Positions 1 to 64,000 of a stretch of 64,000 nt of DNA are shown piece by piece. Within the stretch, counting starts at the first letter, position 1. The number at the start of each line of letters is the position of its first letter. Below the pieces are notes generated by a model. The model had not been told where the DNA came from, made no database searches, and saw nothing but the letters and a program-made list of their open reading frames with translations. The DNA is taken from positions 1,984,001-2,048,000 of the forward strand of contig NZ_CP030064.1 of NCBI RefSeq assembly GCF_003990725.2. The letters are read 5' to 3'. The stretch is from Halorubrum sp. PV6. Its GTDB lineage: Archaea; Halobacteriota; Halobacteria; Halobacteriales; Haloferacaceae. The translations under genes and the position numbers were made by a program.

Positions 1-2
1 CG

Positions 3-1295
3 ATTCCGCCCCTCGTCATCGCCGACCCGATCACCGTCGACGTCGCCGGCTACCCGTTCGTCTTCGCCGCCGACTGGGGGACGTGGTTCGTCCGCGGGCT
101 CACGCTTTTGGTCATCGCCTGCCCCTGCGCGTTCGTCATCTCGACGCCCGTGTCGGTCGTCTCCGGGATCACGAGCGCGGCGCGCAACGGCGTGTTGATC
201 AAGGGCGGGAACCACCTCGAAGCGATGGGCGAGGTCGACGCCGTCGCGCTCGACAAGACCGGGACGCTCACGAAGGGCGAGCTGACCGTCACCGACCTGC
301 TCCCGCTCGGCGACGCCGACGAGACGGCGCTGCTCCGCCGGGCCGCGGCCTTAGAGCAACGGAGCGAACACCCCATCGCCGCCGCGATCCTCGACCGCGC
401 CGGGGACGCGGGCGTGAGTGAGCTCGCTGAGCCGGTCGCGTTCGAGAGCCTGACCGGGAAGGGGATTCGCGCCGAGATCGACGGCGAGACGTACTACGCC
501 GGCAAGCCCGCGCTCTTCGAAGAGCTCGGCTTCGACCTCTCGCGGGCCCGCGCCGAGACGGACGGCGGGGTCGTGACCGGCGGCGACGAGCGCGACGACG
601 CCGGCGGCGGGGCCGAACGCGAGCGCGACGACGCCGGCGGCGAGTTCCCCGCGGGGACCCTCAGCGCACTGGAACGCGAGGGGAAGACGGTGGTGCTCGT
701 CGGAACGGCGACAGAGCTGACCGGGGCCGTCGCCGTCGCCGACGAGGTCCGGCGCGACTCGAAGCGGGCGGTCGAGCGCCTCCGGGAACTGGGCGTCGAA
801 CGCGTCGTGATGCTGACCGGCGACAACGAGGGGACGGCCCGCGCCATCGCCGAGCAGACGGGGGTCGACGAGTACCGCGCCGAGCTCTTACCCGAGGAGA
901 AGGTCGAGGCGGTCGCGTCGCTCCAGGCCGCGTACGGCGAGGTGGCGATGGTGGGCGACGGGATCAACGACGCGCCCGCGCTGGCGACCGCCGAGGTCGG
1001 CGTGGCGATGGGCGCCGCCGGGACGGACACCGCCTTAGAGACCGCCGACATCGCGTTGATGGGCGACGACGTGGCGAAGCTGCCGTACCTCTACGCGCTC
1101 TCGCACACCGCCAACGGCGTCATCCGGCAGAACGTCTGGGCGAGTCTCGCCGTGAAGTTCCTCCTCGCCGTGGGGGTGCCGCTCGGACTGGTGAGCGTCG
1201 CCGTCGCGGTCGTCGTCGGCGACATGGGGATGAGCCTCGGCGTCACGGGCAACGCGATGCGGCTCTCCGGCGTCGAACCCGAGTCGTTCGAGTAG
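3..1295 (+). CDS. Heavy-metal P1B-type ATPase (Zn/Cd/Pb exporter), 5' end outside window
   Basis: This is the C-terminal 430 residues of a metal-exporting P-type ATPase in the cytoplasmic membrane. The reading frame is open from the window edge, so the start and N-terminal metal-binding part are missing. Visible motifs are the CPC transmembrane metal site (bases 120-128), the phosphorylation motif DKTGT (252-266), TGDN and GDGIND. The last helices carry N-x7-K followed by D-x-G (GDMG), which is the pattern of the P1B-2 subgroup that exports Zn2+, Cd2+ or Pb2+ rather than copper. A Gly/Asp-rich low-complexity insert with two RDDAGG copies sits in the nucleotide-binding domain near 570-650. The family call is very secure. 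The metal is inferred from the motif. Confidence 0.95.
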   Translation: MPPLVIADPITVDVAGYPFVFAADWGTWFVRGLTLLVIACPCAFVISTPVSVVSGITSAARNGVLIKGGNHLEAMGEVDAVALDKTGTLTKGELTVTDLLPLGDADETALLRRAAALEQRSEHPIAAAILDRAGDAGVSELAEPVAFESLTGKGIRAEIDGETYYAGKPALFEELGFDLSRARAETDGGVVTGGDERDDAGGGAERERDDAGGEFPAGTLSALEREGKTVVLVGTATELTGAVAVADEVRRDSKRAVERLRELGVERVVMLTGDNEGTARAIAEQTGVDEYRAELLPEEKVEAVASLQAAYGEVAMVGDGINDAPALATAEVGVAMGAAGTDTALETADIALMGDDVAKLPYLYALSHTANGVIRQNVWASLAVKFLLAVGVPLGLVSVAVAVVVGDMGMSLGVTGNAMRLSGVEPESFE

Positions 1296-1352
1296 GTGCG
1301 GGCGATCCGAGGTCGCCCGCAAGGTTCGAACAAACATGAACAATTATTAAGG

Positions 1353-1646
1353 ATGCCTGCGACGGTGGGTACGTGCCACCCGTAGTACACGGCTGACCCA
1401 CGCTCGGAATCGGAGACGACGATACGTCCCGAGGGCCCGAGCACGCGCGAGACGAGCATCGAAACGGAGACGGCGGCCGCCACCGACGCGGGGTCGGTCG
1501 GCCGCGAGCAGACGGACGCCCTGCCGACCGCTGCCGAGGCGGTCGCGCGCTCGGCGGGGATGTTCGACCCGACGGACACCGGCCGGCTGCCGAACGGCAC
1601 CGACCGATGGAACGCCTACGCGGGGTCGAGTCACGGCGACGAGTGA
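1353..1646 (+). pseudogene. Small acidic ORF interrupted by an in-frame TAG
   Basis: An ATG at 1353 opens a 97-codon frame that ends with TGA at 1644-1646 but holds a single TAG at 1383-1385. After the TAG the translation is acidic and Thr/Glu-rich, as expected for haloarchaeal coding sequence, and ends in GTDRWNAYAGSSHGDE. No ATG, GTG or TTG follows the TAG until the internal ATG near 1560, so the downstream part has no obvious start of its own. I do not recognise the protein. It may be a decayed gene, a gene with a recent nonsense mutation, or chance. An opposite-strand ORF overlaps it but is basic and looks like a shadow. Confidence 0.3.
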
Positions 1647-1823
1647 CCGACTCCGCGTCGCTATTTATATACAAAGAGTGACGACGCCGGATCTCCCGAG
1701 CCATCGTGTCGCCCGTGGCGGCGCTGCCGGGGCATTTTAATCGGCAGGGGAAGTACGGGCGACCGGCCGATGACGATGGCACCGCTCCGAGCCGGACTCG
1801 GCACCCGGCGACGACGAGCCCTA

Positions 1824-1837
1824 TGAGTGCCGAGGCC
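1824..1837. repeat. 14-bp direct repeat, left copy, flanking the PIN toxin-antitoxin module
   Basis: The sequence TGAGTGCCGAGGCC occurs here and again at 2744-2757, once on each side of the toxin-antitoxin pair. The repeat is exact over 14 bases and stops matching on both sides. No tRNA or integrase is visible nearby, so its meaning as an integration scar is only a suggestion. Confidence 0.55.
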
Positions 1838-1934
1838 GCCATTTTTGATGGTAAAAGACGGCTCTAAGGGTATCTGGTTGTGGCCACGGTTGACATAGGC
1901 CCCAGTCAGATTCTCATCGGATGGGCAGACACGG

Positions 1935-1942
1935 ATTTATGA
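1935..1942 (+). promoter_or_regulatory. TATA box for the toxin-antitoxin pair
   Basis: GATTTATG lies about 25-30 bases before the ATG at 1966, the usual haloarchaeal spacing for a leaderless transcript. It supports starting the antitoxin at 1966 rather than at the in-frame ATGs at 1921 or 1939, one of which lies inside the box. Confidence 0.5.
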
Positions 1943-1965
1943 ACGTTGCCGAACAATCACACGGT

Positions 1966-2217
1966 ATGGCCGCCGAAATTTCCGACCGGGTTCGAGAAAT
2001 CGCCGAAGCCCGCGGCCTTCCAGAGTCCGAGGTGTTCGAACGGGCACTTGAACGCGGTCTCGAAGACCTGTGGGAGGACCTCGTGCTCGCCCAGTACCTC
2101 GACGACGAACTCGACCGCGTGGAAGCCATCGAGGGCGTCGGTCGGACGAAAGTCAAGCGAGCGGAGCGAGAGCGCGACCTCGTCGAAGAAGATGTCGACT
2201 GGGGCCTGAACGCGTGA
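1966..2217 (+). CDS. Antitoxin partner of PIN-domain toxin (VapB-like role)
   Basis: This is an 83-residue, highly charged, helix-rich protein (MAAEISDRVREIAEARG at the N-terminus). Its stop codon overlaps the GTG start of the downstream PIN-domain gene. Small acidic proteins coupled this tightly to a PIN gene are usually the antitoxin that binds and blocks the RNase and often represses the operon. I see no clear AbrB or ribbon-helix-helix signature, so the call rests mainly on context. In-frame ATGs at 1921 and 1939 would extend it, but the TATA box favours 1966. The pair sits between 14-bp direct repeats and between unrelated genes, which suggests an accessory module. Confidence 0.7.
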   Translation: MAAEISDRVREIAEARGLPESEVFERALERGLEDLWEDLVLAQYLDDELDRVEAIEGVGRTKVKRAERERDLVEEDVDWGLNA

Positions 2218-2684
2218 CGATCGCAGCTGTCTCGGACGCGGGACCGCTCATTCACCTCGCCGAAATCGGTTCGCTCGAACTGCTCTCGGCGTTTGATACG
2301 CTACTCGTGCCGGAGACGGTTTATAAGGAAGTCGAGACCGGTGGCGTTCCGGACGAGTTTGTCGACCTCTCGTACGAACTCGTCGAAGCCAATGGGAGCC
2401 AAGTCGGAACTGACGAGCTGGACGCCGGCGAACGCGCGGCGATTGCGGTCGCCGAAGATCGAGGCAGCGTTCTCTTGACCGACGACCTCGCCGCCCGAGA
2501 GGCAGCATCTGACGCAGATATCGAGGTACGTGGTTCCATCGGCGTCATCGCGCTCGGGTACGGCCGCGGACTGCTCGACAGAGACGAGGCAGCAATGCGT
2601 ATGAGAGCACTCCAGCGTGCGACGAGTCTCTTCGTGACCGAAGCAGTCGTGGAGCGCGGCATCCGGATATTGGACGAGCAGTAG
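2214..2684 (+). CDS. PIN-domain ribonuclease toxin (VapC / DUF3368-like)
   Basis: A 156-residue PIN-domain protein, probably a Mg2+-dependent ribonuclease that acts as the toxin of a type II system. It begins with GTG overlapping the antitoxin stop. The acidic residues expected of a PIN active site are present: Asp8 in the opening strand (AAVSDAGPLIHL), Glu73 in the DAGERAAIAVA helix, and Asp90/Asp91 in the LLTDDLAAR segment. Length and motif order fit the predicted nucleic-acid-binding PIN family often annotated DUF3368. The target RNA cannot be read from sequence. Confidence 0.85.
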   Translation: MTIAAVSDAGPLIHLAEIGSLELLSAFDTLLVPETVYKEVETGGVPDEFVDLSYELVEANGSQVGTDELDAGERAAIAVAEDRGSVLLTDDLAAREAASDADIEVRGSIGVIALGYGRGLLDRDEAAMRMRALQRATSLFVTEAVVERGIRILDEQ

Positions 2685-2743
2685 CGGGGCGAACGGACGC
2701 TATAGCCGCGCTAAACCATTCACTATGGATAGATTGTGAGTCG

Positions 2744-2757
2744 TGAGTGCCGAGGCC
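2744..2757. repeat. 14-bp direct repeat, right copy
   Basis: Exact second copy of the 14-base repeat at 1824-1837, lying 60 bases after the toxin stop codon. The two copies are 920 bases apart. The remaining gap up to 2906 shows no ORF or tRNA. Confidence 0.55.
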
Positions 2758-2906
2758 CTTCTCCGACCGACAGTTTAATTCACATATTCGTTCGAGGTGA
2801 AAACATCCCGAACGACACCGATCCAGCCACGAGGAGTGTTGGACGACACTACTCGACAGATTCCATTTACATATCCACTGTAACCGATACGCGTCGATGG
2901 ACCAAG

Positions 2907-4538
2907 CTATGCATCTGGCGGTTGCGTAGGTGTCGTGAGATCCTCGCGTCGCGTTCCGGTCGCATCGCGCTCGGCCGCCTGCCACTCTCGAAGCCGGTCG
3001 TCGATGGCCGCCTCCATATCGCGCATGAACTCGTCGACGGTGTTGCCCATCAGTAAGAGCGGCTGATCGACGGCGAGCAGCTCTTCGAGAACTTCGCTGG
3101 CGTCGTCGTGACGCGAGTGCTGCGTCGCCGGCACCTCGACGTTTCGCGCGAACGCGTCAGTACCGGTCCCCCCGACGTGGACGTGGTCGATGCAGTCTCT
3201 GTCGGCAAGCAGGTCGGTGTACTCCGCGAACGACGCGGTCCGCCCGCGCCGATCATGTCGGAGGTAGACGAACGGGAGTATCTGCTCGTCGTCCGCAGTC
3301 AGTGCCCGGCGGACCATTTCGGTACTCTCGACGTCGTTGACTTCGGCGGCGTTGAACAGTCGACCACCGACCACTCGCTTCCACTCCGGTTGGATCTGGT
3401 CGATGAACGTATCCAGTTCCGACTCGGGAACTGGCTCCTTCCCGATGGCCTGGAGTGTCGTGTTGACCGCGTGAACCGTTTCAGCTCCGAGCAGCCCCCG
3501 ATGACGCTCGGGAATCTGCACCTGTTCGATGGTCCCGCCGCGAGCCGTGATTTCTGCCTCCATGTACTCGTGGAGGGCCGGGTGTTGCTCGCCGTTGACC
3601 ACGTGGGTCCCCTTCGGAATCGACCGGGAGAGCGCGCGAGCGATATCTTGCCGACGCTTCCCAAGCGTGTCATTGTGGTCCTGCCGAACGTTCGTCATCA
3701 GGATGACGTCCGGCTGGATGAACCGTTGGTTGACGATGCGGGTCGTGTACTCCGAGATGGCCTGGTTTTCGAAAATCGCGACCGCGTCCGAATCGAACTC
3801 GCTCATCCGCGGGCCGAACTCTCGGATGACGTTGACGTTCTCGTAGAGGGTGGTGCGTGGTCCCTGTCGTTCGATGGGGTGGACGCGACCGTTCCGGATG
3901 ATCACCGGGTAGTTGCCGGTGATTTTCGTGAAGGTGTCGTACCCGCGGCGGTTGAACACGTCGTCAAGCCGGCGAACCGTGGAGGATTTCCCCCGCGAAC
4001 CGGAGACGATGATCCGCGTATCGAACTGCTCGAGGAACTCCCGATGGCGACGACCGCGGGTTAGTTCCTTGATAAAGCCGGTGAGCGACGGTTTCCCGAC
4101 TTCGACGGTGTCGGCCTCGCTCCGCCACTCGTGTTCCGAGCCGACGTTGTACACCGGCAGCGCACCGCGACCGAGTTCCTCGAACCGGGCGATACCCTCC
4201 CGAGCGGCCGCCTCGGTCGGGTAGCGCTGGCCGCTGTGAGCCAGCACGCGGTCCGGCGTTTCGAGCCGCCAGACCCAATCGTCTTCCTCCCGCGACGCTC
4301 CGGAGGGGTCCAGATCCTGTCCGACGACGAATCGTGGATCGCGAACCTCGACCGAGGCGAACGCCAGATCCTCGCCGGCGAGGTGGGCGAGCGCCGCCCG
4401 AACCCGATCGATCTCGTGGCGCGTGTCGAGTGAGTCGTCGTCGTGACGACCCCCGGTCGCGAGGACGACCGGGCCGTCTCGAAGCCGCCACGTCCAGCCG
4501 AACCCCCGCCCGTACACCTCGTAGCCGTGCTCGTTCAT
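2907..4538 (-). CDS. pgsB: PgsB/CapB-like ligase with N-terminal extension (poly-gamma-glutamate synthesis)
   Basis: A 543-residue ATP-dependent Mur-ligase-type enzyme of the PgsB/CapB family, which joins glutamate through gamma-carboxyl bonds at the membrane. The P-loop SGSRGKSST is at residues 179-187 and the family motif TNVRQDHNDTLG begins near 282. Bacterial PgsB is about 390-400 residues. The extra 150 N-terminal residues contain two related stretches, near 6-52 (YEVYGRGFGWTWRL...) and 86-122 (DDWVWRLETPDRVLAHSG...YPTEAAAREGI), that look like tandem YegP/DUF1508-type units. The ATG overlaps the pgsC stop by 4 bases. Ligase call secure; exact polymer (poly-glutamate or another gamma-linked chain) inferred. 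Confidence 0.88.
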   Translation of the reverse strand: MNEHGYEVYGRGFGWTWRLRDGPVVLATGGRHDDDSLDTRHEIDRVRAALAHLAGEDLAFASVEVRDPRFVVGQDLDPSGASREEDDWVWRLETPDRVLAHSGQRYPTEAAAREGIARFEELGRGALPVYNVGSEHEWRSEADTVEVGKPSLTGFIKELTRGRRHREFLEQFDTRIIVSGSRGKSSTVRRLDDVFNRRGYDTFTKITGNYPVIIRNGRVHPIERQGPRTTLYENVNVIREFGPRMSEFDSDAVAIFENQAISEYTTRIVNQRFIQPDVILMTNVRQDHNDTLGKRRQDIARALSRSIPKGTHVVNGEQHPALHEYMEAEITARGGTIEQVQIPERHRGLLGAETVHAVNTTLQAIGKEPVPESELDTFIDQIQPEWKRVVGGRLFNAAEVNDVESTEMVRRALTADDEQILPFVYLRHDRRGRTASFAEYTDLLADRDCIDHVHVGGTGTDAFARNVEVPATQHSRHDDASEVLEELLAVDQPLLLMGNTVDEFMRDMEAAIDDRLREWQAAERDATGTRREDLTTPTQPPDA

Positions 4539-5710
4539 GTGCCGTCACCCTCCGAGAGCACCGACCCCGAGAGCACGTCTGCCTCAGACGGCTGTTGGAT
4601 CGTCACCCGACGAGCGTAGAGCAGAGAGCCCACCATGACGACGAGACCACCGAGCATCAGTGGGACGGTAAGCGTCTGCGGGAAGCCCTGTGGACCGGGA
4701 TCGGTGATGAGCCGCAGTGCGGCGAGCGTGGGGACGAAGACGGCGAGTTGGAGGGGGAGAATGAGTCGACTCTCTCGTGGGGCAGTCGCGTGCGCGTTGT
4801 AGGCACTAACGCCGGCCATAATGGCAGTAAAGAACGCGGTCAGACCCTGTTCGATGGGCAACGCCAGCGTGACCGGCAGCGTCGCAACCAGTGCGATGGC
4901 CGTACCGACGCCGAGCAGCACGCGGCCGTATCGGAGCGTCACGCGATTGATAATCTCCATTAACACGCCCGCGACGAGAAAGACGAAGAGGTAGAGGGCG
5001 AAAAACCAGACGTTGACGAACACGAAGATAGCCAACAGCGTCGCCGTAATCACGCCGAGACGAACGTCGAACCACGAGCGCAGCGCTTCCGCGAGGAACA
5101 GCCCACCCGTCAACAACCCGACCGCCATAACTCGTGGCACGATGACCGCCTCCGGCTCGACGACCGCGACGGCGTTTTTATAAACGGCAATGTCTGCGGT
5201 CGAGCTGAACAGTATCGGCGGCGTCAGCGTTCCAAACGCGTTTGCCGTGGCCGGCGTCACGAGCAGCCATCCGAGCCCCAGTAGTCCGGCGAAGAGGCCG
5301 ACAGTTCCCAGCAAGTCGGGACGGCGGTACTCTGGTTTGAGTTGGTGGAGGTTGTACGCCGCCAGTCCGGGGAGAATCGAGCCGACGAAGACGGCGGTCC
5401 GGGTCTCGAGCAGCGAACCGCCTCGACCGAAGACGCCGACGGCGATCGCTACCGGAATCAGTATCCCGATGATGACAGCCGCTGTCAGTTCGTCGCGCCC
5501 GTATATCAGCGTCCGCCGTTTTAAATATCCTAATCCCAGAAACGCCAAGAGCGTGCTCCCGACGAAGACGGGAAGCATGACGACGTTTTTGAGCGTGTAA
5601 ACGGTCAGTATCGGCACGGTGATCGTGCCGCCGAGTCGGTAGCCGTAGAACTGCGTTATCACTGCAATCAACAGAAATCCCAGCGCAGCTAGCGTCGTAG
5701 CGACCCACAT
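4535..5710 (-). CDS. pgsC: PgsC/CapC-like membrane protein, internally duplicated
   Basis: A 391-residue polytopic membrane protein. Residues 25-125 match the pattern of PgsC/CapC, the small membrane partner of PgsB (a VP[IG] segment, then YGR, then a late PGL-x-AN-like motif). Bacterial PgsC is about 150 residues. Here the pattern recurs: LIYGRDEL (68-75) pairs with LRYGRVLL (259-266), and LPGLAAYNLH (113-122) pairs with MAGVSAYNAH (298-307), an offset of about 185-191. The protein therefore looks like a fused tandem duplication. The start at 5710 (MWVATT) begins 1 base after the regulator's stop; the in-frame extension upstream is basic and overlaps that gene. It likely forms the membrane complex with PgsB. 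Confidence 0.83.
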   Translation of the reverse strand: MWVATTLAALGFLLIAVITQFYGYRLGGTITVPILTVYTLKNVVMLPVFVGSTLLAFLGLGYLKRRTLIYGRDELTAAVIIGILIPVAIAVGVFGRGGSLLETRTAVFVGSILPGLAAYNLHQLKPEYRRPDLLGTVGLFAGLLGLGWLLVTPATANAFGTLTPPILFSSTADIAVYKNAVAVVEPEAVIVPRVMAVGLLTGGLFLAEALRSWFDVRLGVITATLLAIFVFVNVWFFALYLFVFLVAGVLMEIINRVTLRYGRVLLGVGTAIALVATLPVTLALPIEQGLTAFFTAIMAGVSAYNAHATAPRESRLILPLQLAVFVPTLAALRLITDPGPQGFPQTLTVPLMLGGLVVMVGSLLYARRVTIQQPSEADVLSGSVLSEGDGT

Positions 5711-5711
5711 C

Positions 5712-6086
5712 TTACGATTCCAACAGTTTTTCGACCCGTGCAGCGAGTTCGCTCGGCGAGAACGGCTTCGTGACGAAGTCGTTCGCACCGGCGTCCAGCG
5801 CACGCATTACGTCGTCTTCTCGTCCCCGAGACGTGAGCATCATCACCGGGATGTCGGCCAGTTCCGCGTGGCCTCGGAGTCGTTCGAGCGTCGCGAACCC
5901 GTCGAGTTCCGGCATCATCACGTCGAGGATACATAGGTCTGGCCGCGGATGGTCCGGGTCGGTCAACAGCTCCCACACCTCGTCGCCGTCGGCGACCGTC
6001 TTGAGATCGTACGCTGACCCGAGTTTGGTTTCGATCAGCACTCGGACGTACTCGTCGTCGTCTGCCGCGAGAATGTACGGTGCCAT
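5712..6086 (-). CDS. Single-domain response regulator (CheY-like), first gene of the pgs operon
   Basis: A 124-residue receiver domain with no output domain. The acidic pocket is Asp9-Asp11, the phospho-acceptor is Asp55 (CILDVMMPELDG), and the conserved Thr85 and Lys107 are present. It is cotranscribed with pgsC (1-base gap) and pgsB, and a large histidine kinase starts 152 bases away on the opposite strand. A stand-alone receiver usually acts by protein-protein contact, so direct control of PgsC/PgsB activity or a phosphorelay with the kinase is plausible. The start at 6086 (MAPYILAADDDEY) fits a receiver domain; a 7-residue upstream extension exists. Confidence 0.93.
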   Translation of the reverse strand: MAPYILAADDDEYVRVLIETKLGSAYDLKTVADGDEVWELLTDPDHPRPDLCILDVMMPELDGFATLERLRGHAELADIPVMMLTSRGREDDVMRALDAGANDFVTKPFSPSELAARVEKLLES

Positions 6087-6092
6087 TGTCAG

Positions 6093-6136
6093 ATGAGACA
6101 GCGGCACGGAGTTGAGTGTTTCCCATATGAGACAGC
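6093..6136. promoter_or_regulatory. Direct repeats ATGAGACAGC between the pgs operon and the kinase gene
   Basis: ATGAGACAGC occurs at 6093-6102 and again at 6127-6136, 34 bases apart, just upstream of the regulator gene on the minus strand. They lie where an activator or repressor would bind. No strong TATA box is visible for the pgs operon. Function inferred from position only. Confidence 0.3.
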
Positions 6137-6208
6137 CTCACGGACTGTGTGCCGGTCCAATCTGTCCGTATTCACTCGCGCGTGGTTGAGATGTCACGGT
6201 AGCAAACC

Positions 6209-6216
6209 AATATATA
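6209..6216 (+). promoter_or_regulatory. TATA box of the histidine kinase gene
   Basis: AATATATA centred about 25 bases before the ATG at 6238. The spacing indicates a leaderless transcript and supports ATG 6238 over the in-frame GTG at 6229. Confidence 0.6.
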
Positions 6217-6237
6217 GCTAGCCGTCGGGTGACTGGT

Positions 6238-9200
6238 ATGGCGTCTCAGGATGGTCAAGTGCGGTTCTACGAACAACTCTTTGAGTCTGTCTCGGACGCG
6301 ATTTTTGTGTATGATCCCGAAAACGGAGTTGTCGTCACGGCGAACCCCGCTGCGGCGGAGATAACCGGATACCCAGTCGAAACGCTTGAGGGACGCTCGG
6401 TTGCCCAATTCAGTGCCGGAACTCCCGCGGAGGTCGAACAGGCGGCCCTCCGGATCATCGAGACGGCCTCGGCGGGCGCCCAAGAGTTCGAGTGGCCGAT
6501 TGAGCGCGCCGACGGCGAACTCAGGACCACCGAGGTGTCGCTGCAGCGCACGACGCTCGGCGGCGACGACCGAGCGCTCGCGATCATGCGCGACGTGACC
6601 GAGCGCGAACAGGCCCGCAACGAGGCGAACGAGCAGCGACAGGTGCTCTCGCTGCTGACCGAAGTGAACCCGGCGGTGTTGTGGCTGTTTTCGCCGGACT
6701 GGGACGAGTGTCTGTTCATCAACGACGCGTACGAGGAGCTGTTCGGACGGTCGACGACGGCGATCAAATCCAATTCCATGGATTTCATGGAGGCAGTCCA
6801 CCCGGAGGATCGCGAGACCGTCCAGACCGCAATGGAACAGCTGAGCAACGGTTCTCGTGTCGAATTGGAGTACCGAGTCAACGAGAGCGAAGCGTACAGC
6901 CGGTGGGTCTGGACCGAGGGACTCCCCATTTTCAACGAGACAGGGGAGTTGCAGTCGGTCGTCGGGTTCAACCGAGACATCACCGACATGAAGCGGCTCG
7001 AAACTGAACTCATCGGCCAGCGCGACGAGCTGGCGGCCCTGACGGATAACGCGCCGATAATCTTGTTCGAACTCGACGACGAGGGGACGTTCCTCCAGTC
7101 GCGGGGGCGCGGGCTCGACGACCTTCAGATCGACCCGAACCAGTTCATCGGAGAGTCCATCTTCGAGGTGTACGGGGACTACGAAGTGATCACCGACGCC
7201 TGTCGGCAGGCGCTCAACGGGGAGGCAGTCAGACGGACCGTCGATTTCGAGGGGTTCGTCTTCGACGCCTGGTATCAGCCGACGTACGACGAGACAGGGG
7301 CGGTAGACGGGGTTCTCGGCGTTGCGGTCACGGTCACGGATCGCGCCCGGCTTGAAGCGGATCTGATGGCGAACAACCGCGCGCTACAGGATCTCCACAC
7401 TCGCGCGGCGCGCAGCGATCTCACCCTCTCGGAGCGCATTGAAACGATGCTGGACATCGGGCGGGAGCGCTTGGATCTGCCGTACGGCTTTTTAACACGG
7501 ATCGACGACGGGACACAACACATCGTCGAGTCAGTGGGGTCACACGACGAGCTACAGGCAGGGGCCTCCGCGCCGCTGTCCCAGGCGTACTGTCGCCGAA
7601 CCATCGACACCGAGGGGCTGCTCGGCGTGCAAGACGCGGTGGCGGACGGGTGGGAGGGTGACCCCGCTTACGAGCGATTCAACCTCAACTGCTACATCGG
7701 CGGCAAACTGCAGGTGGACGGCGAGCTGTACGGGACGGTCTGTTTCGCGGATTCGGTCGCCCGCGATCGGAGCTTCTCCGAGTTCGAGCGGTCGCTCGTC
7801 GAACTCCTCGTTCAGTGGCTCGGCTACGAACTCCAACGAGATCAGCGTGAGTCGCGACTGCGCGAACTCAACGACGAACTGGAGACCGTGCTGGACACCT
7901 CGCCCGTGGCCATCGTTCAGCTTGACGAGGAGGCAACGATTCTCCAGTGGAACCAATGCGCGGCGGAGCTGTTCAATATCCCGGCAGCAGGGGCGGTCGG
8001 CTCGCATATCCATACCATCCCTAAAGAGCAGCGTCCGGAGTTCCAGACGTTGCTGGGGCGAGTCATGGACGGCGAGGTGATCCGCGACTACGAAACCACG
8101 CAAAGAGGAGCCGACGGCTCGCAACGAGTGCTGTCGTTGAACCTCGAATCGACGGTCGACGACGACGGCGATCCGACCGGCGCAATCGTCGCCGTTACCG
8201 ACATCACGAGCCGGAAACGGCGACACCAACGGACCGACGCGCTGCGAGCAGCGACGCAGGACCTCGTCGGGGCCGACGAGCAAGAAACCGTGGGCAAGAT
8301 TGCTCTTCGGACGGCCAGAGACGCGTTGGAATTTCCGATCTGTGCCGTGTGGCTCTACGACGAGACGGCAGACGTGTTATCTCCGGTCGCACAAAGCGAG
8401 GCCGCCGTGGAGTTGGTAGGAGATGCGCCGACGATCGATCGCGGCGAGGGGCTGTTCTGGCGAGCGTTCCTCACCGGGCAGACGGTCGTCGTCAACGATG
8501 TCCAAAGCGAGGATGGCATTTTCAACCCCGAGACTGACATCGGATCTGAGATCATCGTCCCCATGGGCGACCACGGGGTGCTAGCCGTCGCGTCAGCCGG
8601 GACGCAGTCGTTCGGCACGGAAGACAGCAACATTCTCGAAACCCTCGCCGGGTCGTTGACGGCCGCACTCAACAGCGTCGCTGATAAGGAGCGCCTCCGA
8701 CAGCGTGATCGTGAACTCCAGCGCCAGAACGAGCAGTTAGACGAGTTCGCAGACGTGATCGCACACGACCTGCGGGGACCGCTCACCGCTGCCCGAGGGT
8801 TCTTCGAAATCGCGCTCGAAACCAGCGACCCCGACCACTTCAAGCGGGTCGAAGAGGCCCACGCCCGGATGGAACTGCTTATCGACGACCTGCTGACGAT
8901 GGCTCGGCAGGGTCGGTCCATCGGCGACCGCATGCCCGTCGATCTTGTCGCGTTAGCCCGCCGCATCTGGGCCGATGTCCACGATGAAGCCACGCTCAAG
9001 ATTACGGAACCACTGCCGGACCTGACCGGCGACGTTGCGCGGCTCGAAGAGGTATTCAGCAACCTCTTTCGTAACGCGGTCGACCACGTCGGACCCAACG
9101 TCACTGTCAGGGTTGGACCACTCGATGACGGTGGATTCTACGTCGAAGACGACGGGCCGGGGATTCCGGTCGAGAAGCGCGACCACATCTTCGATTACGG

Positions 9201-9330
9201 GTACACGACGAATCTGCGGGGAACGGGGATCGGGTTAGCCGTCGTCGAAGAGATCATCATCGCCCACGGATGGACCATCTCGGTCACGGACGGGTCCGAC
9301 GGGGGGGCCCGGTTCGAGATTTCGACGTGA
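6238..9330 (+). CDS. Multi-PAS/GAF sensor histidine kinase
   Basis: A 1030-residue soluble sensor kinase without obvious membrane helices. From the N-terminus I read three PAS-type domains (about 5-125, 130-260, 265-380), a GAF domain (385-545), a fourth PAS (548-665), a second GAF (670-815), then HisKA and HATPase_c. The phospho-acceptor is His843 in VIAHDLRGPL. The ATPase shows the N box (NLFRNAVDH), G1 (DDGPGIP) and G2 (GTGIGLAVV). It is divergent from the receiver-pgsC-pgsB operon, making that receiver a likely partner. Soluble PAS/GAF arrays commonly sense redox state, light or small ligands; the signal cannot be told here. Confidence 0.95.
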   Translation: MASQDGQVRFYEQLFESVSDAIFVYDPENGVVVTANPAAAEITGYPVETLEGRSVAQFSAGTPAEVEQAALRIIETASAGAQEFEWPIERADGELRTTEVSLQRTTLGGDDRALAIMRDVTEREQARNEANEQRQVLSLLTEVNPAVLWLFSPDWDECLFINDAYEELFGRSTTAIKSNSMDFMEAVHPEDRETVQTAMEQLSNGSRVELEYRVNESEAYSRWVWTEGLPIFNETGELQSVVGFNRDITDMKRLETELIGQRDELAALTDNAPIILFELDDEGTFLQSRGRGLDDLQIDPNQFIGESIFEVYGDYEVITDACRQALNGEAVRRTVDFEGFVFDAWYQPTYDETGAVDGVLGVAVTVTDRARLEADLMANNRALQDLHTRAARSDLTLSERIETMLDIGRERLDLPYGFLTRIDDGTQHIVESVGSHDELQAGASAPLSQAYCRRTIDTEGLLGVQDAVADGWEGDPAYERFNLNCYIGGKLQVDGELYGTVCFADSVARDRSFSEFERSLVELLVQWLGYELQRDQRESRLRELNDELETVLDTSPVAIVQLDEEATILQWNQCAAELFNIPAAGAVGSHIHTIPKEQRPEFQTLLGRVMDGEVIRDYETTQRGADGSQRVLSLNLESTVDDDGDPTGAIVAVTDITSRKRRHQRTDALRAATQDLVGADEQETVGKIALRTARDALEFPICAVWLYDETADVLSPVAQSEAAVELVGDAPTIDRGEGLFWRAFLTGQTVVVNDVQSEDGIFNPETDIGSEIIVPMGDHGVLAVASAGTQSFGTEDSNILETLAGSLTAALNSVADKERLRQRDRELQRQNEQLDEFADVIAHDLRGPLTAARGFFEIALETSDPDHFKRVEEAHARMELLIDDLLTMARQGRSIGDRMPVDLVALARRIWADVHDEATLKITEPLPDLTGDVARLEEVFSNLFRNAVDHVGPNVTVRVGPLDDGGFYVEDDGPGIPVEKRDHIFDYGYTTNLRGTGIGLAVVEEIIIAHGWTISVTDGSDGGARFEIST

Positions 9331-9396
9331 GGCGAGTCGTCTCAGACCACCGAAATCCGACCGCTTGCAACGGCTGTCACGAGTTACGGAGCGTGA

Positions 9397-9705
9397 GTCG
9401 TCTCGATACGGTCTGCTACGGTAGGTAAAAAAGACGGGTCGTACTCCTCGTCGACGCGATTCACGTTCCACAGCCCGGCGGCTGAGATGTACACGGGGAG
9501 GGAACACGGACATATCCAGTCTGCCGTAGAGCGGCTTTCGGAGGTCGCCAACGTCGATAGGTGTATCATCTCCGCCGGATTTGGAGTGCTCTCCTCCAGT
9601 ACGGAGATTCCCTCCTACGAGTGCACATTTAACGAGATTGAGCAGGTTCGAGACCTCGCCGAAGGGTGTAACGCCGCCGCAGAGAACGCCCCGTTGACCG
9701 CGTGA
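9397..9705 (+). pseudogene. Remnant of a YaaA/DUF6884-like gene
   Basis: A frame open from just after a TGA at 9394 to the TGA at 9703 translates to a sequence with the hallmark order KKDGS...HSPAAEMYTG...CIISAGFGVL...PSYECTF. I associate this pattern with DUF6884/YaaA-like haloarchaeal proteins (lysine-rich start, Y-T-G, then [VI]-S-A-x-[FH]-G). There is no start codon before the motif except an internal ATG at 9487, and the C-terminal part is very short. It therefore looks truncated. The product, if made from ATG 9487, would be 72 residues. The family assignment is from memory of the motif and is moderate. Confidence 0.4.
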
Positions 9706-9778
9706 GCGACGGTGTGAGTAGCGCTTCCGGGGTCGATCGTTCCGAGGGCTTTTGTTGCTTCTTCGCGTAGTAACGGTG

Positions 9779-10882
9779 ATGCGAGAAACAGAGGCTGACC
9801 GGTCTCAGACCGTTCGACGACGCGATTTTCTGGCTGCCGGTGGCGCGACCGCTGCGGTCGGACTGAGCGGGTGTCTCGATGCGGTCGGACAGTCGGGCGG
9901 CGGCGACGGAACGCTCCGGGTATCGGCTTGGAGCGGCACGAACGAAACCGTCTTTCGCGAGGTCATCAAGCCCCGTTACGAGGCCGAGACGGGCAACACG
10001 CTTGAGGTGACGGGCAACTGGCAGGGGATCCTCTCCAAGATCCGGCAGTCGCCCGCGGACGACCCGCCCTTCGACGTGACCGTCGGCGTGGGTCGGACGA
10101 ACTATCTCGGGCAGCAGGACGACCTCTGGGAGCCGGTCGACTACGATCGGCTCTCGAACGCCGAGGGAATCAAACCGCGGCTCCGCGAGTTCCAGATGGC
10201 CGAGGTCGGCGTTCCGGTCGCTTACGGCGTCCACGCCTACGTCTACAACGAGGACGCCGCGTCGTGGACGCCCGAGTCCTGGAGCGACGTGCAGTCTCCC
10301 GAGGCCGAGGGGATCGCGCTCCCCAGCGACTTCTGGCTCAAGCTGTTCATGATGGCGGCGCTGTTGGAGGACGACGAGCCGATGGCCGACGAGGTGTACG
10401 ACCGACGGTACATGGACGCGCTTTTCGAGACCATCGAAGGGCTCCCGGTGTCGACGTTCTACCAGGGGACCCAGCAGCTCTGGACCGCTCTCGGCGAGGG
10501 GCTGGCCGATGTCGGGCACTACTTTTTCGCGTACGGGCTCAAGCGCGCGGAGACGACCGACGAGTACCCGATCGGCGTCACCGTCCCGGAGCCGACGACG
10601 GGATACGTCGACTACTACCAGATCGTCCGCGGTACGGACAACGTCGACATGGCCCACGAGTTCATCGACTTCCTGCTCGACCCGGACACGCAGAGCGCCT
10701 ACGCCGAGGAGTTCAACCTGGGGTTCTCTCACGAGGAGACGACCTACCCCGACCAGACCGCGACGCAGCTCCCGACGACGAACGACGAGCTCGACAGCGT
10801 GGCGTTTCAGAACTTCGCCGGCGTCGCCGACTTCTCCGGCGAGATGAACGAGCGGTTCCGCACGTTCGTCCAAGACAACTGA
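9779..10882 (+). CDS. Extracellular solute-binding lipoprotein (PotD/spermidine-putrescine type)
   Basis: A 367-residue binding protein, first gene of a four-gene ABC importer. It has a Tat signal (RRRDFLAAGG, residues 13-22) and a lipobox ending at Cys32 (GLSGC), so it is exported folded and lipid-anchored outside the membrane. The mature part (LRVSAWSGTNETVFREVIKP...YEAETG) is the class of binding proteins that includes spermidine/putrescine, thiamine and iron carriers. The two permeases downstream are PotB/PotC-like, so polyamine or a related small solute is a reasonable guess. ATG 9779 is preferred because it places the twin arginines near the N-terminus. Confidence 0.88.
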   Translation: MRETEADRSQTVRRRDFLAAGGATAAVGLSGCLDAVGQSGGGDGTLRVSAWSGTNETVFREVIKPRYEAETGNTLEVTGNWQGILSKIRQSPADDPPFDVTVGVGRTNYLGQQDDLWEPVDYDRLSNAEGIKPRLREFQMAEVGVPVAYGVHAYVYNEDAASWTPESWSDVQSPEAEGIALPSDFWLKLFMMAALLEDDEPMADEVYDRRYMDALFETIEGLPVSTFYQGTQQLWTALGEGLADVGHYFFAYGLKRAETTDEYPIGVTVPEPTTGYVDYYQIVRGTDNVDMAHEFIDFLLDPDTQSAYAEEFNLGFSHEETTYPDQTATQLPTTNDELDSVAFQNFAGVADFSGEMNERFRTFVQDN

Positions 10883-10884
10883 GC

Positions 10885-12012
10885 ATGTCGGGGCTCGAAC
10901 TCGACGGGGTGGCCGTCGCGTACGGCGACACGACCGCCGTCGAAGACCTCTCGCTGTCGGTCGAGTCGGGGGAACTGTTCTGTCTGCTCGGGCCGAGCGG
11001 CTCGGGGAAATCGACCGTCCTACGCGCCATCGCGGGGTTCGAGACCCCGGATCGCGGGCGGGTCACCATCGGCACCGACACCGTGACCGATGCCCCGCCG
11101 TACGACCGCGACTGCTCGATGGTGTTCCAAGACTGGGCGCTGTTCCCCCAGCAGACGGTCCTCGAAAACGTCGCGTTCGGGCCGAAGATGGACGGCGTAG
11201 ACCGCGAGACCCGCGAGGCGCGGGCCCGAGAGATGCTCGAACTGGTCGAGATGACCGGCCACGAGAGCGATCGGCCGGCGGAGCTGAGCGGCGGGCAGAA
11301 ACAGCGGGTCGCCCTCGCCCGCTCGCTGGCCGTCGACCCCGAGCTGCTGTTGCTCGACGAGCCGCTGTCGAACCTCGACCGAAAGCTCCGAGAGACGATG
11401 CAGCTCGAATTAAAACGCATCCACGACCGAGTCGGGACGACGATGGTCTACGTCACCCACGACCAAGACGAGGCGTTCACGCTCGCCGACCGCATGGCCG
11501 TCATGAACGAGGGGCGGCTCGTGCAGGTCGACGTGCCCGAACGCGTGTACGACGACCCGGCAGACCGGTTCGTCGAGTCCTTCCTGGGAACGACGAACTT
11601 CGTCGCCGCCACCGTCGAACGCGCGGGCGATTGCCCGCGCCTCTCGACGCCGATGGGGCTGGCCTTCGAGGCGCCGATCGACGGCGAGGGGCTCGCCCGC
11701 GGCGACGACGTGACCGTCTCGCTCCGGCCGGAACGGCTCGCGGTGTCGGCCGGATCGGCCCCTGCAGCCGTCGACGGCGGCGTCTCGGCGCGGTCCGGCG
11801 GCGCCGGGCGCGTCGCGGCGACCGGCACCGTCGTCGAGACGATCCACCGCGGCTCCGACGTGCGGGTCCGCCTCTCGGTCGGCGACGCGGAGCTGTTCGT
11901 CGAGCAGTCGGCCGCGGCCGCGGTCCGGCTCTCGCCCGGTGACGACGTGACGGTCGAGTTCGCGCCGGCCGACGCGACCTATTTCGACGCGACGGGGGGA
12001 CGGTGTCGCTGA
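10885..12012 (+). CDS. ABC transporter ATPase (PotA/FbpC type)
   Basis: A 375-residue ATP-binding subunit on the cytoplasmic face of the importer. Walker A is GPSGSGKST (36-44), the signature is LSGGQKQR, and Walker B is LLLLDEP followed by the D-loop SNLD. After residue 240 comes a TOBE-like regulatory domain (SLRPERLAVS and a later VETIHRGSDVRVRLSV segment), typical of PotA, MalK and FbpC. It starts 2 bases after the binding-protein stop and overlaps the next permease by 10 bases, so the four genes form one operon. Confidence 0.93.
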   Translation: MSGLELDGVAVAYGDTTAVEDLSLSVESGELFCLLGPSGSGKSTVLRAIAGFETPDRGRVTIGTDTVTDAPPYDRDCSMVFQDWALFPQQTVLENVAFGPKMDGVDRETREARAREMLELVEMTGHESDRPAELSGGQKQRVALARSLAVDPELLLLDEPLSNLDRKLRETMQLELKRIHDRVGTTMVYVTHDQDEAFTLADRMAVMNEGRLVQVDVPERVYDDPADRFVESFLGTTNFVAATVERAGDCPRLSTPMGLAFEAPIDGEGLARGDDVTVSLRPERLAVSAGSAPAAVDGGVSARSGGAGRVAATGTVVETIHRGSDVRVRLSVGDAELFVEQSAAAAVRLSPGDDVTVEFAPADATYFDATGGRCR

Positions 12013-12899
12013 GCGACGCCCGGTCGGCGCTGGGGGCGCCGTCGCTGAGCGGTCGCTGGCGGACCGTCGCGCTCCTGCTCCCGCTCGCGGCGCTCAACAC
12101 CGCGGTGTTCCTCGTCCCGATGGCCTATCTGCTCCGGCTCAGTTTCACCGCCAGGACGCCGCAGGGGGCCTTCGTCGAGGGGTCGCTGTCGCTCGACGGC
12201 TACCGCTACGTCGCCGAGACGCCGCTCGTTCACGACATCTTCGGGTTCACGCTGCTCTTCGGCGTGCTGGTGACGGCGCTGGCCGTCCTCGTCTCGGTCC
12301 TGTACGCCTACGCGGCGTGGCGCGCCGCCGGCGGCTGGCGCGCGCTCCTCCTCGGCGGGGCGGTCCTCTCGCTTTTCACCACCATCGTGGTGAAGCTGTT
12401 CGCCGTGGTGCTGGTGTTCTCGCCGCGGGGCGTGCTCAACGACGCGCTGACCGAGCTGGGAGTGATCGGCTCGCCGCTGTTGCTGATCGACAACCTCGCC
12501 GGGGCGGTCATCGCGCAGCTCTATATCGTCGTCCCGTACGGCGTCCTCGCCGTGTACGCGGTGCTCTCGACGCTCGACGACCGGCAGGTCGAGGCCGCGC
12601 TCGACCTCGGCGCCGACCGGCCGCGCGTGTTCCGCGAAGTCGTCCTCCCGCACGCGCGGCCCGGCATCGCCGTCGCGGGCATCATCAGCTTCACCTGGTC
12701 GGTCGGCGCGTACCCCGCCCCGCTGCTGCTCGGCTCCGGGAGCGAACAGACGACGGCGATCCTCGTCTCACAGCTCCTGTTGACCGACTTCGACTGGCCC
12801 GCCGCCGCGGCGGTCGCCGTGGTCACCGTCTCGCTCGTGCTGACGACGCTGTTGCTCGGCCTCCGGCGGCTCGGGAGCGGGGGTGAGCTGCTTGGTTGA
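12003..12899 (+). CDS. ABC transporter permease (PotB-like)
   Basis: A 298-residue membrane subunit with about six helices. The EAA loop that docks on the ATPase is readable as VEAALDLGADRPRVFREVVL. A GTG start overlaps the ATPase stop by 10 bases. Together with the next gene it forms the channel of the PotDABC-type importer. The order ATPase, PotB-like, PotC-like matches polyamine-type operons. Confidence 0.9.
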   Translation: MSLSDARSALGAPSLSGRWRTVALLLPLAALNTAVFLVPMAYLLRLSFTARTPQGAFVEGSLSLDGYRYVAETPLVHDIFGFTLLFGVLVTALAVLVSVLYAYAAWRAAGGWRALLLGGAVLSLFTTIVVKLFAVVLVFSPRGVLNDALTELGVIGSPLLLIDNLAGAVIAQLYIVVPYGVLAVYAVLSTLDDRQVEAALDLGADRPRVFREVVLPHARPGIAVAGIISFTWSVGAYPAPLLLGSGSEQTTAILVSQLLLTDFDWPAAAAVAVVTVSLVLTTLLLGLRRLGSGGELLG

Positions 12900-13692
12900 G
12901 CGCCGACTCCGGCGGTGGTTGTTCCGCGCCGTCGTCGCCACCCTGTTCGGCTTTCTCGTGTTACCGCTCGCTATCGTGGTCTCGACGGCGTTCGACGCCT
13001 CCAGCGTCGTCACGTTCCCCCCGACCGCGCTCTCGACGCGGTGGATCGGCGAGCTGTTCCGCTCGCCCACGTGGCTCCGTTCGCTCCTCAACAGCCTCGT
13101 CGTCGCGTCGGGGACGACGCTCGTCTCGATGGTCGTCGGAACGACCGCGGCGCTCGCGCTGCAGGGGTACGACGGCCGGTTCCGGACGGTCGTGGTCGGC
13201 TTGGCGGTGCTGCCGCTGCTCGTCCCAGGGGTCATCATCGGCGTGACGCTGCTGACGTTCTTCTCGCGGTTCGGCCTCCAGCAGAGCTACGCGGCGCTCG
13301 TGTTGGCCCACTCGCTGTGGGCGACGCCGCTGACGTTCTCCGTGATGCAGTCGGCGTTCGCCCGCTTCGACTGGCGGCTCCACGAGGCGGCCCTCGACCT
13401 CGGAGCCTCTCGGGTCGAGGCGTTCCGGACCGTCGTCGTCCCCGAGCTGCGGGCCGGACTCGCGGTGGCGGCGCTGGTCGGCTTCATCGTCAGCCTCCAG
13501 GAGTTCGTCATGGCGCTTTTCCTCTCCGGGCCGGACACGCGGACCGTGCCGGTCGAGGCGTGGAACTCGCTTCGACAGAGCCTCGACCCGCTCGTGAGCG
13601 TCGTCTCGACGATCCTCCTCGCCGCGGTCGTGCTGCTGGTGGTGTCTGCCGGCGCGCTGGTCGGGCTCGACCGCTTCGCGGCGGAGACCTGA
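12883..13692 (+). CDS. ABC transporter permease (PotC-like)
   Basis: A 269-residue second permease with about six membrane helices and the EAA loop HEAALDLGASRVEAFRTVVV. The GTG at 12883 overlaps the previous gene by 17 bases; an in-frame TTG at 12892 is an alternative start. It ends the operon. Size and motif match PotC-type subunits. Confidence 0.9.
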   Translation: MSCLVERRLRRWLFRAVVATLFGFLVLPLAIVVSTAFDASSVVTFPPTALSTRWIGELFRSPTWLRSLLNSLVVASGTTLVSMVVGTTAALALQGYDGRFRTVVVGLAVLPLLVPGVIIGVTLLTFFSRFGLQQSYAALVLAHSLWATPLTFSVMQSAFARFDWRLHEAALDLGASRVEAFRTVVVPELRAGLAVAALVGFIVSLQEFVMALFLSGPDTRTVPVEAWNSLRQSLDPLVSVVSTILLAAVVLLVVSAGALVGLDRFAAET

Positions 13693-13780
13693 CCGCCGCC
13701 CCCGGACCGTCTGACGGTGCCGACCGGGGCTCGCCGTCTCCCCGCGCTCGCCCGTGCGCTCACGGCGCAGGTCCGAGCCG

Positions 13781-13957
13781 TCAGCCGAACGTGACGTACA
13801 GTTCGTGGCCGTCCGGACACCGTATCCGGCGGGTTTTCGAATCGTCGTTCGCGTTCGGCGCGGCGTCCGGTTCGCTGGAGACCGCAGTTATCGCCGCGTC
13901 GTGGGGGACACCGATGGATGCCGTCGCCCCACACACTGGACAGTCTACGTCGACCAC
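13781..13957 (-). CDS. Small CPxCG zinc-finger protein
   Basis: A 58-residue ORF on the minus strand with a GTG start. It reads VVDVDCPVCGATASIGVP at the start and ends CPDGHELYVTFG. The CPVCG knuckle plus the later Cys/His (CPDGH) is typical of the tiny zinc-finger proteins common in haloarchaea. Codons and acidity fit a real haloarchaeal gene, while the opposite strand is Arg-rich and looks like a shadow. It stands alone after the ABC operon, convergent with it. Function unknown. Confidence 0.6.
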   Translation of the reverse strand: MVDVDCPVCGATASIGVPHDAAITAVSSEPDAAPNANDDSKTRRIRCPDGHELYVTFG

Positions 13958-14682
13958 GATAGCGGCGCTTCACGACCGGGGGTGAAATAGGTGGCTACCG
14001 AGCGGCGCCGAAATGTGCGGGACCGGACGCCGATACGCCGTCACAGCGCCGCCGCTTCGCGGTGAGTGACGAAGCGGAGTGACGCGAGGGGCGTCAGCGT
14101 ATCACAAAAGCGGGATACGTTTATACCAGAAATACAATACTTTTATCTTCTTATAAGATAACGTAGTCGTAGAAAAGTGATTCGTTGGGCCCACAGTTAT
14201 TGACAGCAGTAGCAGTACTCATCTGTGATATATAGCCGAATAACGGCCACAAACCGTTGATAAATCCTTTCTCTGCCTTTTAGTTGGCAGAAATAGCTAT
14301 TCAACAAGTTTTTCTTCATATACGGGCAGTCGTGCGCCGTGTCGATTTGTCGTGAGCGATTTTACTACCCAAGGCATCCGTAGGAAACCTTAAGACGGCA
14401 ATATTCGACCATACAACGTGAACGAGATCCGGATCGAGATAGTGACTTCGCGGCCGGTCGGTGACGAGGCCGCTGTCGGAGACATAGGAGAGCCAGTACA
14501 ATATATCAGATTTGCAGGTATCCTATAACTTTTATACAATTCGGCATCCGGAACCGTTCGCAGACATTCGCGGCCGAGATCGTACCGGTCGACTCGCGGC
14601 GGTCGTCACCGCGACTCGCGCGACAGGGTGTCGTGAGAAGTCACTCGCTGCCGAGCCGTCGGGGTCGGTTCGACGGTCGCGC
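13958..14682. other. AT-rich gap without a convincing gene; several stem-loops
   Basis: About 725 bases with base composition far more AT-rich than the flanks. It holds a TATA-like GTTTATACC near 14119, a perfect inverted repeat TTATCTT-5-AAGATAA (14143-14161), and a stem TCTGCC-8-GGCAGA (14272-14291) followed by a T-rich stretch. A 36-codon ORF at 14418-14528 is the only short frame of note, and I do not recognise it. The layout (TATA, then a structured segment, then a T-run) could be a small RNA gene or decayed mobile DNA. Confidence 0.4.
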
Positions 14683-15084
14683 TCAGGCTGGGACGATGGT
14701 TACCGGCACCGTCGATTCGAGCGCCACCGACTGCGTCACGCTCCCGAAGAGCGCCTTCCCGGCCGGCGAGCGCTTTCGTCCGCACAACACCACTTCGTCG
14801 ACGCCGAGCTCGTCCGACAGCTCGACGACCGACTCCGCAACCGGCACGTACAGCTCGCGCTGTTCGGTCGCGATGCCGGCCTCGGAGAGGATGTCCAGCG
14901 CTTTGATGACGCCCGGACTCTCCTCGTCGAATTGCTCTTCGCCGGGGCTGCTCGCCTCGTCGCGATAGGCGTGTGCGACCGTGACGGTGACGTCGTCCGT
15001 CGCGCCGGGGAGCCCCGAGACGTACCGGGCCTGTGCGGCCGCCCGATCGGTGTTGTCGTCTACCGGGAGTAGTATCTCGTACAT
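14683..15084 (-). CDS. Universal stress protein (UspA family)
   Basis: A 133-residue single Usp domain. It opens with the strand MYEILLPVDD and ends with the ATP-binding pattern G-x2-G-x9-G-S around CGRKRSPAGKALFGSVTQ, so it is probably an ATP-binding type. Cytoplasmic and monocistronic. The start at 15084 fits the domain start; the upstream in-frame extension is not part of the family. Confidence 0.93.
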   Translation of the reverse strand: MYEILLPVDDNTDRAAAQARYVSGLPGATDDVTVTVAHAYRDEASSPGEEQFDEESPGVIKALDILSEAGIATEQRELYVPVAESVVELSDELGVDEVVLCGRKRSPAGKALFGSVTQSVALESTVPVTIVPA

Positions 15085-15262
15085 CGTATGCGAACGATCA
15101 GCGCGTGTCGATAAATACGTTCCCCCGGCCGGCGGGGAATAGCCGGTCGTCGCCGGTCGAGAGCCCGCCGAGCGGGCGGCCGCCGAGGGGACGCCGAGCG
15201 GGCCCGAGAGTCGGCTGTCGTGACCGCAACACCTACGTTCCGGACGCGAATACTCGAGGTGT

Positions 15263-16429
15263 ATGCAAGCAGTCCGCATAGCCGGTGCTGGTTCGACAGC
15301 GTTCGGTGTCTCACCCGAGCGAACCGGCCGCGACCTCTTCGGGGAGGCGGCCCGCATCGCCATCGACGACTCCGGCGTCCCGAGGGCGGACGTCGACCGC
15401 CTCTGTTACGGGAACTTCGTCGGCACGGTCACCGAGCGCCAGGGCCACCAGGGGCCGCTGATGGCGGCGGCCGCCGGCGTGACCGCCCCGGCGACGCGGT
15501 ACGAGAGCGCGTGTGCCTCGGGCGGCGTCGCGCTGAAGAGCGCGGTCGAGGCGGTCCGGTCGGGGGCGGCCGACGTCGTCCTCGTCGGCGGGATGGAACG
15601 GATGCACAACGTCACGACCGAGCGGGCGACCGAGGGGTTGGCGATGGCGGCGGACGACCTCTACGAGAGCCGCGCCGGCGTGACGTTCCCCGGCGCGTAC
15701 GCGCTCATGGCGCGGGCGTACTTCGCGGAGTTCGGCGGGACGCGGGCGGAGTTGGCCGCGGTGGCGGTGAAGAACCACCGCAACGCCCTCGGCAACGAGA
15801 CCGCCCAGTTCCAGCGGGAGATCACGCCGACCGACGTGCTCGAAGCGCCGACCGTCGCCGACCCGCTCGGGCTGTACGACGCCTGCCCGATCACGGACGG
15901 GGCGAGCGCGTGCGTCCTCGTCAGCGAGGAATACGCAGCAGAACACGACCTGCACGCGCCCGTCGAGATCACCGGCGCCGGACAGGGGACCGACTCGCTG
16001 GCCTTACAGCAGCGCGAGTCGCTCACCCGGACCCCGGCGACGACCCGCGCGGCGACGACCGCCTACGACGAGGCCGACATCGCTCCCGGCGACATCGACC
16101 TGCTCGAAGTCCACGACTGCTTCACGATCGCCGAGGTGCTGGCGCTCGAGGGGTTGGGACTGTACGACCCCGGCGCCGCAATCGACGCGGCGGCGACCGG
16201 CGAGACGACCGCCGACGGCGACCTCCCGGTCAACCTCTCCGGCGGCCTGAAGGCGAAGGGCCACCCGGTCGGCGCCACGGGCGTGAGCCAGGTCGTCGAG
16301 CTGACGAAGCTGCTCCGCGGCGACCACGTCAACAGCGCCGCGGTCCCGGACGCCACGGTCGCCCTCGCGCACAACGCCGGGGGCACCGTCGCGAGCGCGA
16401 CGGTCCACGTCCTGGAGGTGTGCGCGTGA
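15263..16429 (+). CDS. Thiolase family protein (acetyl-CoA acyltransferase / SCP-x type)
   Basis: A 388-residue thiolase that would make or cleave beta-ketoacyl-CoA. The nucleophile is Cys84 in YESACASGG, with His284 in VHDCFT and His334 in KAKGHPVGATG. The C-terminal cysteine motif of classical thiolases is replaced by HNAGG, which is normal for the archaeal/SCP-x subgroup. It is followed directly by a DUF35 protein. In archaea such pairs form complexes that channel acetoacetyl-CoA, in the mevalonate route or in fatty-acid-type metabolism. With an acyl-CoA ligase nearby, a catabolic role is also possible. Confidence 0.92.
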   Translation: MQAVRIAGAGSTAFGVSPERTGRDLFGEAARIAIDDSGVPRADVDRLCYGNFVGTVTERQGHQGPLMAAAAGVTAPATRYESACASGGVALKSAVEAVRSGAADVVLVGGMERMHNVTTERATEGLAMAADDLYESRAGVTFPGAYALMARAYFAEFGGTRAELAAVAVKNHRNALGNETAQFQREITPTDVLEAPTVADPLGLYDACPITDGASACVLVSEEYAAEHDLHAPVEITGAGQGTDSLALQQRESLTRTPATTRAATTAYDEADIAPGDIDLLEVHDCFTIAEVLALEGLGLYDPGAAIDAAATGETTADGDLPVNLSGGLKAKGHPVGATGVSQVVELTKLLRGDHVNSAAVPDATVALAHNAGGTVASATVHVLEVCA

Positions 16430-16812
16430 TGCGGGCGCAGCGAGAAGACGGCTACGACGACCTGCTCGACGCGCTCGCCGACGACGACGGCTACTACTAC
16501 GCGTGTCCGGCGGGTCACGGGTCGCTCCCGCCCCGAGAGGTGTGTCCGACCTGCGGCGACGACGAGTTGACGACGGAGCCGCTGCCCGACACGGGAACGG
16601 TCGTCACGTTCACCGAAATCGCCGTCCCGAGCCCCTCCTTCAGCGGGCAGACGCCCGTGGTCGTCATCGCCGACTTCGGGCCGGTCCGTCTGACCGGCCG
16701 GTTCGTCGACGAACCGGACCGGCTCGAAGTGGGGAGCGCGGTGGCGCCGACGGTCGCGTCCTCGCCGGACGGCGGCCGTCACGTCGGCGTTCGGCTGGCG
16801 TCCGAGCGGTGA
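16429..16812 (+). CDS. DUF35 zinc-ribbon/OB-fold protein, thiolase partner
   Basis: A 127-residue protein with an N-terminal zinc ribbon (CPAGH...CPTCG) and a C-terminal OB fold (VVTFTEIAVPSPSFSGQTP). DUF35 proteins act as acyl-CoA-binding scaffolds beside thiolases. Its ATG overlaps the thiolase TGA by one base (TGATG), so the two are translationally coupled. An in-frame GTG immediately precedes the ATG. Confidence 0.92.
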   Translation: MRAQREDGYDDLLDALADDDGYYYACPAGHGSLPPREVCPTCGDDELTTEPLPDTGTVVTFTEIAVPSPSFSGQTPVVVIADFGPVRLTGRFVDEPDRLEVGSAVAPTVASSPDGGRHVGVRLASER

Positions 16813-16953
16813 CCGGCGTCGAGCGGTGATCTGTGCGCGACCCGTGGGTCGAACGCCGCGCGCTGCGCGCGAACGCGGTCGGTCCCGCGACGCCGGAACT
16901 CGTAAATCGTCGCTCCCGATAACACTATACCGCCCGATTCGCATGGTGTCGGT

Positions 16954-17454
16954 ATGCAACGCACTCTCGAAGCGATGACGCCGACCGTCTCCGAGTCGGC
17001 GTTCGTCTCGGACCAGTCGTACCTGATCGGTGATGTCGTGGTCGGCGACCGCGCGAGCCTCTGGCCGTTCACCTGTCTCCGCGGAGACGGCGGCGCCACG
17101 GTCGTCGGCGAGGAGACGAACGTCCAGGAGTTCACGATGCTCCACGGCGCGATTCTCGGCGACGCGGTCACCGTCGGCCACAACGCCGTCGTCGACTACG
17201 CGACCGTCGAGGACCACTCGCTCGTGGGGATGGGGAGCCGCGTCCTTCGGGACGCGACGGTCGAGTCCGACTGTATCGTCGCCGCCGGCGCGGTGGTTCT
17301 CCAAGATCAGACGATTCCGGAGGGCCACCTCGCGTACGGCGCGCCGGCCGAGACGAAGCCGCTCACCGACGCCCAGCGCGACGAGATCGACCGCGTCCAC
17401 CAGCATTACGTCGACCTCGGGCGTCGGTACAAGGCGGAGGGGGGCTTCGAGTAG
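16954..17454 (+). CDS. Gamma-carbonic-anhydrase-like hexapeptide-repeat protein
   Basis: A 166-residue left-handed beta-helix protein of the gamma-carbonic anhydrase/YrdA family (repeats such as IGDVVVGDRASLWPF and LVGMGSRVLRDATV). Zinc enzymes of this class use three histidines. Two are visible, in TMLHG and TVGHNAVVD, but the position of the third (normally GHxxxxH) is aspartate here. It may lack carbonic anhydrase activity or use different metal ligands. It stands alone, with its own spacing, between the thiolase pair and the acyl-CoA ligase. Confidence 0.9.
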   Translation: MQRTLEAMTPTVSESAFVSDQSYLIGDVVVGDRASLWPFTCLRGDGGATVVGEETNVQEFTMLHGAILGDAVTVGHNAVVDYATVEDHSLVGMGSRVLRDATVESDCIVAAGAVVLQDQTIPEGHLAYGAPAETKPLTDAQRDEIDRVHQHYVDLGRRYKAEGGFE

Positions 17455-17568
17455 TCGGAGCGATCGAGAGCGAGAACGTCCGCCGTCGACCGCGACGTAC
17501 CGGCGAGTTCGCCGCGGAGACCCCGATATTTTATGTCTGTTGCTGTCGCACCCTTGAGGTACACACCC

Positions 17569-19563
17569 ATGACAGAGGACACCCACGAAGAGCCATCCAT
17601 CGTCCACGAACCGAGCCAAGCGTTCGTGGAGTCGACGAACGTCTACGAGTTCATGCAGGCGTACGGAATCGACGACTACGACGAACTCATCCGCCGGACC
17701 ACAGAAGAGGTCGACGGCGTCGGGGAATCCGGCGTCGAGTGGTTCTGGGACACGATGCCCGAGTACCTCGACATCGACTTCTACGAGCCGTACGACGCGG
17801 TCCGCGACGACAGCGACGGGCCGCAGTTCTCCGACTGGTACCCCGGCGGCGAGATCAACCTCGCGCACAACGTGGTCGACCGCCACGCCGCCGCCGACGC
17901 CGAGGAGAGAAACAGCGTCGCGTGTCTCTTCGAGGGCGAACCGGGCGACGTGCGGGAGGTGACGTACCACGAACTCTCGCGGCAGTCGAACAAGGTGGCG
18001 AACTACCTCGAATCGGTCGGCATCGAGACCGGCGACACCGTCGGGCTCTATATGCCGATGGTCCCGGAGGTCATCTCCATCCTGTACGGCTGTTTCAAGG
18101 TCGGCGCCATCGCGGTCCCGATATTCTCCGGGTTCGGCGTCGAGGCCACGGCCACGCGCATCGAAGACTCGGAGTGCTCGGTGTTGTTCACGGGCGACGG
18201 GTTCTACCGCCGAGGCAAGCCGCTCACGCTCAAAGAGGCGGCCGACGACGCCATCGCGGAGGCGGGACACGTCGAGCACACCGTGGTCTACGACCGCCTC
18301 GGCGACGACGCCGAGGTCCCGATGGGCGCGCGCGACGAGTGGTGGGACGACGCGATCGAAGGGCGCGACGACGAGTACGACACCAAGTCGCTGCCCTCCT
18401 CGCAGGAGTCGATGCTGCTGTACTCGTCGGGGACGACCGGGAAACCGAAGGGGATCGTCCACACCCACGCCGGCGTGCAGATGCAGTGCGCGAAGGAGAT
18501 CCACTTCGGGTTCGACCACAAGCCCTCGGACCGCTTCTTCTGGGTCTCCGACATCGGCTGGATGATGGGCCCGTGGACGCTCATCGGCAACCACACGTTC
18601 GGCGGGACGGTGTTCATGTACGAGGGCGCGCCCGACCACCCCGAGCCGGACCGCTTCTGGGAGATGATCGACCGCCACTCGCTGTCGACGTTCGGCATCT
18701 CGCCGACGGCGATCAGGGCGCTCCGCAAACACGGCGACGAGTGGGTCGAGGGCCACGACCTCTCGTCGATCCGCCTGCTGGGTTCGACGGGCGAGCCGTG
18801 GGACCCCGAGTCGTGGCAGTGGTTCTACGAGCACGTCGGGGGGAGCGAGGCCCCGATCATCAACATCTCCGGCGGCACCGAGATCTGCGGCTGCTTCCTC
18901 ATGCCGATGCCGACCCAGCCGCTGAAACCCACGTCGCTCGGGGGGCCGGGCCTCGGGATGAACATCGACATCGTCGACGAGTCCGGGAGTTCGATCGCCG
19001 ACGACAACGAGCGCGGGTTCCTCGTCGCGCGCGACTCCTGTCCCTCGACCACCAAGTCGCTGTGGTCGGGCGACGAGCGATACCTGGAGGAGTACTGGTC
19101 GACGTGGGACGACCTGTGGGACCACGGCGACTGGGCCCAGAAGGACGAAGACGGGTTCTGGTTCCTCCACGGCCGGGCCGACGACGCGCTCAACGTCGCG
19201 GGCCGGAAGGTCGGCCCCGCCGAAATCGAGGGCGTCCTCACCGAACACGACGCCGTGAACCAGGCCGCGGCCGTGGGCGTCCCCGACGACACGACCGGCA
19301 CCGCGGTCGTGACCTACGTCGTCCTCGAAGACGGCTACGAGGGAAGCGACGACCTCCGTGGCGAACTGTCGGCGCTCGTCGGCGAGGAACACGGCAAGCC
19401 GTTCCGCCCGCGCGAGATTCTCTTCGTCTCCGACTTCCCCAAAACGCAGTCGGGTAAGGTGATCCGCCGGGCCATCTCGTCGCTCTACCAGGGCGAGGAA
19501 CTCGGCGATATGTCGAGCATCGAGAACCCCGAGGCGCTCGACGAGATCGAAGCGGCGTCCTGA
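17569..19563 (+). CDS. AMP-forming acyl-CoA ligase (acetyl/acyl-CoA synthetase type)
   Basis: A 664-residue adenylate-forming enzyme that converts a carboxylic acid to its CoA thioester. The phosphate-binding loop is YSSGTTGKPKG, followed by the motif STGEPWDPESW and the C-terminal catalytic Lys region KTQSGKVIRR. The length and the N-terminal WYPGGEINLAHN segment match the Acs/propionyl/acetoacetyl-CoA ligase branch rather than fatty acyl ligases. ATG 17569 lies about 35 bases after the TATA-like GATATTTTAT at 17525; the earlier in-frame ATG overlaps that box. Substrate unknown. It probably feeds the nearby thiolase or uses acids from the aldehyde oxidoreductase at 22.2 kb. Confidence 0.92.
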   Translation: MTEDTHEEPSIVHEPSQAFVESTNVYEFMQAYGIDDYDELIRRTTEEVDGVGESGVEWFWDTMPEYLDIDFYEPYDAVRDDSDGPQFSDWYPGGEINLAHNVVDRHAAADAEERNSVACLFEGEPGDVREVTYHELSRQSNKVANYLESVGIETGDTVGLYMPMVPEVISILYGCFKVGAIAVPIFSGFGVEATATRIEDSECSVLFTGDGFYRRGKPLTLKEAADDAIAEAGHVEHTVVYDRLGDDAEVPMGARDEWWDDAIEGRDDEYDTKSLPSSQESMLLYSSGTTGKPKGIVHTHAGVQMQCAKEIHFGFDHKPSDRFFWVSDIGWMMGPWTLIGNHTFGGTVFMYEGAPDHPEPDRFWEMIDRHSLSTFGISPTAIRALRKHGDEWVEGHDLSSIRLLGSTGEPWDPESWQWFYEHVGGSEAPIINISGGTEICGCFLMPMPTQPLKPTSLGGPGLGMNIDIVDESGSSIADDNERGFLVARDSCPSTTKSLWSGDERYLEEYWSTWDDLWDHGDWAQKDEDGFWFLHGRADDALNVAGRKVGPAEIEGVLTEHDAVNQAAAVGVPDDTTGTAVVTYVVLEDGYEGSDDLRGELSALVGEEHGKPFRPREILFVSDFPKTQSGKVIRRAISSLYQGEELGDMSSIENPEALDEIEAAS

Positions 19564-19690
19564 GAGGAGGCGGCGCGTGCGGGCGGCGAGGCTGTTTTCT
19601 CAGTGGCGAGGTGGTGTGGCGCGGTCCGCGGTCGCTCGGCGGACGCGGTGAGAGCGAGAACGGGGGGCGACCGGTCGCGTCGGCTGCCGA

Positions 19691-20134
19691 TCAGTCCGAG
19701 CGCTCGGCGTAGGGCGTCACGCCGGCGGCGTCCATCTGATCGTGGAAGCGCTTCCGCCGGGCCTTCCGCTGTTCGGTCGACATCCGGTCGTTGGTCCAGA
19801 TCTGGCCGCTGGTGTCCTGGTGGACCTCGCAGGCGTCGAACTCGTCGAGCGCTTCGACGCGCTCGCGCACCTCGTCGTTGATGTCGAGGAAGTACGTGCA
19901 GCGCTGTGAGGTGAGGAGGAGGGTTACCTCCACGTCGCGGTCGTCGACGGCGATGGACTCGACGAGCCCCAGATCGAGGATGCTGATCGGGTGGTCGCTC
20001 ATACAGCTGCAGGGATCGAGCACCTCGTCGAGTTCGGCTTTGACCCGCATCTTGCGCTCGTCGTCGAACTCCGTGTTCGGGGTGACGTGCGTCGCCTCGT
20101 CGGTTCGCGCGTATGGGTCGGTGTGTGCAGACAT
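19691..20134 (-). CDS. MIP18/DUF59-family protein
   Basis: A 147-residue protein with a MIP18 (DUF59, PaaD/SufT-like) domain: PISILDLGLVESIAVDDRDV and the following Cys at TSQRCTYF. The family helps load Fe-S or other metal clusters. A Cys-x-Cys-Met (CSCM) stretch precedes the domain. It begins 2 bases after the stop of the amidohydrolase gene, so the two are cotranscribed. The domain may serve a metalloenzyme encoded nearby, for example the Fe-S aldehyde oxidoreductase. That link is inference. Confidence 0.8.
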   Translation of the reverse strand: MSAHTDPYARTDEATHVTPNTEFDDERKMRVKAELDEVLDPCSCMSDHPISILDLGLVESIAVDDRDVEVTLLLTSQRCTYFLDINDEVRERVEALDEFDACEVHQDTSGQIWTNDRMSTEQRKARRKRFHDQMDAAGVTPYAERSD

Positions 20135-20136
20135 GC

Positions 20137-21231
20137 TCAGTCGTCGGACGCGAGCGCCGAGTCGGCCTCGTAGGTCGACCACGGCTCGGCGGGGTAGTCG
20201 CCGCTCTCTTCGCGCTCCTGCCGGAGCTGGTCCCACTTGTCGCCCTTGATGTCTTTTTTAATCTGCTCGGGGTCCTTATCAAGGAGTTTGAGCGCGTTCT
20301 TGCCCAGAATCTTCTCTTTCATGTCCTGTGTGACCTCGGGGTAGTCGTAGTCCTCGATGAGGTCTTCGGGCATCTCGAAGTTCTGGATGCCCTCGATCGG
20401 CGGCTGCGGGTGCAGCGCCGTCGCGCCACCGGCGTAGACGATGCGGTCCGGGCCGGCCCAGTAGAGCATCTCGCCGAGCGCCTTCGCGAACTTCCGCGGG
20501 CGGGTGTTGACGAGGCAGGCGGTGTTCTCGAGGTTGGCGTAGACGTTGTCGTGGCTCGCCATCGCGAGGACCGTCTCCTCGACGAACGAGAAGCCGGCGT
20601 GGATGATCTCGAAGTTGAGGTCGGGGAACGAGTTGGCGGCGTCCTCGATGTCGTCCGGCTTGAAGTAGCGAACTGGCGCCGTCGCGAACGGAATGAACTT
20701 GTGGATGGCCAGCGTGTCGACCTCCGAGTCGGCGACGCGCTGGAGCAGCGGCCAGACGGCATCTTCGGTCAGCTGGAGCGAGAGGTCGTTGCCGTTCTGG
20801 TAGCGCGCGGGGTAGAACTTGATGCCCTCGACGCCGTCTTTCGCGGCGTACTCCTCGATCTGATCGCCCGCGTCGTCTTCGAGCGGGTTGACGTCGACGT
20901 ACATCGAGACGCGCTCGGGGTTCTGCTCCATGAACTCGAACCCCTTCTCGCGGGAGACGTACCCGTCGTGGAAGTAGTCGTCGAGCGGCAGCGAGTGGTA
21001 CACCGAGTAGTCGATCTGACTCTCCAAAAAGAGGAGCCGAGCGAGCTCTTCGGGCTGGTGGTCGCGGTAGAAGACCTCCTCGGACGGCACATACCCGTCG
21101 GGGAGAATCTTCGCCCCCATCTCGTACGTCTCGTCGTCCCAGACTTGCGCGTGCGGGTGTTTGTGGTTCTCCGGCGTATGATTGAAGCAGTGTGACACGG
21201 AGTCCACTACCAGCGAGTCGCTGTCTAACAT
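20137..21231 (-). CDS. Amidohydrolase family protein (ACMSD/TIM-barrel type)
   Basis: A 364-residue metal-dependent hydrolase or decarboxylase of the amidohydrolase-2 type. A TIM-barrel pattern is readable: opening VVDSVSHCFNHT, then GVEGIKFYPARY, LAIHKFIPF, EIIHAGFSF, VYANLENTA and RIVYAGGATALHP. The opening metal motif is not a plain H-x-H, so metal content may be unusual. ATG 21231 lies about 30 bases after the TATA-like TTTAATAATG on the minus strand, supporting this start over the longer frame. Operon with the DUF59 gene. The substrate is unknown; ring-cleavage intermediates are typical for this class. Confidence 0.85.
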   Translation of the reverse strand: MLDSDSLVVDSVSHCFNHTPENHKHPHAQVWDDETYEMGAKILPDGYVPSEEVFYRDHQPEELARLLFLESQIDYSVYHSLPLDDYFHDGYVSREKGFEFMEQNPERVSMYVDVNPLEDDAGDQIEEYAAKDGVEGIKFYPARYQNGNDLSLQLTEDAVWPLLQRVADSEVDTLAIHKFIPFATAPVRYFKPDDIEDAANSFPDLNFEIIHAGFSFVEETVLAMASHDNVYANLENTACLVNTRPRKFAKALGEMLYWAGPDRIVYAGGATALHPQPPIEGIQNFEMPEDLIEDYDYPEVTQDMKEKILGKNALKLLDKDPEQIKKDIKGDKWDQLRQEREESGDYPAEPWSTYEADSALASDD

Positions 21232-21356
21232 CTCACTATAACGACTGTGAGAGTCATTATTAAACATTTGGGTCCGCGGGGGTGACGTGACCCGCCGCTG
21301 AGAGGAAAACGCCCCGAGAAACACTTAATTGACCGGCAGTAGCATCGTAGGTCGTT

Positions 21357-22112
21357 ATGTCTGAGCGCTTGCAGGGGAAGACAGCACTGGTCACCGGCGG
21401 TTCCTCCGGCAACGGACGAGCCATCGCTCGACGGTTCGCCGACGAGGGGGCGAGCGTGACGGTCGCCGACGTCCGCGAGGACCCGCGGATGGGCGGCGAG
21501 CCGACGCACGACCTCATCGAGAGCGAGGGCGGGAACGCGCAGTTCGTCACCTGCGACGTGAGTTCGATCGACGACCTCCACGCGGCGGTCGACGCCACCG
21601 TCGACGCGTTCGGCTCGCTGGACGTGATGGTCAACAACGCCGGCGTCGAGCGACAGAAGCCGCTGGGAGAGGTCACCGAGGAGGATTACGAGTGGCTCAT
21701 GGATATCAATTTAAAGGGCGTGTTCTTCGGGAGCCAGGCGGCCGTCGAGGTGATGCGCGAACAGGAGGCGGGCGGCAGCATCATCAACATGTCCTCGATA
21801 GGCGGGATCCGCGGCCTGGCGAACTCCTCGCTGTACTGCGCGTCGAAGGGCGGCGTGACGAACCTGACCCGAGAGTTGGCCGTCGAACACGGGGAACACA
21901 ACATCCGCGTCAACGCCCTCAATCCGGGGTTCATCGAGACGGCGATGACGATGGAAGACGGCGACACGGCCGGCGGCATCCTCGAACAGACGCCGCTGGG
22001 GCGCGCGGGCCAACCCGAGGAGGTCGCAGACGCGGCGCTGTTCTTGGCGAGCGACGAGTCGTCGTTCGTCACGGGGCACAACCTCGTCATGGACGGCGGG
22101 TTCACCGCCTAA
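21357..22112 (+). CDS. Short-chain dehydrogenase/reductase
   Basis: A 251-residue classical SDR. The cofactor motif is TGGSSGNG (residues 14-21), followed by NNAG and the catalytic Tyr-x3-Lys in SLYCASKGG. Asp at the end of the second strand (VTVADVRED) suggests NAD+ rather than NADP+. It probably oxidises an alcohol or reduces a ketone. The next gene is an aldehyde oxidoreductase, so an alcohol-to-aldehyde-to-acid path is possible. The stop codon is followed by a 20-bp tandem repeat. Confidence 0.93.
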   Translation: MSERLQGKTALVTGGSSGNGRAIARRFADEGASVTVADVREDPRMGGEPTHDLIESEGGNAQFVTCDVSSIDDLHAAVDATVDAFGSLDVMVNNAGVERQKPLGEVTEEDYEWLMDINLKGVFFGSQAAVEVMREQEAGGSIINMSSIGGIRGLANSSLYCASKGGVTNLTRELAVEHGEHNIRVNALNPGFIETAMTMEDGDTAGGILEQTPLGRAGQPEEVADAALFLASDESSFVTGHNLVMDGGFTA

Positions 22113-22124
22113 TGCGGGTGGAGT

Positions 22125-22184
22125 GAGCAACGCCGGAGTTGGGTGAGCAGCGCCGGAGTTGGGTGAGCAGCGCCGGAGTTGGGT
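22125..22184. repeat. 20-bp tandem repeat, three copies
   Basis: The unit GAGCAGCGCCGGAGTTGGGT starts at 22125, 22145 and 22165; the first copy differs by one base. A partial fourth copy (GAGCAAC) follows at 22185. The array fills the space between the SDR stop and the TATA box of the next gene (ACTTATTAT, 22192-22200). Confidence 0.9.
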
Positions 22185-22224
22185 GAGCAACACTTATTAT
22201 TTCGTGCCCGCGACATCCGTGTAC

Positions 22225-23901
22225 ATGCTTCACGCGCAGGGACCTCTCTTGACGGTCGACGTCGGCGACCGCTCGACAGAAACGACCGACATCGACGACA
22301 TCACCGAGGCGTTCATCGGCGGGCGCGGCGTCGCGACGCGACTCGCCCACGACCGACTCCCCTTCGACGCCGACCCGCTGGGGCCGGAGAACCGGCTCTA
22401 CTTCGCGACGGGGCCGATGCAGTCGTCGACGATGTCGTTTACCGGCCGGATGAACTGCACGGGAATCTCGCCGCTCACGGACGGCCTGCTCTCGTCGAAC
22501 GCCGGCGGGTTCATGTCGCGCAACTTCGCGGCGACGGGCTACAGCGCCGTCGAACTCGTGGGGGCGAGCGACGAACTCGTCGTCGTTCACGTCACCGACG
22601 CCGGCGTCGAGTTCGAGCCCGTCCCGGACCTCGCGGGCGCGACGGTGCCGGAGACGGTCGCGTACATCGAGGCCGAACACGGCATGGAGAGCGAACACGT
22701 CGCCTGTATCGGCCCCGGCGGCGAGAATCAGGTCCGCTTCGCCTCGATCCTGACCTCGGAGTCGAGGGCGTTCGGCCGCGGGGGGTTAGGCGCGGTCCTC
22801 GGCGCGAAGGGGGTCAAGGCGATCACCTTCGACGGCGATTCGAGCCCGGAGATCGAGATTCCCCCGATCCAGATGGACGTGCACCGCGACGCCGCCACCG
22901 CCGACCACATCATGAAACGGCAGGGGACGACCTCGGTGACCGAGTTGGCGAACGAGGTGTCGGCGCTCCCGACCCGGTACTTCTCCGAGTTGGAGTTCGA
23001 GGGCGTCGAGGGGATAAACGGGGACCGCGTCGAGGAGAAGAAGTTCAAGAAGGCGACCTGCTCGTCGTGTGCGTTCGCCTGCAAACTCCCGACCAAAGAC
23101 GAGGAGCGAGGCGTCGAGACCGAGGGGCCGGAGTTCGAGACGGTGATGTCGTTCGGGTCGAACGCGGGCGTCGACGACATCGTCGACGTGATGCAGTCGA
23201 ACGAGCTGTGTGACACGTACGGGCTCGACAGCATCACCTGCGGGAACGTCGTCTCGGCGTACTTAGCGAGCGAAGACGAGTTCGGGAACACGGACCTCAT
23301 CTTCGAGACGGTCGAGAAGATCGCGCACCGAGAGGGCGTCGGCGACCTGCTCGCGGAGGGGATCGACCGCTTCCACGAGGAGCTGGGCGTCGAGAACTGG
23401 ACCGTCAAGGGGCTCGACTTCGCCGCCCACGACGGCCGCACGCTGAACGGCCAGGGGCTGTCGTACGCGACGGCGACGCGGGGAGCAGACCACATGTTCA
23501 CCACGATGTACGCGTGGGAGTACCCCCTCGTCGACGGCGAGGACGCGTACGACCCCACGGGGCTGGAAGGGAAACCGGAGATGGTCATCAAACAGGAGAA
23601 CGCCCGCGCGCTGGAGGACTGCGGGATCATCTGTCGCTTCTCGCGGAGCTTCATGACCCCCGAACGGCTCGAAGGGCTGTTCTCCGCCGACTACGAGGCG
23701 CTCCTGGAGGTGGGGTCGACGGTCGTCGACCTCGAACGCCACTTCAACAACCAGCGGGGCGTCGACCGAGACGACGACACGCTCCCCTACTCGCTGCCGA
23801 ACTTCGAGGCGGCGCTCGACGAGTACTACGACCGCCGGGGGTGGACCGACGAGGGCACCGTTCCGAGCGGGCACGTCGACACCGCCGTCAGCGCCGACTG
23901 A
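22225..23901 (+). CDS. Aldehyde ferredoxin oxidoreductase family protein (tungsten type)
   Basis: A 558-residue member of the AOR family, which oxidises aldehydes to acids with a tungsto-bispterin cofactor and one [4Fe-4S] cluster, passing electrons to ferredoxin. Cluster ligands are Cys279, Cys282 and Cys286 (CSSCAFAC), with a late cysteine in DCGIICRF. The N-terminal domain shows the family pattern EAFIGGRGVATRL and YFATGP. ATG 22225 is about 25 bases after the TATA box at 22192, so the longer frame, which would run through the tandem repeat, is unlikely. Cytoplasmic. The aldehyde substrate is unknown. Confidence 0.92.
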   Translation: MLHAQGPLLTVDVGDRSTETTDIDDITEAFIGGRGVATRLAHDRLPFDADPLGPENRLYFATGPMQSSTMSFTGRMNCTGISPLTDGLLSSNAGGFMSRNFAATGYSAVELVGASDELVVVHVTDAGVEFEPVPDLAGATVPETVAYIEAEHGMESEHVACIGPGGENQVRFASILTSESRAFGRGGLGAVLGAKGVKAITFDGDSSPEIEIPPIQMDVHRDAATADHIMKRQGTTSVTELANEVSALPTRYFSELEFEGVEGINGDRVEEKKFKKATCSSCAFACKLPTKDEERGVETEGPEFETVMSFGSNAGVDDIVDVMQSNELCDTYGLDSITCGNVVSAYLASEDEFGNTDLIFETVEKIAHREGVGDLLAEGIDRFHEELGVENWTVKGLDFAAHDGRTLNGQGLSYATATRGADHMFTTMYAWEYPLVDGEDAYDPTGLEGKPEMVIKQENARALEDCGIICRFSRSFMTPERLEGLFSADYEALLEVGSTVVDLERHFNNQRGVDRDDDTLPYSLPNFEAALDEYYDRRGWTDEGTVPSGHVDTAVSAD

Positions 23902-24063
23902 CGGACGAACGGCGGCTTTTTTCAGAGCGTACCACACCGTCGCCTAGCACTCGCCCCGTCGAACGACGAGACGAGACGAACGTCGGTCCGATGACGTGGC
24001 TGATGCGACGAGTCGTGACGAACGTCCGTGCCGCGAGTGAAAAGAGAGCCGGGGCGAGTCGCC

Positions 24064-25056
24064 TTACTTCACCACGTCGATCTTCTCGCGGTCGATCGAC
24101 AGGGCCACCGCGCCGACAACGACGAGTCCCAGGATGATCTCTTGGACGAACGAGTCGATGCCGAGCAGGTTCATCCCGTTGTTCAGCACCGCGATGACGA
24201 GCACGCCCAAGATGGTTCGGTGCGGGCCGCCGACGCCGCCGGTCAGCGCCGTCCCGCCCATGACGATGGCGGCGATGCTGGGGAGCATGAGCCCGCTCCC
24301 GATGTTCGGCGACGCCGAGGAGATCCGCAGCGTCAACAGCACGCCGGCGGTCCCGCAGAGCAGCCCCGACAGCACGAACGGGTAGATCTTGTAGCGGTCG
24401 ACCTTCGCGCCGGCGAGTTCGACGACGCGCTCGTTCTCGCCCAGCGCGAAGCAGTACCGCCCGAACTTCGTCCGGAACGCGAGGACGATGGTGCCGAGGT
24501 AGATGAGCAGCCCCCAGAGCACGAGGTTGGGAATCCCGAAGACTTCGCCGTTCGAGATGGTCCGGATGGCGGGATTCCGGAACGTGATGGTCGACCCGCC
24601 GGTGATGATCTTCCCGACCCCGGCCATCACCGAGAGCGTCCCGAGCGTGACGAGGAACGAGGGCACCTTGAGTTTCGTGAAGATGATGCCGTTGAACAGC
24701 CCGGCGAGCATCCCGACACCGATGGCGAGCGGGATGGCCAAGAGGCCTAAGCCGAACTCCGAGATCAGGACGACGGTCACGACGCCCGTCAAGAGTACCA
24801 TCGACTCGACGGAGAGGTCGATGCTCTGCTGGAGGATGGGGAAGGTCCCCGCGAGCGCGACCAACAGGAGCGTGACGGCGTTTTTCGCGACGTTGTCGAG
24901 CAGGTTCGCCTCCGTCAGGAAGCGGTCCGTGGTGAACGAGAACGTGAGTATCAGCCCGAACAGCATGACGAACGGGCCCAAGTCCTGTATCCAGTCGTGG
25001 AGCGTGCGCTGCTCTCGTTGCTCGGTGATCCACTCGCTGACGCTGCTTGTACTCAT
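24064..25056 (-). CDS. Sugar-type ABC transporter permease (RbsC-like)
   Basis: A 330-residue membrane subunit of the BPD_transp_2 family with about 8-10 helices. The motif GLFNGIIFTKLKVPSFLVTL and the late GTALTGGVGGPHRT are characteristic of RbsC/XylH permeases. It starts 2 bases after the ATPase stop. It works with the double ATPase and the binding lipoprotein upstream. Likely substrate is a monosaccharide or a related compound, given the galactonate dehydratase at 35 kb. Confidence 0.92.
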   Translation of the reverse strand: MSTSSVSEWITEQREQRTLHDWIQDLGPFVMLFGLILTFSFTTDRFLTEANLLDNVAKNAVTLLLVALAGTFPILQQSIDLSVESMVLLTGVVTVVLISEFGLGLLAIPLAIGVGMLAGLFNGIIFTKLKVPSFLVTLGTLSVMAGVGKIITGGSTITFRNPAIRTISNGEVFGIPNLVLWGLLIYLGTIVLAFRTKFGRYCFALGENERVVELAGAKVDRYKIYPFVLSGLLCGTAGVLLTLRISSASPNIGSGLMLPSIAAIVMGGTALTGGVGGPHRTILGVLVIAVLNNGMNLLGIDSFVQEIILGLVVVGAVALSIDREKIDVVK

Positions 25057-25058
25057 TG

Positions 25059-26633
25059 TCAGATCATCTCCTGTATTAGGTCTTCTTCGGTCGGCTTGTT
25101 CCCCGGCGAGGCGTCTATTGGCTCGCCGACGAACTCCCCGTTCGCCATCACGGCGATGCGGTTGGACATACCGATGACCTCGGGCAGCTCGTCGCCGATG
25201 AAGACGATCGAGACGCCTTGGTCGGTGAGCTCACGGCAGAGACGGTACACCTCCTCTTTGGCACCGACGTCGATGCCTCGGGTCACGTTGTCCATCACGA
25301 GTATCGGCGTCTCCTGGGCCAGCCAGCGGGCGATGACGACCTTCTGTTGGTTCCCGCCGCTGAGGCCGTGGACCAGCGCGTCGGGCCCCGGCGTCTTGAT
25401 AGACAACTCCTCGATGGCGTCGTCGGTCGCCTCTCGCTCGGCGTCCAGATCGAGCAACGGCACGTTGCCGTTCATGTCTCGCACCATCGCGAGCGACGTG
25501 TTGACTAGCACCGACTGGTAGAGCAACAGCCCCTCGGACTTCCGGTCTTTCGGAATGTAGCCGACGCCCGCGTCGACCATGTCCGACACCGTCGGGCTCT
25601 GCAGGGTGGTACCGTCGATCGAGACCGACCCCTGCGTGATGCCGAGATCGCCCGCGAGCAGGCGACCCAACTGCTGTTTGCCGGACCCCTCGACGCCGAC
25701 GATCCCGAATATCTCGCCCTCGCGGACGGAAAACGAGACCGGCCCGACCGTGTCACCGTGGACCGCACCGTCGACGGCCAAGGCCGTCTCGCCGAGGTCG
25801 GTGTCGCGCTGCTGGTCCGGGACCCGGTAGTACTCGTCGGCGGTCTCTCGGCCGACCATCGCCTTCTGTAGCGAGTCGGTGGTGGCGTCGACCGTGTCCA
25901 TGTCCGCCACGCGCTCGCCGTCCTTGAGGACGTAGATCCGGTCGGATATCTGCAGCACCTCGTCGAGTTCGTGGGAGACGAAGACGAACGTCGCCCGGTC
26001 CCGCAGGTCGTTCACGAGGTCGAAGAGGATCTGGCGGCCGCTCTCTTCGAGGGCGGCCGTCGGCTCGTCGAGGAGGATGACGGGATTCTCGGACTTCTGT
26101 GAGACGTGAAACGCCTTCGCGATCTCGAGCATCTGGCGCTCGTTGAACGTGTAGTCGCGGACGCGCTCGTTCACGTCGATGTTGATACCCAAGTCGTCGA
26201 CGAACGCCTGCGCCTCCTCGCGCATCTGCTCTTTTTCGAGCACCCCGAACCGCTCGATCTCCCGCCCGAGATAGAGGTTCTCGTACCCCCGCATGGTCGT
26301 GATGATGTCCTGTTCCTGGTGGACGAGCGAGACGCCGTAGTCCGCCGCTTCACGCGGGTTCGTGAAGTTGACCGCCTCGCCGTCGACGAACAGCTGTCCC
26401 TCGTCGGCCTGCAACACGCCGGTCAGGATGTTCAACAGGGTGCTCTTGCCCGCACCGTTCTCCCCGACCAGACCGATGACCTCGCCGTGGTCGACGGCCA
26501 GCGACACGTCGTCGAGGGCCTGCACGTGGCGGAACGACTTCGAGATACCCTCGACGCGGAAGCTGCGGGTGCCCTCGCTGGTTGGGTCGCCCCGACCCGC
26601 TTCCGTCGCGTTGGTGTGTGTCTGTGATGCCAT
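25059..26633 (-). CDS. Sugar-type ABC transporter ATPase with two nucleotide-binding domains (RbsA-like)
   Basis: A 524-residue protein with two ABC domains in one chain, the mark of RbsA/XylG/MglA proteins. The first has Walker A GENGAGKST and Walker B VILLDEP. The second has a degenerate Walker A (GVEGSGKQQL) and the signature LSGGNQQKV with Walker B LVMDN. Degeneration of one site is normal for this family. It lies between the binding protein (18 bases upstream) and the permease. Confidence 0.93.
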   Translation of the reverse strand: MASQTHTNATEAGRGDPTSEGTRSFRVEGISKSFRHVQALDDVSLAVDHGEVIGLVGENGAGKSTLLNILTGVLQADEGQLFVDGEAVNFTNPREAADYGVSLVHQEQDIITTMRGYENLYLGREIERFGVLEKEQMREEAQAFVDDLGINIDVNERVRDYTFNERQMLEIAKAFHVSQKSENPVILLDEPTAALEESGRQILFDLVNDLRDRATFVFVSHELDEVLQISDRIYVLKDGERVADMDTVDATTDSLQKAMVGRETADEYYRVPDQQRDTDLGETALAVDGAVHGDTVGPVSFSVREGEIFGIVGVEGSGKQQLGRLLAGDLGITQGSVSIDGTTLQSPTVSDMVDAGVGYIPKDRKSEGLLLYQSVLVNTSLAMVRDMNGNVPLLDLDAEREATDDAIEELSIKTPGPDALVHGLSGGNQQKVVIARWLAQETPILVMDNVTRGIDVGAKEEVYRLCRELTDQGVSIVFIGDELPEVIGMSNRIAVMANGEFVGEPIDASPGNKPTEEDLIQEMI

Positions 26634-26651
26634 ATGGGGGTGTACTAGCGA

Positions 26652-27989
26652 TTATTGGAGCGGGTTCGTTTGGAACTGGTCTTGGTACAGCTGGGCGATC
26701 TCCTCTTGTGCGCCGTCGTCGGTGTAGACGTCCGGCAGGCTGTAGCCGTCCGGCCTGTCCGCTTCCTTCCAGTCGAGGACCTCCTCCATGTCGGCGAGAT
26801 CCATCGGCTGCATGTCGATCTGGGGGTCCCAGGCGTCCTCCCCGGCCTCGACGACGGACATCTTCGTCCAGTCGTACGGGGTCTTACCCGCGAAGATGGC
26901 GTCGTTGTAGTCGGCGGCGTCGACGACCGGCAGCAGGTCGATGACGTCGGTCCACTCGTCCGGGTTCTTCACACAGACGGGCGCGTTGAACGACATCATC
27001 CGCTCTGCGTCGGTGAGCGTGTGCCCGTTGATGAAGTCGTGACACTTCGCGACCGACCAGCCGGCCTGCCACGGGCCCATCCCGGAGACCGTCCCGGTCA
27101 TCCGGTCGTCGGCGATGGCCGCGAGTCCGGGCTCGCTGGCGTCGATGCCGACGACGGGTACGTCGATGTCGTTCTCCTCCAAGATGGTGAGTCCGCCCAG
27201 CGCGACGGCGTCGTTCTGGCCGAAGAAGCCGTCGATATCGTCACCGAACTGCGACACCTTGTCGTTCATCACGCTCCGTGCGTCCGACCGGATGAAGTTC
27301 CCCGGCTGGCGTGGTCCCGCCATCTCGATGTCCGGATACTCTTGGAGCGCCAGGTCGACGCCTTTGTTCCGGCCGATGTTCGGGGCCGTGCCGCGGTTCC
27401 CCTCGATGTGGACGAAGGTCCCGCTGCCGCCCATCGCCTCGAACAGCATCTTCGCGCCCGAGTAGGCGTGGTTGACGAAGTGCGGCGTGAAGAACGTCAC
27501 GTACTCCTCGCCGGCGTCCTGCGGGACGAACCAGTCGGCGATGGTGACCGCGAGGACACCGGGGATCCCGCCCTCGACCAGCGTCTCTGCCAGCGTGATC
27601 GCGGCAGCGTTGGTGTAGGTCTGCCCGGCGATGAAGTCCGCGTTGTTCGAGACCGCCGTATCGAACTGCTGTTGCTGCGTCTGGACCTCGCCGTTGTTCG
27701 TCTGGACGTTCGTCTCGTAGCCGAAGGCCTCACACGCCTCGAGGTAGCCCTTCTCCCAGCTGAGCCAGTAGGAGTTCTGTCGGTTGGCGATAGAGCCCAT
27801 CGATGTCATCGAGCCGCCGGACCCGCCTGATCCGCCCGAGCCGTCCGACGACGACCCGCCCGAACCGTCCGAGCCGTCGCCCGAGTTTCCTGTACAGCCC
27901 GCCAGCCCGCCCAACGCGAGCGCGGACCCACCGACGGTGGTTTTCTTCATAAACCGGCGCCTTGTCTGGTTGGTGCTATCTTGTGCCAT
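26652..27989 (-). CDS. Sugar-type ABC binding lipoprotein (periplasmic-binding-protein type 1)
   Basis: A 445-residue exported binding protein. The N-terminus has a Tat motif (RRRFMKKTT) and a lipobox ending in GLAGC, followed by a Gly/Ser/Asp linker. The mature part shows a two-lobe ribose-binding-protein-like layout (GSIANRQNSYWLSWEKGY at the start, DGFFGQNDAVALGGL and VVGIDASEPGLAAI in the second lobe). It is first in the operon with RbsA-like and RbsC-like genes. A TATA box and a 14-bp palindrome lie just upstream. Confidence 0.92.
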   Translation of the reverse strand: MAQDSTNQTRRRFMKKTTVGGSALALGGLAGCTGNSGDGSDGSGGSSSDGSGGSGGSGGSMTSMGSIANRQNSYWLSWEKGYLEACEAFGYETNVQTNNGEVQTQQQQFDTAVSNNADFIAGQTYTNAAAITLAETLVEGGIPGVLAVTIADWFVPQDAGEEYVTFFTPHFVNHAYSGAKMLFEAMGGSGTFVHIEGNRGTAPNIGRNKGVDLALQEYPDIEMAGPRQPGNFIRSDARSVMNDKVSQFGDDIDGFFGQNDAVALGGLTILEENDIDVPVVGIDASEPGLAAIADDRMTGTVSGMGPWQAGWSVAKCHDFINGHTLTDAERMMSFNAPVCVKNPDEWTDVIDLLPVVDAADYNDAIFAGKTPYDWTKMSVVEAGEDAWDPQIDMQPMDLADMEEVLDWKEADRPDGYSLPDVYTDDGAQEEIAQLYQDQFQTNPLQ

Positions 27990-28021
27990 GTTTGCGTCAA
28001 TATGGAGTGGACAGTGCTATT

Positions 28022-28045
28022 GTATATAGTTTATGATCGATCATA
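28022..28045 (-). promoter_or_regulatory. Promoter of the sugar ABC operon with adjoining palindrome
   Basis: On the minus strand the TATA-like ACTATATACA (28021-28030) lies about 33 bases before the ATG at 27989. Directly upstream is the perfect palindrome TATGATCGATCATA (28032-28045), where the TFB recognition element would be. A protein bound there would compete with TBP/TFB, so it is a good operator candidate. The IclR protein at 30.3 kb is one possible binder. Confidence 0.5.
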
Positions 28046-28149
28046 CGATACGCTTCGAGAGTCGTCGCTCTCGTCGGACGGGCTCTGGCCTCGGACGCTC
28101 GCGCGTCAGGTCGCGTCGGTCGGTCACCGTGTGTCGGAGCGGGGAACGG

Positions 28150-28926
28150 TCAGTACATCACCTTGCCCGCGGAGACGTTGAGGTCCTGGCCGGTCATCCG
28201 GTCTGCGTCGGACGAACAGAGGAACGCGACCGTGTTCGCCACGTCCTCCCTGTTGACCAGTTCGTGCCGGGGGCTCTGGTTTTCGGCGTCCGACCGGACC
28301 GCCTCGTAGGACCGGCCGGTCGCCTCCGCTTTCTCCTCGAAGACGCGCTGGATGCGGGGGCCGTCGACCGACCCCGGACAGATGGCGTTGACGTTGATGT
28401 CGTGGTCGCCGACCTCGGCCGCGAGCGTTCGCGTGAATCCGATGAGTCCCATCTTCGCGGCCGCGTACGGGGTCCGCTGCGTGAGCGGTCGCTTCCCCGT
28501 CACCGAGGCGATGTTGACGATGCGGCCGTACGACTGCGCTTTCATTGAGGGGAGCAGCGTCCGGCAGGTGTAGAACGCGCCGCGGAGGTTCACGTCGAGC
28601 GTGGCGTCCCACTCGTCCGAGTCGATGGCCTCGCAGGGCGCAGTCGGCCCCGCGATGCCGGCGTTGTTGACGAGCCAGTCCACGCTGTCGAACTCCTCCA
28701 GTGCGGTCTCGACCGTCGATTCGACGGAGTCGAGATCGGTCACGTCCGTCTCGAACGCGCGAGCGTGCCCGTTCTCGGCTTCGACGAGGTCGACGGTCTC
28801 CTGCATCTCGTCGGCGTTGAGGTCGGCGATGACGACGTCGGCACCGCGTCGCGCCAGTTCGACGCAGATGGCCTGCCCGATACCGCGACCGCCGCCGGTA
28901 ACCAGGGCTGTGCTATCTTGCTGCAT
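28150..28926 (-). CDS. Short-chain dehydrogenase/reductase
   Basis: A 258-residue classical SDR with TGGGRGIG (residues 11-18), Asp at the end of strand 2 (VVIADLNAD, NAD+ preference), NNAG and the catalytic Tyr-x3-Lys in TPYAAAKMG. It lies between the sugar importer and the divergent BKACE gene, so oxidation of a hydroxy acid or sugar in this catabolic region is likely. Its promoter on the minus strand (AATGTTTATTAATAC) resembles that of the amidohydrolase at 21.2 kb. Confidence 0.93.
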   Translation of the reverse strand: MQQDSTALVTGGGRGIGQAICVELARRGADVVIADLNADEMQETVDLVEAENGHARAFETDVTDLDSVESTVETALEEFDSVDWLVNNAGIAGPTAPCEAIDSDEWDATLDVNLRGAFYTCRTLLPSMKAQSYGRIVNIASVTGKRPLTQRTPYAAAKMGLIGFTRTLAAEVGDHDINVNAICPGSVDGPRIQRVFEEKAEATGRSYEAVRSDAENQSPRHELVNREDVANTVAFLCSSDADRMTGQDLNVSAGKVMY

Positions 28927-29123
28927 ACGCTCACATTCCGAACAGTATTAATAAACATTAGGGTTTCTCGCCGGACCGAGCGGTATCGCGCACCCCGCGG
29001 GCCTCCCCGCGACTCCCCGCGTTCGGCCGCAGAGGGCGTTCAGAACCCCGACCCGACCACCTCGCCCGCGACCGAACTCCCGCCCCCGGAAGAATTAACA
29101 CGATGAGATGGGTCGGTTGGAGT

Positions 29124-29978
29124 ATGCCATACAGTGGCTACGAAGATTACTTCGACCGAAAGCTCATCATCTCCGTCGCGACGACCGGCGGACACCAGGG
29201 GAAGGAGGCGAACCCGAACCTCCCGACACAGCCAGCCGAAGTGGCACGAGACGTCGCCGCCTGTGAGGAGGCGGGGGCGTCTATCGTCCACCTCCACGCC
29301 CGTGACGAGAACGGTGACAAGACGAAGTCGGTGGCGCGGTATCAGGAGCTCAGAGACGAGATCGACGACCGGTGTGACGACATCATCGTCAACTTCACCA
29401 CGGGCGGCGGCGGCATCTACCCGCGCGAAGAGCGCATCGCGCCGGTCCTGGAGACGGACCCGCGACCGGAGATGGCGACCGTCGACCTCGGCCCGATCAA
29501 CTTCGGCCAGACGCGGACCGCCGAGAACACGCGCGAACAGAGCGAGGAGTACGCGGAACGAATGTTAGACGCCGGCGTGAAACCCGAACTCGAACTGTTC
29601 AATCCGGGCCACATCCCGGAGGCGGAACACCTCATCGAGGAGGGGCTCCTCGCGGAGCCCTACTGGGCGACGATTATCTTCGGGATGCAGAACGGCATGC
29701 CGCCCGGTCCCGAGAACCTGAAGGCCTTCGTCGACAACCTGCCCGAGCCCGTCGAGTGGCAGTGTCTCGCGGTGGGCAAACACCAGCTCCCGATGACGAC
29801 GGCGGCCATCACGATGGGGGGCCACGTCCGCGTCGGGATGGAGGACAACGTCTACTACCGGAAGGGCGAGCTCGCAGAGAGCAACGCACAGCTGGTCCGC
29901 CGGACCGCGCGCATCGCCGACGAACTCGAACGGCCCATCGCGTCGCCCGCGGAGACGCGCGAGATGCTCGGGATCTGA
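29124..29978 (+). CDS. BKACE family enzyme (beta-keto acid cleavage, DUF849)
   Basis: A 284-residue zinc enzyme of the family that cleaves 3-keto-5-aminohexanoate and other beta-keto acids with acetyl-CoA. The signature is VHLHARDENG, with His56 and His58 as metal ligands, and NFTTGGGG. The residues that set substrate differ among BKACE groups and I cannot assign one. ATG 29124 (MPYSGYEDYF) is preferred because it lies about 28 bases after the TATA-like GAATTAACA; an in-frame ATG at 29103 is too close to it. The neighbouring SDR could supply the keto acid. Confidence 0.9.
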   Translation: MPYSGYEDYFDRKLIISVATTGGHQGKEANPNLPTQPAEVARDVAACEEAGASIVHLHARDENGDKTKSVARYQELRDEIDDRCDDIIVNFTTGGGGIYPREERIAPVLETDPRPEMATVDLGPINFGQTRTAENTREQSEEYAERMLDAGVKPELELFNPGHIPEAEHLIEEGLLAEPYWATIIFGMQNGMPPGPENLKAFVDNLPEPVEWQCLAVGKHQLPMTTAAITMGGHVRVGMEDNVYYRKGELAESNAQLVRRTARIADELERPIASPAETREMLGI

Positions 29979-30193
29979 ATCGCGGAGCGGTCGCGACGCC
30001 CATATTCAACATGAATATTCCATACATATTCGGGACGCACGAACCGTAGCGGAAGTGCGATCTCGTGTCGAGGACAGCGGTGATTCTGTGTCATTCACGC
30101 ACTAATCGGGCGAGCCATAGCCAGATCGCACGGGTATCGACGCGGTCGCGTGGGTTTCGGCAGCCGTCCGGGGCGGACTGTGCGCGCGTCTCG

Positions 30194-30318
30194 ACAAATT
30201 CGGTTGTGCAAAGACGAATTTTATATACGTACTGGCGTGTGGAACGCTACCACGGAGTTCGATTCATCCTCGGCACACTGAGAAAATCAACAAATTCGGC
30301 CAACCCGAACTTTATATA
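30194..30318 (+). promoter_or_regulatory. Duplicated operator-promoter block upstream of the IclR gene
   Basis: ACAAATTCGG occurs at 30194-30203 and again at 30290-30299. Each is followed by an inverted partner and then TTTATATAC: AATTCG-12-CGAATT before the first TATA (near 30220), and TTCGG-5-CCGAA before the second (30311-30318). The second TATA is at the right distance for the ATG at 30340. The repeated operator plus TATA suggests IclR autoregulation, or a second transcript starting near 30245. The rest of the gap 29979-30339 shows no gene. Confidence 0.5.
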
Positions 30319-30339
30319 CTCCGCTGAGAACGAGTAGGT

Positions 30340-31107
30340 ATGAACGCGAACGACGGCGGTCGGCAGGTGCAGGCCACGCTGACCTCACTCGAGATCGTGG
30401 AGACGCTCCGCGAGTTGGACGGGGCTCGGGTGACGGAGCTCGCAGACGCGCTCGATCTCTCGCCGAGCACCGTTCACACGCACCTCGCAACCCTCGTCAG
30501 CGCCGACTACGTGGTCAAATCCGGGGATATCTACCACCTGAGCCTCCAGTTCCTGGGACTGGCCGACTACGTTCGCAACAGGCGAAACGCCTACCGGATC
30601 GCCGACTCGTACACCGAGCAACTCGCACAGGAGACGGAGTGCCGCGCCGTCTTCGTCGTCGAGGAGAACGGCCGAGGCGTCTACATGCACACCTACTCCG
30701 GGAAACACGCCGTCTGGACGTACTCTACCGTCGGCAAGCGGTTCCACCTTCACCAGACCGCGGCCGGGAAGGCGATCCTCTCGCGGCTCCCCCGCGAGCG
30801 CGTCAACGAGATCGTCGACGAGTGGGGGCTCCCGGCGAGCACCGAGAACACCATCACCGACCGCGAGGCGTTGCTGTCGGAGTTAGACGCCGTCGCGGAG
30901 CGGGGCGTCGCGTTCAACGACGAAGAGCAGCTGGAAGGCGTACGGGCGGCCGGCGTCCCCGTCAACGGGCCTGACGGGCGCGTCGCTGGAGCGTTCAGCG
31001 TCGCCAGTCCCGCGAACCGAATGACCGAAGACCGGTTCGAGACGGAGATTCCGAAGATCCTCCTCGGCGTCGCGAACGAGTTTGAACTCGAAAACTCGAT
31101 GTCTTGA
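30340..31107 (+). CDS. IclR family transcriptional regulator
   Basis: A 255-residue regulator. The N-terminal winged helix is readable (VTELADALDLSPSTVHTHLATLVSADYV), followed by the IclR effector domain with its usual GKAILSRLP and EEQLEGVRAAGVPV patterns. IclR proteins sense small catabolites and usually control nearby operons; here the BKACE gene, the SDR, the sugar importer and possibly the galactonate dehydratase. Promoter elements with inverted repeats lie immediately upstream. Confidence 0.94.
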   Translation: MNANDGGRQVQATLTSLEIVETLRELDGARVTELADALDLSPSTVHTHLATLVSADYVVKSGDIYHLSLQFLGLADYVRNRRNAYRIADSYTEQLAQETECRAVFVVEENGRGVYMHTYSGKHAVWTYSTVGKRFHLHQTAAGKAILSRLPRERVNEIVDEWGLPASTENTITDREALLSELDAVAERGVAFNDEEQLEGVRAAGVPVNGPDGRVAGAFSVASPANRMTEDRFETEIPKILLGVANEFELENSMS

Positions 31108-31228
31108 GGTCGTCGGCACATCCATTACACTCGTACGACTGTAACGCCCGTGTTCGAATCGTCTCCCCGTCGCAACTGGGACACGAGAGTCGGAGCGCAG
31201 CGAGTGACTGCGAACTGGACGGCCGCAC
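31036..31228 (-). other. Possible small zinc-ribbon ORF overlapping the IclR gene tail-to-tail
   Basis: On the minus strand a GTG at 31228 opens a frame reading LSCPSCDGETIRTRALQSYE then CNGCADD. The spacing C-x2-C-x14-C-x2-C is that of a zinc ribbon. The frame then runs antisense into the IclR gene and turns Arg/Ser-rich (to a stop at 30995), so the real protein, if any, is short or truncated. It may be the remnant of a zinc-finger gene. Weak evidence. Confidence 0.25.
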
Positions 31229-31792
31229 GCTCGACGGCAGGTTCGAGCGATGAACCGAGCGCCAACCGGGAGCGGCGTGATGTTGGAAATACCGTCAAAA
31301 CAATCGGATTCTAGTAGTGTATATATTTCTGGTAGGTAGAAGCGACACGACCGAGCACAGCCATCGAATCGGGTCGAGCCCTCGGTCGGCGACCAGCGGT
31401 CAGGGTGTCGTCGAAAGCAACCCGCCAAAGAACAGAAATTTGAGCCGAGTGAACTGGCAGTTATCGCCTTTATTTTAATCAAAATAGTTAATTGCACGAT
31501 GTCAGTTGGGATACCTTCGGAGCGAATCTTACATTCGATCGTCGCTTTTCACGCGATCTCTGTGAGAGCGTGATACAGATATATCTATTTTCAAATAGTC
31601 ATTTGAAGTAGTCAGAAAAATATAATACAACAGCGACGACGAAACCCCGACCGATCGGACCCCGTCTCGTACCGAACCACCGTCGCGTCTGCGCGCTGCG
31701 TCCGCGAAGTTCTCTGCGGAATCTCCACACTAACCGTGGCAACAGATAGCACGCGCAAGACGATTTATCAGGCAGCGACGCTTCGAAGGCCC
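31229..31792. other. Intergenic region with inverted repeats and the TauE promoter
   Basis: I see no gene in this AT-rich stretch. It holds a stem-loop between TCACGC (31549) and GCGTGA (ending 31573) with an inner CTC-TGT-GAG, and a perfect inverted repeat TTCAAAT-4-ATTTGAA at 31590-31607. A TATA-like ATTTATCA at 31761 lies about 25-30 bases before the ATG at 31793. Confidence 0.4.
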
Positions 31793-32578
31793 ATGGCGCT
31801 CGCGCTCTCGGTCGAACTGATCGCGACGATCGGTCTCGTCGTCGGGGTCGCGGGCGCGATAAACGGGGTCGCCGGGTTCGGCTTCGCGGTCGTCGGCACG
31901 ATGGTCCTCGCGACGACGCTCGACCCGGCGACCGCCGTGGCGTTCATGATCATCCCGATGTTCGCGGTGAACGCGTCGCTCGTCGGCGACCTGTCTCGCG
32001 AGGAGTTGCGGGCCTGCGGGCGGCGGTTCGGGCCGCTCCTGGGCTCCGCGCTGGTCGGGACGGTGCTCGGCATGGCGCTCCTCGACCGACTCCCGGAGGC
32101 CCCGGTGCGAGTCCTCCTCGGTCTCGTCTCGCTCGGCTTCGTCGCGACCGCCCAGCGCGTCGTGCCGCTCCCCGCTGCGCCGACCCTGCCCGGCGGGTCG
32201 CGCGCCGAGACGCCCCTCGGGATGGTCGCCGTCGGCGCCGTCTCCGGCGTCCTGTTCGGCGCGACCAACGTCGGCGTCCAACTGGTGGCGTATCTCCGGA
32301 GCTTCGACCTCTCGCACGGGCTGTTCGTGGGCGTCGTGGCGCTGGTCTTCGTCGGCATAAACGGCCTCCGCGTCGCCGCCGCCGGACTGTTGGGATTCTA
32401 TCCCACAGCGGGGTTCGCGTTCGCGTCCGTCGTCGCCGCCGTGCCCGCGGTCGCCGGCGTCCTCGTCGGCAAGCGGCTCCGCGACCGCGTGAGCGACCGC
32501 CTCCGCCGGGGGACGGTCCTCGGCCTGTTGACGCTCATCGGCGTACGGCTGGTGCTCGGCGGCGCAGGGGTGGCGTAA
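31793..32578 (+). CDS. TauE/SafE family membrane exporter
   Basis: A 261-residue membrane protein with about eight helices in two related halves, the layout of TauE/SafE (sulfite or organosulfonate exporters). The N-terminal half shows VVGVAGAINGVAGFGFAVVG and the second half VGAVSGVLFGATNVGVQLV. The start at 31793 is chosen because a TATA-like box lies about 27 bases upstream; the GTG at 31736 would add a basic tail that includes that box. Substrate unknown. Confidence 0.85.
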   Translation: MALALSVELIATIGLVVGVAGAINGVAGFGFAVVGTMVLATTLDPATAVAFMIIPMFAVNASLVGDLSREELRACGRRFGPLLGSALVGTVLGMALLDRLPEAPVRVLLGLVSLGFVATAQRVVPLPAAPTLPGGSRAETPLGMVAVGAVSGVLFGATNVGVQLVAYLRSFDLSHGLFVGVVALVFVGINGLRVAAAGLLGFYPTAGFAFASVVAAVPAVAGVLVGKRLRDRVSDRLRRGTVLGLLTLIGVRLVLGGAGVA

Positions 32579-32626
32579 CGGCGAGGGAGTGGCGTAACGG
32601 CGAGAGAGTGGCGTAGCGGCGCGGGG
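32570..32626. repeat. 19-bp tandem repeat, three copies, starting in the TauE stop region
   Basis: The unit GTGGCGTAACGGCGAGGGA begins at 32570, 32589 and 32608, with one to a few base changes per copy. The first copy contains the TAA stop of the TauE gene, so the array repeats the gene's 3' end. It resembles the array after the SDR at 22.1 kb in length and position, but not in sequence. Confidence 0.85.
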
Positions 32627-32682
32627 GTGTCCGTTCGATCGGCCGGGAACCAAGACGCGAAAAACGAAATCGACGGCAGCGA

Positions 32683-33147
32683 TTACAGCAGGAGGCCTTT
32701 AAACAGGTTCACGACCGCCCACTTGACGCCCTCGATGAACTGGCCGTCCTCGCCGCTGATCACGATGTCGTCGTTCACGACGGCGGTACGGAAGGCCGCG
32801 GCGGGGTTATCGGCCGCGGCGATCCCTTCGAGCGTCGCCTGGTCGGTCGTGATCTTTCGGACCGCGTCCTCGCTGCGACTGTCGTCGAGGTCGGTGATGC
32901 GATTCTGTTCGTCCATCGTGACCGAGTAGACGCGCGCTTCGTCGCCGTCCTCGACGTAGATGTTCGTCGTGCCGGCGAGGTTGACGGGGCCGAGGTCGAT
33001 GGAGTCCGCGTTCTCGTTGTACGTCGGGACCATGTCTTCGACCATCGTGTACAGGTCGTCTTCGCCGTCCGACTGCGCGACCGCACCACCGGCGAGCGCG
33101 CTCACGAGCAGGACTGCGACCATCAGGAGTACGGGGGTGCGTGTCAT
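32683..33147 (-). CDS. Small secreted protein of unknown function
   Basis: A 154-residue protein with a Sec-type signal peptide (VLLMVAVLLVSALAGGAVAQ, cleavage after AVA). The mature part is acidic (SDGEDDLYTMVEDMVPTYNE) and has no cysteines or known motif. The start at 33147 places the signal sequence correctly; the longer frame adds a basic tail. The upstream sequence TATATAAACC (minus strand, near 33150-33165) gives a promoter for a short leader. Function unknown. Confidence 0.7.
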   Translation of the reverse strand: MTRTPVLLMVAVLLVSALAGGAVAQSDGEDDLYTMVEDMVPTYNENADSIDLGPVNLAGTTNIYVEDGDEARVYSVTMDEQNRITDLDDSRSEDAVRKITTDQATLEGIAAADNPAAAFRTAVVNDDIVISGEDGQFIEGVKWAVVNLFKGLLL

Positions 33148-33268
33148 TGTTCTCGGTTTATATATCGCATCGCGAGTATAAAATGATATTGTATGACGCT
33201 TGCAAACTCGAATCACGGCGTCTGTGGCGTCTACTCCGGTTCGCTACCGCAGCCGTCAGTCGCCCGTG

Positions 33269-33940
33269 TTACGCCTCGTAGACGCCCTCGTGGCCGAGAT
33301 ACGCGGGCGCAAACGACACGCCGCGGTCGGCGTAGTAGATCGCGAAGTTGGCTTCGAGGTCCGTGATGAGATAGTGTGCGAGTACGTCGCGAAGGGCGGC
33401 GAGTCGGTCGGCGTCGCCCTCGCGCGTCGCCGCGAGGAGCGCGGGGCCGAGCTCCTCGCCGAACCGCTCGTTCGTCACCGGCTCCCCGTTCCATATCGTC
33501 GACGGGACGGGGTAGTCGTAGGAGTCGAGACACGCTTCGAGCGACGGGCTGTCGTACCGGGACTCGATGACCGCGACGCGGTCGGCGAACAGGTCGACGT
33601 GTGACCCCGCCGTGTGGAGTGCGGGCGGTTCCATGGCGACGCCGAGACGCTCGGCGCGCTCCGCGAGGAACTCCACGTCGAAGCCGATTCCGTTGTAACT
33701 AACGAGCACGTCGGCGTCGGCGGCGTCGACCCGCTCGATCCCGCGCCGGATCAGTTCGCCTTCCAACTCGACGTCGTCGCGGGCGAGCACGTCGTACGTG
33801 GCCGCGACGCCGGGCGCGCCGGGAGCGTGCTCGCCCACGCCGATCGCCACCGTCTCTCCCTGTGCGGGCTTATAATGGGTCGTCTCGATGTCGAACGTCA
33901 CGAGCCGCTCGTGGTCGTCGGCGGGCGCGTCGTACTGCAT
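33269..33940 (-). CDS. RNase H-like 3'-5' exonuclease (DEDD, DNA polymerase B exonuclease-like)
   Basis: A 223-residue nuclease domain alone. The three exonuclease motifs are visible: TFDIETTHY (Exo I), VSYNGIGFDVEFL (Exo II) and HYLITDLEAN (Exo III). Such stand-alone proteins are common in haloarchaea (ribonuclease H-like superfamily). It would degrade DNA or RNA from the 3' end. Monocistronic. Start at 33940 (MQYDAPADDHERLVTFDIE). Confidence 0.85.
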   Translation of the reverse strand: MQYDAPADDHERLVTFDIETTHYKPAQGETVAIGVGEHAPGAPGVAATYDVLARDDVELEGELIRRGIERVDAADADVLVSYNGIGFDVEFLAERAERLGVAMEPPALHTAGSHVDLFADRVAVIESRYDSPSLEACLDSYDYPVPSTIWNGEPVTNERFGEELGPALLAATREGDADRLAALRDVLAHYLITDLEANFAIYYADRGVSFAPAYLGHEGVYEA

Positions 33941-34026
33941 ACGGTCCGGAAGGTCGCCCGTCCCCGAAAGGGTGTTCGGTACGGGCGGCGCTCGATCGGT
34001 TCCGGGACTCCGCCGGTTCGCCGCGG

Positions 34027-34893
34027 CTATTCCGAGCGCTCCCGCGCCCGGTAGTCCGGGAGCGTGTCGTCTTGCATCACCGCGCCGCGGCCGCCGTCGA
34101 CGAGCAGCGCGCTCCCCGTGACGAAGGCGGCGTCCTCGCTCGCGAGGAAGGACACCGCACCGGCCACGTCGGCCACCGTGCCGATCCGGCCGGTGGGGTG
34201 GATCGATTCGACCGCTTCGAGTCGGCCCTCGGGCAGTTCGTCGCGCGTCCGCTCGACTTCCACCCAGCCGGGGACGACCGTGTTCACCCGGACCTGTGGG
34301 CCGAAGTCCACCGCGAGCGAGCGCGTCATGCCGTTTATGCCCGCCTTCACGGCGTTGTACGGGAAGTGCGCGGGCATCGTGGCGTACGCGTGATTCGAGG
34401 AGACGTTGACGATGGCGCCGCGGTCCATGTGTTCGAGCGCGGCCTGCGCCGCGAGCCAGTACGCTCGAAAGTCTGTCTCCAAGACGAACGACCAGTCGTC
34501 GAGCGTCGCCTCCGCGGCGGTCGTCTCCGTCTGCACGCCCGCGTTGTTGACCAAGACGTCGACCGAGCCGTAGCGCTCGGCGGCGGCCTCCACCAGCGCG
34601 GCCACGTCGTCCGGGTCGCGCATGTCGGCGCGCACGAACGTCGCGTCGCCCGTCGGCGGGGCGTCGTCCGCGCGTTCCTCGTCGGTCACCCGGTTCGCTT
34701 CCGAGATGCGGTCGGCGACGGCCTCCCCGGCCGACTCGGTCCGGCCGCTGACGACGACGTTCGCCCCCTCGGCGGCGAAGCGTTCTGCGACTCCGGCGCC
34801 GATCCCCCGCGTCGAGCCGGTGACGATCACGGTCTGGTCGGCGAAGCGGCCGGGGACGGCGTGTTCGGTCGGCGACTCGTGTCGGCGGGTCAT
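34027..34893 (-). CDS. Short-chain dehydrogenase/reductase (glucose/galactose dehydrogenase-like)
   Basis: An SDR of 288 residues: cofactor motif TGSTRGIG, Arg after strand 2 (VVVSGRTES, which favours NADP+), NNAG, and the catalytic Tyr-x3-Lys in FPYNAVKAG. It follows the galactonate dehydratase gene on the same strand with a 75-base gap, so it likely acts on the same sugar or sugar acid, perhaps as an aldose dehydrogenase. A GTG at 34902 would add three residues. Confidence 0.9.
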   Translation of the reverse strand: MTRRHESPTEHAVPGRFADQTVIVTGSTRGIGAGVAERFAAEGANVVVSGRTESAGEAVADRISEANRVTDEERADDAPPTGDATFVRADMRDPDDVAALVEAAAERYGSVDVLVNNAGVQTETTAAEATLDDWSFVLETDFRAYWLAAQAALEHMDRGAIVNVSSNHAYATMPAHFPYNAVKAGINGMTRSLAVDFGPQVRVNTVVPGWVEVERTRDELPEGRLEAVESIHPTGRIGTVADVAGAVSFLASEDAAFVTGSALLVDGGRGAVMQDDTLPDYRARERSE

Positions 34894-34968
34894 CGCGCCC
34901 ACCGGGACCGGGCGTCGGCGCGGCTCGTCGCGCGCGTCCGTCTTGGTTCGCTTGCTTTGACATGACTA

Positions 34969-36120
34969 TCACCACTCCGCGACGGAGCCGTCGTCGTGGC
35001 GCCACACGGGGTTGTGCCAGTCGACGTCCTCCTCGGTCTGCTCGCGGACGTGTTCCTCGTCGATTTCGATCCCCAGTCCGTCGCCCTCGGGGATGTCGAC
35101 GAAGCCGTCGCGGTACTCGAAGACGGCGGGGTCTTCGAGGTAGTCTAACACGTCGCTCGTCTCGTTGTAGTGGATGTCGAGCGACTGCTCTTGGATCAGC
35201 GCGTTCGGCGTGCAGGCGTCGACCTGAATACAGGACGCGAGTGCGATCGGCCCCAGCGGGCAGTGCGGGGCGACCGACACGTCGTACGCCTCGGCCATCG
35301 ACGCGATCTTCTTCAGTTCGGTGATCCCGCCGGCGTGTGACACGTCCGGCTGGATCAGGTCGACGGCGTCCGCCTCCAGCACCTCCTTGAAATCCCACCG
35401 CGAGTACATGCGCTCGCCGGTGGCGATGGGGATGGTCGTCGACTGCCGGATCGCCGGGAGCGCGTCGTTGTGCTCGGGCAACACCGGCTCCTCGATGAAC
35501 ATCGGGTCGTACGGCTCCAGCGCGGCGGCGAGCCGGCGCACCATCGGCTTCGACACGCGGCCGTGGAAGTCGACGCCGATGTCGACCTCGTCGCCGACCG
35601 CCTCGCGGACCGCCGCGATCCGGTCGACCGCGTCGGCGACGGTGGCGGGGGTATCGATCGGCCGCAGCTCGGCGGTGGCGTTCATTTTTAAGGCCGAAAA
35701 GCCCGCGTCGACCTTCTCTCGGGCGGCGTCGCCCACGTCCGCCGGGCGGTCGCCGCCGATCCACTGATACACGCGGACCCGGTCGCGAGCGCGACCGCCG
35801 AGCAGTTCGTGGACCGGCGCGCCGAACTGCTTGCCCTTGATGTCCCAGAGCGCCTGGTCGATGCCGGCGATGGCGCTCATCAGCACGGGGCCGCCGCGGT
35901 AGAAGCCGCCGCGGTACATCGCCTGCCAGTGGTCTTCGATCCGCGCCGGGTCCTCGCCGAGCAGGTAGTTGTCGAGCAGTTCCTCGACGGCCGCGACGAC
36001 CGTGTGCGAGCGCCCCTCGACTATCGGTTCTCCCCAGCCGACGGTGCCGTCGCTCGTCGTGAGCTTCAAGAACAGCCAGCGGGGCGGTACTTCGAACAGT
36101 TCGTAATCGGTGATATGCAT
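34969..36120 (-). CDS. dgoD: D-galactonate dehydratase
   Basis: A 383-residue enolase-superfamily enzyme that dehydrates D-galactonate to 2-keto-3-deoxygalactonate in the De Ley-Doudoroff galactose pathway. The metal ligands Asp184, Glu210 and Glu236 and the general acid/base pair His186 and His286 are all present (VDFHG, FIEEPV, ATGERMYSRW, VAPHCPLG), at positions one residue off those of E. coli DgoD. Length also matches. A gluconate or other acid-sugar specificity is less likely. It is followed by an SDR and preceded by a TetR gene; the rest of the galactose pathway is not in the window. Confidence 0.93.
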   Translation of the reverse strand: MHITDYELFEVPPRWLFLKLTTSDGTVGWGEPIVEGRSHTVVAAVEELLDNYLLGEDPARIEDHWQAMYRGGFYRGGPVLMSAIAGIDQALWDIKGKQFGAPVHELLGGRARDRVRVYQWIGGDRPADVGDAAREKVDAGFSALKMNATAELRPIDTPATVADAVDRIAAVREAVGDEVDIGVDFHGRVSKPMVRRLAAALEPYDPMFIEEPVLPEHNDALPAIRQSTTIPIATGERMYSRWDFKEVLEADAVDLIQPDVSHAGGITELKKIASMAEAYDVSVAPHCPLGPIALASCIQVDACTPNALIQEQSLDIHYNETSDVLDYLEDPAVFEYRDGFVDIPEGDGLGIEIDEEHVREQTEEDVDWHNPVWRHDDGSVAEW

Positions 36121-36200
36121 GATACGTTACGTCCGCGTGGTTCCGACGACGGACGGGTCCACGATGTCCGTTTTGGTATCGAATGCGTCGTCGGGGCCGG

Positions 36201-36782
36201 CTACTCGACCAGCAGCGAATCGACGTACGTCGTCCACGCGGTCTCGATATCCTCGCCCACGTCCATCTCCAGCGCGACGTGGAACCCGGTCGAGCCGTCG
36301 CCCGCGGCCAAGAGGAACGCGGCCGTCGCTTCCGGGTCGACCGGGCGGAAGACGTTCTGCTCGATGCCGTCGCGGAGGATCGCCGTCAGCGTCTCCAGCT
36401 TCGCGGCCTCCAACTCGCGGAGCGGCCCCCGGAGCGTCTCGTTGTGCGGCGCGTGGCTGAGCAGTTCCATGACCCCGACGTGGACGCCGGCCGCCTCGTC
36501 GTCCGGCGCGAGGAAGAGGTGTTCGCAGGCGGCCCGGAGGCGGCGCTCCGGGTCGTCGGTGTCGAGGGTCGCGAGCGCGTCGCCCAGCTGTCCGGTGCTG
36601 AACTCCAGGAACGCCGCGATCATCTCGTCTTTCGTGTCGAAGTAGTAGTAGAGCCCCGCCTCGCTTTGGGCGTACTCCGCGGCTATCTTCGCGGTCGTCA
36701 GGCGCTCGTAGCCGTGTTTGGCCAGCGCGTTGCGGACCGCGAGCGCGATGTCGGCCTTCGTCTTCTGGGCGATGCTGCTCAT
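36201..36782 (-). CDS. TetR family transcriptional regulator
   Basis: A 193-residue regulator with the classic helix-turn-helix (LTTAKIAAEYAQSEAGLYYYFDTKDEMI) and a C-terminal ligand domain. It lies 37 bases after the DUF4188 gene and is probably its operon partner. A 26-bp palindrome typical of TetR operators lies at the promoter of the operon's first gene (37707-37732), so autorepression is likely. It could also control the dgoD gene 80 bases downstream. Confidence 0.93.
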   Translation of the reverse strand: MSSIAQKTKADIALAVRNALAKHGYERLTTAKIAAEYAQSEAGLYYYFDTKDEMIAAFLEFSTGQLGDALATLDTDDPERRLRAACEHLFLAPDDEAAGVHVGVMELLSHAPHNETLRGPLRELEAAKLETLTAILRDGIEQNVFRPVDPEATAAFLLAAGDGSTGFHVALEMDVGEDIETAWTTYVDSLLVE

Positions 36783-36819
36783 ACGCCCTCGTGAGCGGTC
36801 GCTCGCTTCAGGGTTACGC

Positions 36820-37371
36820 TCACGCGTCTCTCGGCAGGGGGTCGTCCTCGCCGTCGAGCCGTCCGGCGGCCGAGCGCTCCCGCCCCGAAGCGGCCACGAG
36901 GTCGGTGCCGGCGGCGACGCCGAGTCCGCGCGGCGGGCCGTTGTTGTACACCGTCTCGTACGAGTCGGCGTCGACGCGGTAGGTCTCGTGCCAGATGCCG
37001 ACGGCGCCCGTCTCGGACTGCCGCGCGTAGTCGTCCCACGCGCCGAGGTGCAGGTGGTCGCTGTCGCGGGCGTACGCCCGGAGCGACTCGAAATCCTCCC
37101 AGTACTGGACGAACCCGATCCCGCGGGGCGGCGAGAGGAACGTCCAACTGCCGAGCAGTCCGGCGTCGTCGTCCGCGCGCAGTTCCCGGACCATCCGCGG
37201 GGCGACGAGGAACACCGGTAGCCAGCGGTGAACCTTCCAAAAGGCGTTGATTCGCATCCCGATGAGGAAGACGACGAACGACTCGTCGCGGTCGGCGTGA
37301 ACGCGCCCGGTGTGTCGGTCTCGGCCGAGACGCGACCGCACGCGGTCGAGCAGGCGCCCGAGGCGGCTCAC
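36820..37371 (-). CDS. DUF4188 protein (haem/monooxygenase-like fold)
   Basis: A 183-residue protein matching DUF4188: FVVFLIGMRINAFWKVHRW, a central IGFVQYWEDFESLRAYARD and SDHLHLGAWDDY with GIWHETYRV. The family has a ferredoxin-like ABM fold related to phenylacetaldoxime dehydratases and antibiotic monooxygenases. Its ATG overlaps the stop of the SHOCT gene by four bases. Controlled with the TetR regulator, it may act in detoxification of an aromatic compound. That is inference. Confidence 0.85.
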   Translation of the reverse strand: MSRLGRLLDRVRSRLGRDRHTGRVHADRDESFVVFLIGMRINAFWKVHRWLPVFLVAPRMVRELRADDDAGLLGSWTFLSPPRGIGFVQYWEDFESLRAYARDSDHLHLGAWDDYARQSETGAVGIWHETYRVDADSYETVYNNGPPRGLGVAAGTDLVAASGRERSAAGRLDGEDDPLPRDA

Positions 37372-37679
37372 AGCGCCTCCTCCGCGTCCAGCGTGCGTTC
37401 GAGTTCGCTCTCAAGTTCCCGCTCGTCGATGTCGCCCTCGACGTACCGGCGTCTGACCGCCTCGATGTCGGTCGGATCGGCGTCCTCGGTCTCACGGCGG
37501 CGCCGCCGGTCCGCGTAGCCGATCGCCAGCGGGAGCGCGGCGCCGTAGCCGAGCGGCCAGACCAGCCAGGCCAGCGGTACGTCGGCGGCAGTCAGCGTCA
37601 GTCCGAGCGCGAGAACGCCCATCGAGACCGCCGCCGCGACCGAGGCGTTCGGTGGGGTATCGGTGACGTGTCGGTGCAT
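37368..37679 (-). CDS. SHOCT-domain membrane protein
   Basis: A 103-residue protein with two membrane helices (MGVLALGLTLTAADVPLAWLV region) and a C-terminal SHOCT motif (IEAVRRRYVEGDIDERELE). SHOCT tails are oligomerisation modules common on small haloarchaeal membrane proteins. The start at 37679 (MHRHV) lies just downstream of the palindromic operator. It is the first gene of the SHOCT-DUF4188-TetR operon. Confidence 0.85.
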   Translation of the reverse strand: MHRHVTDTPPNASVAAAVSMGVLALGLTLTAADVPLAWLVWPLGYGAALPLAIGYADRRRRRETEDADPTDIEAVRRRYVEGDIDERELESELERTLDAEEAL

Positions 37680-37706
37680 GGTCGCCGCTACCACGTCCAG
37701 CCACTT

Positions 37707-37732
37707 AAACTGAGTGAGTACTTACTCAGTTT
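37707..37732. promoter_or_regulatory. 26-bp palindromic operator at the SHOCT/DUF4188/TetR promoter
   Basis: AAACTGAGT at 37707-37715 and its complement ACTCAGTTT at 37724-37732 flank a near-symmetric centre (GAGTACTT). Only one base pair of 13 breaks the symmetry. It overlaps the TTTAAG TATA-like box of the minus-strand operon. The TGAGTGAGTACTTACTCA core has the size and form of many TetR-family operators, and the operon encodes a TetR protein. Confidence 0.75.
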
Positions 37733-37990
37733 GGGAGCGGTCGCGAGGCGACGCCGGCGCGCCGCGCCGATGGCGCGCGTCTTCGAACAGGGGAGAAAAC
37801 CAGCACGGCGGGCGCGAGCGACAGGTCGATAGAAGTTGAGACTACGGTAGACCGCCCGGTGAGCGGCCATGGGTGTCACACCCGGCTGATGCGACCCACG
37901 TCGAAGCCGTCAGCGGCCGAGGCGCGCATACGCCGAGGAGGAGGTGGCGTCGGTTACACCGACCGCCCTACCGCACCGACCGGTGGGAGA

Positions 37991-39685
37991 TCACCCCTCA
38001 CAGGCCTTACAGTCGAGAATGTCTCGGCTGAACTTCTGTGCAGCGTTCACGCTGTTCTGGTAGTAGAGGCTCTTCACTCCCTTCTCCCAAGCCGCGATGT
38101 AGAGCTGATTGATCGCTTTGACGCTCACTTCGCTCGGATCGATCGAGACGTTCAGACTCTGTGCCTGATCGATGTGTTTCTGTCTCTGCGCTGCTTGGTT
38201 GATGATCGCCATCTGGGGGATTTCAGCGAACGTTTTGAACACGTCTTTTTCCTCGTCCGTCAGGCAATCGAGGTGCTGCACGCTCCCGTCTTTCTGTGCG
38301 ATACTGTCCCAAACCTCTCGATCGTCTTTTCCTCGCTGCTTCAGTATCGCCTCGAGGAACCGGTTTTTCTGCGTGGACTTCAGCTTCGCGCCGTCGCGGA
38401 CGAAGTAGTTCGACTTCAGCGGTTCGATGCTCGGACTGACCTGCCCCAGGATGACGCTGCTGGATTTCGTCGGGGCCACGCTCATCGTGGTCGTGTTCCG
38501 GCGACCGTACCCTTCGAGCACCTCCGGCTCGCCGAACTCGTCGGCAAGCCGGCGGCTCTCCGCGTAACTCCGCTCCCTGATGGTGCGGAATATCTCCTCG
38601 TTCTTCTCCATCGCCTCCATGCTGTCGAACGGGATCAGCTCACTCTGCAGGTAGCTGTGCCAGCCGAGGACGCCGATCCCGATCGCTCTGTGCCGTTTCG
38701 CGAACCGGACCGGACGCTCCATGAACTGCGTCCCCTCCGCCTCCTGGATGAACTCCTCGATGACCGCATCGAGGAACCGCGTCAGGGTCTCCACCGCGTC
38801 GGTGTCTTTCCACTCGTCGTAGTGGAGCGCGTTCATCGACGAGAGACAGCAGACGAAGCTCTCGTCCGGCGTGGCTGGCAGGGCGATCTCGGTACACAGG
38901 TTGGAGGCGTTGATCTCGTACCCCTTGTCTTTGTACACCTGCGGCTTCCCTTCGTTCATGTTGTCCCGGAAGATGATGTACGGGACGCCGATGTTGATCC
39001 GCGTCTCGATGATCTCCGCCCACGTCTCTCGCTTCTCCTCGTCGCCGTCGACCATCGCTTGGAACCAGTCGTCGCCGATGATGACGCCGTAGTAGATGTC
39101 CTGGACGGGGTCGCCCTCGGTCTTGATGTTGAGCCACTCCTCCAGGTCGTCGTGTTCGACGTCGATGTACCCCGCGAACTGACCCCGCCGCGTCTCACCC
39201 TGGCTGACGACGTTGATGATCGTGTCGAACAGCTCGGTGAAGCTGTAGCTCCCGTTGCTCTTGCCGTTGTTCGTGATCGGGCTGCCTCGGGGCCGGATCT
39301 CGCCGAAGTACCCGCTGGTGCCGCCGCCCAGCTTGGTCATCTCGCCCACCTCGGCCTGCGTGTAGAGGATGCTCTCCATGCTGTCGTCCATGTAACTCCC
39401 GAAGCAGCTGATAGGGAGGCCCCGGTCCAGGCCGAAGTTCGACCACACCGGACTCGCGAGGCTGTAGAACCCCCGGCTCATGTAGTCGTAGAACCTGTCG
39501 GCGAAGCCGTCGTCGTCCAGGATCGCTTCGGCCCGCTCTGCGATCTCCCTGACGCGTTCCTCGGCCGTGACGCCATCGAGCAGGTACCCCTCGTCGAGGA
39601 AGGCCCTGCTGTCCTCGTTCAGCCAGTAGAACGGTTCCTCGTGCTGCCGGTTCACCTCGTCGAGCTCCGGTTCTGTCTGTGCCAT
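37991..39685 (-). CDS. nrdA: Ribonucleotide reductase large subunit, class I (NrdA/NrdE)
   Basis: A 564-residue alpha subunit that reduces ribonucleotides to deoxyribonucleotides. Visible features are SPVWSNFG and PISCFGSYM at the substrate site, NASNLCTEIALP with a catalytic cysteine, GIGVLGWHSYLQ, and the C-terminal redox pair CKAC. The chain lacks an N-terminal ATP cone and is short for class Ia, so overall activity may not be allosterically shut off. It starts 2 bases after nrdB. The gap 37733-37990 shows no gene. Confidence 0.95.
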   Translation of the reverse strand: MAQTEPELDEVNRQHEEPFYWLNEDSRAFLDEGYLLDGVTAEERVREIAERAEAILDDDGFADRFYDYMSRGFYSLASPVWSNFGLDRGLPISCFGSYMDDSMESILYTQAEVGEMTKLGGGTSGYFGEIRPRGSPITNNGKSNGSYSFTELFDTIINVVSQGETRRGQFAGYIDVEHDDLEEWLNIKTEGDPVQDIYYGVIIGDDWFQAMVDGDEEKRETWAEIIETRINIGVPYIIFRDNMNEGKPQVYKDKGYEINASNLCTEIALPATPDESFVCCLSSMNALHYDEWKDTDAVETLTRFLDAVIEEFIQEAEGTQFMERPVRFAKRHRAIGIGVLGWHSYLQSELIPFDSMEAMEKNEEIFRTIRERSYAESRRLADEFGEPEVLEGYGRRNTTTMSVAPTKSSSVILGQVSPSIEPLKSNYFVRDGAKLKSTQKNRFLEAILKQRGKDDREVWDSIAQKDGSVQHLDCLTDEEKDVFKTFAEIPQMAIINQAAQRQKHIDQAQSLNVSIDPSEVSVKAINQLYIAAWEKGVKSLYYQNSVNAAQKFSRDILDCKACEG

Positions 39686-39687
39686 CG

Positions 39688-40698
39688 TTAGAACATGTCC
39701 TCGGCGGTAACGCTCTGCGCGTGCTTGTTGTACGTGGTCGACCGTTTGCTGAAGAAGTCGTTGTCCTTCGTCATCAGAATGTCCTCATCGAACCATCGCG
39801 TCTCTTCGAGCAGGGCCTCGTCCGGTTCGAATATCGGCTCGACGCCGACGTTCTCGAGACTCTGGTTGAACCGGTCCCGCAGGAACGCGTCGACGTGCTC
39901 CCGAGGGAGGAACTCCAGTTCGCCCTCACCGAATATCCAATCGAGTATCTCCGTCTCGGCCTCGAACGCCCGTCGACAGGCCTCCTGGACCGCTTCGTCG
40001 AACCCTTCACCGAAGAGGTCCGGATTCTCCTCGCGAATCGTCTCCACGAGTTCGACACCGAACAGCCCGTGGATCTGCTCTTCTTTGCTGGTCGCTTCGA
40101 CCGCGTTCGCGATCCCCTTGAACTTCTTCTCGTGTTTGTCGAAGCTCATCATGATGAGGAACTGCGAGAACAGCGAGACGTGCTCGACGAACGTGGAGAA
40201 CAGCAGGATGCTCATCACGTACTCCTGTTTGTCGTCGCTCTCGCGCTTTTCTAAGTACTCGTCGAGGTACTCGATTCGCGCCTCGATCGCCGGCACATCG
40301 GTCACCTCCTCGAAGTCCTCCGTGATCCCCAAGATGTCGAGGAGGTGGCTGTACGCGTCCATGTGTCTGACCTCGCTCTCCGCGAAGGTCATGCCGACGC
40401 TCCCGACTTCCGCCTTCGGCATCTCGGCGTAGATGTCCGCCCAGAACGTCTTGACTTGGACCTCGATCTGTGCGATAGCCAACATCGTCCGTTTGATGAC
40501 GGTCTTCTCGGCGGGAGTCGTGTTGATCTTGAAATCTTGAACGTCTCCGGAGAAGTTGAACTCCGTGTGAACCCAGTAACTGTTCCGTATCGCGTCCTTG
40601 TAGTCGAGGAAATCGGCGTACTCGTACGGTTTTAACTGCGTTCGATCCGCGAAGATGTCGGTCCCCGTCTCTCTGCCTGTGGTTTCGGTGTCAGTCAT
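39688..40698 (-). CDS. nrdB: Ribonucleotide reductase small subunit, class I (NrdB/NrdF)
   Basis: A 336-residue diiron subunit that holds the radical. The ligand pattern Glu79, Glu109-x2-His112 (ESEVRH) and the later KEEQIHGLFG is present, and Tyr116 (HMDAYSHLL) sits where the E. coli radical tyrosine lies, so a tyrosyl-radical type is likely. ATG 40698 is chosen; a GTG two codons earlier is possible. A 21-codon acidic ORF overlaps its start. Transcribed with nrdA, and downstream of nrdR on the same strand. Confidence 0.95.
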   Translation of the reverse strand: MTDTETTGRETGTDIFADRTQLKPYEYADFLDYKDAIRNSYWVHTEFNFSGDVQDFKINTTPAEKTVIKRTMLAIAQIEVQVKTFWADIYAEMPKAEVGSVGMTFAESEVRHMDAYSHLLDILGITEDFEEVTDVPAIEARIEYLDEYLEKRESDDKQEYVMSILLFSTFVEHVSLFSQFLIMMSFDKHEKKFKGIANAVEATSKEEQIHGLFGVELVETIREENPDLFGEGFDEAVQEACRRAFEAETEILDWIFGEGELEFLPREHVDAFLRDRFNQSLENVGVEPIFEPDEALLEETRWFDEDILMTKDNDFFSKRSTTYNKHAQSVTAEDMF

Positions 40699-40756
40699 CG
40701 GCACGTACTCCGGAAGGGTCGTCCGCTGTTGGTTGGTTGCTGTTTCCGTCGTTCAT
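40691..40756 (-). other. Short upstream ORF overlapping the nrdB start
   Basis: An ATG at 40756 opens a 21-codon frame (MNDGNSNQPTADDPSGVRAD then one more residue) whose TGA lies inside the beginning of nrdB in another frame. Its acidic composition looks haloarchaeal. It could be a translated leader that couples or tunes nrdB, or a chance frame. Confidence 0.3.
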
Positions 40757-40867
40757 TGGTTCAGTGCGTTCGAATCCACCCGTGTCGGGAACTGTGCGTC
40801 TGTTCGTGGTGTATGGACTCCCGGCCGCGGGTCGGCCGATCACCCACCTGATCTGCGTGTGTTCGTG

Positions 40868-41356
40868 TCATTGTGAGTCGGTCGGGGCGTCGAAGTCGTC
40901 ACGTTCTGCATCCAAGACTGCATCAAGTTCTCGCAGGAACTCCTGCGGCTCAGAGAATGCTTTGTAAACGGAGACGAACCGAATGTAGGCCACCTTATCG
41001 AGCGTCCGGAGGTTCTCGGAGACGAGTTCGCCGATGAGACTCGAAGCGACGATACGCGCCCCTCGATTCTGCAGTTCGCTCTCGACATCGTCGACGAGAG
41101 CGGTCACCGTCGTCTCGGTCACGTCTCGCTTCTCGACGGCTCGTTCGATCCCCGTGCGAAGCTTCTGTCGGTCGAACGGCTCGATGGTGCCGCCGCGTTT
41201 TTTCACTTGAAGTGACTGCCACTCCGGGCGTTCGTAGGTCGTAAAGCGGAACGAACAGCGTTGACACTCGCGGCGCCGTCGGACGGAAGTCCCGTCGGCG
41301 TCGGTCCCTGTGTCGATGACGCGCGTTCGCTCGTTCCCGCAGTCCGGGCAGTTCAT
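40868..41356 (-). CDS. nrdR: Transcriptional repressor NrdR
   Basis: A 162-residue NrdR with the zinc ribbon Cys3, Cys6, Cys31, Cys34 and a following ATP-cone domain (VKKRGGTIEPFDRQKLRTGI). NrdR binds dATP/ATP and represses ribonucleotide reductase genes when dATP is high. Here it lies directly upstream of nrdB and nrdA on the same strand. ATG 41356 (MNCPDCG) is certain because the zinc ribbon starts there. Since the NrdA chain lacks an ATP cone, NrdR may be the main dATP sensor for this enzyme. Confidence 0.95.
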   Translation of the reverse strand: MNCPDCGNERTRVIDTGTDADGTSVRRRRECQRCSFRFTTYERPEWQSLQVKKRGGTIEPFDRQKLRTGIERAVEKRDVTETTVTALVDDVESELQNRGARIVASSLIGELVSENLRTLDKVAYIRFVSVYKAFSEPQEFLRELDAVLDAERDDFDAPTDSQ

Positions 41357-41389
41357 AGTTGTCACTGCTTGATCCTCCAAGGGTTTAGT

Positions 41390-41401
41390 CCCATATGTGG
41401 G
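41390..41401. promoter_or_regulatory. Palindrome upstream of nrdR (candidate NrdR box)
   Basis: CCCATATGTGGG is symmetric at 10 of 12 bases and sits about 35 bases before the nrdR start on the minus strand, where the promoter should be. Bacterial NrdR boxes have an AT-rich core flanked by ACA/TGT. The match is only partial. Confidence 0.3.
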
Positions 41402-41607
41402 GTCTCTTCGTTTTGACCGCAACATCTGGTGGTCGCGGCGGTCACATAAAGTTTACCCAACGGAATTGATTTAGTACAATTAGAATTGATTGACGGGCGC
41501 GGACGGTTGGGAGTCGTCTACACCGAGGTCCGGTCTCGACCACCGCAGATCGTGAATTGATATAGCGAAATGCACTACATACCTCGTTCCCGCGAGTGAC
41601 GAGCGGC

Positions 41608-43890
41608 TCAGTCGGGCCGGCCCTGGCTGATGGCGTCTCGCGCGCGTTCGATGGCGGCGAGCGTCTTCGGATCGATCGCTTCGACCGCCTCGTCCGAGTA
41701 GCCGGCCTGCGCGTCGGTCGCGAGTTCGTCTCGGACCCCGCGCAGCGACTCGACGCTGGCAGAGAGGCGGTCGTCGGCCGCCGCATCGTCGCCGTTTTCG
41801 GCGGCCCTGACCGCACCGACCGCCGCCTCGCGAGCGCGGGCGATACCGTCGAGTACGGGAGTGGCGGTGTCCTCACGGTCACTCGTCTGCTCCCGGTCGG
41901 CGTCGGAGTCGCTCGTCTGCTCCCGATTGGTGTCGGAGTCGCTCGTCTGCTCGCGCTCGTCGGGGGCGAGCGCCTCGGCGAGGTCGTACAGCGCGTCGAG
42001 TTCCTCGACCAGCGTCCGCGCGAGCGCGAGCCTCCCGGTCCGGACCCGGTTCCGGATCGCGTTGCCATCGTCGTCGAACGAGTCCGGCGTCACGCGGTAC
42101 GCGCCCCGGTTCCCCTCGCGGTCGACCACCTCGACCGTGTAGCGCCCCGCGCGGTGGACGGCGACCGCGAACCGGTCCGTCTCGACCGGCTCGCCGTCGT
42201 AGACGGTCCCCGCGTAGTCTTCCACGACCCGAACGCGCGCGACGCCGCCCGTCTCGCGGGCGTCCCCTCGGACCCAGCCGGCGTCCTCGCTGGCGACGAC
42301 CGCGAGTTCGCCGTCGCCGCCGACCGAGACGGCCCCGCCGTCGTGGGTGAACCGCGAGGCGATCGGGGCGTATCCCGGCCCGTTGGCGACGAGGAGGTGC
42401 GGGCCGGGCTCGACGCGGAGGTACTCGAAGACCCCGCCGCGGGTGACCGTGGCCGTCGGGTCCGCGCTCGCGAGCCGAACGGCCACCTCCGTCGGGAGGG
42501 GGAACAGCGAGACGCCGGCGACGCCCGCCACCGCGTCCGTCGCCCCCTCCGTGACGCCGTCGAGCGCGCCCGCGGTCCCGGCCTTGAGCTGTCGCACGCG
42601 CCCAACGACCCGGTTCGCGAGTCCGGTCGGCTCGGCGCCGTCGATCCGCCGGCGATGCGCGGGGTCGGTGACGTCGGCGAGGGGGTCAGTGAACCGCGCT
42701 TGCTCCCACGGAATGCCGACCGAGGTGATGTGGCTCGCGACGGCGTCCTCGACGAATCCGGGCACCGCGAACTCGAAACTCAACTGCGGGCCGACGAAGT
42801 CGTCGATATCGTCGCGGAGCGGGGCGAGCGGTTCGAGCGCGTAGGTCGCGTCGGCGTCGGCCGCGCTGTCCGGGTGGGCGATGACGAGGCCGGGCTCGCG
42901 CAGGGGGAGCGCCTCGGGCGGGGTCGGCAGCCCGCCCCACGCCCCGACCGTCACGCGCTCGTCGATCAGGTCGGTGCGCTCGATGGACAGCGACGGGTGC
43001 TCGTGGAGCGGGACGCCGTCCAGCTCCGGGAGGACGAAGGGGAGACGCGCCCCCTCGTCGCGGGGGAGCCCGTAGGCGAAGGGGGCTCGGATCGCGGCCG
43101 AGACGTCGAGCGCGTCGTTGGTCACGTCGGAGCCGCTGTCGGCCGTCGGGAGTCGCTCGAAGGTCGGGACGCGACCGTTGACCTCGCTGGCGCTGGAGTG
43201 TGAGCCGACCTCGGAGAGGATGCCGGGGCGAGCGCCGGCCGGAATCGCCGGATCGAGGTACTCGTTGTTCGGGCTCGTCCGGGAGTGCGCGCTGGCACAG
43301 AGCAACAGCGGGTCGCCGCTCTCGCGGTCGACGAACACCTGTAACAGCTCCCAGTCGTGCCAGTGGAAGTTCACCGTGAACTGGTCGAACGCCGAGTAGA
43401 GCCAGTACTGCACCGCGTCGACGCCCGGCGCCGCCTCGACGACGTTGTAGAACACGGTCGGCGCGGGCGGGGCCCCCGTCTCGCGGAACGCCGCCGAGTA
43501 CTCGTCGAGCGCGGTGAACCCGTCGACGACCGGGCCGGCGTCGGTCTCGACGACGTAGGGGCGCGGGTCCGTGGGGAACCACTTCTCTAGCGCGCCGAAG
43601 TACAGGTCGGGCGCGTACCGCTGGACGACGGCCGGGGGCTCCGCGGGCGCCTCCTCGGGAGGGGTCTCGCGCTCGTCCGTTTCCTCGTCGGCCGGCGGGG
43701 CGTCGGAGCCCTCGGGCGGCGCGTCGTCCGGTCGCGAGACGTACCACGCGCTCGCGGCGCCGCCGAGCGCGAGCGCGCCGAGCCCGGCGTATCCGAGGAC
43801 GCGGCGGCGGTCCGAGTCGTCGGGGGAGTCGTCGCTCGCCGGACGCTCGGCGTCCGCGCTGTCGTCTGGGGTCTCGTCTGTGCCGGCCAT
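41608..43890 (-). CDS. Large membrane-anchored surface protein (Vps62/DUF946-like region)
   Basis: A 760-residue protein. A short Asp/Ser-rich N-terminus precedes one membrane helix (VLGYAGLGALALGGAASAWY), then an acidic linker, then a large outer domain. The part from QRYAPDLYFGALEKWFPTDP through VQYWLYSAFDQ and FHWHDWELLQVFVD resembles Vps62/DUF946-type proteins (aromatic, His/Asp-rich, with H-x-HDWE). Near the C-terminus lies a 10-residue repeat REQTSDSD in three copies and a predicted coiled, charged tail. The start at 43890 (MAGTDE) is chosen over the longer frame, which is basic. Function unknown. Confidence 0.75.
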   Translation of the reverse strand: MAGTDETPDDSADAERPASDDSPDDSDRRRVLGYAGLGALALGGAASAWYVSRPDDAPPEGSDAPPADEETDERETPPEEAPAEPPAVVQRYAPDLYFGALEKWFPTDPRPYVVETDAGPVVDGFTALDEYSAAFRETGAPPAPTVFYNVVEAAPGVDAVQYWLYSAFDQFTVNFHWHDWELLQVFVDRESGDPLLLCASAHSRTSPNNEYLDPAIPAGARPGILSEVGSHSSASEVNGRVPTFERLPTADSGSDVTNDALDVSAAIRAPFAYGLPRDEGARLPFVLPELDGVPLHEHPSLSIERTDLIDERVTVGAWGGLPTPPEALPLREPGLVIAHPDSAADADATYALEPLAPLRDDIDDFVGPQLSFEFAVPGFVEDAVASHITSVGIPWEQARFTDPLADVTDPAHRRRIDGAEPTGLANRVVGRVRQLKAGTAGALDGVTEGATDAVAGVAGVSLFPLPTEVAVRLASADPTATVTRGGVFEYLRVEPGPHLLVANGPGYAPIASRFTHDGGAVSVGGDGELAVVASEDAGWVRGDARETGGVARVRVVEDYAGTVYDGEPVETDRFAVAVHRAGRYTVEVVDREGNRGAYRVTPDSFDDDGNAIRNRVRTGRLALARTLVEELDALYDLAEALAPDEREQTSDSDTNREQTSDSDADREQTSDREDTATPVLDGIARAREAAVGAVRAAENGDDAAADDRLSASVESLRGVRDELATDAQAGYSDEAVEAIDPKTLAAIERARDAISQGRPD
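41881..41959. repeat. 30-bp in-frame tandem repeat inside the surface protein gene
   Basis: Copies begin at 41881 and 41911, with a partial third at 41941. Each full copy encodes ten residues (REQTSDSD plus two variable residues). Two full copies differ at only a few bases, indicating recent expansion by slippage or recombination. Confidence 0.9.
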
Positions 43891-43998
43891 CTGCTTCCGT
43901 GACCTCAGGCGTCCGACATGGTAAACGGTACCGGTCACCAATGCGTGCGGATCGGGCCGCACCGTGTCGACGGCGGGCCCGTCGGGGCGACACATCGC

Positions 43999-44063
43999 CG
44001 AGTGCCGGTGAGGGGACGCGTAATCGAGTGCCGGTGGGGGCGACGTTTAACCGAGTGCCGGTG
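43999..44063. repeat. 26-27-bp tandem repeat upstream of gamma-glutamyltransferase
   Basis: CGAGTGCCGGTG occurs at 43999, 44025 and 44052. Each of the first two copies is followed by a G-rich stretch and a GTAAT or TTTAAC TATA-like element. The array therefore duplicates what looks like the promoter of the gene starting at 44075. Confidence 0.75.
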
Positions 44064-44074
44064 AACGTGAGCCT

Positions 44075-45703
44075 ATGGAGCCAGACTTAGACCGGTTCAC
44101 CTCTCGCCGGTCGACGGTGTACGGGCAGCGAGGGGTCGTCGCCACGAGCCAACCGCTCGCGAGCGAGGCGGGCATCGCGATGCTCCGCGAGGGTGGGAAC
44201 GCGTTCGACGCCGCGGTCGCGGCCGCCGCCGCGCTCAACGTCGTGGAGCCCACGTCGACGGGGCTCGGCGGCGACGTGTTCGCGCTGTACCGCACCGCCG
44301 ACGGCGACGTGGGGGCGATGCGGGCCTGCGGCGGGGCGCCCGCCGACGCGACGATAGCGAACGTCCGGGCGGCGCTCGCGGCCGACGAGGGCGTCGACGG
44401 CGACGAGCCGGGCGAGGTCGAGATGCCGGCGACGGGGACACAGACCGTGACCGTTCCGGGGACGGCTCGCGGCTGGGAGGCGACCGCCGAGCGGTTCGGC
44501 GAGTTCGGCCTCGACCGGCTGTTGCGGCCGGCGATACGGTACGCGAAGTCGGGGTACCCCGTGAGCGAGGTGGTCGCCGACGCGTGGACGCAGGCCGAGA
44601 CGCTGTTCGAGACCGACCACGCGCGCGAGGCGTACCTCTTCGACGGCGAGTCGCCGTCCGTCGGACAGCGCGTGACGCTGCCGCGGCTCGGCGACTCGTT
44701 GGAGCGCGTCGCCGAGGCGGGCGCCGACGCCGTGTACACGGGCGAGATCGGGGAGGCCATCGCCGAGGAGGTGCAGGCGGCGGGCGGGCTGTTGACGGTC
44801 GACGACCTGGCCGACTTCGAGGTCGAGTGGCCGGAGCCGGTCTCGACGACGTACCACGGCGCGGAGGTGTACGAGCTCCCGCCGAACAACCAGGGGCTCA
44901 TCGCGTTGGAAGCGCTCAACATCGCGGCCGAGGTCGGCGCCGGCGAGTACGACTACGACGCGCCGGAGCGCGTCCACTACTTCGCGGAGTCGCTCAAGTT
45001 GGCCTTTCACGACGGCCACCGGTACATCAGCGACCCGGAGTACGAGGCGATTCCACCGCTCTCGTCGACCGCGTGGGCGCGCCGCCGGGCGGCCGAGATC
45101 GGCGAGCGGGCGAACCACGACGTGGGGTTCGGCGTCCCCGACGCCAACGCCGAGGACGCGGACACCGTGCTGTTGACCGTCGCCGACGCGGCGGGGAACG
45201 TCGTCTCGTACATCAACTCGCGGTTCGCCGGGTTCGGTTCGGGGCTCGTCGCGGGCGAGACCGGGATCGCGCTCCAGAACCGCGGCTCGTCGTTCTCGCT
45301 CGACCCCGACCATCCGAACCGGATCGCGCCCGGCAAGCGACCCTTCCACACTCTGTTGCCCGGTCTGCTCCGGTTCGACGAGGACGACTGGGCGGCCTTC
45401 GGCGTGATGGGCGGGTACATGCAGCCGCAGGGCCACCTCCAGGTGGTGTCGAACCTCGTCGACTACGGGATGCCGCTCCAGCGCGCGCTCGACGAACCGC
45501 GCTGGCGCTACCGCGAGAGCGGGGCGCTCGCCGTGGAACCCCACATAGACGGCTCGGTCGGCGCGAAGCTGAGTCGGAGGGGCCACGACGTGACGACGCT
45601 CCCGGCGAGTCGGTTCGGCGGGGCACAGATCGCCCGGTGGCGCGACGGCGTCCTCTCGGCTGCGACCGAGCCGCGAAAAGACGGGACCGCACAGGGGTAC
45701 TGA
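44075..45703 (+). CDS. ggt: Gamma-glutamyltransferase family protein
   Basis: A 542-residue Ntn-hydrolase that transfers or hydrolyses gamma-glutamyl groups. It would self-cleave before the candidate nucleophile Thr364 in DADTVLLTVAD. The large-subunit pattern MLREGGNAFDAAVAAAAALNVVEP and the small-subunit GGYMQPQGHLQV are present. No signal peptide is visible, so it may be cytoplasmic. Relatives degrade gamma-linked peptides including poly-gamma-glutamate, which is interesting given the pgsBC genes at 3-6 kb, although the two loci are 38 kb apart. Halophilic archaea use gamma-glutamylcysteine, another possible substrate. Confidence 0.92.
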   Translation: MEPDLDRFTSRRSTVYGQRGVVATSQPLASEAGIAMLREGGNAFDAAVAAAAALNVVEPTSTGLGGDVFALYRTADGDVGAMRACGGAPADATIANVRAALAADEGVDGDEPGEVEMPATGTQTVTVPGTARGWEATAERFGEFGLDRLLRPAIRYAKSGYPVSEVVADAWTQAETLFETDHAREAYLFDGESPSVGQRVTLPRLGDSLERVAEAGADAVYTGEIGEAIAEEVQAAGGLLTVDDLADFEVEWPEPVSTTYHGAEVYELPPNNQGLIALEALNIAAEVGAGEYDYDAPERVHYFAESLKLAFHDGHRYISDPEYEAIPPLSSTAWARRRAAEIGERANHDVGFGVPDANAEDADTVLLTVADAAGNVVSYINSRFAGFGSGLVAGETGIALQNRGSSFSLDPDHPNRIAPGKRPFHTLLPGLLRFDEDDWAAFGVMGGYMQPQGHLQVVSNLVDYGMPLQRALDEPRWRYRESGALAVEPHIDGSVGAKLSRRGHDVTTLPASRFGGAQIARWRDGVLSAATEPRKDGTAQGY

Positions 45704-45760
45704 CGCTCCCGCGCGGAGGTGACTCGCGCCGTGACGGGCCGAGGCTGGCGTCTCGCCGGC

Positions 45761-45806
45761 GCCGACGCGGATGTCCCGCCGACGCCGACGCGGGCGTCCC
45801 GCCGAC
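45761..45806. repeat. 23-bp tandem repeat, two copies
   Basis: GCCGACGCGG at 45761 and 45784 opens two 23-base copies differing at two positions, between the gamma-glutamyltransferase stop and the promoter of the binding-protein gene at 45984. The rest of the 280-base gap has no clear gene. Confidence 0.7.
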
Positions 45807-45951
45807 GATACGGCAAAAAGCGGCGCCAGTCGCGTCGGATCGCTCGCTCGCCGAAAGCGGAGTCGAAACGCCGTCGAGTTCCGGCAGCGCCCCCAGATCG
45901 GGGGTGTTCGGATCGCCGGGGAGCCTGTGGTATTTGTGATCGTGGACACAC

Positions 45952-45958
45952 TTATAAA
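45952..45958 (+). promoter_or_regulatory. TATA box of the permuted binding-protein gene
   Basis: TTATAAA lies 26 bases before the ATG at 45984, consistent with a leaderless transcript. The upstream ATG at 45966 is too close to the box to be the start. Confidence 0.6.
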
Positions 45959-45983
45959 CGCGCGTATGGTACTCCCTTTCAGA

Positions 45984-47381
45984 ATGAGGCGAAGAATTCA
46001 GCGACGCGACGTACTCAAAGGCGCCGGTGTGGCCGGCATCGCAGCCCTCGCCGGCTGCTCGACCGAAAGCGGAGACGGGTCCGACGGAGGCGACGGCTCC
46101 GACGGAAGCGACGGGTCTGACGGCTCCGACGGCTCCGGGAGTTCCGACGGCTCCGACGGCAGCGACGGCGAGGACAGCAGCGCGCCCGACGCCGTGATGG
46201 TCGTCGGGTTCCCGGAGTCCGGAATTCAGCTGTTCCGCGACTTCTACTCCGAGTTCGCGGGCGACGTTCCCGACCTCGACATCATCGTCCCCGACGGGCT
46301 GATCGACTCCGATCTCCCCGGCGAGGTCGACAACGACATGAACAACGTCATCGGGACCGCGCCGTCCGCGAGCGGACCGGGCGCGGAGTTCTTCACCAGC
46401 GCGTACGAGGAGGAGTACGACACCGCACCGGGCGTGTTCACCGCGCAGGCGTACGACGCGATGGCGGTCCAGATCCTCGCGGCGACCGCTGCGGGCGAGA
46501 ACAACGGGGAGGCCATCCGCGACCGCGTCCGGACCGTCGCGAACCCCGGCGGCGAGGAGTTCGGCCCGGAGACGCTCCCCGACGCGGTCGAGGCCGTCGC
46601 GGCCGGCAACCCGGTCCACTACGTGGGCGCGTCGTCGAGCGTCGACTTCGACGTCAACGGCGACATCGCCACGGCGGCGTACGACGTACAGGACTTCCAG
46701 GACGGCGACATCGTCACGCTCGACACCCTCGAGTTCGGGAACGAGCTCTCGGACGAGGACCTGAACGCGCCGGCGGCCGACCCCGTCGGCGTCGACGAGT
46801 TCGAGGCCCAGGTCGGCGTGCTGATGCCCGAGACCGGTGACCTCGGTCCGCTCGGTGGGCCGATCCGCGACGGCGCGCTGCTCGCCGCGACGCAGGTCAA
46901 CGACGCCGGCCTGAACGTGACGGTGAACACGCGCGTGGAGGACACCCAGACCGACCCGCAGGCGGGTATCTCGGGCGCGAACGCGCTCGTCGACGCCGGC
47001 TTCGGCGCCGTCGTCGGACCGGCCTCTTCGAACGTCAACCTGCAGGTGGCCGACAGCGTCTACATCCCGAACGGCGTCGTGGGCATGTCGCCGTCGTCGA
47101 CGAGTCCGGCCGTGACCGACTTAGACGACAACGGCTACATCTTCCGTACCGCCCCGTCCGACCTGCTGCAGGGGCCGGCGATGGCCGAACTCGCGCGCGG
47201 CGACACGGTCGGCGCCGCCTCGTCGGGGACGCTGTACCTCAACGACGCCTACGGGCAGTCGCTTGAGGAGCAGTACGTCGCCGCCTTCGAGGACGCCGAC
47301 GGAACGATCACGAACCGCGTCTCCTTCGAGCCGGCGCAGGCGACGTACACCAGCCAGTGGTCGAGCGTCCTGAACCAGTAG
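45984..47381 (+). CDS. LIV-type (branched-chain amino acid) binding lipoprotein with circularly permuted halves
   Basis: A 465-residue exported binding protein with a Tat-like start (RRDVLKGAG), lipobox (LAGC) and a Gly/Ser/Asp linker to about residue 66. Normally the first lobe (GVLMPETGDLGPLGG...) comes next. Here residues 68-251 are what is usually the second half (DAVMVVGFPESGIQLFRDF, PGVFTAQAYDAMAVQI, the C-terminal IVTLDTLEF). After a linker (252-274) comes the usual first half (VGVLMPETGDLG to YTSQWSSVLN), which ends the protein. The order is thus swapped, with both halves complete. The convergent LIV transport operon lies 1.7 kb downstream. Family secure; permutation judged from memory of relatives. 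Confidence 0.88.
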   Translation: MRRRIQRRDVLKGAGVAGIAALAGCSTESGDGSDGGDGSDGSDGSDGSDGSGSSDGSDGSDGEDSSAPDAVMVVGFPESGIQLFRDFYSEFAGDVPDLDIIVPDGLIDSDLPGEVDNDMNNVIGTAPSASGPGAEFFTSAYEEEYDTAPGVFTAQAYDAMAVQILAATAAGENNGEAIRDRVRTVANPGGEEFGPETLPDAVEAVAAGNPVHYVGASSSVDFDVNGDIATAAYDVQDFQDGDIVTLDTLEFGNELSDEDLNAPAADPVGVDEFEAQVGVLMPETGDLGPLGGPIRDGALLAATQVNDAGLNVTVNTRVEDTQTDPQAGISGANALVDAGFGAVVGPASSNVNLQVADSVYIPNGVVGMSPSSTSPAVTDLDDNGYIFRTAPSDLLQGPAMAELARGDTVGAASSGTLYLNDAYGQSLEEQYVAAFEDADGTITNRVSFEPAQATYTSQWSSVLNQ

Positions 47382-47573
47382 GCGTCTCGTAGCCGCGACC
47401 GTTCCGAATTCGATTTTTTGCGTTGTCGTCGCGACGGGTCAGACGATTGAACGACTCCCAGAAGCGACGCGAATGGGGTATTTAAGTAGAGATCGACTGT
47501 AGCGGCCGATACGTGCTGTTGCTGACTACGAGTTCTATGAGGACGTTGCCAGCCACGGCGATGTTGTTCGTTT

Positions 47574-48095
47574 GGCTCTGTTGAAACCCTCTGAAATTGC
47601 TATTTCTTCCCCTTCTAGCACTCAGAACAGCATGAGCTGTCACTGCTCGTTAGCGGGAACTGTACCGGTGTATCTCTTGTGCCAATTTCTCTAAGAAAAC
47701 GCCCTCATTTGCGAGGTCGTTCCCCCAATTCATGAGCGAGAATCGCGGTTTCGATGACACGGTCACAACGGTGCGACCACTCTCGGTGGACACTTGGATT
47801 TCAATTTTATCGCCGAAAGACTTCCAAGAAAGCGGTGTGAAGGCCTTCAGAGTCAACTTATCACTCTCAACGTCGACTGGCTTCCAGCCAACGTATCCGA
47901 CCACCTCCCTACAAGCGGCAAACACCACGTCGGTATCTTGGGCGAACTCTTTTGTTCGCATACTCTACCCTTGAGACAACTTGGAAAGAATGTTGGGTAC
48001 AACGGTGGCGTCATACCCCCTGCTCGGGACACGGTCGTTAGCGACCGATCTGTTCGCGGGAGAATATAGTTGAGTAAGAGGATTTCAACAGAGCC
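47574..48095. mobile_element. MITE-like element with terminal inverted repeats and a small cargo gene
   Basis: GGCTCTGTTGAAACCCT at 47574-47590 is mirrored by its near-perfect complement at 48079-48095 (one mismatch). The ends begin GGCTCTGTTGAAA, a type I associate with haloarchaeal insertion-sequence termini. The 522-base interior has no transposase and encodes one 103-residue protein. No clear target-site duplication is seen. Local composition is AT-richer than the flanks. Upstream, a frame without a start codon (ADYEFYEDVASHGDVVRLAL) reads straight through the left end, suggesting an older related insertion. Confidence 0.6.
47650..47961 (-). CDS. Small protein of unknown function within the inverted-repeat element
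   Basis: A 103-residue protein without signal or membrane segments. It reads like an alpha/beta domain: REVVGYVGWKPVDVESD, then WKSFGDKIEIQVSTESG with VVTVSSKPRF, then a C-terminal helix FLEKLAQEIHRY. I recall similar short bacterial and archaeal proteins of unknown function (a GWK...SWRSWGEKI-like pattern). Its composition is less acidic than its neighbours, in line with transfer. It lies entirely between the terminal inverted repeats. Confidence 0.65.
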   Translation of the reverse strand: MRTKEFAQDTDVVFAACREVVGYVGWKPVDVESDKLTLKAFTPLSWKSFGDKIEIQVSTESGRTVVTVSSKPRFSLMNWGNDLANEGVFLEKLAQEIHRYSSR

Positions 48096-48301
48096 AATCT
48101 CCAGTGAATGTCGCTCTTTCATCGATCCTCGGTCAGCTATCGGAGATCGGTTGTGTCGTAGTGGTCGCATCCATCTCGCGACTGAACTCGTGGGGTTTCT
48201 CCCTGATTCTATGTGAAATCACCATGATACTGATATATCACATCGGGACCGGTTGTTGTAGCAGCCGAAATAGTTATTAATTTGTCACAGACAATCAACA
48301 T

Positions 48302-48718
48302 ATGTCCCCTCCGGATGGCTGCCTTCCTCCCAGTCAGCAGACGCTTGTTCAACGCCTCCGTTCAGAGCTCGGAGAGTATCTGTATTTGACGCTCATCTAC
48401 CACGACGACTCGAGTCAGCTCTTACAGGTCGCACCAACAGCAGCAGACGCCCTCAGCCGCGCGGATGAGCAACTAACCGAGTCACACCCGACCGTGACGG
48501 AGATCAAGCGGTGTTGTACTGAGCAGACTGCTACCCAAACACTCCCGTTTGGCGACCACCGATGCTCGCTTCACCTGTATGACGAGTGGCTTCTCCTACA
48601 CTATCGAGAGCCGCCATCTGGGGTGGTCATCGGTGTCGATGCCGCAAGCGCATCCAACTTACGAGGGTTTCTCACAGATATCTCCCCTATGATCTCTGAT
48701 GTCTTGCCACAGCAGTGA
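48302..48718 (+). CDS. Haloarchaeal protein of unknown function
   Basis: A 138-residue soluble protein. The N-terminal segment (LRSELGEYLYLTLIYHDDSSQLL) and C-terminal LTDISPMISDVLP resemble a group of haloarchaeal hypothetical proteins. No cysteine motif or membrane segment stands out beyond a Cys-Cys in the middle (IKRCCTEQ). A TATA box TTATTAAT at 48274-48281 sits 21-28 bases before the ATG, so the gene is probably expressed as a leaderless message. The gap 48096-48273 has no gene. Confidence 0.65.
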   Translation: MSPPDGCLPPSQQTLVQRLRSELGEYLYLTLIYHDDSSQLLQVAPTAADALSRADEQLTESHPTVTEIKRCCTEQTATQTLPFGDHRCSLHLYDEWLLLHYREPPSGVVIGVDAASASNLRGFLTDISPMISDVLPQQ

Positions 48719-49056
48719 GACAAAAACGGGCGAGTGTCCTAACTCGACAGTTTCCGCGCGCTAAAGCGCGAAGCTTCCGCTCCGAGTCTCCCCCAATCGT
48801 TTCGGGTGAAAGGTTTCAGCGCTGGGCGTTTCGGAAGAGGACCGGCCACCGAATACGCCAGCCGAGCGAGACACGGATGTGGTGAGAGCTGTCCCGTCTC
48901 GGATGCTTATGCCGGTTTCTCGACAGAAGCGGCGAGTGCCTCGACAGAGCAAAAGAGATGGCCAGACGGCCGTGAGCCGCCGCGTCGGCGCGGCGTCGAC
49001 GATTCGCCCACTCCGGCTCAGTCGCGGGCGACCGCCGCGAGCCGCTCGTGGGACGC
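48719..49056. other. Intergenic gap with a hairpin; no gene seen
   Basis: The stem CGCGC-TAAA-GCGCG lies at 48757-48770, followed by AAGCTTCCGC. Such GCGCTAAAGCGC hairpins with trailing CTTCCGC are like the subterminal hairpins of haloarchaeal IS200/IS605 elements, so this may be a leftover end. ORFs across the rest are basic and look like shadows. Confidence 0.3.
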
Positions 49057-49902
49057 TTACCCGCCGAGGAAGTCTTGCCGCACGTCCTCGTCGCCGAGGA
49101 GCAGGTCGCCGCGGTCGGTGTAGCGGTTCTCGCCGTTGACGAGGACGTACCCCCGGTCACAGCGCCGCAGCGCCTCCTTGGCGTTCTGCTCGACCATCAG
49201 GATGGCCGTCCCCGAGTCGTTGATCCGGTCGATCCGGTCGAACATGTCGGAGACGAGGTCGGGCGCGAGCCCCGCGCTCGGCTCGTCTAAGAGCAGCAGG
49301 TCCGGGTCGAGCATCAGCGCGCGACCCATCGCGACCATCTGCCGCTGGCCCCCGGAGAGCGTGCCGGCCTTCTGTCCCTGCCGTTCCCGGAGAATCGGGA
49401 AGCGGTCGTAGATCGCTTCGATCTGGTCTTCGGGGACCTCGTCGAGGATGTACGCGCCCATCTCGAGGTTCTCGCGCACGCTCAGTCCCGGAAAGACGTT
49501 GTCGGTCTGGGGGACGAATCCGATCCCCTCGCGGATGATCTGCTCCGGAGCGAGGCCGTGGATCGGCGAGCCTTCGAACTCGATGCTGCCGTCCATGTAC
49601 GTCGTGAGCCCGAAGACGCTCTTCATCACCGTCGACTTGCCCGCGCCGTTCGGACCGACGATGGTCACGTACTCGCCGTCAGCCACGTCGAGGTCGACGT
49701 CGGAGAGGATCTGGAGGTCGCCGTATCCGGCGTCCAAGTCGCGGAGTCTGAGGATTGCGTCGCCGTCCAGCGTGTGCGTCGTTCCCGCCTGCACGTCGGC
49801 GGCCGCCGGCTGCTCGGGGGCGGTCGCGTCGTCCGGTTCCGCGGCGCTGTTGTCGGCGGCGCCTGCCTCCTCGGTCGCGGCGTCTGCGTCGTCGGCGCTC
49901 AT
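49057..49902 (-). CDS. livF: LIV-type ABC transporter ATPase (LivF)
   Basis: A 281-residue ATPase. An acidic Ala/Asp-rich N-terminal stretch of about 45 residues precedes the domain. Walker A is GPNGAGKST, the signature LSGGQRQMV and Walker B LLLLDEPSAGL, with VEQNAKEAL after it, as in LivF. The ATG overlaps the livG stop by 4 bases. Last gene of the four-gene operon. Substrate class: branched-chain amino acids or similar amides. Confidence 0.92.
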   Translation of the reverse strand: MSADDADAATEEAGAADNSAAEPDDATAPEQPAAADVQAGTTHTLDGDAILRLRDLDAGYGDLQILSDVDLDVADGEYVTIVGPNGAGKSTVMKSVFGLTTYMDGSIEFEGSPIHGLAPEQIIREGIGFVPQTDNVFPGLSVRENLEMGAYILDEVPEDQIEAIYDRFPILRERQGQKAGTLSGGQRQMVAMGRALMLDPDLLLLDEPSAGLAPDLVSDMFDRIDRINDSGTAILMVEQNAKEALRRCDRGYVLVNGENRYTDRGDLLLGDEDVRQDFLGG

Positions 49903-50792
49903 ATGTCCTCCCCCAGGTACGCCTCGATGACCCGGTCGTCGTTCCGTATCTCGTCGCCGGTCCCCTCGGCGAGAACGCTGCCCTGGTGCATGACGATAAC
50001 GTGTTCGCAGTTGTTCATGATGACGTCCATGTCGTGTTCGACGAGGAGGAACGTGTAGCCGTCCTCGCGCAGCTTGTGGACCCGGTCGAGGAGTTTCTCC
50101 TCTAAGGTGGGGTTGACGCCCGCGAGCGGCTCGTCGAGCAGCACCATCTCCGGGTCGGTCATGAGCGCCCGCGCCATCTCCAAGAGCTTCCGTTGGCCCC
50201 CGGAGAGGTTGCCGGCGTGTTCGGTCGCGAGGTGGTCGATCTCGAAGAAGTCGAGCGTCTCCCAAGCGCGTTCGCGGATCTCCTCTTCCTGCGCGATGAC
50301 GTCGCCCCGGAGTCCGGGTGCGACCGCGCGGATCGCCGACTCGCCGATCTGTCCTTTCGGCGCGAGCATCAGGTTCTCGAGGACGGTCATCTCCTCTAAC
50401 TCGCGAGCGATCTGGAAGGTCCGCACGAGCCCCTTGCGCGCGATCTGATACGGTTCGAGCCCGGTGATGTCCTCGCCGTTGAACGTGACCGAGCCGGCCG
50501 TCGGCTCGTGGACGCCGGTGATGCAGTTGAACGTGGTCGATTTGCCGGCGCCGTTCGGACCGATGAGGCCGGTGAGCGACCCCTGCTCGACTTCGAACGT
50601 GGCGCCGTCGACGGCGGTGACGCCGCCGAACCGCTTGACGAGCCCGTCGACCCGAAGCGGCGGCGACCCGGACGGGACGACCTTCGCCGCCTCCTCGACC
50701 TCGCTGTCGTTCGCTTCCGGCTCGTCGGCCGGCGGACCGCCCGCGTCCGCCTCGTTCGCGACGTCGGACGCGTCGGGGATGTCGCTACTCAT
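49899..50792 (-). CDS. livG: LIV-type ABC transporter ATPase (LivG)
   Basis: A 297-residue ATPase with Walker A GPNGAGKST, signature LSGGQRKLLEMAR and Walker B VLLDEPLAGVNP, the LivG pattern, and LLVEHDMDVI after it. The N-terminus is an acidic extension. ATG 50792 overlaps the livM stop by eight bases; a GTG at 50801 is possible. It pairs with LivF. Confidence 0.92.
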   Translation of the reverse strand: MSSDIPDASDVANEADAGGPPADEPEANDSEVEEAAKVVPSGSPPLRVDGLVKRFGGVTAVDGATFEVEQGSLTGLIGPNGAGKSTTFNCITGVHEPTAGSVTFNGEDITGLEPYQIARKGLVRTFQIARELEEMTVLENLMLAPKGQIGESAIRAVAPGLRGDVIAQEEEIRERAWETLDFFEIDHLATEHAGNLSGGQRKLLEMARALMTDPEMVLLDEPLAGVNPTLEEKLLDRVHKLREDGYTFLLVEHDMDVIMNNCEHVIVMHQGSVLAEGTGDEIRNDDRVIEAYLGEDI

Positions 50793-52110
50793 CGGACTCA
50801 CCCCCGCTCGGCCGCTCCGAGATGTCGACGGCCGCAGCCGTCTCGATCCGGTCGCCGAGTATCCCGTCGGGCCGCCGGTGCATGATGAACACCAAGATGA
50901 GCCCGAGGAAGACGAACTGGAGCGGCGCGATGTTGTCGGTCACGAACGCGAGGAACGAGATGGGGTCGAGCGTCGCCACGGCGTCGGCGAACGACGGCGG
51001 CGTCTCGGCCGTGATGACGCCGCGGACCGCCGACCCAACCCGGCGCGGTCCCTCGAACAGCACCGTCGCGAAGACGATGCCGCCGAGGACGGCGCCGGTG
51101 TTCGACCCGGAGCCGCCGATGATGACCGCGATGAAGACGTAGAAGGTGAGCACCGGCATGAACTGCGGCGTCGGCGAGACGTTACCCTGGCTGCCGAACC
51201 AGAGGATGCCGACCAGCCCCATCAGCGCACACCCGATGACGAACACCTTGATCTTGATCAGGTCGACGTTCTTCCCGAGCGAGTCGGCGACGAGTTCGTC
51301 CTCGCGGATCGCCTTCAGCGTCCGGCCGAACGGCGACCGACCGAGCCGTTCGAGGAGGACGTAGAAGCCGACGACGAAGGCGGCGATGACGGTGATGTAC
51401 CCCCAGTCGATCAGGATGGTGTTGGCGATGCCGAGCCCGCTCTCGCCGAGGGTTCCGAAGACGACGTCGCCGAGGGCGGTCGGGGTTCCGACCTGGCCGT
51501 CGACGAGGAACAGCTCGCGGACGGGGTTTTGCGGCATCCCCATCCCGCGACCGCCACCGGTGCCGACGCCGAGCGTGTCCCTGAGGAACGTGTCGAACGC
51601 GCTCGACTGGAGGAAGAGTCGGATGATCTCGGAGATGCCGAGCGTGACGATGGCGAGGTAGTCGGCCTTGAGCCGGAGCGCCGGGAGCGCCGCGAGCAGC
51701 CCGACGACCGCGGCCACAAGCATCCCGGCGACGATACCGACCGGGAGCGGGAGCCCGAATCCGGGCGGGCCGAACGCCGGGTCGGGCGAGCGAACGACGA
51801 TGCCCATCGTGTAGACGCCGAGCGCCATGAAGCCGGCCACGCCGATGTTGAACAGGCCGGCGTACCCCCACTGGAGGTTCAACGCGAGCGCGGCGAGCGC
51901 GTAGACGAGCCCGAGGAAGGTCAGCGTGCGCATCAGCCCGACGACGCTGTTGAGCCCGTCGGAGAAGGTCAGCACCGTCGCGGCGGCGTACACCAGAAGG
52001 AGCGTCCCCAGGACGAGCCCGAGGTCGCTCTGTTTGGCGGCGTCGATGACGGCGGCCGTCGCGCTCTCCGGCCGATCGTCGGCCGACGGAGAAGACGAGG
52101 ACGCGCTCAT
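50785..52110 (-). CDS. livM: LIV-type ABC transporter permease (LivM)
   Basis: A 441-residue membrane subunit with about 10 helices. The LivM hallmark NLQWGYAGLFNIGVAGFMALG and the cytoplasmic loop GRTLKAIREDELVADSLGKN are present. An acidic tail follows the last helix. The stop overlaps livG, and the start overlaps the livH stop (ATGA). Confidence 0.93.
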   Translation of the reverse strand: MSASSSSPSADDRPESATAAVIDAAKQSDLGLVLGTLLLVYAAATVLTFSDGLNSVVGLMRTLTFLGLVYALAALALNLQWGYAGLFNIGVAGFMALGVYTMGIVVRSPDPAFGPPGFGLPLPVGIVAGMLVAAVVGLLAALPALRLKADYLAIVTLGISEIIRLFLQSSAFDTFLRDTLGVGTGGGRGMGMPQNPVRELFLVDGQVGTPTALGDVVFGTLGESGLGIANTILIDWGYITVIAAFVVGFYVLLERLGRSPFGRTLKAIREDELVADSLGKNVDLIKIKVFVIGCALMGLVGILWFGSQGNVSPTPQFMPVLTFYVFIAVIIGGSGSNTGAVLGGIVFATVLFEGPRRVGSAVRGVITAETPPSFADAVATLDPISFLAFVTDNIAPLQFVFLGLILVFIMHRRPDGILGDRIETAAAVDISERPSGGESDE

Positions 52111-53228
52111 GCGGTCGAAACACCTCCGAAGAGCCCCTCAGGACGCAGGAGGAGCATGGTGATCATCACGGCGAAGGCGGCGGCCTCGTTGAAGTCGGAG
52201 GGGATCCAGATGGTCGAGGTCGTGAACACGATCCCGATGACGAGCCCGCCGGCGATCGCGCCGTACACCGAGCCGATCCCGCCGAGGATGACGGCGGCGA
52301 AGATCAGGAGGAGGAGCAGCCAGCCGAAGTCGAACTGGATCGTCCCGCGAAGCAGCACGTAGAGGTACCCCGAGGCGCCGGCCAGCCCGCCGCCGATGAT
52401 CCACGTGGCGGTGACGACGCGCTCGGCCGGGATGCCGGTGACGAGCGCGAGGTCCTTGTTGTCGGCCATCGCGCGCATCGCGGTGCCGAGTTTGGTGCGC
52501 TGGAGCATGAAGTGCATCGCGAGCATGAGCCCGAGCGCGGCGACCACGATGGTCAGGTCGTGGGCGTTGACGGAGAGCCCGAGCGGGGCGAACGCGATGT
52601 TCGAGGCGTCGAGACTCGCCGTGACGCCGCGCCGGTCCGAGCCGTAGACGAACTGGATCACGTACCGGACGATCAGCGCGGCCCCGATCGACGCGATCAG
52701 GATCGAGATCCCGTCGCGGTCGCGCATCGGCTTGTAGAACGCCCGGTCGAGCGCCAGCGCGACGGCGGCGGTGATGACGAACGCCGCGATCAGTCCGACG
52801 AGGATCGCGACGGGCGTCGAGAGCACGTGGGCCCCGACGTCGCCCGCGGTCGCGTTGCCGGCGTCGCGGACGGTCAAGAGCGCGCGCGCCGGGATGTCGC
52901 CGAAGCCGGCGATCAGGAACGCGACGCCCCAACCGGTGAACGCCCCGGTGCTGAGTAAGTCGCCGTGCGAGAAGTTCGCAAACGAAAGGATGCTGTACGT
53001 CATCGAAAGCCCGATTCCAGCGAGACCGACGACGAGACCGATGATGATCCCGTTCCAGAGATTCGAGCCGAGTCGATCGGCGGAGAGTGCCCCGCCGAGC
53101 GGGCCTATCGAGAGCCCGACGAGTTTCGCGGCGAGGTCGACGAGGAGCAGGCCACCGAAGAGGACGACGAGAAGAAGCCCCGGTCGCGCCCGCGCCGACT
53201 CGACGATCGACGATTCAGTTGTTCCCAT
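52107..53228 (-). CDS. livH: LIV-type ABC transporter permease (LivH)
   Basis: A 373-residue membrane subunit with about eight to nine helices. The LivH pattern SMTYSILSFANFSHGDLLSTGAF is clear, with GTAMRAMADNKDLALVTGI in the loop and VILGGIGSVYGAIAGGL near the end. First gene of the operon, with a TATTTAC box about 33 bases upstream on the minus strand. Its binding protein is probably the convergent permuted lipoprotein at 46 kb, because none is found next to livH. Confidence 0.93.
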   Translation of the reverse strand: MGTTESSIVESARARPGLLLVVLFGGLLLVDLAAKLVGLSIGPLGGALSADRLGSNLWNGIIIGLVVGLAGIGLSMTYSILSFANFSHGDLLSTGAFTGWGVAFLIAGFGDIPARALLTVRDAGNATAGDVGAHVLSTPVAILVGLIAAFVITAAVALALDRAFYKPMRDRDGISILIASIGAALIVRYVIQFVYGSDRRGVTASLDASNIAFAPLGLSVNAHDLTIVVAALGLMLAMHFMLQRTKLGTAMRAMADNKDLALVTGIPAERVVTATWIIGGGLAGASGYLYVLLRGTIQFDFGWLLLLLIFAAVILGGIGSVYGAIAGGLVIGIVFTTSTIWIPSDFNEAAAFAVMITMLLLRPEGLFGGVSTA

Positions 53229-53349
53229 GTGTATGGCTCACTGACACAGGGTGAGATATGGAGAGGTAAATAACTCGCTGTTTCGGCGGAGTTCAGAGAC
53301 ACGAACACCTTCGATAGCTGTCGATTCGCGGCGATTCGGCGGGGCCGCG

Positions 53350-54291
53350 TCAGTCGCCGCCGGCGGCCCGCGCGTGTCGTCGCGCGTCTTCGGGCGCGCT
53401 CCCCTCCCGGAGCAGCGCCTCGACGAACAGCTCGCCCGCCTTGTACGAGGAGCGGACCATCGGTCCGGAAGCGCAGTAGAGGAACTCGAACTCCTCTTCC
53501 GCGACGGCGCGCCACGTCTCGAAGACGTCGGGGTGGACGTAGTCGAACACGTCGAGGTGCGAGCGCGACGGCTGGAGGTACTGGCCGAAGGTGACGATGT
53601 CGACGCCGACCTCGCGGAGGTCGCCGAGCGTCCGGTACACCTCGTGGTCGTACTCGCCGACGCCGAGCATGAGGCTCGTCTTCGTGTGGATGTCTGACTC
53701 GCGGTCCACCCGGTCGAGGACCGCGAGCGACTGCTCGTAGGTCGCCCGGCGGTCGCGGACCGGCCACTGGAGGCGCTCGACCGTCTCGACGTTGTGCGCG
53801 ATCACGTCGGGCCCCGCGTCGATGATCCGGTCTATCGCGTCGGGGTCGCCGTTGAAGTCGGGGATGAGCGTCTCGACTAAGATATCCGGGTCGCGACGCT
53901 TGATCGCGCGGATCGTCTCGGCGAACTGCCTGGAGTCGCCGTCTTCGAGGTCGTCGCGGTCGACGGAGGTCAAGACGACGTAATCTAAGCCGATCTCGCC
54001 GACCGCGTCCGCGACGTTCTCCGGCTCGTCGGGGTCTAACGGCTCCATGCCGCCGGTCTCGACGTCACAGAAGTTACAGCCGCGCGAGCAGCGGTCGCCG
54101 AGCAGCATGAACGTCGCGGTGCCGGCGCCGCCGTCGCCGCCCGACCAGCACTCGCCCATGTTGGGGCAGTTGGCTTCCTCACAGACGGTGTGGAGGTCGC
54201 GCTCGCGGAGGCGCTCTTTGATCTCGGTGAACCGGGAGCCGGACGGGGGACGCGACTTCAGCCAGTCCGGCTTTCGGCGGCCGCGTTGCAT
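53350..54291 (-). CDS. lipA: Lipoyl synthase
   Basis: A 313-residue radical-SAM enzyme that inserts two sulfurs into octanoyl chains on lipoyl domains. Both cluster motifs are present: the auxiliary cluster Cys37, Cys42, Cys48 (CEEANCPNMGEC) and the radical-SAM cluster Cys68, Cys72, Cys75 (CSRGCNFC). The C-terminal RSSYKAGELF contains the conserved R-S-S-Y motif that supplies the serine ligand. Monocistronic. Needed for 2-oxoacid dehydrogenase or glycine-cleavage proteins. Confidence 0.97.
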   Translation of the reverse strand: MQRGRRKPDWLKSRPPSGSRFTEIKERLRERDLHTVCEEANCPNMGECWSGGDGGAGTATFMLLGDRCSRGCNFCDVETGGMEPLDPDEPENVADAVGEIGLDYVVLTSVDRDDLEDGDSRQFAETIRAIKRRDPDILVETLIPDFNGDPDAIDRIIDAGPDVIAHNVETVERLQWPVRDRRATYEQSLAVLDRVDRESDIHTKTSLMLGVGEYDHEVYRTLGDLREVGVDIVTFGQYLQPSRSHLDVFDYVHPDVFETWRAVAEEEFEFLYCASGPMVRSSYKAGELFVEALLREGSAPEDARRHARAAGGD

Positions 54292-54360
54292 ACCTGAGGC
54301 TTGGCGGCCGCGGGCAAAAACGTGCGGATCAGGTCGATGCGCGCGAAGCGCCGGTCGGAC

Positions 54361-54921
54361 TCACTCGAACGCGCCGCGCTCGACGACGGTCGCGAACTCG
54401 CCGTCGAGGTGCGCGAGCGCGACTCGGTGGGAGGTCTCCGGGTCGACCCGGCCCCCGTCGTGCGTCGTTCGCGCGTGGGTCGCGGTCGCGTCGGCGACGA
54501 CCCAGACCGAATAGCCGCGATTCTCCGCCATGCGCACCGTCGTCGAGACGCAGTGGTCGGTGGTGAGCCCGCAGACGACGAGCGAGGTGTGGCCCGCCTC
54601 GCGGAGCCACTCGTCGAGCCCCGATTCGAGGAGCGCGCCGTTGACCGACTTCTCGAAGGTCGGTTCGCCGTTTACCGGAGCCGTCTCCGGCTTCCACTCG
54701 AAGCCGGGCGCGCCGGGACGGAGCGGGGAGTCGGGCTCGGTCGAGGCGTGGCGGACGTGCGCGACCGGGCCGCCGCCCTCGCGCCACCGGGCCAGCAGCG
54801 CGGCGGCGACCGACTCCGCGTCGGGGTTGTTGCGGTCGCCCCACCCCGGCTCGTCGAAGCCGGTCTGAAAGTCGACCAAGAGGAGGACGGCGTCGTCGAC
54901 GCTCGGGACGGGCTCAGTCAT
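54361..54921 (-). CDS. Cysteine hydrolase (isochorismatase/nicotinamidase family)
   Basis: A 186-residue hydrolase with the catalytic triad Asp17 (LLLVDFQTG), Lys91 (TFEKSVNGA) and Cys124 (TTDHCVSTT). The lack of nicotinamidase metal motifs points to the general cysteine-hydrolase subgroup; the substrate is unknown. It overlaps the upstream YqcI/YcgG gene by eight bases, so the two form an operon. Confidence 0.92.
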   Translation of the reverse strand: MTEPVPSVDDAVLLLVDFQTGFDEPGWGDRNNPDAESVAAALLARWREGGGPVAHVRHASTEPDSPLRPGAPGFEWKPETAPVNGEPTFEKSVNGALLESGLDEWLREAGHTSLVVCGLTTDHCVSTTVRMAENRGYSVWVVADATATHARTTHDGGRVDPETSHRVALAHLDGEFATVVERGAFE

Positions 54922-55783
54922 CGCCGAGTCCCGTGGTCACGGCCGCGCCGTCGGCGTCCGTCGCGGCGTCGTCGAACCGCCGCCACGCGCCGGGCGCCAA
55001 CAGCGATTCCGGGGCCTTCGGGTGGTCGCGGGTCGGGTTCAGGGGGCAGGCGTCCGGGCTCGCGTCCTCGTCTTCCCGGAAGAGGTACTGCGTCCACTCA
55101 CGGTCGCCCTCGACGCCCCAGTCGCCGAGGTCGGCGTGCGGACAGACGCCGTCGTAGTCCGCCATGCGCCCGCGGATCGTGTCGCGGGCGTTCTGTCCCG
55201 CCTCGGTGTCGGCGGTGATCCCGTCGAAGACGGTCCGGGGTTGGACCGTGATTTCGAGGCCGACCGGCGAGTACCGGCTCTTCCGGTCGGTATAAAAGGG
55301 CGCCCGCGAGGTCGGGAACAGCGCCTCCCCGCCGAAGCAGAACTCGAAGCGCGGGGTGTCCGGGTCGGTCGGGATCTCCTCGGGCCACGGTTCGGGGTCG
55401 TGGACGTGGAGGAATTCGAGGACGTGCCACAGCTGCTCGTGGTAGTGCGCCTCGCCGGGGTCGCCCTCGGGCGGCGCGAAGAAGACCGCGAGCGGCGCGC
55501 GCTCGGCGTGGTCCGGGTAGGTGTCGAGGTACTCGACGAGCACGTCGCGGAACCGGAGCAGGGCCGCCGGGTCGGTGGTGGACTCGCAGGCGGCGTACAG
55601 CATGTCGCCTTCGCGTTCGACCTCGATGCCGAAGTAGCAGGGGAACGGTGATCCGTCGCGCTCGCCGAGCATCGACTCGCGGAACGCCTCGTAGTGGTCG
55701 CGGAGCCACGCGGGCGCGTCGCCGAGCCGATCGTGGAGCGTCTCTTGATCTAACAGCACGCCCTCGGTTCCGGGCTCGTTCAT
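54914..55783 (-). CDS. YqcI/YcgG family protein
   Basis: A 289-residue protein matching YqcI/YcgG: FPCYFGIEVEREGDMLYAAC, the central LWHVLEFLHVHDPEPWPEEI, then FCFGGEALFPTSRAPFYTDRKSR split around the conserved R-x-SR, IT-x-QPRTVFDGI and RGRMADYDGVCPH. The family is widespread but of unknown activity. Cotranscribed with a cysteine hydrolase. Start 55783 is the first ATG in frame. Confidence 0.85.
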   Translation of the reverse strand: MNEPGTEGVLLDQETLHDRLGDAPAWLRDHYEAFRESMLGERDGSPFPCYFGIEVEREGDMLYAACESTTDPAALLRFRDVLVEYLDTYPDHAERAPLAVFFAPPEGDPGEAHYHEQLWHVLEFLHVHDPEPWPEEIPTDPDTPRFEFCFGGEALFPTSRAPFYTDRKSRYSPVGLEITVQPRTVFDGITADTEAGQNARDTIRGRMADYDGVCPHADLGDWGVEGDREWTQYLFREDEDASPDACPLNPTRDHPKAPESLLAPGAWRRFDDAATDADGAAVTTGLGDD

Positions 55784-55926
55784 ACCACTAATCGGTGACA
55801 GCCCGGCTTTTGGCTTTCGCCGGGTGTCACTCGCTCGGAATCGCGCCGGCGGTCGGTCGGCGGGGATCGATCGCTTCGACCCCGCACGCCAGCGGTTTTT
55901 TCACCGCGCGGGACCGTAATACGGGT

Positions 55927-56559
55927 ATGACAGACCCCGATGGCGACACCGTCGAGGCGGGCGACGACGCCGGGGCGGAGGCGGCGTCCGACCCGGCCCC
56001 CGACTCCGGCGATGAGGAGGGGCCGCGGGTCGTCCTACTGGACGTGATGCCCAACGGGCGACCGGACGACGACCGGCCGCAGTACCGGAAGTCGCCGGTG
56101 GCGTACGGGCTCGGGACGGACGCGTTTCGGCTGTACGAGCTGGCGCTCGGCGACGCGGCGGACGTCTCGGTGAGCGACTGGATCGCGCTCGACGGGCCGA
56201 ACGTCGGTCGGTACCGCGAGGTGACGTTCGACGACCTCACCCGGAACGCGGTCACGGAGGTCGAGTACGCGGTCGAGGCCGTCGTCGAGAGCGACGAGCG
56301 TCGGTTCGTCGAGTTCTACAACGAGGCGGGCCCGATAACGCTGCGGCTCCACCAGCTCAACCTCCTGCCCGGCATCGGCAAGCAGCTGCGGAACAAGGTC
56401 CTCGACGAGCGGAAGCGAGGCCCCTTCGAGAGCTTCGAAGAGGTTACGGAGCGCGTCTCCGGGCTCCACCGCCCGAAGGAGGTGCTCATCGAGCGGATCG
56501 TCGAGGAGATCCGCAAATCGGATCTTAAATACCGGCGGTTCGTCGAGCGCGCCGAGTGA
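55927..56559 (+). CDS. DUF655 RNA-binding-type protein
   Basis: A 210-residue archaeal protein. An acidic tail precedes an OB-like region (VVLLDVMPNGRPDDDRPQYRKSPVAYGL split here) and a C-terminal helix-hairpin-helix (LLPGIGKQLRNKVLDERKRG). DUF655 genes almost always lie next to rsmA in archaea, as here, and are thought to act in translation or ribosome biogenesis. ATG 55927 follows a T-rich TATA-like element. It is 73 bases before rsmA. Confidence 0.92.
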   Translation: MTDPDGDTVEAGDDAGAEAASDPAPDSGDEEGPRVVLLDVMPNGRPDDDRPQYRKSPVAYGLGTDAFRLYELALGDAADVSVSDWIALDGPNVGRYREVTFDDLTRNAVTEVEYAVEAVVESDERRFVEFYNEAGPITLRLHQLNLLPGIGKQLRNKVLDERKRGPFESFEEVTERVSGLHRPKEVLIERIVEEIRKSDLKYRRFVERAE

Positions 56560-56632
56560 CCCGCGGCCGTCAGCGGAAGCACCCGACGGCCCGAAACGGG
56601 ACTTTTACCCGGAACGGCGGAGTAACGCGGCC

Positions 56633-57511
56633 ATGACAGATTCATCGGCGAGCACCGGCGCGGGGTACGGGGACCGCGACCCGGACGCGCTCGCCCGGCG
56701 AGCCGGGGACCGAGCCAACCCCGACCGCGACCAGCACTTCCTCGTCGACGACCGCGTCCTCGACCGGATCCCCGCGTACCTGCCCGACGACGCCGACACG
56801 AGCAGTCTCCTGGAGATCGGCGGAGGCGCGGGCGCGCTCACCGACCGGCTGTTGGCGATCGACGACGCGACGGTGTCGGTGGTCGAACGCGACGGCGCCT
56901 TCGCCGAGTTCCTCCGCGAGGAGTTCGCGGCGGCGGTCGACGAGGGCCGACTGGACGTGATCGAAGGCGACGCGCTCGACGTCGACCTCCCGCCGTTTAC
57001 CGCCTGCGTCGCGAACCTCCCGTACGGCGTCTCCTCGGAGATCGCCTTCCGACTGCTCCCAGAAGGGAAGCCGCTCGTGTTGATGTTTCAGGCCGAGTTC
57101 GCCGACCGGATGGTGGCGTCGGCGGGCGACGACGAGTACGGTCGGCTCTCCGTCTCCGCCCAACACTACGCCGCGGTCGAGATCGTCGAGCGCGTCCCGA
57201 AGGAGGCGTTCGACCCCCAGCCCGCCGTCGAGAGCGCCGTCGTGTTGTGTACCCCGCGCGACCCGGAGTACGAGGTGGGCGACGAGGCGTTCTTCCTCCG
57301 GTTCGTGAAGGCGCTTTTCACCCAGCGGCGCAAGACGGTCCGGAACGCGATCCGGAACACCGGCCACATCTCCGGGCTCGACGAGCCGGAGGCCGTCGTC
57401 GACGCCGCCGAGGAGGACGTGCTCTCCCGGCGGCCGGGCGACCTCGACCCGTCGGCGTTCGCCGCGCTGGCGGAGCTGGCCCGCGAACACGGCTCGCCGA
57501 CGGAGGTCTGA
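56633..57511 (+). CDS. rsmA: 16S rRNA dimethyladenosine transferase RsmA/KsgA
   Basis: A 292-residue SAM methyltransferase that dimethylates two adjacent adenines near the 3' end of 16S rRNA. The SAM loop LEIGGGAGALTDRLL and the catalytic NLPYGVSSEIAF (motif IV, N-L-P-Y) are present, along with the QHFLVDD start. Part of the conserved DUF655-rsmA-hemK2 cluster. Confidence 0.96.
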   Translation: MTDSSASTGAGYGDRDPDALARRAGDRANPDRDQHFLVDDRVLDRIPAYLPDDADTSSLLEIGGGAGALTDRLLAIDDATVSVVERDGAFAEFLREEFAAAVDEGRLDVIEGDALDVDLPPFTACVANLPYGVSSEIAFRLLPEGKPLVLMFQAEFADRMVASAGDDEYGRLSVSAQHYAAVEIVERVPKEAFDPQPAVESAVVLCTPRDPEYEVGDEAFFLRFVKALFTQRRKTVRNAIRNTGHISGLDEPEAVVDAAEEDVLSRRPGDLDPSAFAALAELAREHGSPTEV

Positions 57512-57592
57512 GCCGATGGCGTGGCGTGGGTCGCTCGGCCTGGCGCGCGGCCGCCGAGCGGCGTCGAGCGCGAATCGTAGCGAGGGGCGGCC

Positions 57593-58825
57593 GTGATATC
57601 CGCCCTCCTCGCGCAGAACGCGACGGCTCCGTCCGAGGTCCCCGGCGACCTCTACGGGGCGCTGACGGGGAACGCCGAGCGCGTGGCGGCGTCGCTGGTG
57701 ATCCTCGGCGTCGTCCTCGGCGTGCGGATCCTCACCGGGTATATAAAGGAGCGGAGCGACGACCTCTCGTCGATCCGGCGGCTCCTCCTCTCGGCGACGG
57801 TCGCGGCGGCGACCGCGCTCGCGGTCATCTCGCTCATCGCAGTGTGGGACCGGAGCGGCGCGCTGTTCGAGGCGGTCCGATCGGCGGTACAGACCGACCA
57901 GGTGTCGAACGTGGTGTTGTCGGTGGTGATCCTGGCGGCGGCGTACGCCCTCACCGACTTCCTCGGCGGCGTCATAACCGAGGTCGCGAGCGAGAGCGCC
58001 TCAATTTCCAAACACCAGCGCGAGGTGGTGCTCCGGCTCACCCAGCTAACCGTGTACACGACCGCGTTGCTCGCGGTCGTCGGCCTGTTCACCGACAACA
58101 TCGGGAGCCTCCTCGTCGGCGCGGGGTTCCTCGGGATCGTCATCGGGATGGCGGCGCGGCAGACGCTCGGCGCGATCCTCGCCGGCTTCGTGCTGATGTT
58201 CTCCCGCCCGTTCGAGGTCGGCGACTGGGTTGAGATCGGCGACCACGAGGGGACCGTCACGGAGATTTCGATCATGAGCACCCGCATCCGCTCGTTCGAC
58301 GGCGAGGTGATCACGATGCCGAACGACGCGGTCCGATCGACGTCGATCGTCGACCGGTCGCGGCGGAGCCGGCTCCGGATCGAAGTTGAGGTCGGCGTCG
58401 ACTACGCGACCGACATCGACCGCGCGGCCTCGGTGATCGAAGGGGCCGTCGCCGGCGTCGACGACGTGGCCGACAGGCCCGAGCCGGACGCCGTGACGAA
58501 GCGGTTCGACGACTCGGCCGTCGTGTTCGGGGTTCGCTACTGGATCGAGAACCCGACCATGCGGAAGCGCTGGCGCACGCAGACCGACGCCATGACCGCG
58601 ATCAAGCCGGCGCTCGAAGACGAGGGGATCGTGATCCCCTTCCCGCAGCAGACGCTCTCGGCGCGGGACGCCGACGCGTCCGGCCCGCAGCTCGACGCCT
58701 CCGTCGAGGCCCGAGCCGCGACCCGCGAGGGATCACAGTCGGCCGCCGGGGACGGCGAGGAGGAGTCGGCGAGCGCAACGGAGGACGACGAGTCAGAGCG
58801 CGACGCGGAGGAGGGAGACCGATGA
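57593..58825 (+). CDS. MscS family mechanosensitive channel
   Basis: A 410-residue membrane channel. Four to five helices precede the MscS pore helix (GSLLVGAGFLGIVIGMAARQ, then TLGAILAGFVLMFSRPFEVG) and the beta domain (GTVTEISIMSTRIRSFDGEVI, split around ST). It would release solutes on osmotic downshock. GTG start at 57593; acidic C-terminal tail. It overlaps the next methyltransferase gene by four bases and sits inside an otherwise translation-related cluster. Confidence 0.92.
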   Translation: MISALLAQNATAPSEVPGDLYGALTGNAERVAASLVILGVVLGVRILTGYIKERSDDLSSIRRLLLSATVAAATALAVISLIAVWDRSGALFEAVRSAVQTDQVSNVVLSVVILAAAYALTDFLGGVITEVASESASISKHQREVVLRLTQLTVYTTALLAVVGLFTDNIGSLLVGAGFLGIVIGMAARQTLGAILAGFVLMFSRPFEVGDWVEIGDHEGTVTEISIMSTRIRSFDGEVITMPNDAVRSTSIVDRSRRSRLRIEVEVGVDYATDIDRAASVIEGAVAGVDDVADRPEPDAVTKRFDDSAVVFGVRYWIENPTMRKRWRTQTDAMTAIKPALEDEGIVIPFPQQTLSARDADASGPQLDASVEARAATREGSQSAAGDGEEESASATEDDESERDAEEGDR

Positions 58826-59409
58826 CCGACGACGAGGGCGGCCTCGCGGAGCGGCGCGGGCTCGACGAGGCGGTCGTCTACCAGCCGGCCGAAGACTCCG
58901 GGTTGCTCGCGGAGGCGGCGGTGGAGACGGCGGCGGGCCGGGTGCTGGAGGTCGGCACGGGGTCGGGGTGGGTCGCACAGCAGATCGCCGAGGAGCGCGG
59001 CCTCGACGTGGTCGGCAGCGACCTCAACCCCCACGCGGCGCGGCAGGCGCACGACCGCGGCGTCGAGGGCGTCGTCGCCGACCTCCTCGCGCCGTTCCGG
59101 GCGGACGCGTTCGACACCGTGTGTTTCAATCCGCCGTACCTCCCGACCGACCCCGACAACGAGTGGGACGACTGGATGGAACACGCGCTCTCCGGCGGCG
59201 AGTCGGGGCGCGAGCTCATCGAGCCGTTCCTCGACGACGTGGGGCGCGTCCTCGCGCCGGAGGGCGTCGTTCTGCTCTTGGTCTCCTCGCTGACCGGCTA
59301 CGAGGAGGTGCTCGCGCTCGTGGCCGACGCCGGGTTCGAGGCCGAGCCGGTCGTCGAGGAGTCGTTCCCGTTCGAGACGCTCACCGTGTTGGCGCTGCGG
59401 GAGGTCTGA
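58822..59409 (+). CDS. HemK2-type protein methyltransferase (probable release factor aRF1 glutamine methylase)
   Basis: A 195-residue class I methyltransferase. The SAM loop is LEVGTGSGWVA (42-52) and the catalytic NPPY is at 103-106 (CFNPPYLPTD), as in HemK/PrmC. Short archaeal members without the N-terminal PrmC domain methylate the GGQ glutamine of release factor aRF1. It is the usual neighbour of rsmA in archaea. ATGA overlap with the MscS gene. Confidence 0.92.
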   Translation: MTDDEGGLAERRGLDEAVVYQPAEDSGLLAEAAVETAAGRVLEVGTGSGWVAQQIAEERGLDVVGSDLNPHAARQAHDRGVEGVVADLLAPFRADAFDTVCFNPPYLPTDPDNEWDDWMEHALSGGESGRELIEPFLDDVGRVLAPEGVVLLLVSSLTGYEEVLALVADAGFEAEPVVEESFPFETLTVLALREV

Positions 59410-59556
59410 GGCGGTCGGCTGGCATTGAGGTCTGCGGGTCGCTCGCTGCGACCGCGGCCGGGTCGCACCGGAGGGTGAGATCGGCGCCGTATAAATTACT
59501 GATAAGCATAAAGAGCATTAGCAAATATTATACGACGGTATATCGAAGTGCTGGTG

Positions 59557-60558
59557 ATGACCGAACGAGTCGCAGCCACGCCGGGGCTGTATCCGCTTCC
59601 GGACTGGGCGAAAGAGACGCTCTCCGACCTCAAGGGCCACCAGAAGGGTGACCTCCTGAGCGGCGACGAAAGCGAGGCGATCACCGAGGAGTACGCCGAC
59701 GTCCGCGCCGAGTACGTCGACGATCAGCTCGACGCCGGCCTCGACCGCGTAAGCGAGGGGCAGGGGCGTTGGGACGACATGATCGCGCACCCGCTTACCG
59801 TCCACGACAGCGTCGAGACGGGCGGTATCGTCCGGTACTACGACAACAACAACTTCTACCGCGACCCGCGCGTCGTCGACGACCTCGACTTCTCGGGCGA
59901 CGTGGCGCGCGAGCTGGAGGCGGCGGCCGAACTCGTCGGCGACGCGGCCCCCCTCGCCGCGACGCTGCCGGGCCCGTACTCGCTCGCGGCGCTCGCCACG
60001 GACGAACACTACGGCGACGACGCCGAGTTCCAGGCGGCCGTCGCCGAGTTCCTCGCCGGCGAGGTCGAGGCGTTCCCGGCCCACGAGACGCTGTTCTTAC
60101 TGGAGCCGTCGCTCGTCACCAGCCCGCCCGCCGAGGGCGAGGAGTCGGCCGCGACGGAGGCCATCGCGACGGTCGCCTCGGCGACCGACGCCGACGTGGT
60201 CGTCCAGACCTCCTACGGCGCGCTCGGCGAGAAGCTCTACGCCCACCTCGTCGACGAGGCGGGCGCGGACGCGCTCGGGCTCGATCTGGTCGCCGGCGAC
60301 CGCGACGAGACGGTTTACAACGTCCAGGAGTTCGGCTCCACCGACTCGCTCGCGCTCGGGCTCGTCGACGGGCAGAACACGCTCGTCGAGGAGGCGGAGA
60401 CGGTCGCGGAGCGCGTCGAGTGGTTCGAGTCGCAGATCCCCGCAGAAGGGTTTGACACGACCTACCTGACGCCGAACACCGAGCTGTTCTACCTGCCCGC
60501 GAACAAGTACCGCGAGAAACTGCACGCGCTCGCCGCTGCCGCGGAGGTGCTCGACTAA
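59557..60558 (+). CDS. MetE-like protein, N-terminal/auxiliary half of split methionine synthase
   Basis: A 333-residue barrel protein of the cobalamin-independent methionine synthase family, but without the zinc-binding motifs HVC and SPDCG. It keeps substrate-binding-type segments (LPDWAKETLSDLKGHQKG at the start, DNNNFYRDP and ATLPGPYSLA). Haloarchaea often have such a gene directly before the catalytic MetE barrel, as here (one-base overlap, TAATG). Start ATG 59557 lies about 25-32 bases after the TATA box AATATTATA (59524-59532). Confidence 0.85.
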   Translation: MTERVAATPGLYPLPDWAKETLSDLKGHQKGDLLSGDESEAITEEYADVRAEYVDDQLDAGLDRVSEGQGRWDDMIAHPLTVHDSVETGGIVRYYDNNNFYRDPRVVDDLDFSGDVARELEAAAELVGDAAPLAATLPGPYSLAALATDEHYGDDAEFQAAVAEFLAGEVEAFPAHETLFLLEPSLVTSPPAEGEESAATEAIATVASATDADVVVQTSYGALGEKLYAHLVDEAGADALGLDLVAGDRDETVYNVQEFGSTDSLALGLVDGQNTLVEEAETVAERVEWFESQIPAEGFDTTYLTPNTELFYLPANKYREKLHALAAAAEVLD

Positions 60559-61628
60559 TGGCCCGAAACCCCGAAGCAAACCGCGAACAGTTCCGCCCGC
60601 ACGACCACCCGAACGACGCGTTCCTGCTGACGACCGTCGTCGGCTCGTACCCGAAGCCGAAGTGGCTGAATCGTGCCGACGAACTGGTCGACGATCCGGA
60701 CTCGAAGTTCGACGCGTCGGATCTGGCGGAGGCGCACGACGACGCCTGCCGGCTGATCACGCACGAACACGAGCGCGCCGGCCTCGACACGGTCGTCGAC
60801 GGCGAGATGCGCCGCAACGAGATGGTGGAGTTTTTCGCCGACCGCATCGACGGCTACGAGTTCAACGGGCCGGTGAAGGTGTGGGGCCACAACTACTTCG
60901 ACAAGCCGAGCGTCGTCGAGTCGGTCGAGTACGACGAGCCGTGGCTCGTCGACGAGTTCGAGTTCACCTCCGAGGTGTCGGAACGCCCCGTCAAGGTCCC
61001 GATCACGGGGCCGTACACCCTCGGATTTTGGGCGTTCAACGAGGCGTACCCCTCCACCGAGGAGTTGGTCTACGACCTCGCCGACCTCGTCAACGAGGAG
61101 GTCGAGAAGCTGGTCGAGGCGGGCGCGCGCTACATCCAGATCGACGAGCCCGCGCTGGCGACGACGCCCGAGGACCACGCCATCGTCGGCGAGGCGCTCG
61201 AACGCATCGTCTCGGGCATTGACGAGGAGGTCCGGATCGGCCTGCACGTCTGTTACGGCGACTACTCGCGGATCTACCCCGAGATCAACGACTACCCGAT
61301 CGACGAGTTCGACGTGGAACTCTGTAACGGCGACTTCGAACAGATCCCGACGTTCACGGATCCCGAGTTCGAGCCGGACCTCGCGCTCGGCGTCGTCGAC
61401 GCACACACCGCCGAGGTCGAGCCGGTCGAAGAGATCAAGGAGAACATCCGGCAGGGCCTCCGCGTCGTCCCGCCGGAGAAGCTCACCATCTCGCCCGACT
61501 GCGGCCTGAAGCTCCTCCCCCGCGACATCGCGTACGGGAAGACGGAGAACATGGTCACCGCGGTCCGCGAGGTCGAAGCCGAGATCGATTCCGGCGAGAT
61601 CGACGTCGAGAACCCGCTCGACGACTGA
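60558..61628 (+). CDS. metE: Cobalamin-independent methionine synthase, catalytic half
   Basis: A 356-residue enzyme that methylates homocysteine. Zinc ligands are His230, Cys232 (HVCYGD), Glu254 (VELCNGDFE) and Cys315 (SPDCGLK), the same set as in MetE. The opening TTVVGSYPKPKWL is typical of the archaeal catalytic barrel. The methyl donor in archaea may be a corrinoid protein or methyl-pterin rather than the triglutamate folate. Coupled to the preceding MetE-like gene. Confidence 0.93.
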   Translation: MARNPEANREQFRPHDHPNDAFLLTTVVGSYPKPKWLNRADELVDDPDSKFDASDLAEAHDDACRLITHEHERAGLDTVVDGEMRRNEMVEFFADRIDGYEFNGPVKVWGHNYFDKPSVVESVEYDEPWLVDEFEFTSEVSERPVKVPITGPYTLGFWAFNEAYPSTEELVYDLADLVNEEVEKLVEAGARYIQIDEPALATTPEDHAIVGEALERIVSGIDEEVRIGLHVCYGDYSRIYPEINDYPIDEFDVELCNGDFEQIPTFTDPEFEPDLALGVVDAHTAEVEPVEEIKENIRQGLRVVPPEKLTISPDCGLKLLPRDIAYGKTENMVTAVREVEAEIDSGEIDVENPLDD

Positions 61629-62003
61629 ATCGGTCCATCGAAACGCGATTTAGTTGTCAATTTTCCACTGAGCTCCCGTGAGGGCACACAGATTGCGCGA
61701 CGTAGGGGATGTATCGCCGTGGATCTGTTGGACTCCTTCGCCTCTGGTAGGTCGCAGAAGCCATGCGAGATGCAGAGGACGCAGTCAGCACGGGAACTAT
61801 GTTATCTTCCCTCTCTGAACCCTGAACTAGCCGATAGAACGCACCTGCGTATTGAGCGTTGAGGATTCTACCAGCTCAAGTAGGTGTGCCAATAGTCGTG
61901 CGGTGGGTCGCCATGGGGCCACCATCGCAGTTGTGGTTTCCATTGGTTTTTAAATGATTATCACTTCCAGAAATGATTTGTATTCTAAGATATTTGTCCG
62001 AAT
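61629..62003. other. Intergenic gap; possible element end, no gene seen
   Basis: No convincing ORF. GGATCTGTTGGACTCCT near 61720 matches the insertion-sequence-like terminus at 47574 at 13 of 17 positions. On the minus strand a short frame reads PQLRWWPHGDPPHDYWHTY, which could be a gene fragment that I do not recognise. The stretch TTTTTAAATGATTATC near 61946 marks the shift to the AT-rich gene that follows. Confidence 0.25.
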
Positions 62004-62627
62004 ATGAATCTCGTGTTGAGAGGCATAGAGCAAATAAAATATCTACTAACATGGATGTTTGTACTATTTACAAAACGAACAACTCTGAAAGGACAAAAAG
62101 AAATTACACTCCCCCACAAAACTATCAGAGTATATATATTCGACAAAGACAGTCCGGGATTAGCACAAGCAACTCCATTTGGTACAATCATATGGAACCT
62201 ACATTGGACCGAGGGCCTCTCCGTTCAAGCCAAACAGCTCCTTTTAACCCACGAAGAGAGCCATAAAAACAGGAACGTTATTTGGAAGGGCATCATCTAT
62301 GCGCTACTTATTCTTCTACTCATCGTCACGTATCAAAAAGCACAATTGATGCTTGAAATCGGCTTCGGAGGATTATCAGCAGCCATGCTGATCGATACTA
62401 TAGGTTCTTTGACCATACCGTTTGTTACATTTTTGATTGCTATCCGAGTAGAAGAAATTATAGCAGACTATCAGTCCCTACAGAAACTTGGTGAAGAACA
62501 TTTTATCGAAGGTTATCGAGAGTTGTTGGAACAAGGAGACAGTACAATTACTGGTCGGATCGTGCGCAAAATTCTATACAACCACCCGAAACAGACCGTA
62601 AAATTACACGATATGCTTAATTCGTAG
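62004..62627 (+). CDS. Membrane metallopeptidase-like protein (HExxH)
   Basis: A 207-residue protein with an HEESH zinc motif (His83-His87), two hydrophobic segments around 94-112 (IYALLILLLIVTYQ) and 130-148 (IGSLTIPFVTFLIAI), and a short N-terminal hydrophobic stretch. This is the plan of small M48/M56-like membrane peptidases. Composition is very AT-rich and Lys/Ile-rich, unlike the acidic neighbours, so the gene is probably acquired. The third zinc ligand is uncertain (Glu in ADYQSLQKLGEEHF is a candidate). The substrate is unknown. Confidence 0.6.
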   Translation: MNLVLRGIEQIKYLLTWMFVLFTKRTTLKGQKEITLPHKTIRVYIFDKDSPGLAQATPFGTIIWNLHWTEGLSVQAKQLLLTHEESHKNRNVIWKGIIYALLILLLIVTYQKAQLMLEIGFGGLSAAMLIDTIGSLTIPFVTFLIAIRVEEIIADYQSLQKLGEEHFIEGYRELLEQGDSTITGRIVRKILYNHPKQTVKLHDMLNS

Positions 62628-62849
62628 GCATATTCTATCGGGTGGTTCGGAATACAGATGGAGAATATAAGATAGTTCTTGTGACGACTACAACCTCTGT
62701 ATCTCGCACGGGGTTCTGACACAATGTAGGTAGATCCGTATTGTGTGCCGGTATGTAGATCGCCTGTATTGAGCGAATCGGTCTATCCTGATTTCGCCAC
62801 TGCGACGTGCCACAGTCGCGCCATCTGTCTATTACACTAGTTTTGTCAG

Positions 62850-62872
62850 TTTCAAAGGGCTTCAACAGAGTC
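62850..62872 (-). repeat. Insertion-sequence-like terminus
   Basis: On the minus strand GACTCTGTTGAAGCCCTTTG opens a 23-base segment that matches the left end of the element at 47574 at 20 of 23 positions. The rest of the gap 62628-62954 shows no gene. A partner end is not clear, so this may be a solo remnant. Confidence 0.45.
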
Positions 62873-62954
62873 ACCGCGGTGAATCCCCCGCTCGAACGAT
62901 CCCATCGGCAAAAGACTAATTACACACGTAAGCGTAAAATTACAGTAGATTACA

Positions 62955-63317
62955 ATGCCTGTCGATTTCGAGAGCTATCATCCGAATGACCTTCCGAATG
63001 AGGGGACAAACGGCCGACAGATTCTAGAACACCTCGCACGACATCCCGAGCTCGGGTTCACGCCGAGCGAACTCGCCGACGAACTTGAAATTCCTCGAGG
63101 AAGTGTTGGGACGACGCTAAACCGCCTCGAAGAGCGGGGGCTCGTCCGACACAAAGGCGCATATTGGGCGATCAATATCGAGGCGTACGATGCGCAAACG
63201 GCTAGCGAGATCGGCCTCCGAGCCGTCGCTGACCAGTTCGAGGGCGATCACTACGACACGAATCCCGACTGGGATGCGACACTACCAGACATCGACGCCG
63301 AGACGAGCGGAAATTGA
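62955..63317 (+). CDS. Winged-helix antitoxin/regulator of a MazF-like module
   Basis: A 120-residue protein with a winged helix (FTPSELADELEIPRGSVGTT then LNRLEERGLVRHKG) and an acidic C-terminal tail (DWDATLPDIDAE). Its stop overlaps the start of a MazF-like gene by one base (TGATG). In haloarchaea such winged-helix genes commonly stand in as antitoxin and repressor for PemK/MazF-type toxins. ATG 62955. Confidence 0.8.
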   Translation: MPVDFESYHPNDLPNEGTNGRQILEHLARHPELGFTPSELADELEIPRGSVGTTLNRLEERGLVRHKGAYWAINIEAYDAQTASEIGLRAVADQFEGDHYDTNPDWDATLPDIDAETSGN

Positions 63318-63652
63318 TGCTCCGGCGTGGAAGCGTCGTCGTCGCCGTCGATCCCTATGGACACACTCCTCGACGGCCCTACCTCATCCTGAGCGACGAG
63401 ACACACCCGTTTGCGGGTGAACAATACATCGCCGCCGGAATCACGACGAAAGAGTACTCACCGTCGATTTCGCTCGCGGGACGGTTTGTCGAAGGCGGCC
63501 TCTCGGAACGATCGTTCGTCTCTCCGTGGGCAGTCGTCTCCCTTCGCGAGGCCGACATCGAACGCGCAGTGGCGATCGTCGACCGGACGGTGACGAGTAG
63601 CGCGGCCAAACAGGTGGCCCGATTCGTCGGATGCGACCCGACCGACTCGTAG
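63317..63652 (+). CDS. MazF/PemK-like endoribonuclease toxin
   Basis: A 111-residue protein with the PemK/MazF fold: MLRRGSVVVAVDPYGHTPRR at the start, PYLILSDETHPFAGEQYIAAG, and a middle SPWAVVSLREADIE. It would cleave mRNA when freed from the winged-helix partner encoded just upstream. ATG 63317 overlaps the antitoxin stop; a TTG at 63314 is an alternative. Confidence 0.8.
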   Translation: MLRRGSVVVAVDPYGHTPRRPYLILSDETHPFAGEQYIAAGITTKEYSPSISLAGRFVEGGLSERSFVSPWAVVSLREADIERAVAIVDRTVTSSAAKQVARFVGCDPTDS

Positions 63653-63751
63653 CTCGCGGTTCCATCGCAGCAAGTGGTGCAAGCCGGGCATCGGTGACGG
63701 CCACGAAGTCGGCGACGCCATTTATAAGAGCCATCCGCACCCACCGCCGAC

Positions 63752-64000
63752 ATGGACCTCGGCCTCACCGTCGGCGACGACCTCGACCGGCTCGCGGCGT
63801 CGCCGGCGCGGTTCGACTTCTGTGAACTGGGGCTCGGCGAGCCGACGCTCGTTCCGGGCGCCATCGACCTCGAGCGCATCGACCGGGCGCTCGCCGGGCG
63901 CGACCTGGTCGTTCACCTGCCGTACAGCCAGCGGCTGGCGACGTACGTCCCCGAGATCAACGACGCCATCGTCGACTACCAGCGCCGCCTGTTGACCGCG
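63752..64000 (+). CDS. TIM-barrel sugar phosphate isomerase/epimerase-like protein, 3' end outside window
   Basis: The first 83 residues of a protein that begins MDLGLTVGDDLDRLAASPAR and continues FDFCELGLGEPT and LVVHLPYSQRLATYVPEIND. This is the start pattern of xylose isomerase-like/AP endonuclease 2 TIM barrels (sugar phosphate isomerase/epimerase family). A TATA box TTTATAAG at 63721-63728 lies about 25-30 bases upstream, so the transcript is leaderless. The gene runs off the window. Confidence 0.7.
   Translation, partial: MDLGLTVGDDLDRLAASPARFDFCELGLGEPTLVPGAIDLERIDRALAGRDLVVHLPYSQRLATYVPEINDAIVDYQRRLLTA

Follow-up and report, generated by a model that had tools for sequence, protein, structure and literature searches.

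Why should a CheY-like receiver head an operon for the synthesis of a poly-gamma-glutamate-type polymer? This question is raised by a locus in the window, the stretch of 64,000 nucleotides of the Halorubrum sp. PV6 genome that was analysed here, in which the genes for a receiver, PgsC and PgsB form a single operon on the minus strand, adjoined by a divergently oriented histidine kinase gene on the plus strand (Table 1). The coordinates bear out the operon described in a first-pass annotation, with a gap of 1 base (5711) between the receiver and PgsC genes and an overlap of 4 bases (4535-4538) between the PgsC and PgsB genes; the size and the divergent orientation of the kinase also stood, but its distance from the receiver start is 151 and not 152 bases.

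Table 1. Features of the receiver-PgsC-PgsB locus (positions refer to the window)
Feature	Coordinates	Strand	Remarks
CheY-like stand-alone receiver (REC)	5712..6086	(-)	124 aa; PF00072 93 bits
PgsC/CapC-like membrane protein	4535..5710	(-)	391 aa; PF14102 79.8 bits, 2 stretches
PgsB/CapB-like Mur-ligase-fold protein	2907..4538	(-)	543 aa; TIGR04012 90.8 bits, Mur_ligase_M 20.2 bits
PgsB N-terminal part, residues 1-158	4065..4538	(-)	tandem UPF0339/DUF1508 module and linker; candidate docking site
Soluble histidine kinase	6238..9330	(+)	1030 aa; PAS, GAF, HisKA, HATPase_c (Pfam)
Divergent intergenic region	6087..6237		kinase-side TATA-like stretch, from sequence; 151 bases long

The receiver has a complete phosphorylation site (phospho-acceptor Asp55, the acidic pair Asp10/Asp11, Thr85 and Lys107) and lacks an output domain. 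These residues are invariant among the 19 unique sequences of 21 PgsC-linked receivers, with either Thr or Ser at position 85. The adjacent kinase, which contains both HisKA and HATPase_c and shows no strong membrane segment, identifies the two proteins as members of a two-component system.

The arrangement is not an accident of one genome, the outcome that would have spoken against the first-pass annotation. Our comparison included 170 genomes of the window's family and an order set of 392 genomes sampled evenly from the larger group, and the PgsC-PgsB pairs were taken from the family census (42 loci with 43 PgsC genes), from three named loci (the remainder of 14 once 11 duplicates were removed) and from 19 order-level loci in the P0001 match list. 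The receiver is located directly upstream in 22 of these 61 haloarchaeal pairs, a proportion that does not represent a population frequency, as best matches were favoured among the order-level loci. The 22 receiver-linked loci form a single clade (SH-aLRT 99), indicative of a single origin, and cover six GTDB families (f1, f3, f4, f7, f12 and f17); PgsC genes without a neighbouring PgsB (4 of 65) were left out of the PgsB tree. Neighbourhood genes were called with a codon-usage script, and L174, L177 and L184, where the receiver had been missed, were checked by tblastn; L079, whose receiver is cut at a contig edge (52 aa), was counted but left out of the receiver tree. Outside the 61 pairs, tblastn located six fragmentary or weak PgsB places, one of them a broken receiver-linked cassette (G303) and five without a receiver. 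The 4-base overlap between PgsC and PgsB is kept in 20 of the 22 receiver-linked loci. The gap of 1 base, from which tight coupling had been suggested, is a local feature shared with Halonotius only; it measures 34-142 bases in the other 20 loci and was rejected as a defining character of the system.

The kinase gene is found next to the operon in 20 of the 22 loci (11 divergent, nine on the same strand). Pairwise identities across 20 loci correlate strongly between receiver and kinase (r 0.94) and between PgsC and PgsB (0.97), and less so for the cross pairs (0.79-0.83), and the Mantel permutations applied here ignore phylogeny. In Salinibaculum the receiver groups with a subclade other than that of its PgsB; the kinase-receiver pair is therefore exchangeable. 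Kinase-receiver pairs that have lost PgsC-PgsB occur in G107 and G010. Does the pair then have any functional tie to the polymer genes, or is it an ordinary kinase-receiver pair travelling on a mobile cassette? The cassette is plasmid-borne in Halorientalis, Halobellus and Salarchaeum and also occurs amid IS elements, G165, G303 and G107 contain copies that are broken or displaced, and correlated gene trees are to be expected for any co-transferred block. Yet the receiver lies beside PgsC in every full-length clade member read, and the order receiver-PgsC-PgsB is constant in all 22 loci while the orientation of the kinase shifts. A mere passenger would also not be expected to have sister receivers which consistently adjoin another polymer synthase, as described below, and we consider this explanation very unlikely.

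Strong matches to the receiver were found in 36 genomes of the family: 11 on PgsC-PgsB, 22 on a gene pair for a HEAT-repeat protein and a membrane glycosyltransferase, and three as displaced or orphan kinase-receiver pairs. All 22 further intact, non-orphan matches, the sister receivers, adjoin the HEAT protein and its family 2 glycosyltransferase (GT2) synthase, and for the most part represent a single orthologous locus (18 of the 22 come from the window's own genus). In the genome of Halorubrum sp. PV6 itself we found no second receiver-synthase locus of the HEAT-GT2 kind, and the GT2 relative there is only distant (31%). With its place on PgsC-PgsB and on HEAT-glycosyltransferase genes, this one receiver lineage appears, judged from gene neighbourhoods, to serve two unrelated surface-polymer synthases.

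Such service could in principle be indirect: the receiver might pass its signal to, or associate with, a distinct transcription factor or a further kinase, with operon membership ensuring only co-expression. A relay role is possible for REC-only proteins, a few genomes show that the pair can be separated from PgsC-PgsB, archaeal pathways mixing REC-only and DNA-binding regulators such as FilR1/FilR2 have been described (PMC5847659), and Bacillus pgs transcription is reported to be under the control of DegS-DegU and ComP-ComA (PMC5751247). On the other hand, the surroundings of the receiver-linked loci share no additional recurrent gene family from subclade to subclade (regulators were not annotated individually), and comparison of the intergenic region with Halonotius showed a partly conserved block on the kinase side only, so that the receiver-side promoter sequence is unconserved even relative to the nearest relative. 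Indirect control would also leave the association of the lineage with one of two unrelated synthases in 33 of the 36 strong matches without a ready explanation, and we regard it as somewhat unlikely. Upstream of the receiver lies a direct repeat of 10 bases, which was considered as an operator and rejected because the Halonotius counterpart lacks it. Switching of the synthase at the protein level is the likeliest reading.

What does this synthase make? PgsC, in which the CapC domain is duplicated in tandem (a feature not mentioned in the first-pass annotation), has hydrophobic segments and exceeds the PF14102 cut-off of 27 bits in two stretches, but it fails the NCBI equivalog cut-off TIGR04011 (18.5 versus 96.45 bits). 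PgsB stays below the cut-offs of both Mur_ligase_M (24 bits) and the equivalog TIGR04012 (222.7 bits); its P-loop GSRGKSS, with Gly, Lys and Ser invariant in A1 and A3, and its matches to Mur ligases and FPGS assign it to the Mur-ligase fold. Because the AlphaFold models were poor (mean pLDDT 50.9 for PgsC), the structure search was run with the PgsB model alone and only its Mur fold was used; the best Foldseek matches of this low-confidence model (mean pLDDT 58.9) were MurD, MurT, MurF and FPGS. Single-sequence searches of PgsB and of PgsC against solved structures yielded no match. By sequence, both proteins are homologous relatives of PgsBC/CapBC, uncertified as equivalogs, and the identity of the polymer is therefore uncertain. 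A glycoconjugate of gamma-linked glutamate or glutamine, or a surface component bearing gamma-glutamyl tails, would be compatible with protein-level switching and with the double-length PgsC; haloarchaeal glutaminylglycan is described as poly-gamma-L-glutamate with oligosaccharides, and CapB has been proposed for it (PMC11915815). In addition, no PGA hydrolase PF05908 was detected in the PV6 genome. However, some receiver-less relatives adjoin genes for a PF05908 PGA hydrolase or PF09587 CapA, which ties the family to gamma-PGA, and Natrialba aegyptiaca is reported to produce L-PGA (PMC5751247). We consider these other products unlikely; a gamma-linked L-glutamate polymer exported to the surface would be the most probable product.

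As the first-pass annotation had stated, no PgsA/CapA (PF09587) or hydrolase gene lies beside the operon at this locus, and PF09587 is missing genome-wide from eight of the 11 receiver-linked genomes of the family. The PV6 genome contains one unlinked PF09587 gene. We rejected it as a hidden PgsA partner in view of this absence and because PF09587 genes are more widespread in the family than PgsC (71 versus 38 of 170 genomes). CapA is encoded downstream of PgsB in only one of the 22 receiver-linked loci (L139). CapBCA has been named in Haloquadratum walsbyi (PMC1544339), and such haloarchaeal CapBCA operons have the same PgsC-PgsB families; the pHLAC01 proteins of Halorubrum lacusprofundi measure about 400 aa (PgsC) and about 526 aa (PgsB), but there, and at four other loci within that PgsB clade, the position of the receiver, which is absent, is taken by CapA. 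As in Bacillus PgsBCA(E)/CapBCA(E), a Mur-fold ligase and a CapC membrane protein share the operon; in contrast to Bacillus, PgsA is not adjacent, PgsC is duplicated, PgsB carries a UPF0339 tandem, and a kinase and a receiver belong to the cassette. Bacillus PgsBC without PgsA can reportedly make an L-rich polymer (PMC6029982).

The tandem UPF0339/DUF1508 module at the PgsB N-terminus, also absent from the first-pass annotation, is a candidate for the contact with the receiver. This part matches the HVO_2922 family, gives weak profile matches to 3bid (residues 6-52, E 0.33) and 6q2z (residues 84-125, E 0.54), and is modelled as beta-beta-beta-alpha, twice. It contains 11 of the 16 conserved PgsB sites specific to the receiver clade, with an odds ratio of 11 compared with 3.8 for the small CapA clade and 1.5 (not significant) for clade B. 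The module is also present in receiver-less PgsB (14 were used in the site comparison) and is therefore not sufficient for receiver control. Among the loci read we found no fusion of the receiver with PgsB or PgsC: the longer PgsB proteins of L053 (no REC in Pfam) and L150 (judged by eye) were considered and rejected, their extra parts appearing to be a coiled coil and additional UPF0339-like repeats. The conserved C-terminal SVLSGGD tail of PgsC was likewise rejected as a receiver docking motif, as many receiver-less PgsC have it.

We thus propose, with about even confidence, a two-component switch dedicated to a PgsA-independent poly-gamma-glutamate-type synthase and acting through phosphotransfer and protein contact. 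The soluble PAS/GAF kinase would sense an intracellular cue and phosphorylate Asp55 of the single-domain receiver, whose phosphorylated alpha4-beta5-alpha5 face would dock on the membrane synthase, composed of PgsB as the putative ATP-dependent amide ligase and the double-length PgsC as its membrane part. Docking would probably involve the UPF0339 tandem and alter synthase activity, presumably by activation. The Bacillus systems DegS-DegU and ComP-ComA, as described, act on transcription (PMC5751247). A precedent comes from Myxococcus xanthus, in which phosphorylated EpsW, a single-domain response regulator, is reported to act on EpsZ post-translationally (PMC12802240), the type of control of a surface-polymer enzyme proposed here; EpsZ, however, is described as a phosphoglycosyl transferase starting a Wzx/Wzy polysaccharide in a bacterium, with input from the Dif chemosensory system. 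Archaeal ties between receivers and polymer synthases are also seen in MTH_548, described as a REC domain fused to a BcsA-like glycosyltransferase (PMC5847659), and in the receiver-HEAT-GT2 operon; in both the synthase is a PF13641 glycosyltransferase instead of an amide ligase, and in the latter the HEAT protein stands between receiver and synthase. Our literature search, confined to open-access papers, turned up no description of either a pgs/cap operon containing a receiver or a receiver-HEAT-GT2 operon.

About 40% of the response regulators of archaea are reported to be stand-alone receivers, and their targets are unknown because most lack a conserved neighbourhood (PMC5847659). The two conserved neighbourhoods described here name surface-polymer synthases as the likely targets of one receiver lineage, so that the output of REC-only signalling in archaea can be tested directly. 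If our proposal is true, dedicated two-component control would be built into a poly-gamma-glutamate-type operon, and the synthase would be a natural PgsA-free one. It is also conceivable, although we lean against so broad a view, that dedicated haloarchaeal kinase-receiver pairs represent a general post-translational switch for surface-polymer synthases, comparable to cyclic di-GMP in many bacterial synthases, with one receiver lineage fitted both to the amide ligase PgsB-PgsC and to an unrelated family 2 glycosyltransferase coupled to a HEAT protein, and that in the PgsB-PgsC case the receiver, as an activating subunit, might make PgsA dispensable.

The first-pass annotation had placed a stand-alone receiver, PgsC and PgsB in one operon with a divergent kinase beside it, and all four genes were confirmed at these sites (see table). 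The Mur-ligase core of the window PgsB is related to PgsB, with a TIGR04012 score under the equivalog cut-off; its N-terminal UPF0339/DUF1508 repeats gave weak profile matches to 3bid and 6q2z, also match the HVO_2922 family and are predicted in a structure model to form two beta-beta-beta-alpha units. Hydrophobicity reading of the kinase protein revealed no strong membrane segment, and the direct repeat upstream of the receiver is absent from the Halonotius counterpart. The genome comprises 3.04 Mb in two contigs.

Features of the window and of related loci (L-numbers denote the DNA loci examined)
Feature	Location	Strand	Description
Two overlapping small genes	window 1921-2684		resemble a toxin-antitoxin system whose toxin is PIN-like
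PgsB	window 2907-4538		Mur-ligase core, N-terminal UPF0339/DUF1508 pair; TIGR04012, 90.8 bits (under equivalog cut-off)
UPF0339/DUF1508 repeats	window 4164-4523		two, N-terminal, fused to PgsB
PgsC	window 4535-5710		two CapC repeats; PF14102 match in two stretches
Receiver	window 5712-6086	minus	lone REC domain
Direct repeat	window 6093-6136	plus	ten bases, ATGAGACAGC, two copies upstream of receiver
Kinase	window 6238-9330		PAS and GAF sensors, HisKA, HATPase_c (domain search)
ABC transporter operon	window 9752-13692		substrate-binding protein, ATPase, two permeases; putatively polyamine-type by look
PgsB fusion	L150:6321-8372		UPF0339/DUF1508 repeats apparently at C-terminus too
PgsB fusion	L053:4679-7132		UPF0339/DUF1508-PgsB with long coiled-coil-like C-terminal extension; divergent PAS kinase present, receiver absent
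Tandem operons	L072:6746-14642		two different PgsC-PgsB operons; CapA precedes the second
Receiver-HEAT-GT2 operon	L161:7916-13184; L162:4052-9090; L165-L184		receiver, HEAT-repeat membrane protein, family 2 glycosyltransferase (GT2)

PF14102 (CapC/PgsC) occurs in 38 of the 170 genomes of the family, with a receiver upstream in 11 of the 42 family loci examined (43 PgsC genes), and PgsB relatives are found in 73 of the 392 genomes of the order. A PgsB-profile scan of named genomes gave 14 loci, including those of Halonotius, Haloferax (3 species), Salinibaculum, Halovenus (2), Halorubrum, Halohasta, Halopenitus, Natrinema, Halorussus and Halorientalis; the receiver is intact in 13 and cut by a contig end in the remaining one (L079). 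After removal of duplicates and addition of 19 order-level loci, 65 PgsC genes were compared, 61 of them with PgsB next door, and the trio that the first-pass annotation proposed to look for in other haloarchaea is present at 22 loci, that of the window included (GTDB family codes f1, f3, f4, f7, f12 and f17), where the receiver directly precedes PgsC in the same orientation. The tree built from the 61 PgsB sequences places all 22 together on one side of a single branch (SH-aLRT 99), and receiver linkage represents one change of state. A kinase gene lies next to the receiver at 20 of the 22 loci, divergently in 11 and upstream on the same strand in nine, three of which overlap the receiver by 4 bases; the exceptions are L079 at its contig end and L146, from one MAG. 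Sensor architecture varies among the kinases scanned.

Pairwise identities over 20 loci are correlated between receiver and kinase (r 0.94), between PgsC and PgsB (0.97) and across the two pairs (0.79-0.83), and none of 2000 permutations reached such values. For all four proteins the nearest relative is found in Halonotius (identity 0.72-0.80), which is far closer to the window cassette than the same-genus Hd13 (PgsB 58%); these sequence relationships suggest that the cassette moved as a whole by transfer. As an exception, Salinibaculum (L076) combines a PgsB of one subclade with a receiver of another, so the pair can be exchanged yet is kept.

Strong matches to the window receiver (E up to 1e-22) occur in 36 of the 170 family genomes, 11 of them being PgsC-linked receivers. 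In two genomes (G165, G107) this kinase-receiver pair is found close to IS-like genes, and PgsC-PgsB has been lost or displaced; a third (G010) has an orphan pair. In all 22 others the next genes encode a HEAT-repeat protein and a membrane GT2 (PF13646 and PF13641 by domain scan in L161 and L162, homologues in the other 20), so that 33 of the 36 lie at a surface-polymer synthase. The GT2-linked receivers, 18 of them from the genus of the window, where this operon is common, group in a single clade (99/93) surrounded by the PgsC-linked receivers of the set, and a relative of the kinase of these loci was present in 19 of the 22 stretches examined. Near the operon lie a GAF/HisKA kinase and a conserved lipoprotein-like gene of the 785-aa type without Pfam match. 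In Halobacterium, action of CheY-P on the motor is reported to require a HEAT_PBS protein (PMC2666748), and by analogy the HEAT protein may reasonably be regarded as a receiver adaptor.

The 19 unique PgsC-linked and 22 GT2-linked receivers all retain Asp10, Asp11, Asp55 and Lys107 and have either Thr or Ser at position 85. Consistent differences between these groups occur at positions 60, 96 and 104, the latter two of which lie on the alpha4-beta5 side, the output face in CheY-like proteins. Comparison of receiver-clade PgsB with 14 receiver-less PgsB that share the UPF0339 module gave 16 sites that are conserved in the former and differ in the latter, 11 of them within residues 1-158 (Fisher p 1.5e-5). 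Because the odds ratio of 11 compares with 1.5 (not significant) and 3.8 (significant) in two control clades, residues 1-158 as putative site of receiver action are a lead, not proof.

The lack of an adjoining PgsA/CapA or release-enzyme gene, already remarked upon in the first reading, was borne out: PF09587 (CapA/PgsA) is absent genome-wide in eight of the 11 receiver-linked family genomes and present but unlinked in three (that of the window, G048 and G136), and PF05908 PGA hydrolases were found beside none of the receiver-linked loci examined and nowhere in the window's own genome. Some receiver-less loci do have such genes next to PgsB or PgsC (PF05908-like at L053, L067, L071 and L152-L157, sometimes in two copies). 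The receiver's slot directly upstream of PgsC is taken by CapA at L157 and at five receiver-less loci that belong to one other PgsB clade, and the gene in this slot on H. lacusprofundi pHLAC01 is annotated as CapA. Since an L-rich polymer is reportedly made by Bacillus PgsBC without PgsA (PMC6029982) and an L-polymer by Natrialba aegyptiaca (PMC5751247), a PgsA-free L-PGA synthase is plausible.

We favour protein-level control in which the phosphorylated receiver switches the synthase, based on linkage, single origin, co-inheritance, an intact active site, the lack of PgsA and the recurrence of the receiver lineage on a second synthase. The kinase would pass its phosphoryl group to the receiver, which would then dock on the synthase and activate it; we infer these steps, as well as the identity of the polymer. 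Precedents are described for EpsW-EpsZ (PMC12802240) and for MTH_548, where REC is joined to a BcsA-like glycosyltransferase (PMC5847659). Alternatively, the receiver may pass the signal on to a separate transcription factor. The pieces of the cassette and the general idea are already known; in the open-access literature searched we met no report of a dedicated kinase-receiver-PgsC-PgsB cassette or of one receiver lineage on two unrelated synthases.

The cassette is plasmid-borne in Halorientalis, Halobellus and Salarchaeum, and broken or rearranged in genomes G165 and G303. Copies at L158, L159, L191 (receiver split by about 2.4 kb) and L037 (transposase-like gene between PgsC and PgsB) are disrupted by, or located among, insertion elements, which suggests that the cassette represents an accessory, easily lost trait.

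Follow-up and report, generated by a model that had tools for sequence, protein, structure and literature searches.

The binding-protein gene and its surroundings

The window, i.e. the whole stretch of 64,000 nucleotides from Halorubrum sp. PV6 that was analyzed, contains a gene for a substrate-binding protein (SBP) of the LIV/HAAT type in which the two halves of the binding domain are encoded in reverse order, and, convergent to it, the operon of a LivHMGF-type importer. The following features were located, positions being those of the window:

45952..45958, plus strand: TTATAAA, candidate archaeal TATA box, as read from the sequence
45984-47381, plus strand: open reading frame of the permuted substrate-binding protein, 465 aa
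45984..46058, plus strand: signal peptide with twin-arginine-like RRDVLKG and lipobox LAGC (Cys25), from sequence and Pfam TAT_signal
46059..46184, plus strand: Gly/Ser/Asp-rich tether from lipobox to folded domain (residues 26-67), from sequence
46185..46736, plus strand: residues 68-251, the C-half of the LIV-type domain, which comes first (PF13458 profile 191-311)
46737..46805, plus strand: joint from the natural C-terminal tail to the natural N-terminal edge (residues 252-274)
46806..47378, plus strand: residues 275-465, the N-half of the LIV-type domain, which comes last (PF13458 profile 3-186)
49057..49887, minus strand: livF, ABC ATPase (PF00005, 114.7 bits)
49899..50801, minus strand: livG, ABC ATPase (PF00005 and PF12399, BCA_ABC_TP_C)
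50785..52110, minus strand: livM, permease (PF02653)
52107..53228, minus strand: livH, permease (PF02653)

The spacing of about 26-32 nt between TTATAAA and the ATG at 45984 would be compatible with a leaderless transcript, and a second in-frame ATG at 45966 offers an alternative start. The Pfam TAT_signal match to residues 5-24 scored 19.8 bits, slightly below the cut-off of 22.7. Comparable tethers rich in Gly, Asn, Asp and Ser were found in relatives of either order.

The arrangement of the livHMGF operon (49057-53228, minus strand) and the SBP gene is conserved across loci: the SBP gene usually sits just past livF and convergent to livHMGF, whichever the order of its halves. Of the loci with enough room, 44 of the 54 permuted ones and 19 of the 23 of standard order had a convergent livF no more than 3.5 kb away; several of the misses are loci ended by contig ends or runs of N. 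The locus of another genome of the same genus, G321 (L165), reads lipA-livHMGF-SBP-ggt with an SBP of standard order, and is thus the window's locus with the other topology; a permuted copy was searched for in G321 and was not found. In that locus (G321:C1, 3323-12149) window-like flanks surround a far more diverged liv cassette. Compared with their window counterparts, lipA and ggt show 88% and 81% identity but livH and livM only 62% and 52%, so that the transporter and its SBP appear to have been replaced in place as one cassette.

Directly upstream of the SBP gene, at 44075-45703, lies a gene for a gamma-glutamyltranspeptidase (PF01019), an adjacency conserved in Halorubrum; the enzyme may be linked in function to amino-acid uptake. 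Between the SBP gene and livF there are two small open reading frames, 47650-47961 (minus strand) and 48302-48718 (plus strand), for which no Pfam match was found. A PADLOC scan gave no match.

Order of the two halves

Membership of the window protein in PF13458 (Peripla_BP_6) was clear, with 109.8 bits for the whole protein against a curated cut-off of 31.7. The native protein matched the profile in two stretches, the better of which aligned residues 276-462 with profile positions 3-186, and the piece beginning at residue 68, scanned alone, aligned with positions 191-311. The N-half-then-C-half order of LIV/HAAT proteins was therefore not what was found: the two stretches are swapped. When the protein was rotated to place the N-half before the C-half, a single stretch (1-308) covered profile positions 3-311, with a score of 121.5 bits versus 109.8 for the protein as encoded. 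The PDB sequence of LivK (3td9) behaved likewise, aligning with the native protein in two separate segments and with the rotated one in one colinear segment. Unpermuted homologues (L095-L114 and others) matched at full length after rotation, as expected of a circular permutation pair, and HMM boundaries of the C-half were identical between permuted and standard relatives. On these alignments, the window protein is a permuted variant and not a standard LIV/HAAT member.

These results bear out a sequence-only reading of this DNA, which had proposed LIV-type halves in C-then-N order and had named beforehand a colinear HMM alignment over residues 68-465 as a result that would speak against it; such an alignment was looked for with Pfam and PDB sequences and was absent. 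The boundaries it had drawn (68-251, 252-274 and 275-465) proved correct within a residue or two by Pfam alignment. Both halves are intact, as it had held, being covered by the HMM and PDB alignments and each being under purifying selection (see below), and the same alignments confirm the short new joint at residues 252-274. They also put the cut after the helix that ends in SSVLN and before the strand DAVMVV, in agreement with its proposal and with the AlphaFold2 model. The C terminus of the window protein is the cut point itself.

Predicted fold, ligand and working model

AlphaFold2 modelled the window protein with a pLDDT of 90.4 and a pTM of 0.89 (33 permuted sequences), and the standard-order relative L096 with 92.1 and 0.91, respectively (20 sequences). 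Residues 210 to the end followed by 7-189 of the permuted model correspond to the L096 model helix for helix and strand for strand; the joint was predicted with a pLDDT of about 79-87. Foldseek, which aligns in chain order and served here as a control for order, matched the permuted model to LivK 3td9 over 193 columns with a TM score of 0.43, about half the length, versus 379 columns and 0.82 over the full length for the standard-order model. Combined, the high pLDDT, the half-length matches to LIV structures and the match of elements after rotation predict a type I two-lobed fold, and the window protein most likely takes this usual shape, in line with the earlier suggestion that the fold could survive permutation.

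The cut falls between helix H181-188 and strand E194-198 of the L096 model, whose counterparts we take to belong to lobe 2 in the known LIV fold. A cut within lobe 2, as placed earlier, is consistent with this fold and with the order of elements in both models.

None of the 33 aligned permuted proteins departed from the motif SPxxT, and SPxxT and PDG were invariant at equivalent places in the permuted and standard alignments. By analogy with E. coli LBP, the SPxxT (lobe 1) and PDG regions are presumably ligand contacts, the predicted ligand being a branched-chain or other amino acid.

The evidence is best explained by a functional, natural, circularly permuted LIV/HAAT (type I) lipoprotein that serves the adjacent LivHMGF importer and in whose family the order of the halves switched more than once, or to and fro, at one shared cut; we consider this very probable. 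The order, the cut, the joint, the conservation, the genomic niche and the conflict of the trees with a single permuted clade are direct observations; ligand, transport and docking are predictions. In the working model, signal peptide, lipobox and tether come in front and the folded domain is then read as C-half, joint and N-half. The N-terminal cysteine would anchor the protein to the membrane through lipid, an amino-acid-like ligand would be held in the cleft between the lobes, and it would be handed over to the convergently encoded LivHMGF importer. Through the permutation the membrane tether would attach at the new terminus, the lobe-2 cut, and would pull on this point rather than on the natural N-terminus.

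Distribution and conservation

A full-length match to the window protein implies a permuted protein; among the matches listed, 126 of 292 sampled genomes of the haloarchaeal class carried such a homologue. A standard-order query gave a full-length, close standard-order homologue in 174 of 391 genomes. Both forms can occur in one genome, as for example in G084. In one search, each of the 23 Halorubrum genomes recovered had a permuted protein, which was of the window type (77-93% identity) or of a second type (50-54%). Across Halorubrum the order recurs at 76-93% identity, which speaks against chance as well as against an assembly fault. In other members of the phylum no permuted form was seen, the matches being to the N-half only or in standard order; bacteria were covered by one contig search with stretches of the window protein. 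Values of dN/dS for nine orthologues were 0.14-0.35 in each half; on these coding-sequence ratios, purifying selection is acting on both.

Two genomes of another family, G065 and G077 (L169 and L170), encode window-type permuted proteins at 79% identity, which suggests horizontal transfer of the cassette to these lineages. The permuted gene of one Halorubrum-type genome, in L176 (G092:C2, 7076-9874), is broken within the N-half by an insertion of ~1.4 kb containing a 388-aa transposase-like open reading frame at 8198-9364; the adjoining liv operon is intact.

The cut, the joints and a possible route of permutation

The cut was identical to the residue across the permuted proteins examined: in every one of them the domain starts at the same strand, usually with P-D-x, and ends 1-5 residues past the helix ending SxLN or its equivalent. 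The joints measure about 20-30 aa and differ in sequence among three permuted clades (window clade, middle clade and a large second group; see below). They retain the natural C-terminal tail DTxxF-x, and those of the second and middle groups also retain the natural N-terminal edge R-[E/T/D]-[V/I/M], as found before the first strand in standard proteins. The window-clade joint, GVD(G)FEA, is similar to GVDDGYEV, the leader of standard-order protein L109. Retained natural edges are to be expected if a gene was duplicated in tandem and its two outer halves were then lost, and from the joint alone such an origin may be proposed. Fused N-C-N or C-N-C intermediates were not found; the two-domain SBP frames were C-N (102) or N-C (57), a tally that includes many repeats of the same gene. 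Besides the tandem gene of L116 and the gene of L176 split by an insertion sequence, no remnants of outer halves, which a recent duplication should leave, were found up- or downstream of permuted genes. Because neither intermediate nor remnant came to light, the duplication route is one that we only infer.

In L116 (G148:C2, 6380-9192) a tandem pair of permuted SBP genes lies beside one livHMGF operon, the second gene apparently without the lipobox cysteine. This pair shows that duplication happens, not that duplication caused the permutation.

One permuted clade or several

All proteins were rotated to one order before trees were built; the outgroup was small, and deep branches near the root had weak support. 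The permuted forms fell into at least three clades: the window clade, which adjoins a standard group A; a middle clade (L115, L119, L121 and L171); and a large second group (L116-L118, L120, L122-L133 and others). The halves of permuted and standard forms are 50-67% identical, group A sharing 54-64% with the C-half and 59-67% with the N-half of the window protein. In the rotated-protein tree the permuted state needed four changes, and a single permuted clade was rejected (p=0.0019); in a larger tree of 70 rows the number was again four, and starred branches forced two of these. For the concatenated tree of LivH, LivM, LivG and LivF, which are separate genes, three changes were needed, each of them imposed by starred branches; this tree rejected a single permuted clade (p=3.4e-6), with which the enlarged LivHMGF tree agreed. 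The window clade was placed inside or beside standard relatives with strong support (100/95* in the 70-row protein tree and 100/100* in the LivHMGF tree). Taken alone, the N-half rejected a single permuted clade (p=0.0056); the C-half did not (p=0.187), and joining the window clade with group A in the C-half tree raised the log-likelihood by 2.9 (p=0.53).

These trees are best read as showing that permutation recurred, or that the topology flips in both directions. In its full form, namely that haloarchaeal LIV SBPs underwent at least two or three independent permutations (or flip) at one cut, beside the same type of LivHMGF transporter and sometimes at the same locus in one genus, we regard this as rather probable. 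One ancient permutation, from which all permuted clades descend and which several lineages later reverted to standard order, would simply explain a cut shared to the residue and joints alike in length, and the C-half tree accommodates it. Yet on the LivHMGF tree rooted with L113 a standard ancestor requires three gains, whereas one gain requires about five or six reversions, each of which would have to remove the joint exactly; the joints differ in sequence between clades, the window clade sits among standard relatives, and the rotated protein, the N-half and LivHMGF all reject a single permuted clade. A single origin is thus considered unlikely. A little less likely still is the spread of the front piece (tether, C-half and joint) by intragenic recombination, which would give the C-half a history different from that of the N-half. 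Haloarchaea recombine freely, the two forms meet in some genomes, the trees of the two halves disagree in places and only the N-half of the two rejects a single clade; but the C-half equally allows the grouping of the window clade with group A, it carries no positive sign of foreign origin, and joints are not common to different clades.

A fusion of halves from two different SBP genes, instead of the rotation of one, would yield the same architecture, and tandem SBP genes do exist, as in L116. We hold it to be improbable, as both halves are nearest to the same standard family, group A, and their edges fit exactly: they do not overlap, and the cut has cost just two or three residues. An assembly error or a decaying gene, in favor of which nothing was found, has a negligible probability: the same order recurs in dozens of independent assemblies, which rules out the former, and a continuous open reading frame with purifying selection in both halves rules out the latter.

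Significance and comparison with known systems

As a rule, a natural circular permutation is known as one ancient event, recognized by structure comparison. In the recurrent permutation favored here, both orders are common, closely related, and found with the same transporter type and in the same niche, and the change recurs at one cut, which makes the family a natural experiment. It bears on which cut points evolution accepts, on whether permutation proceeds via tandem duplication and on whether the site of the tether matters for docking on the importer. It also holds a warning for annotation, as profile searches return half-matches and order-dependent structure searches score half a protein.

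Compared with LIV/HAAT SBPs (LivK 3td9, LivJ 4gnr and E. coli LBP 1usg), the window protein is alike in the sequences and predicted folds of its halves, lipoprotein-type export, the neighboring livHMGF genes and the conserved SPxxT region; it differs in that the halves are reversed, an extra joint is present and the tether is at the lobe-2 cut, not the natural N-terminus. Binding proteins that were permuted or split by engineering, for use as biosensors, demonstrate that folds of this kind accept new termini; those are laboratory-made, whereas the window protein is natural and inherited.

The sequence-only reading knew of no described natural permutation in this family. This stood for LIV-type and for archaeal SBPs, of which no permuted example was found in the open-access literature, but it does not extend to type I SBPs at large, in which a natural permutation is already known (MglB-2); the surprising part is the repeated switching at the same site. 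MglB-2 of Treponema pallidum (Tp0684) and its relatives, named 'Type Ic / Cluster Bc', are naturally permuted type I sugar-binding lipoproteins, present in treponemes and Gram-positives, not in archaea, which are tethered at the new N-terminus and in which a new cross-link joins the old termini (PMC4990184). In them the N lobe has had its first three strands moved to the end, the C lobe is untouched and the moved part is hardly alignable by sequence; their authors suggested that tethering may favor such topologies (PMC4990184). This idea could be probed in the haloarchaeal family, in which proteins of either topology are tethered and would deliver to the same kind of importer. The window protein resembles MglB-2 in being a circularly permuted type I SBP tethered at a new terminus, but it is not of the Type Ic / Cluster Bc kind, defined by moved N-lobe strands, an unaffected C lobe and kinship with MglB: its cut lies, by the models, inside lobe 2, it belongs to PF13458 and not to the MglB family, both of its halves align clearly, and it has close unpermuted relatives.
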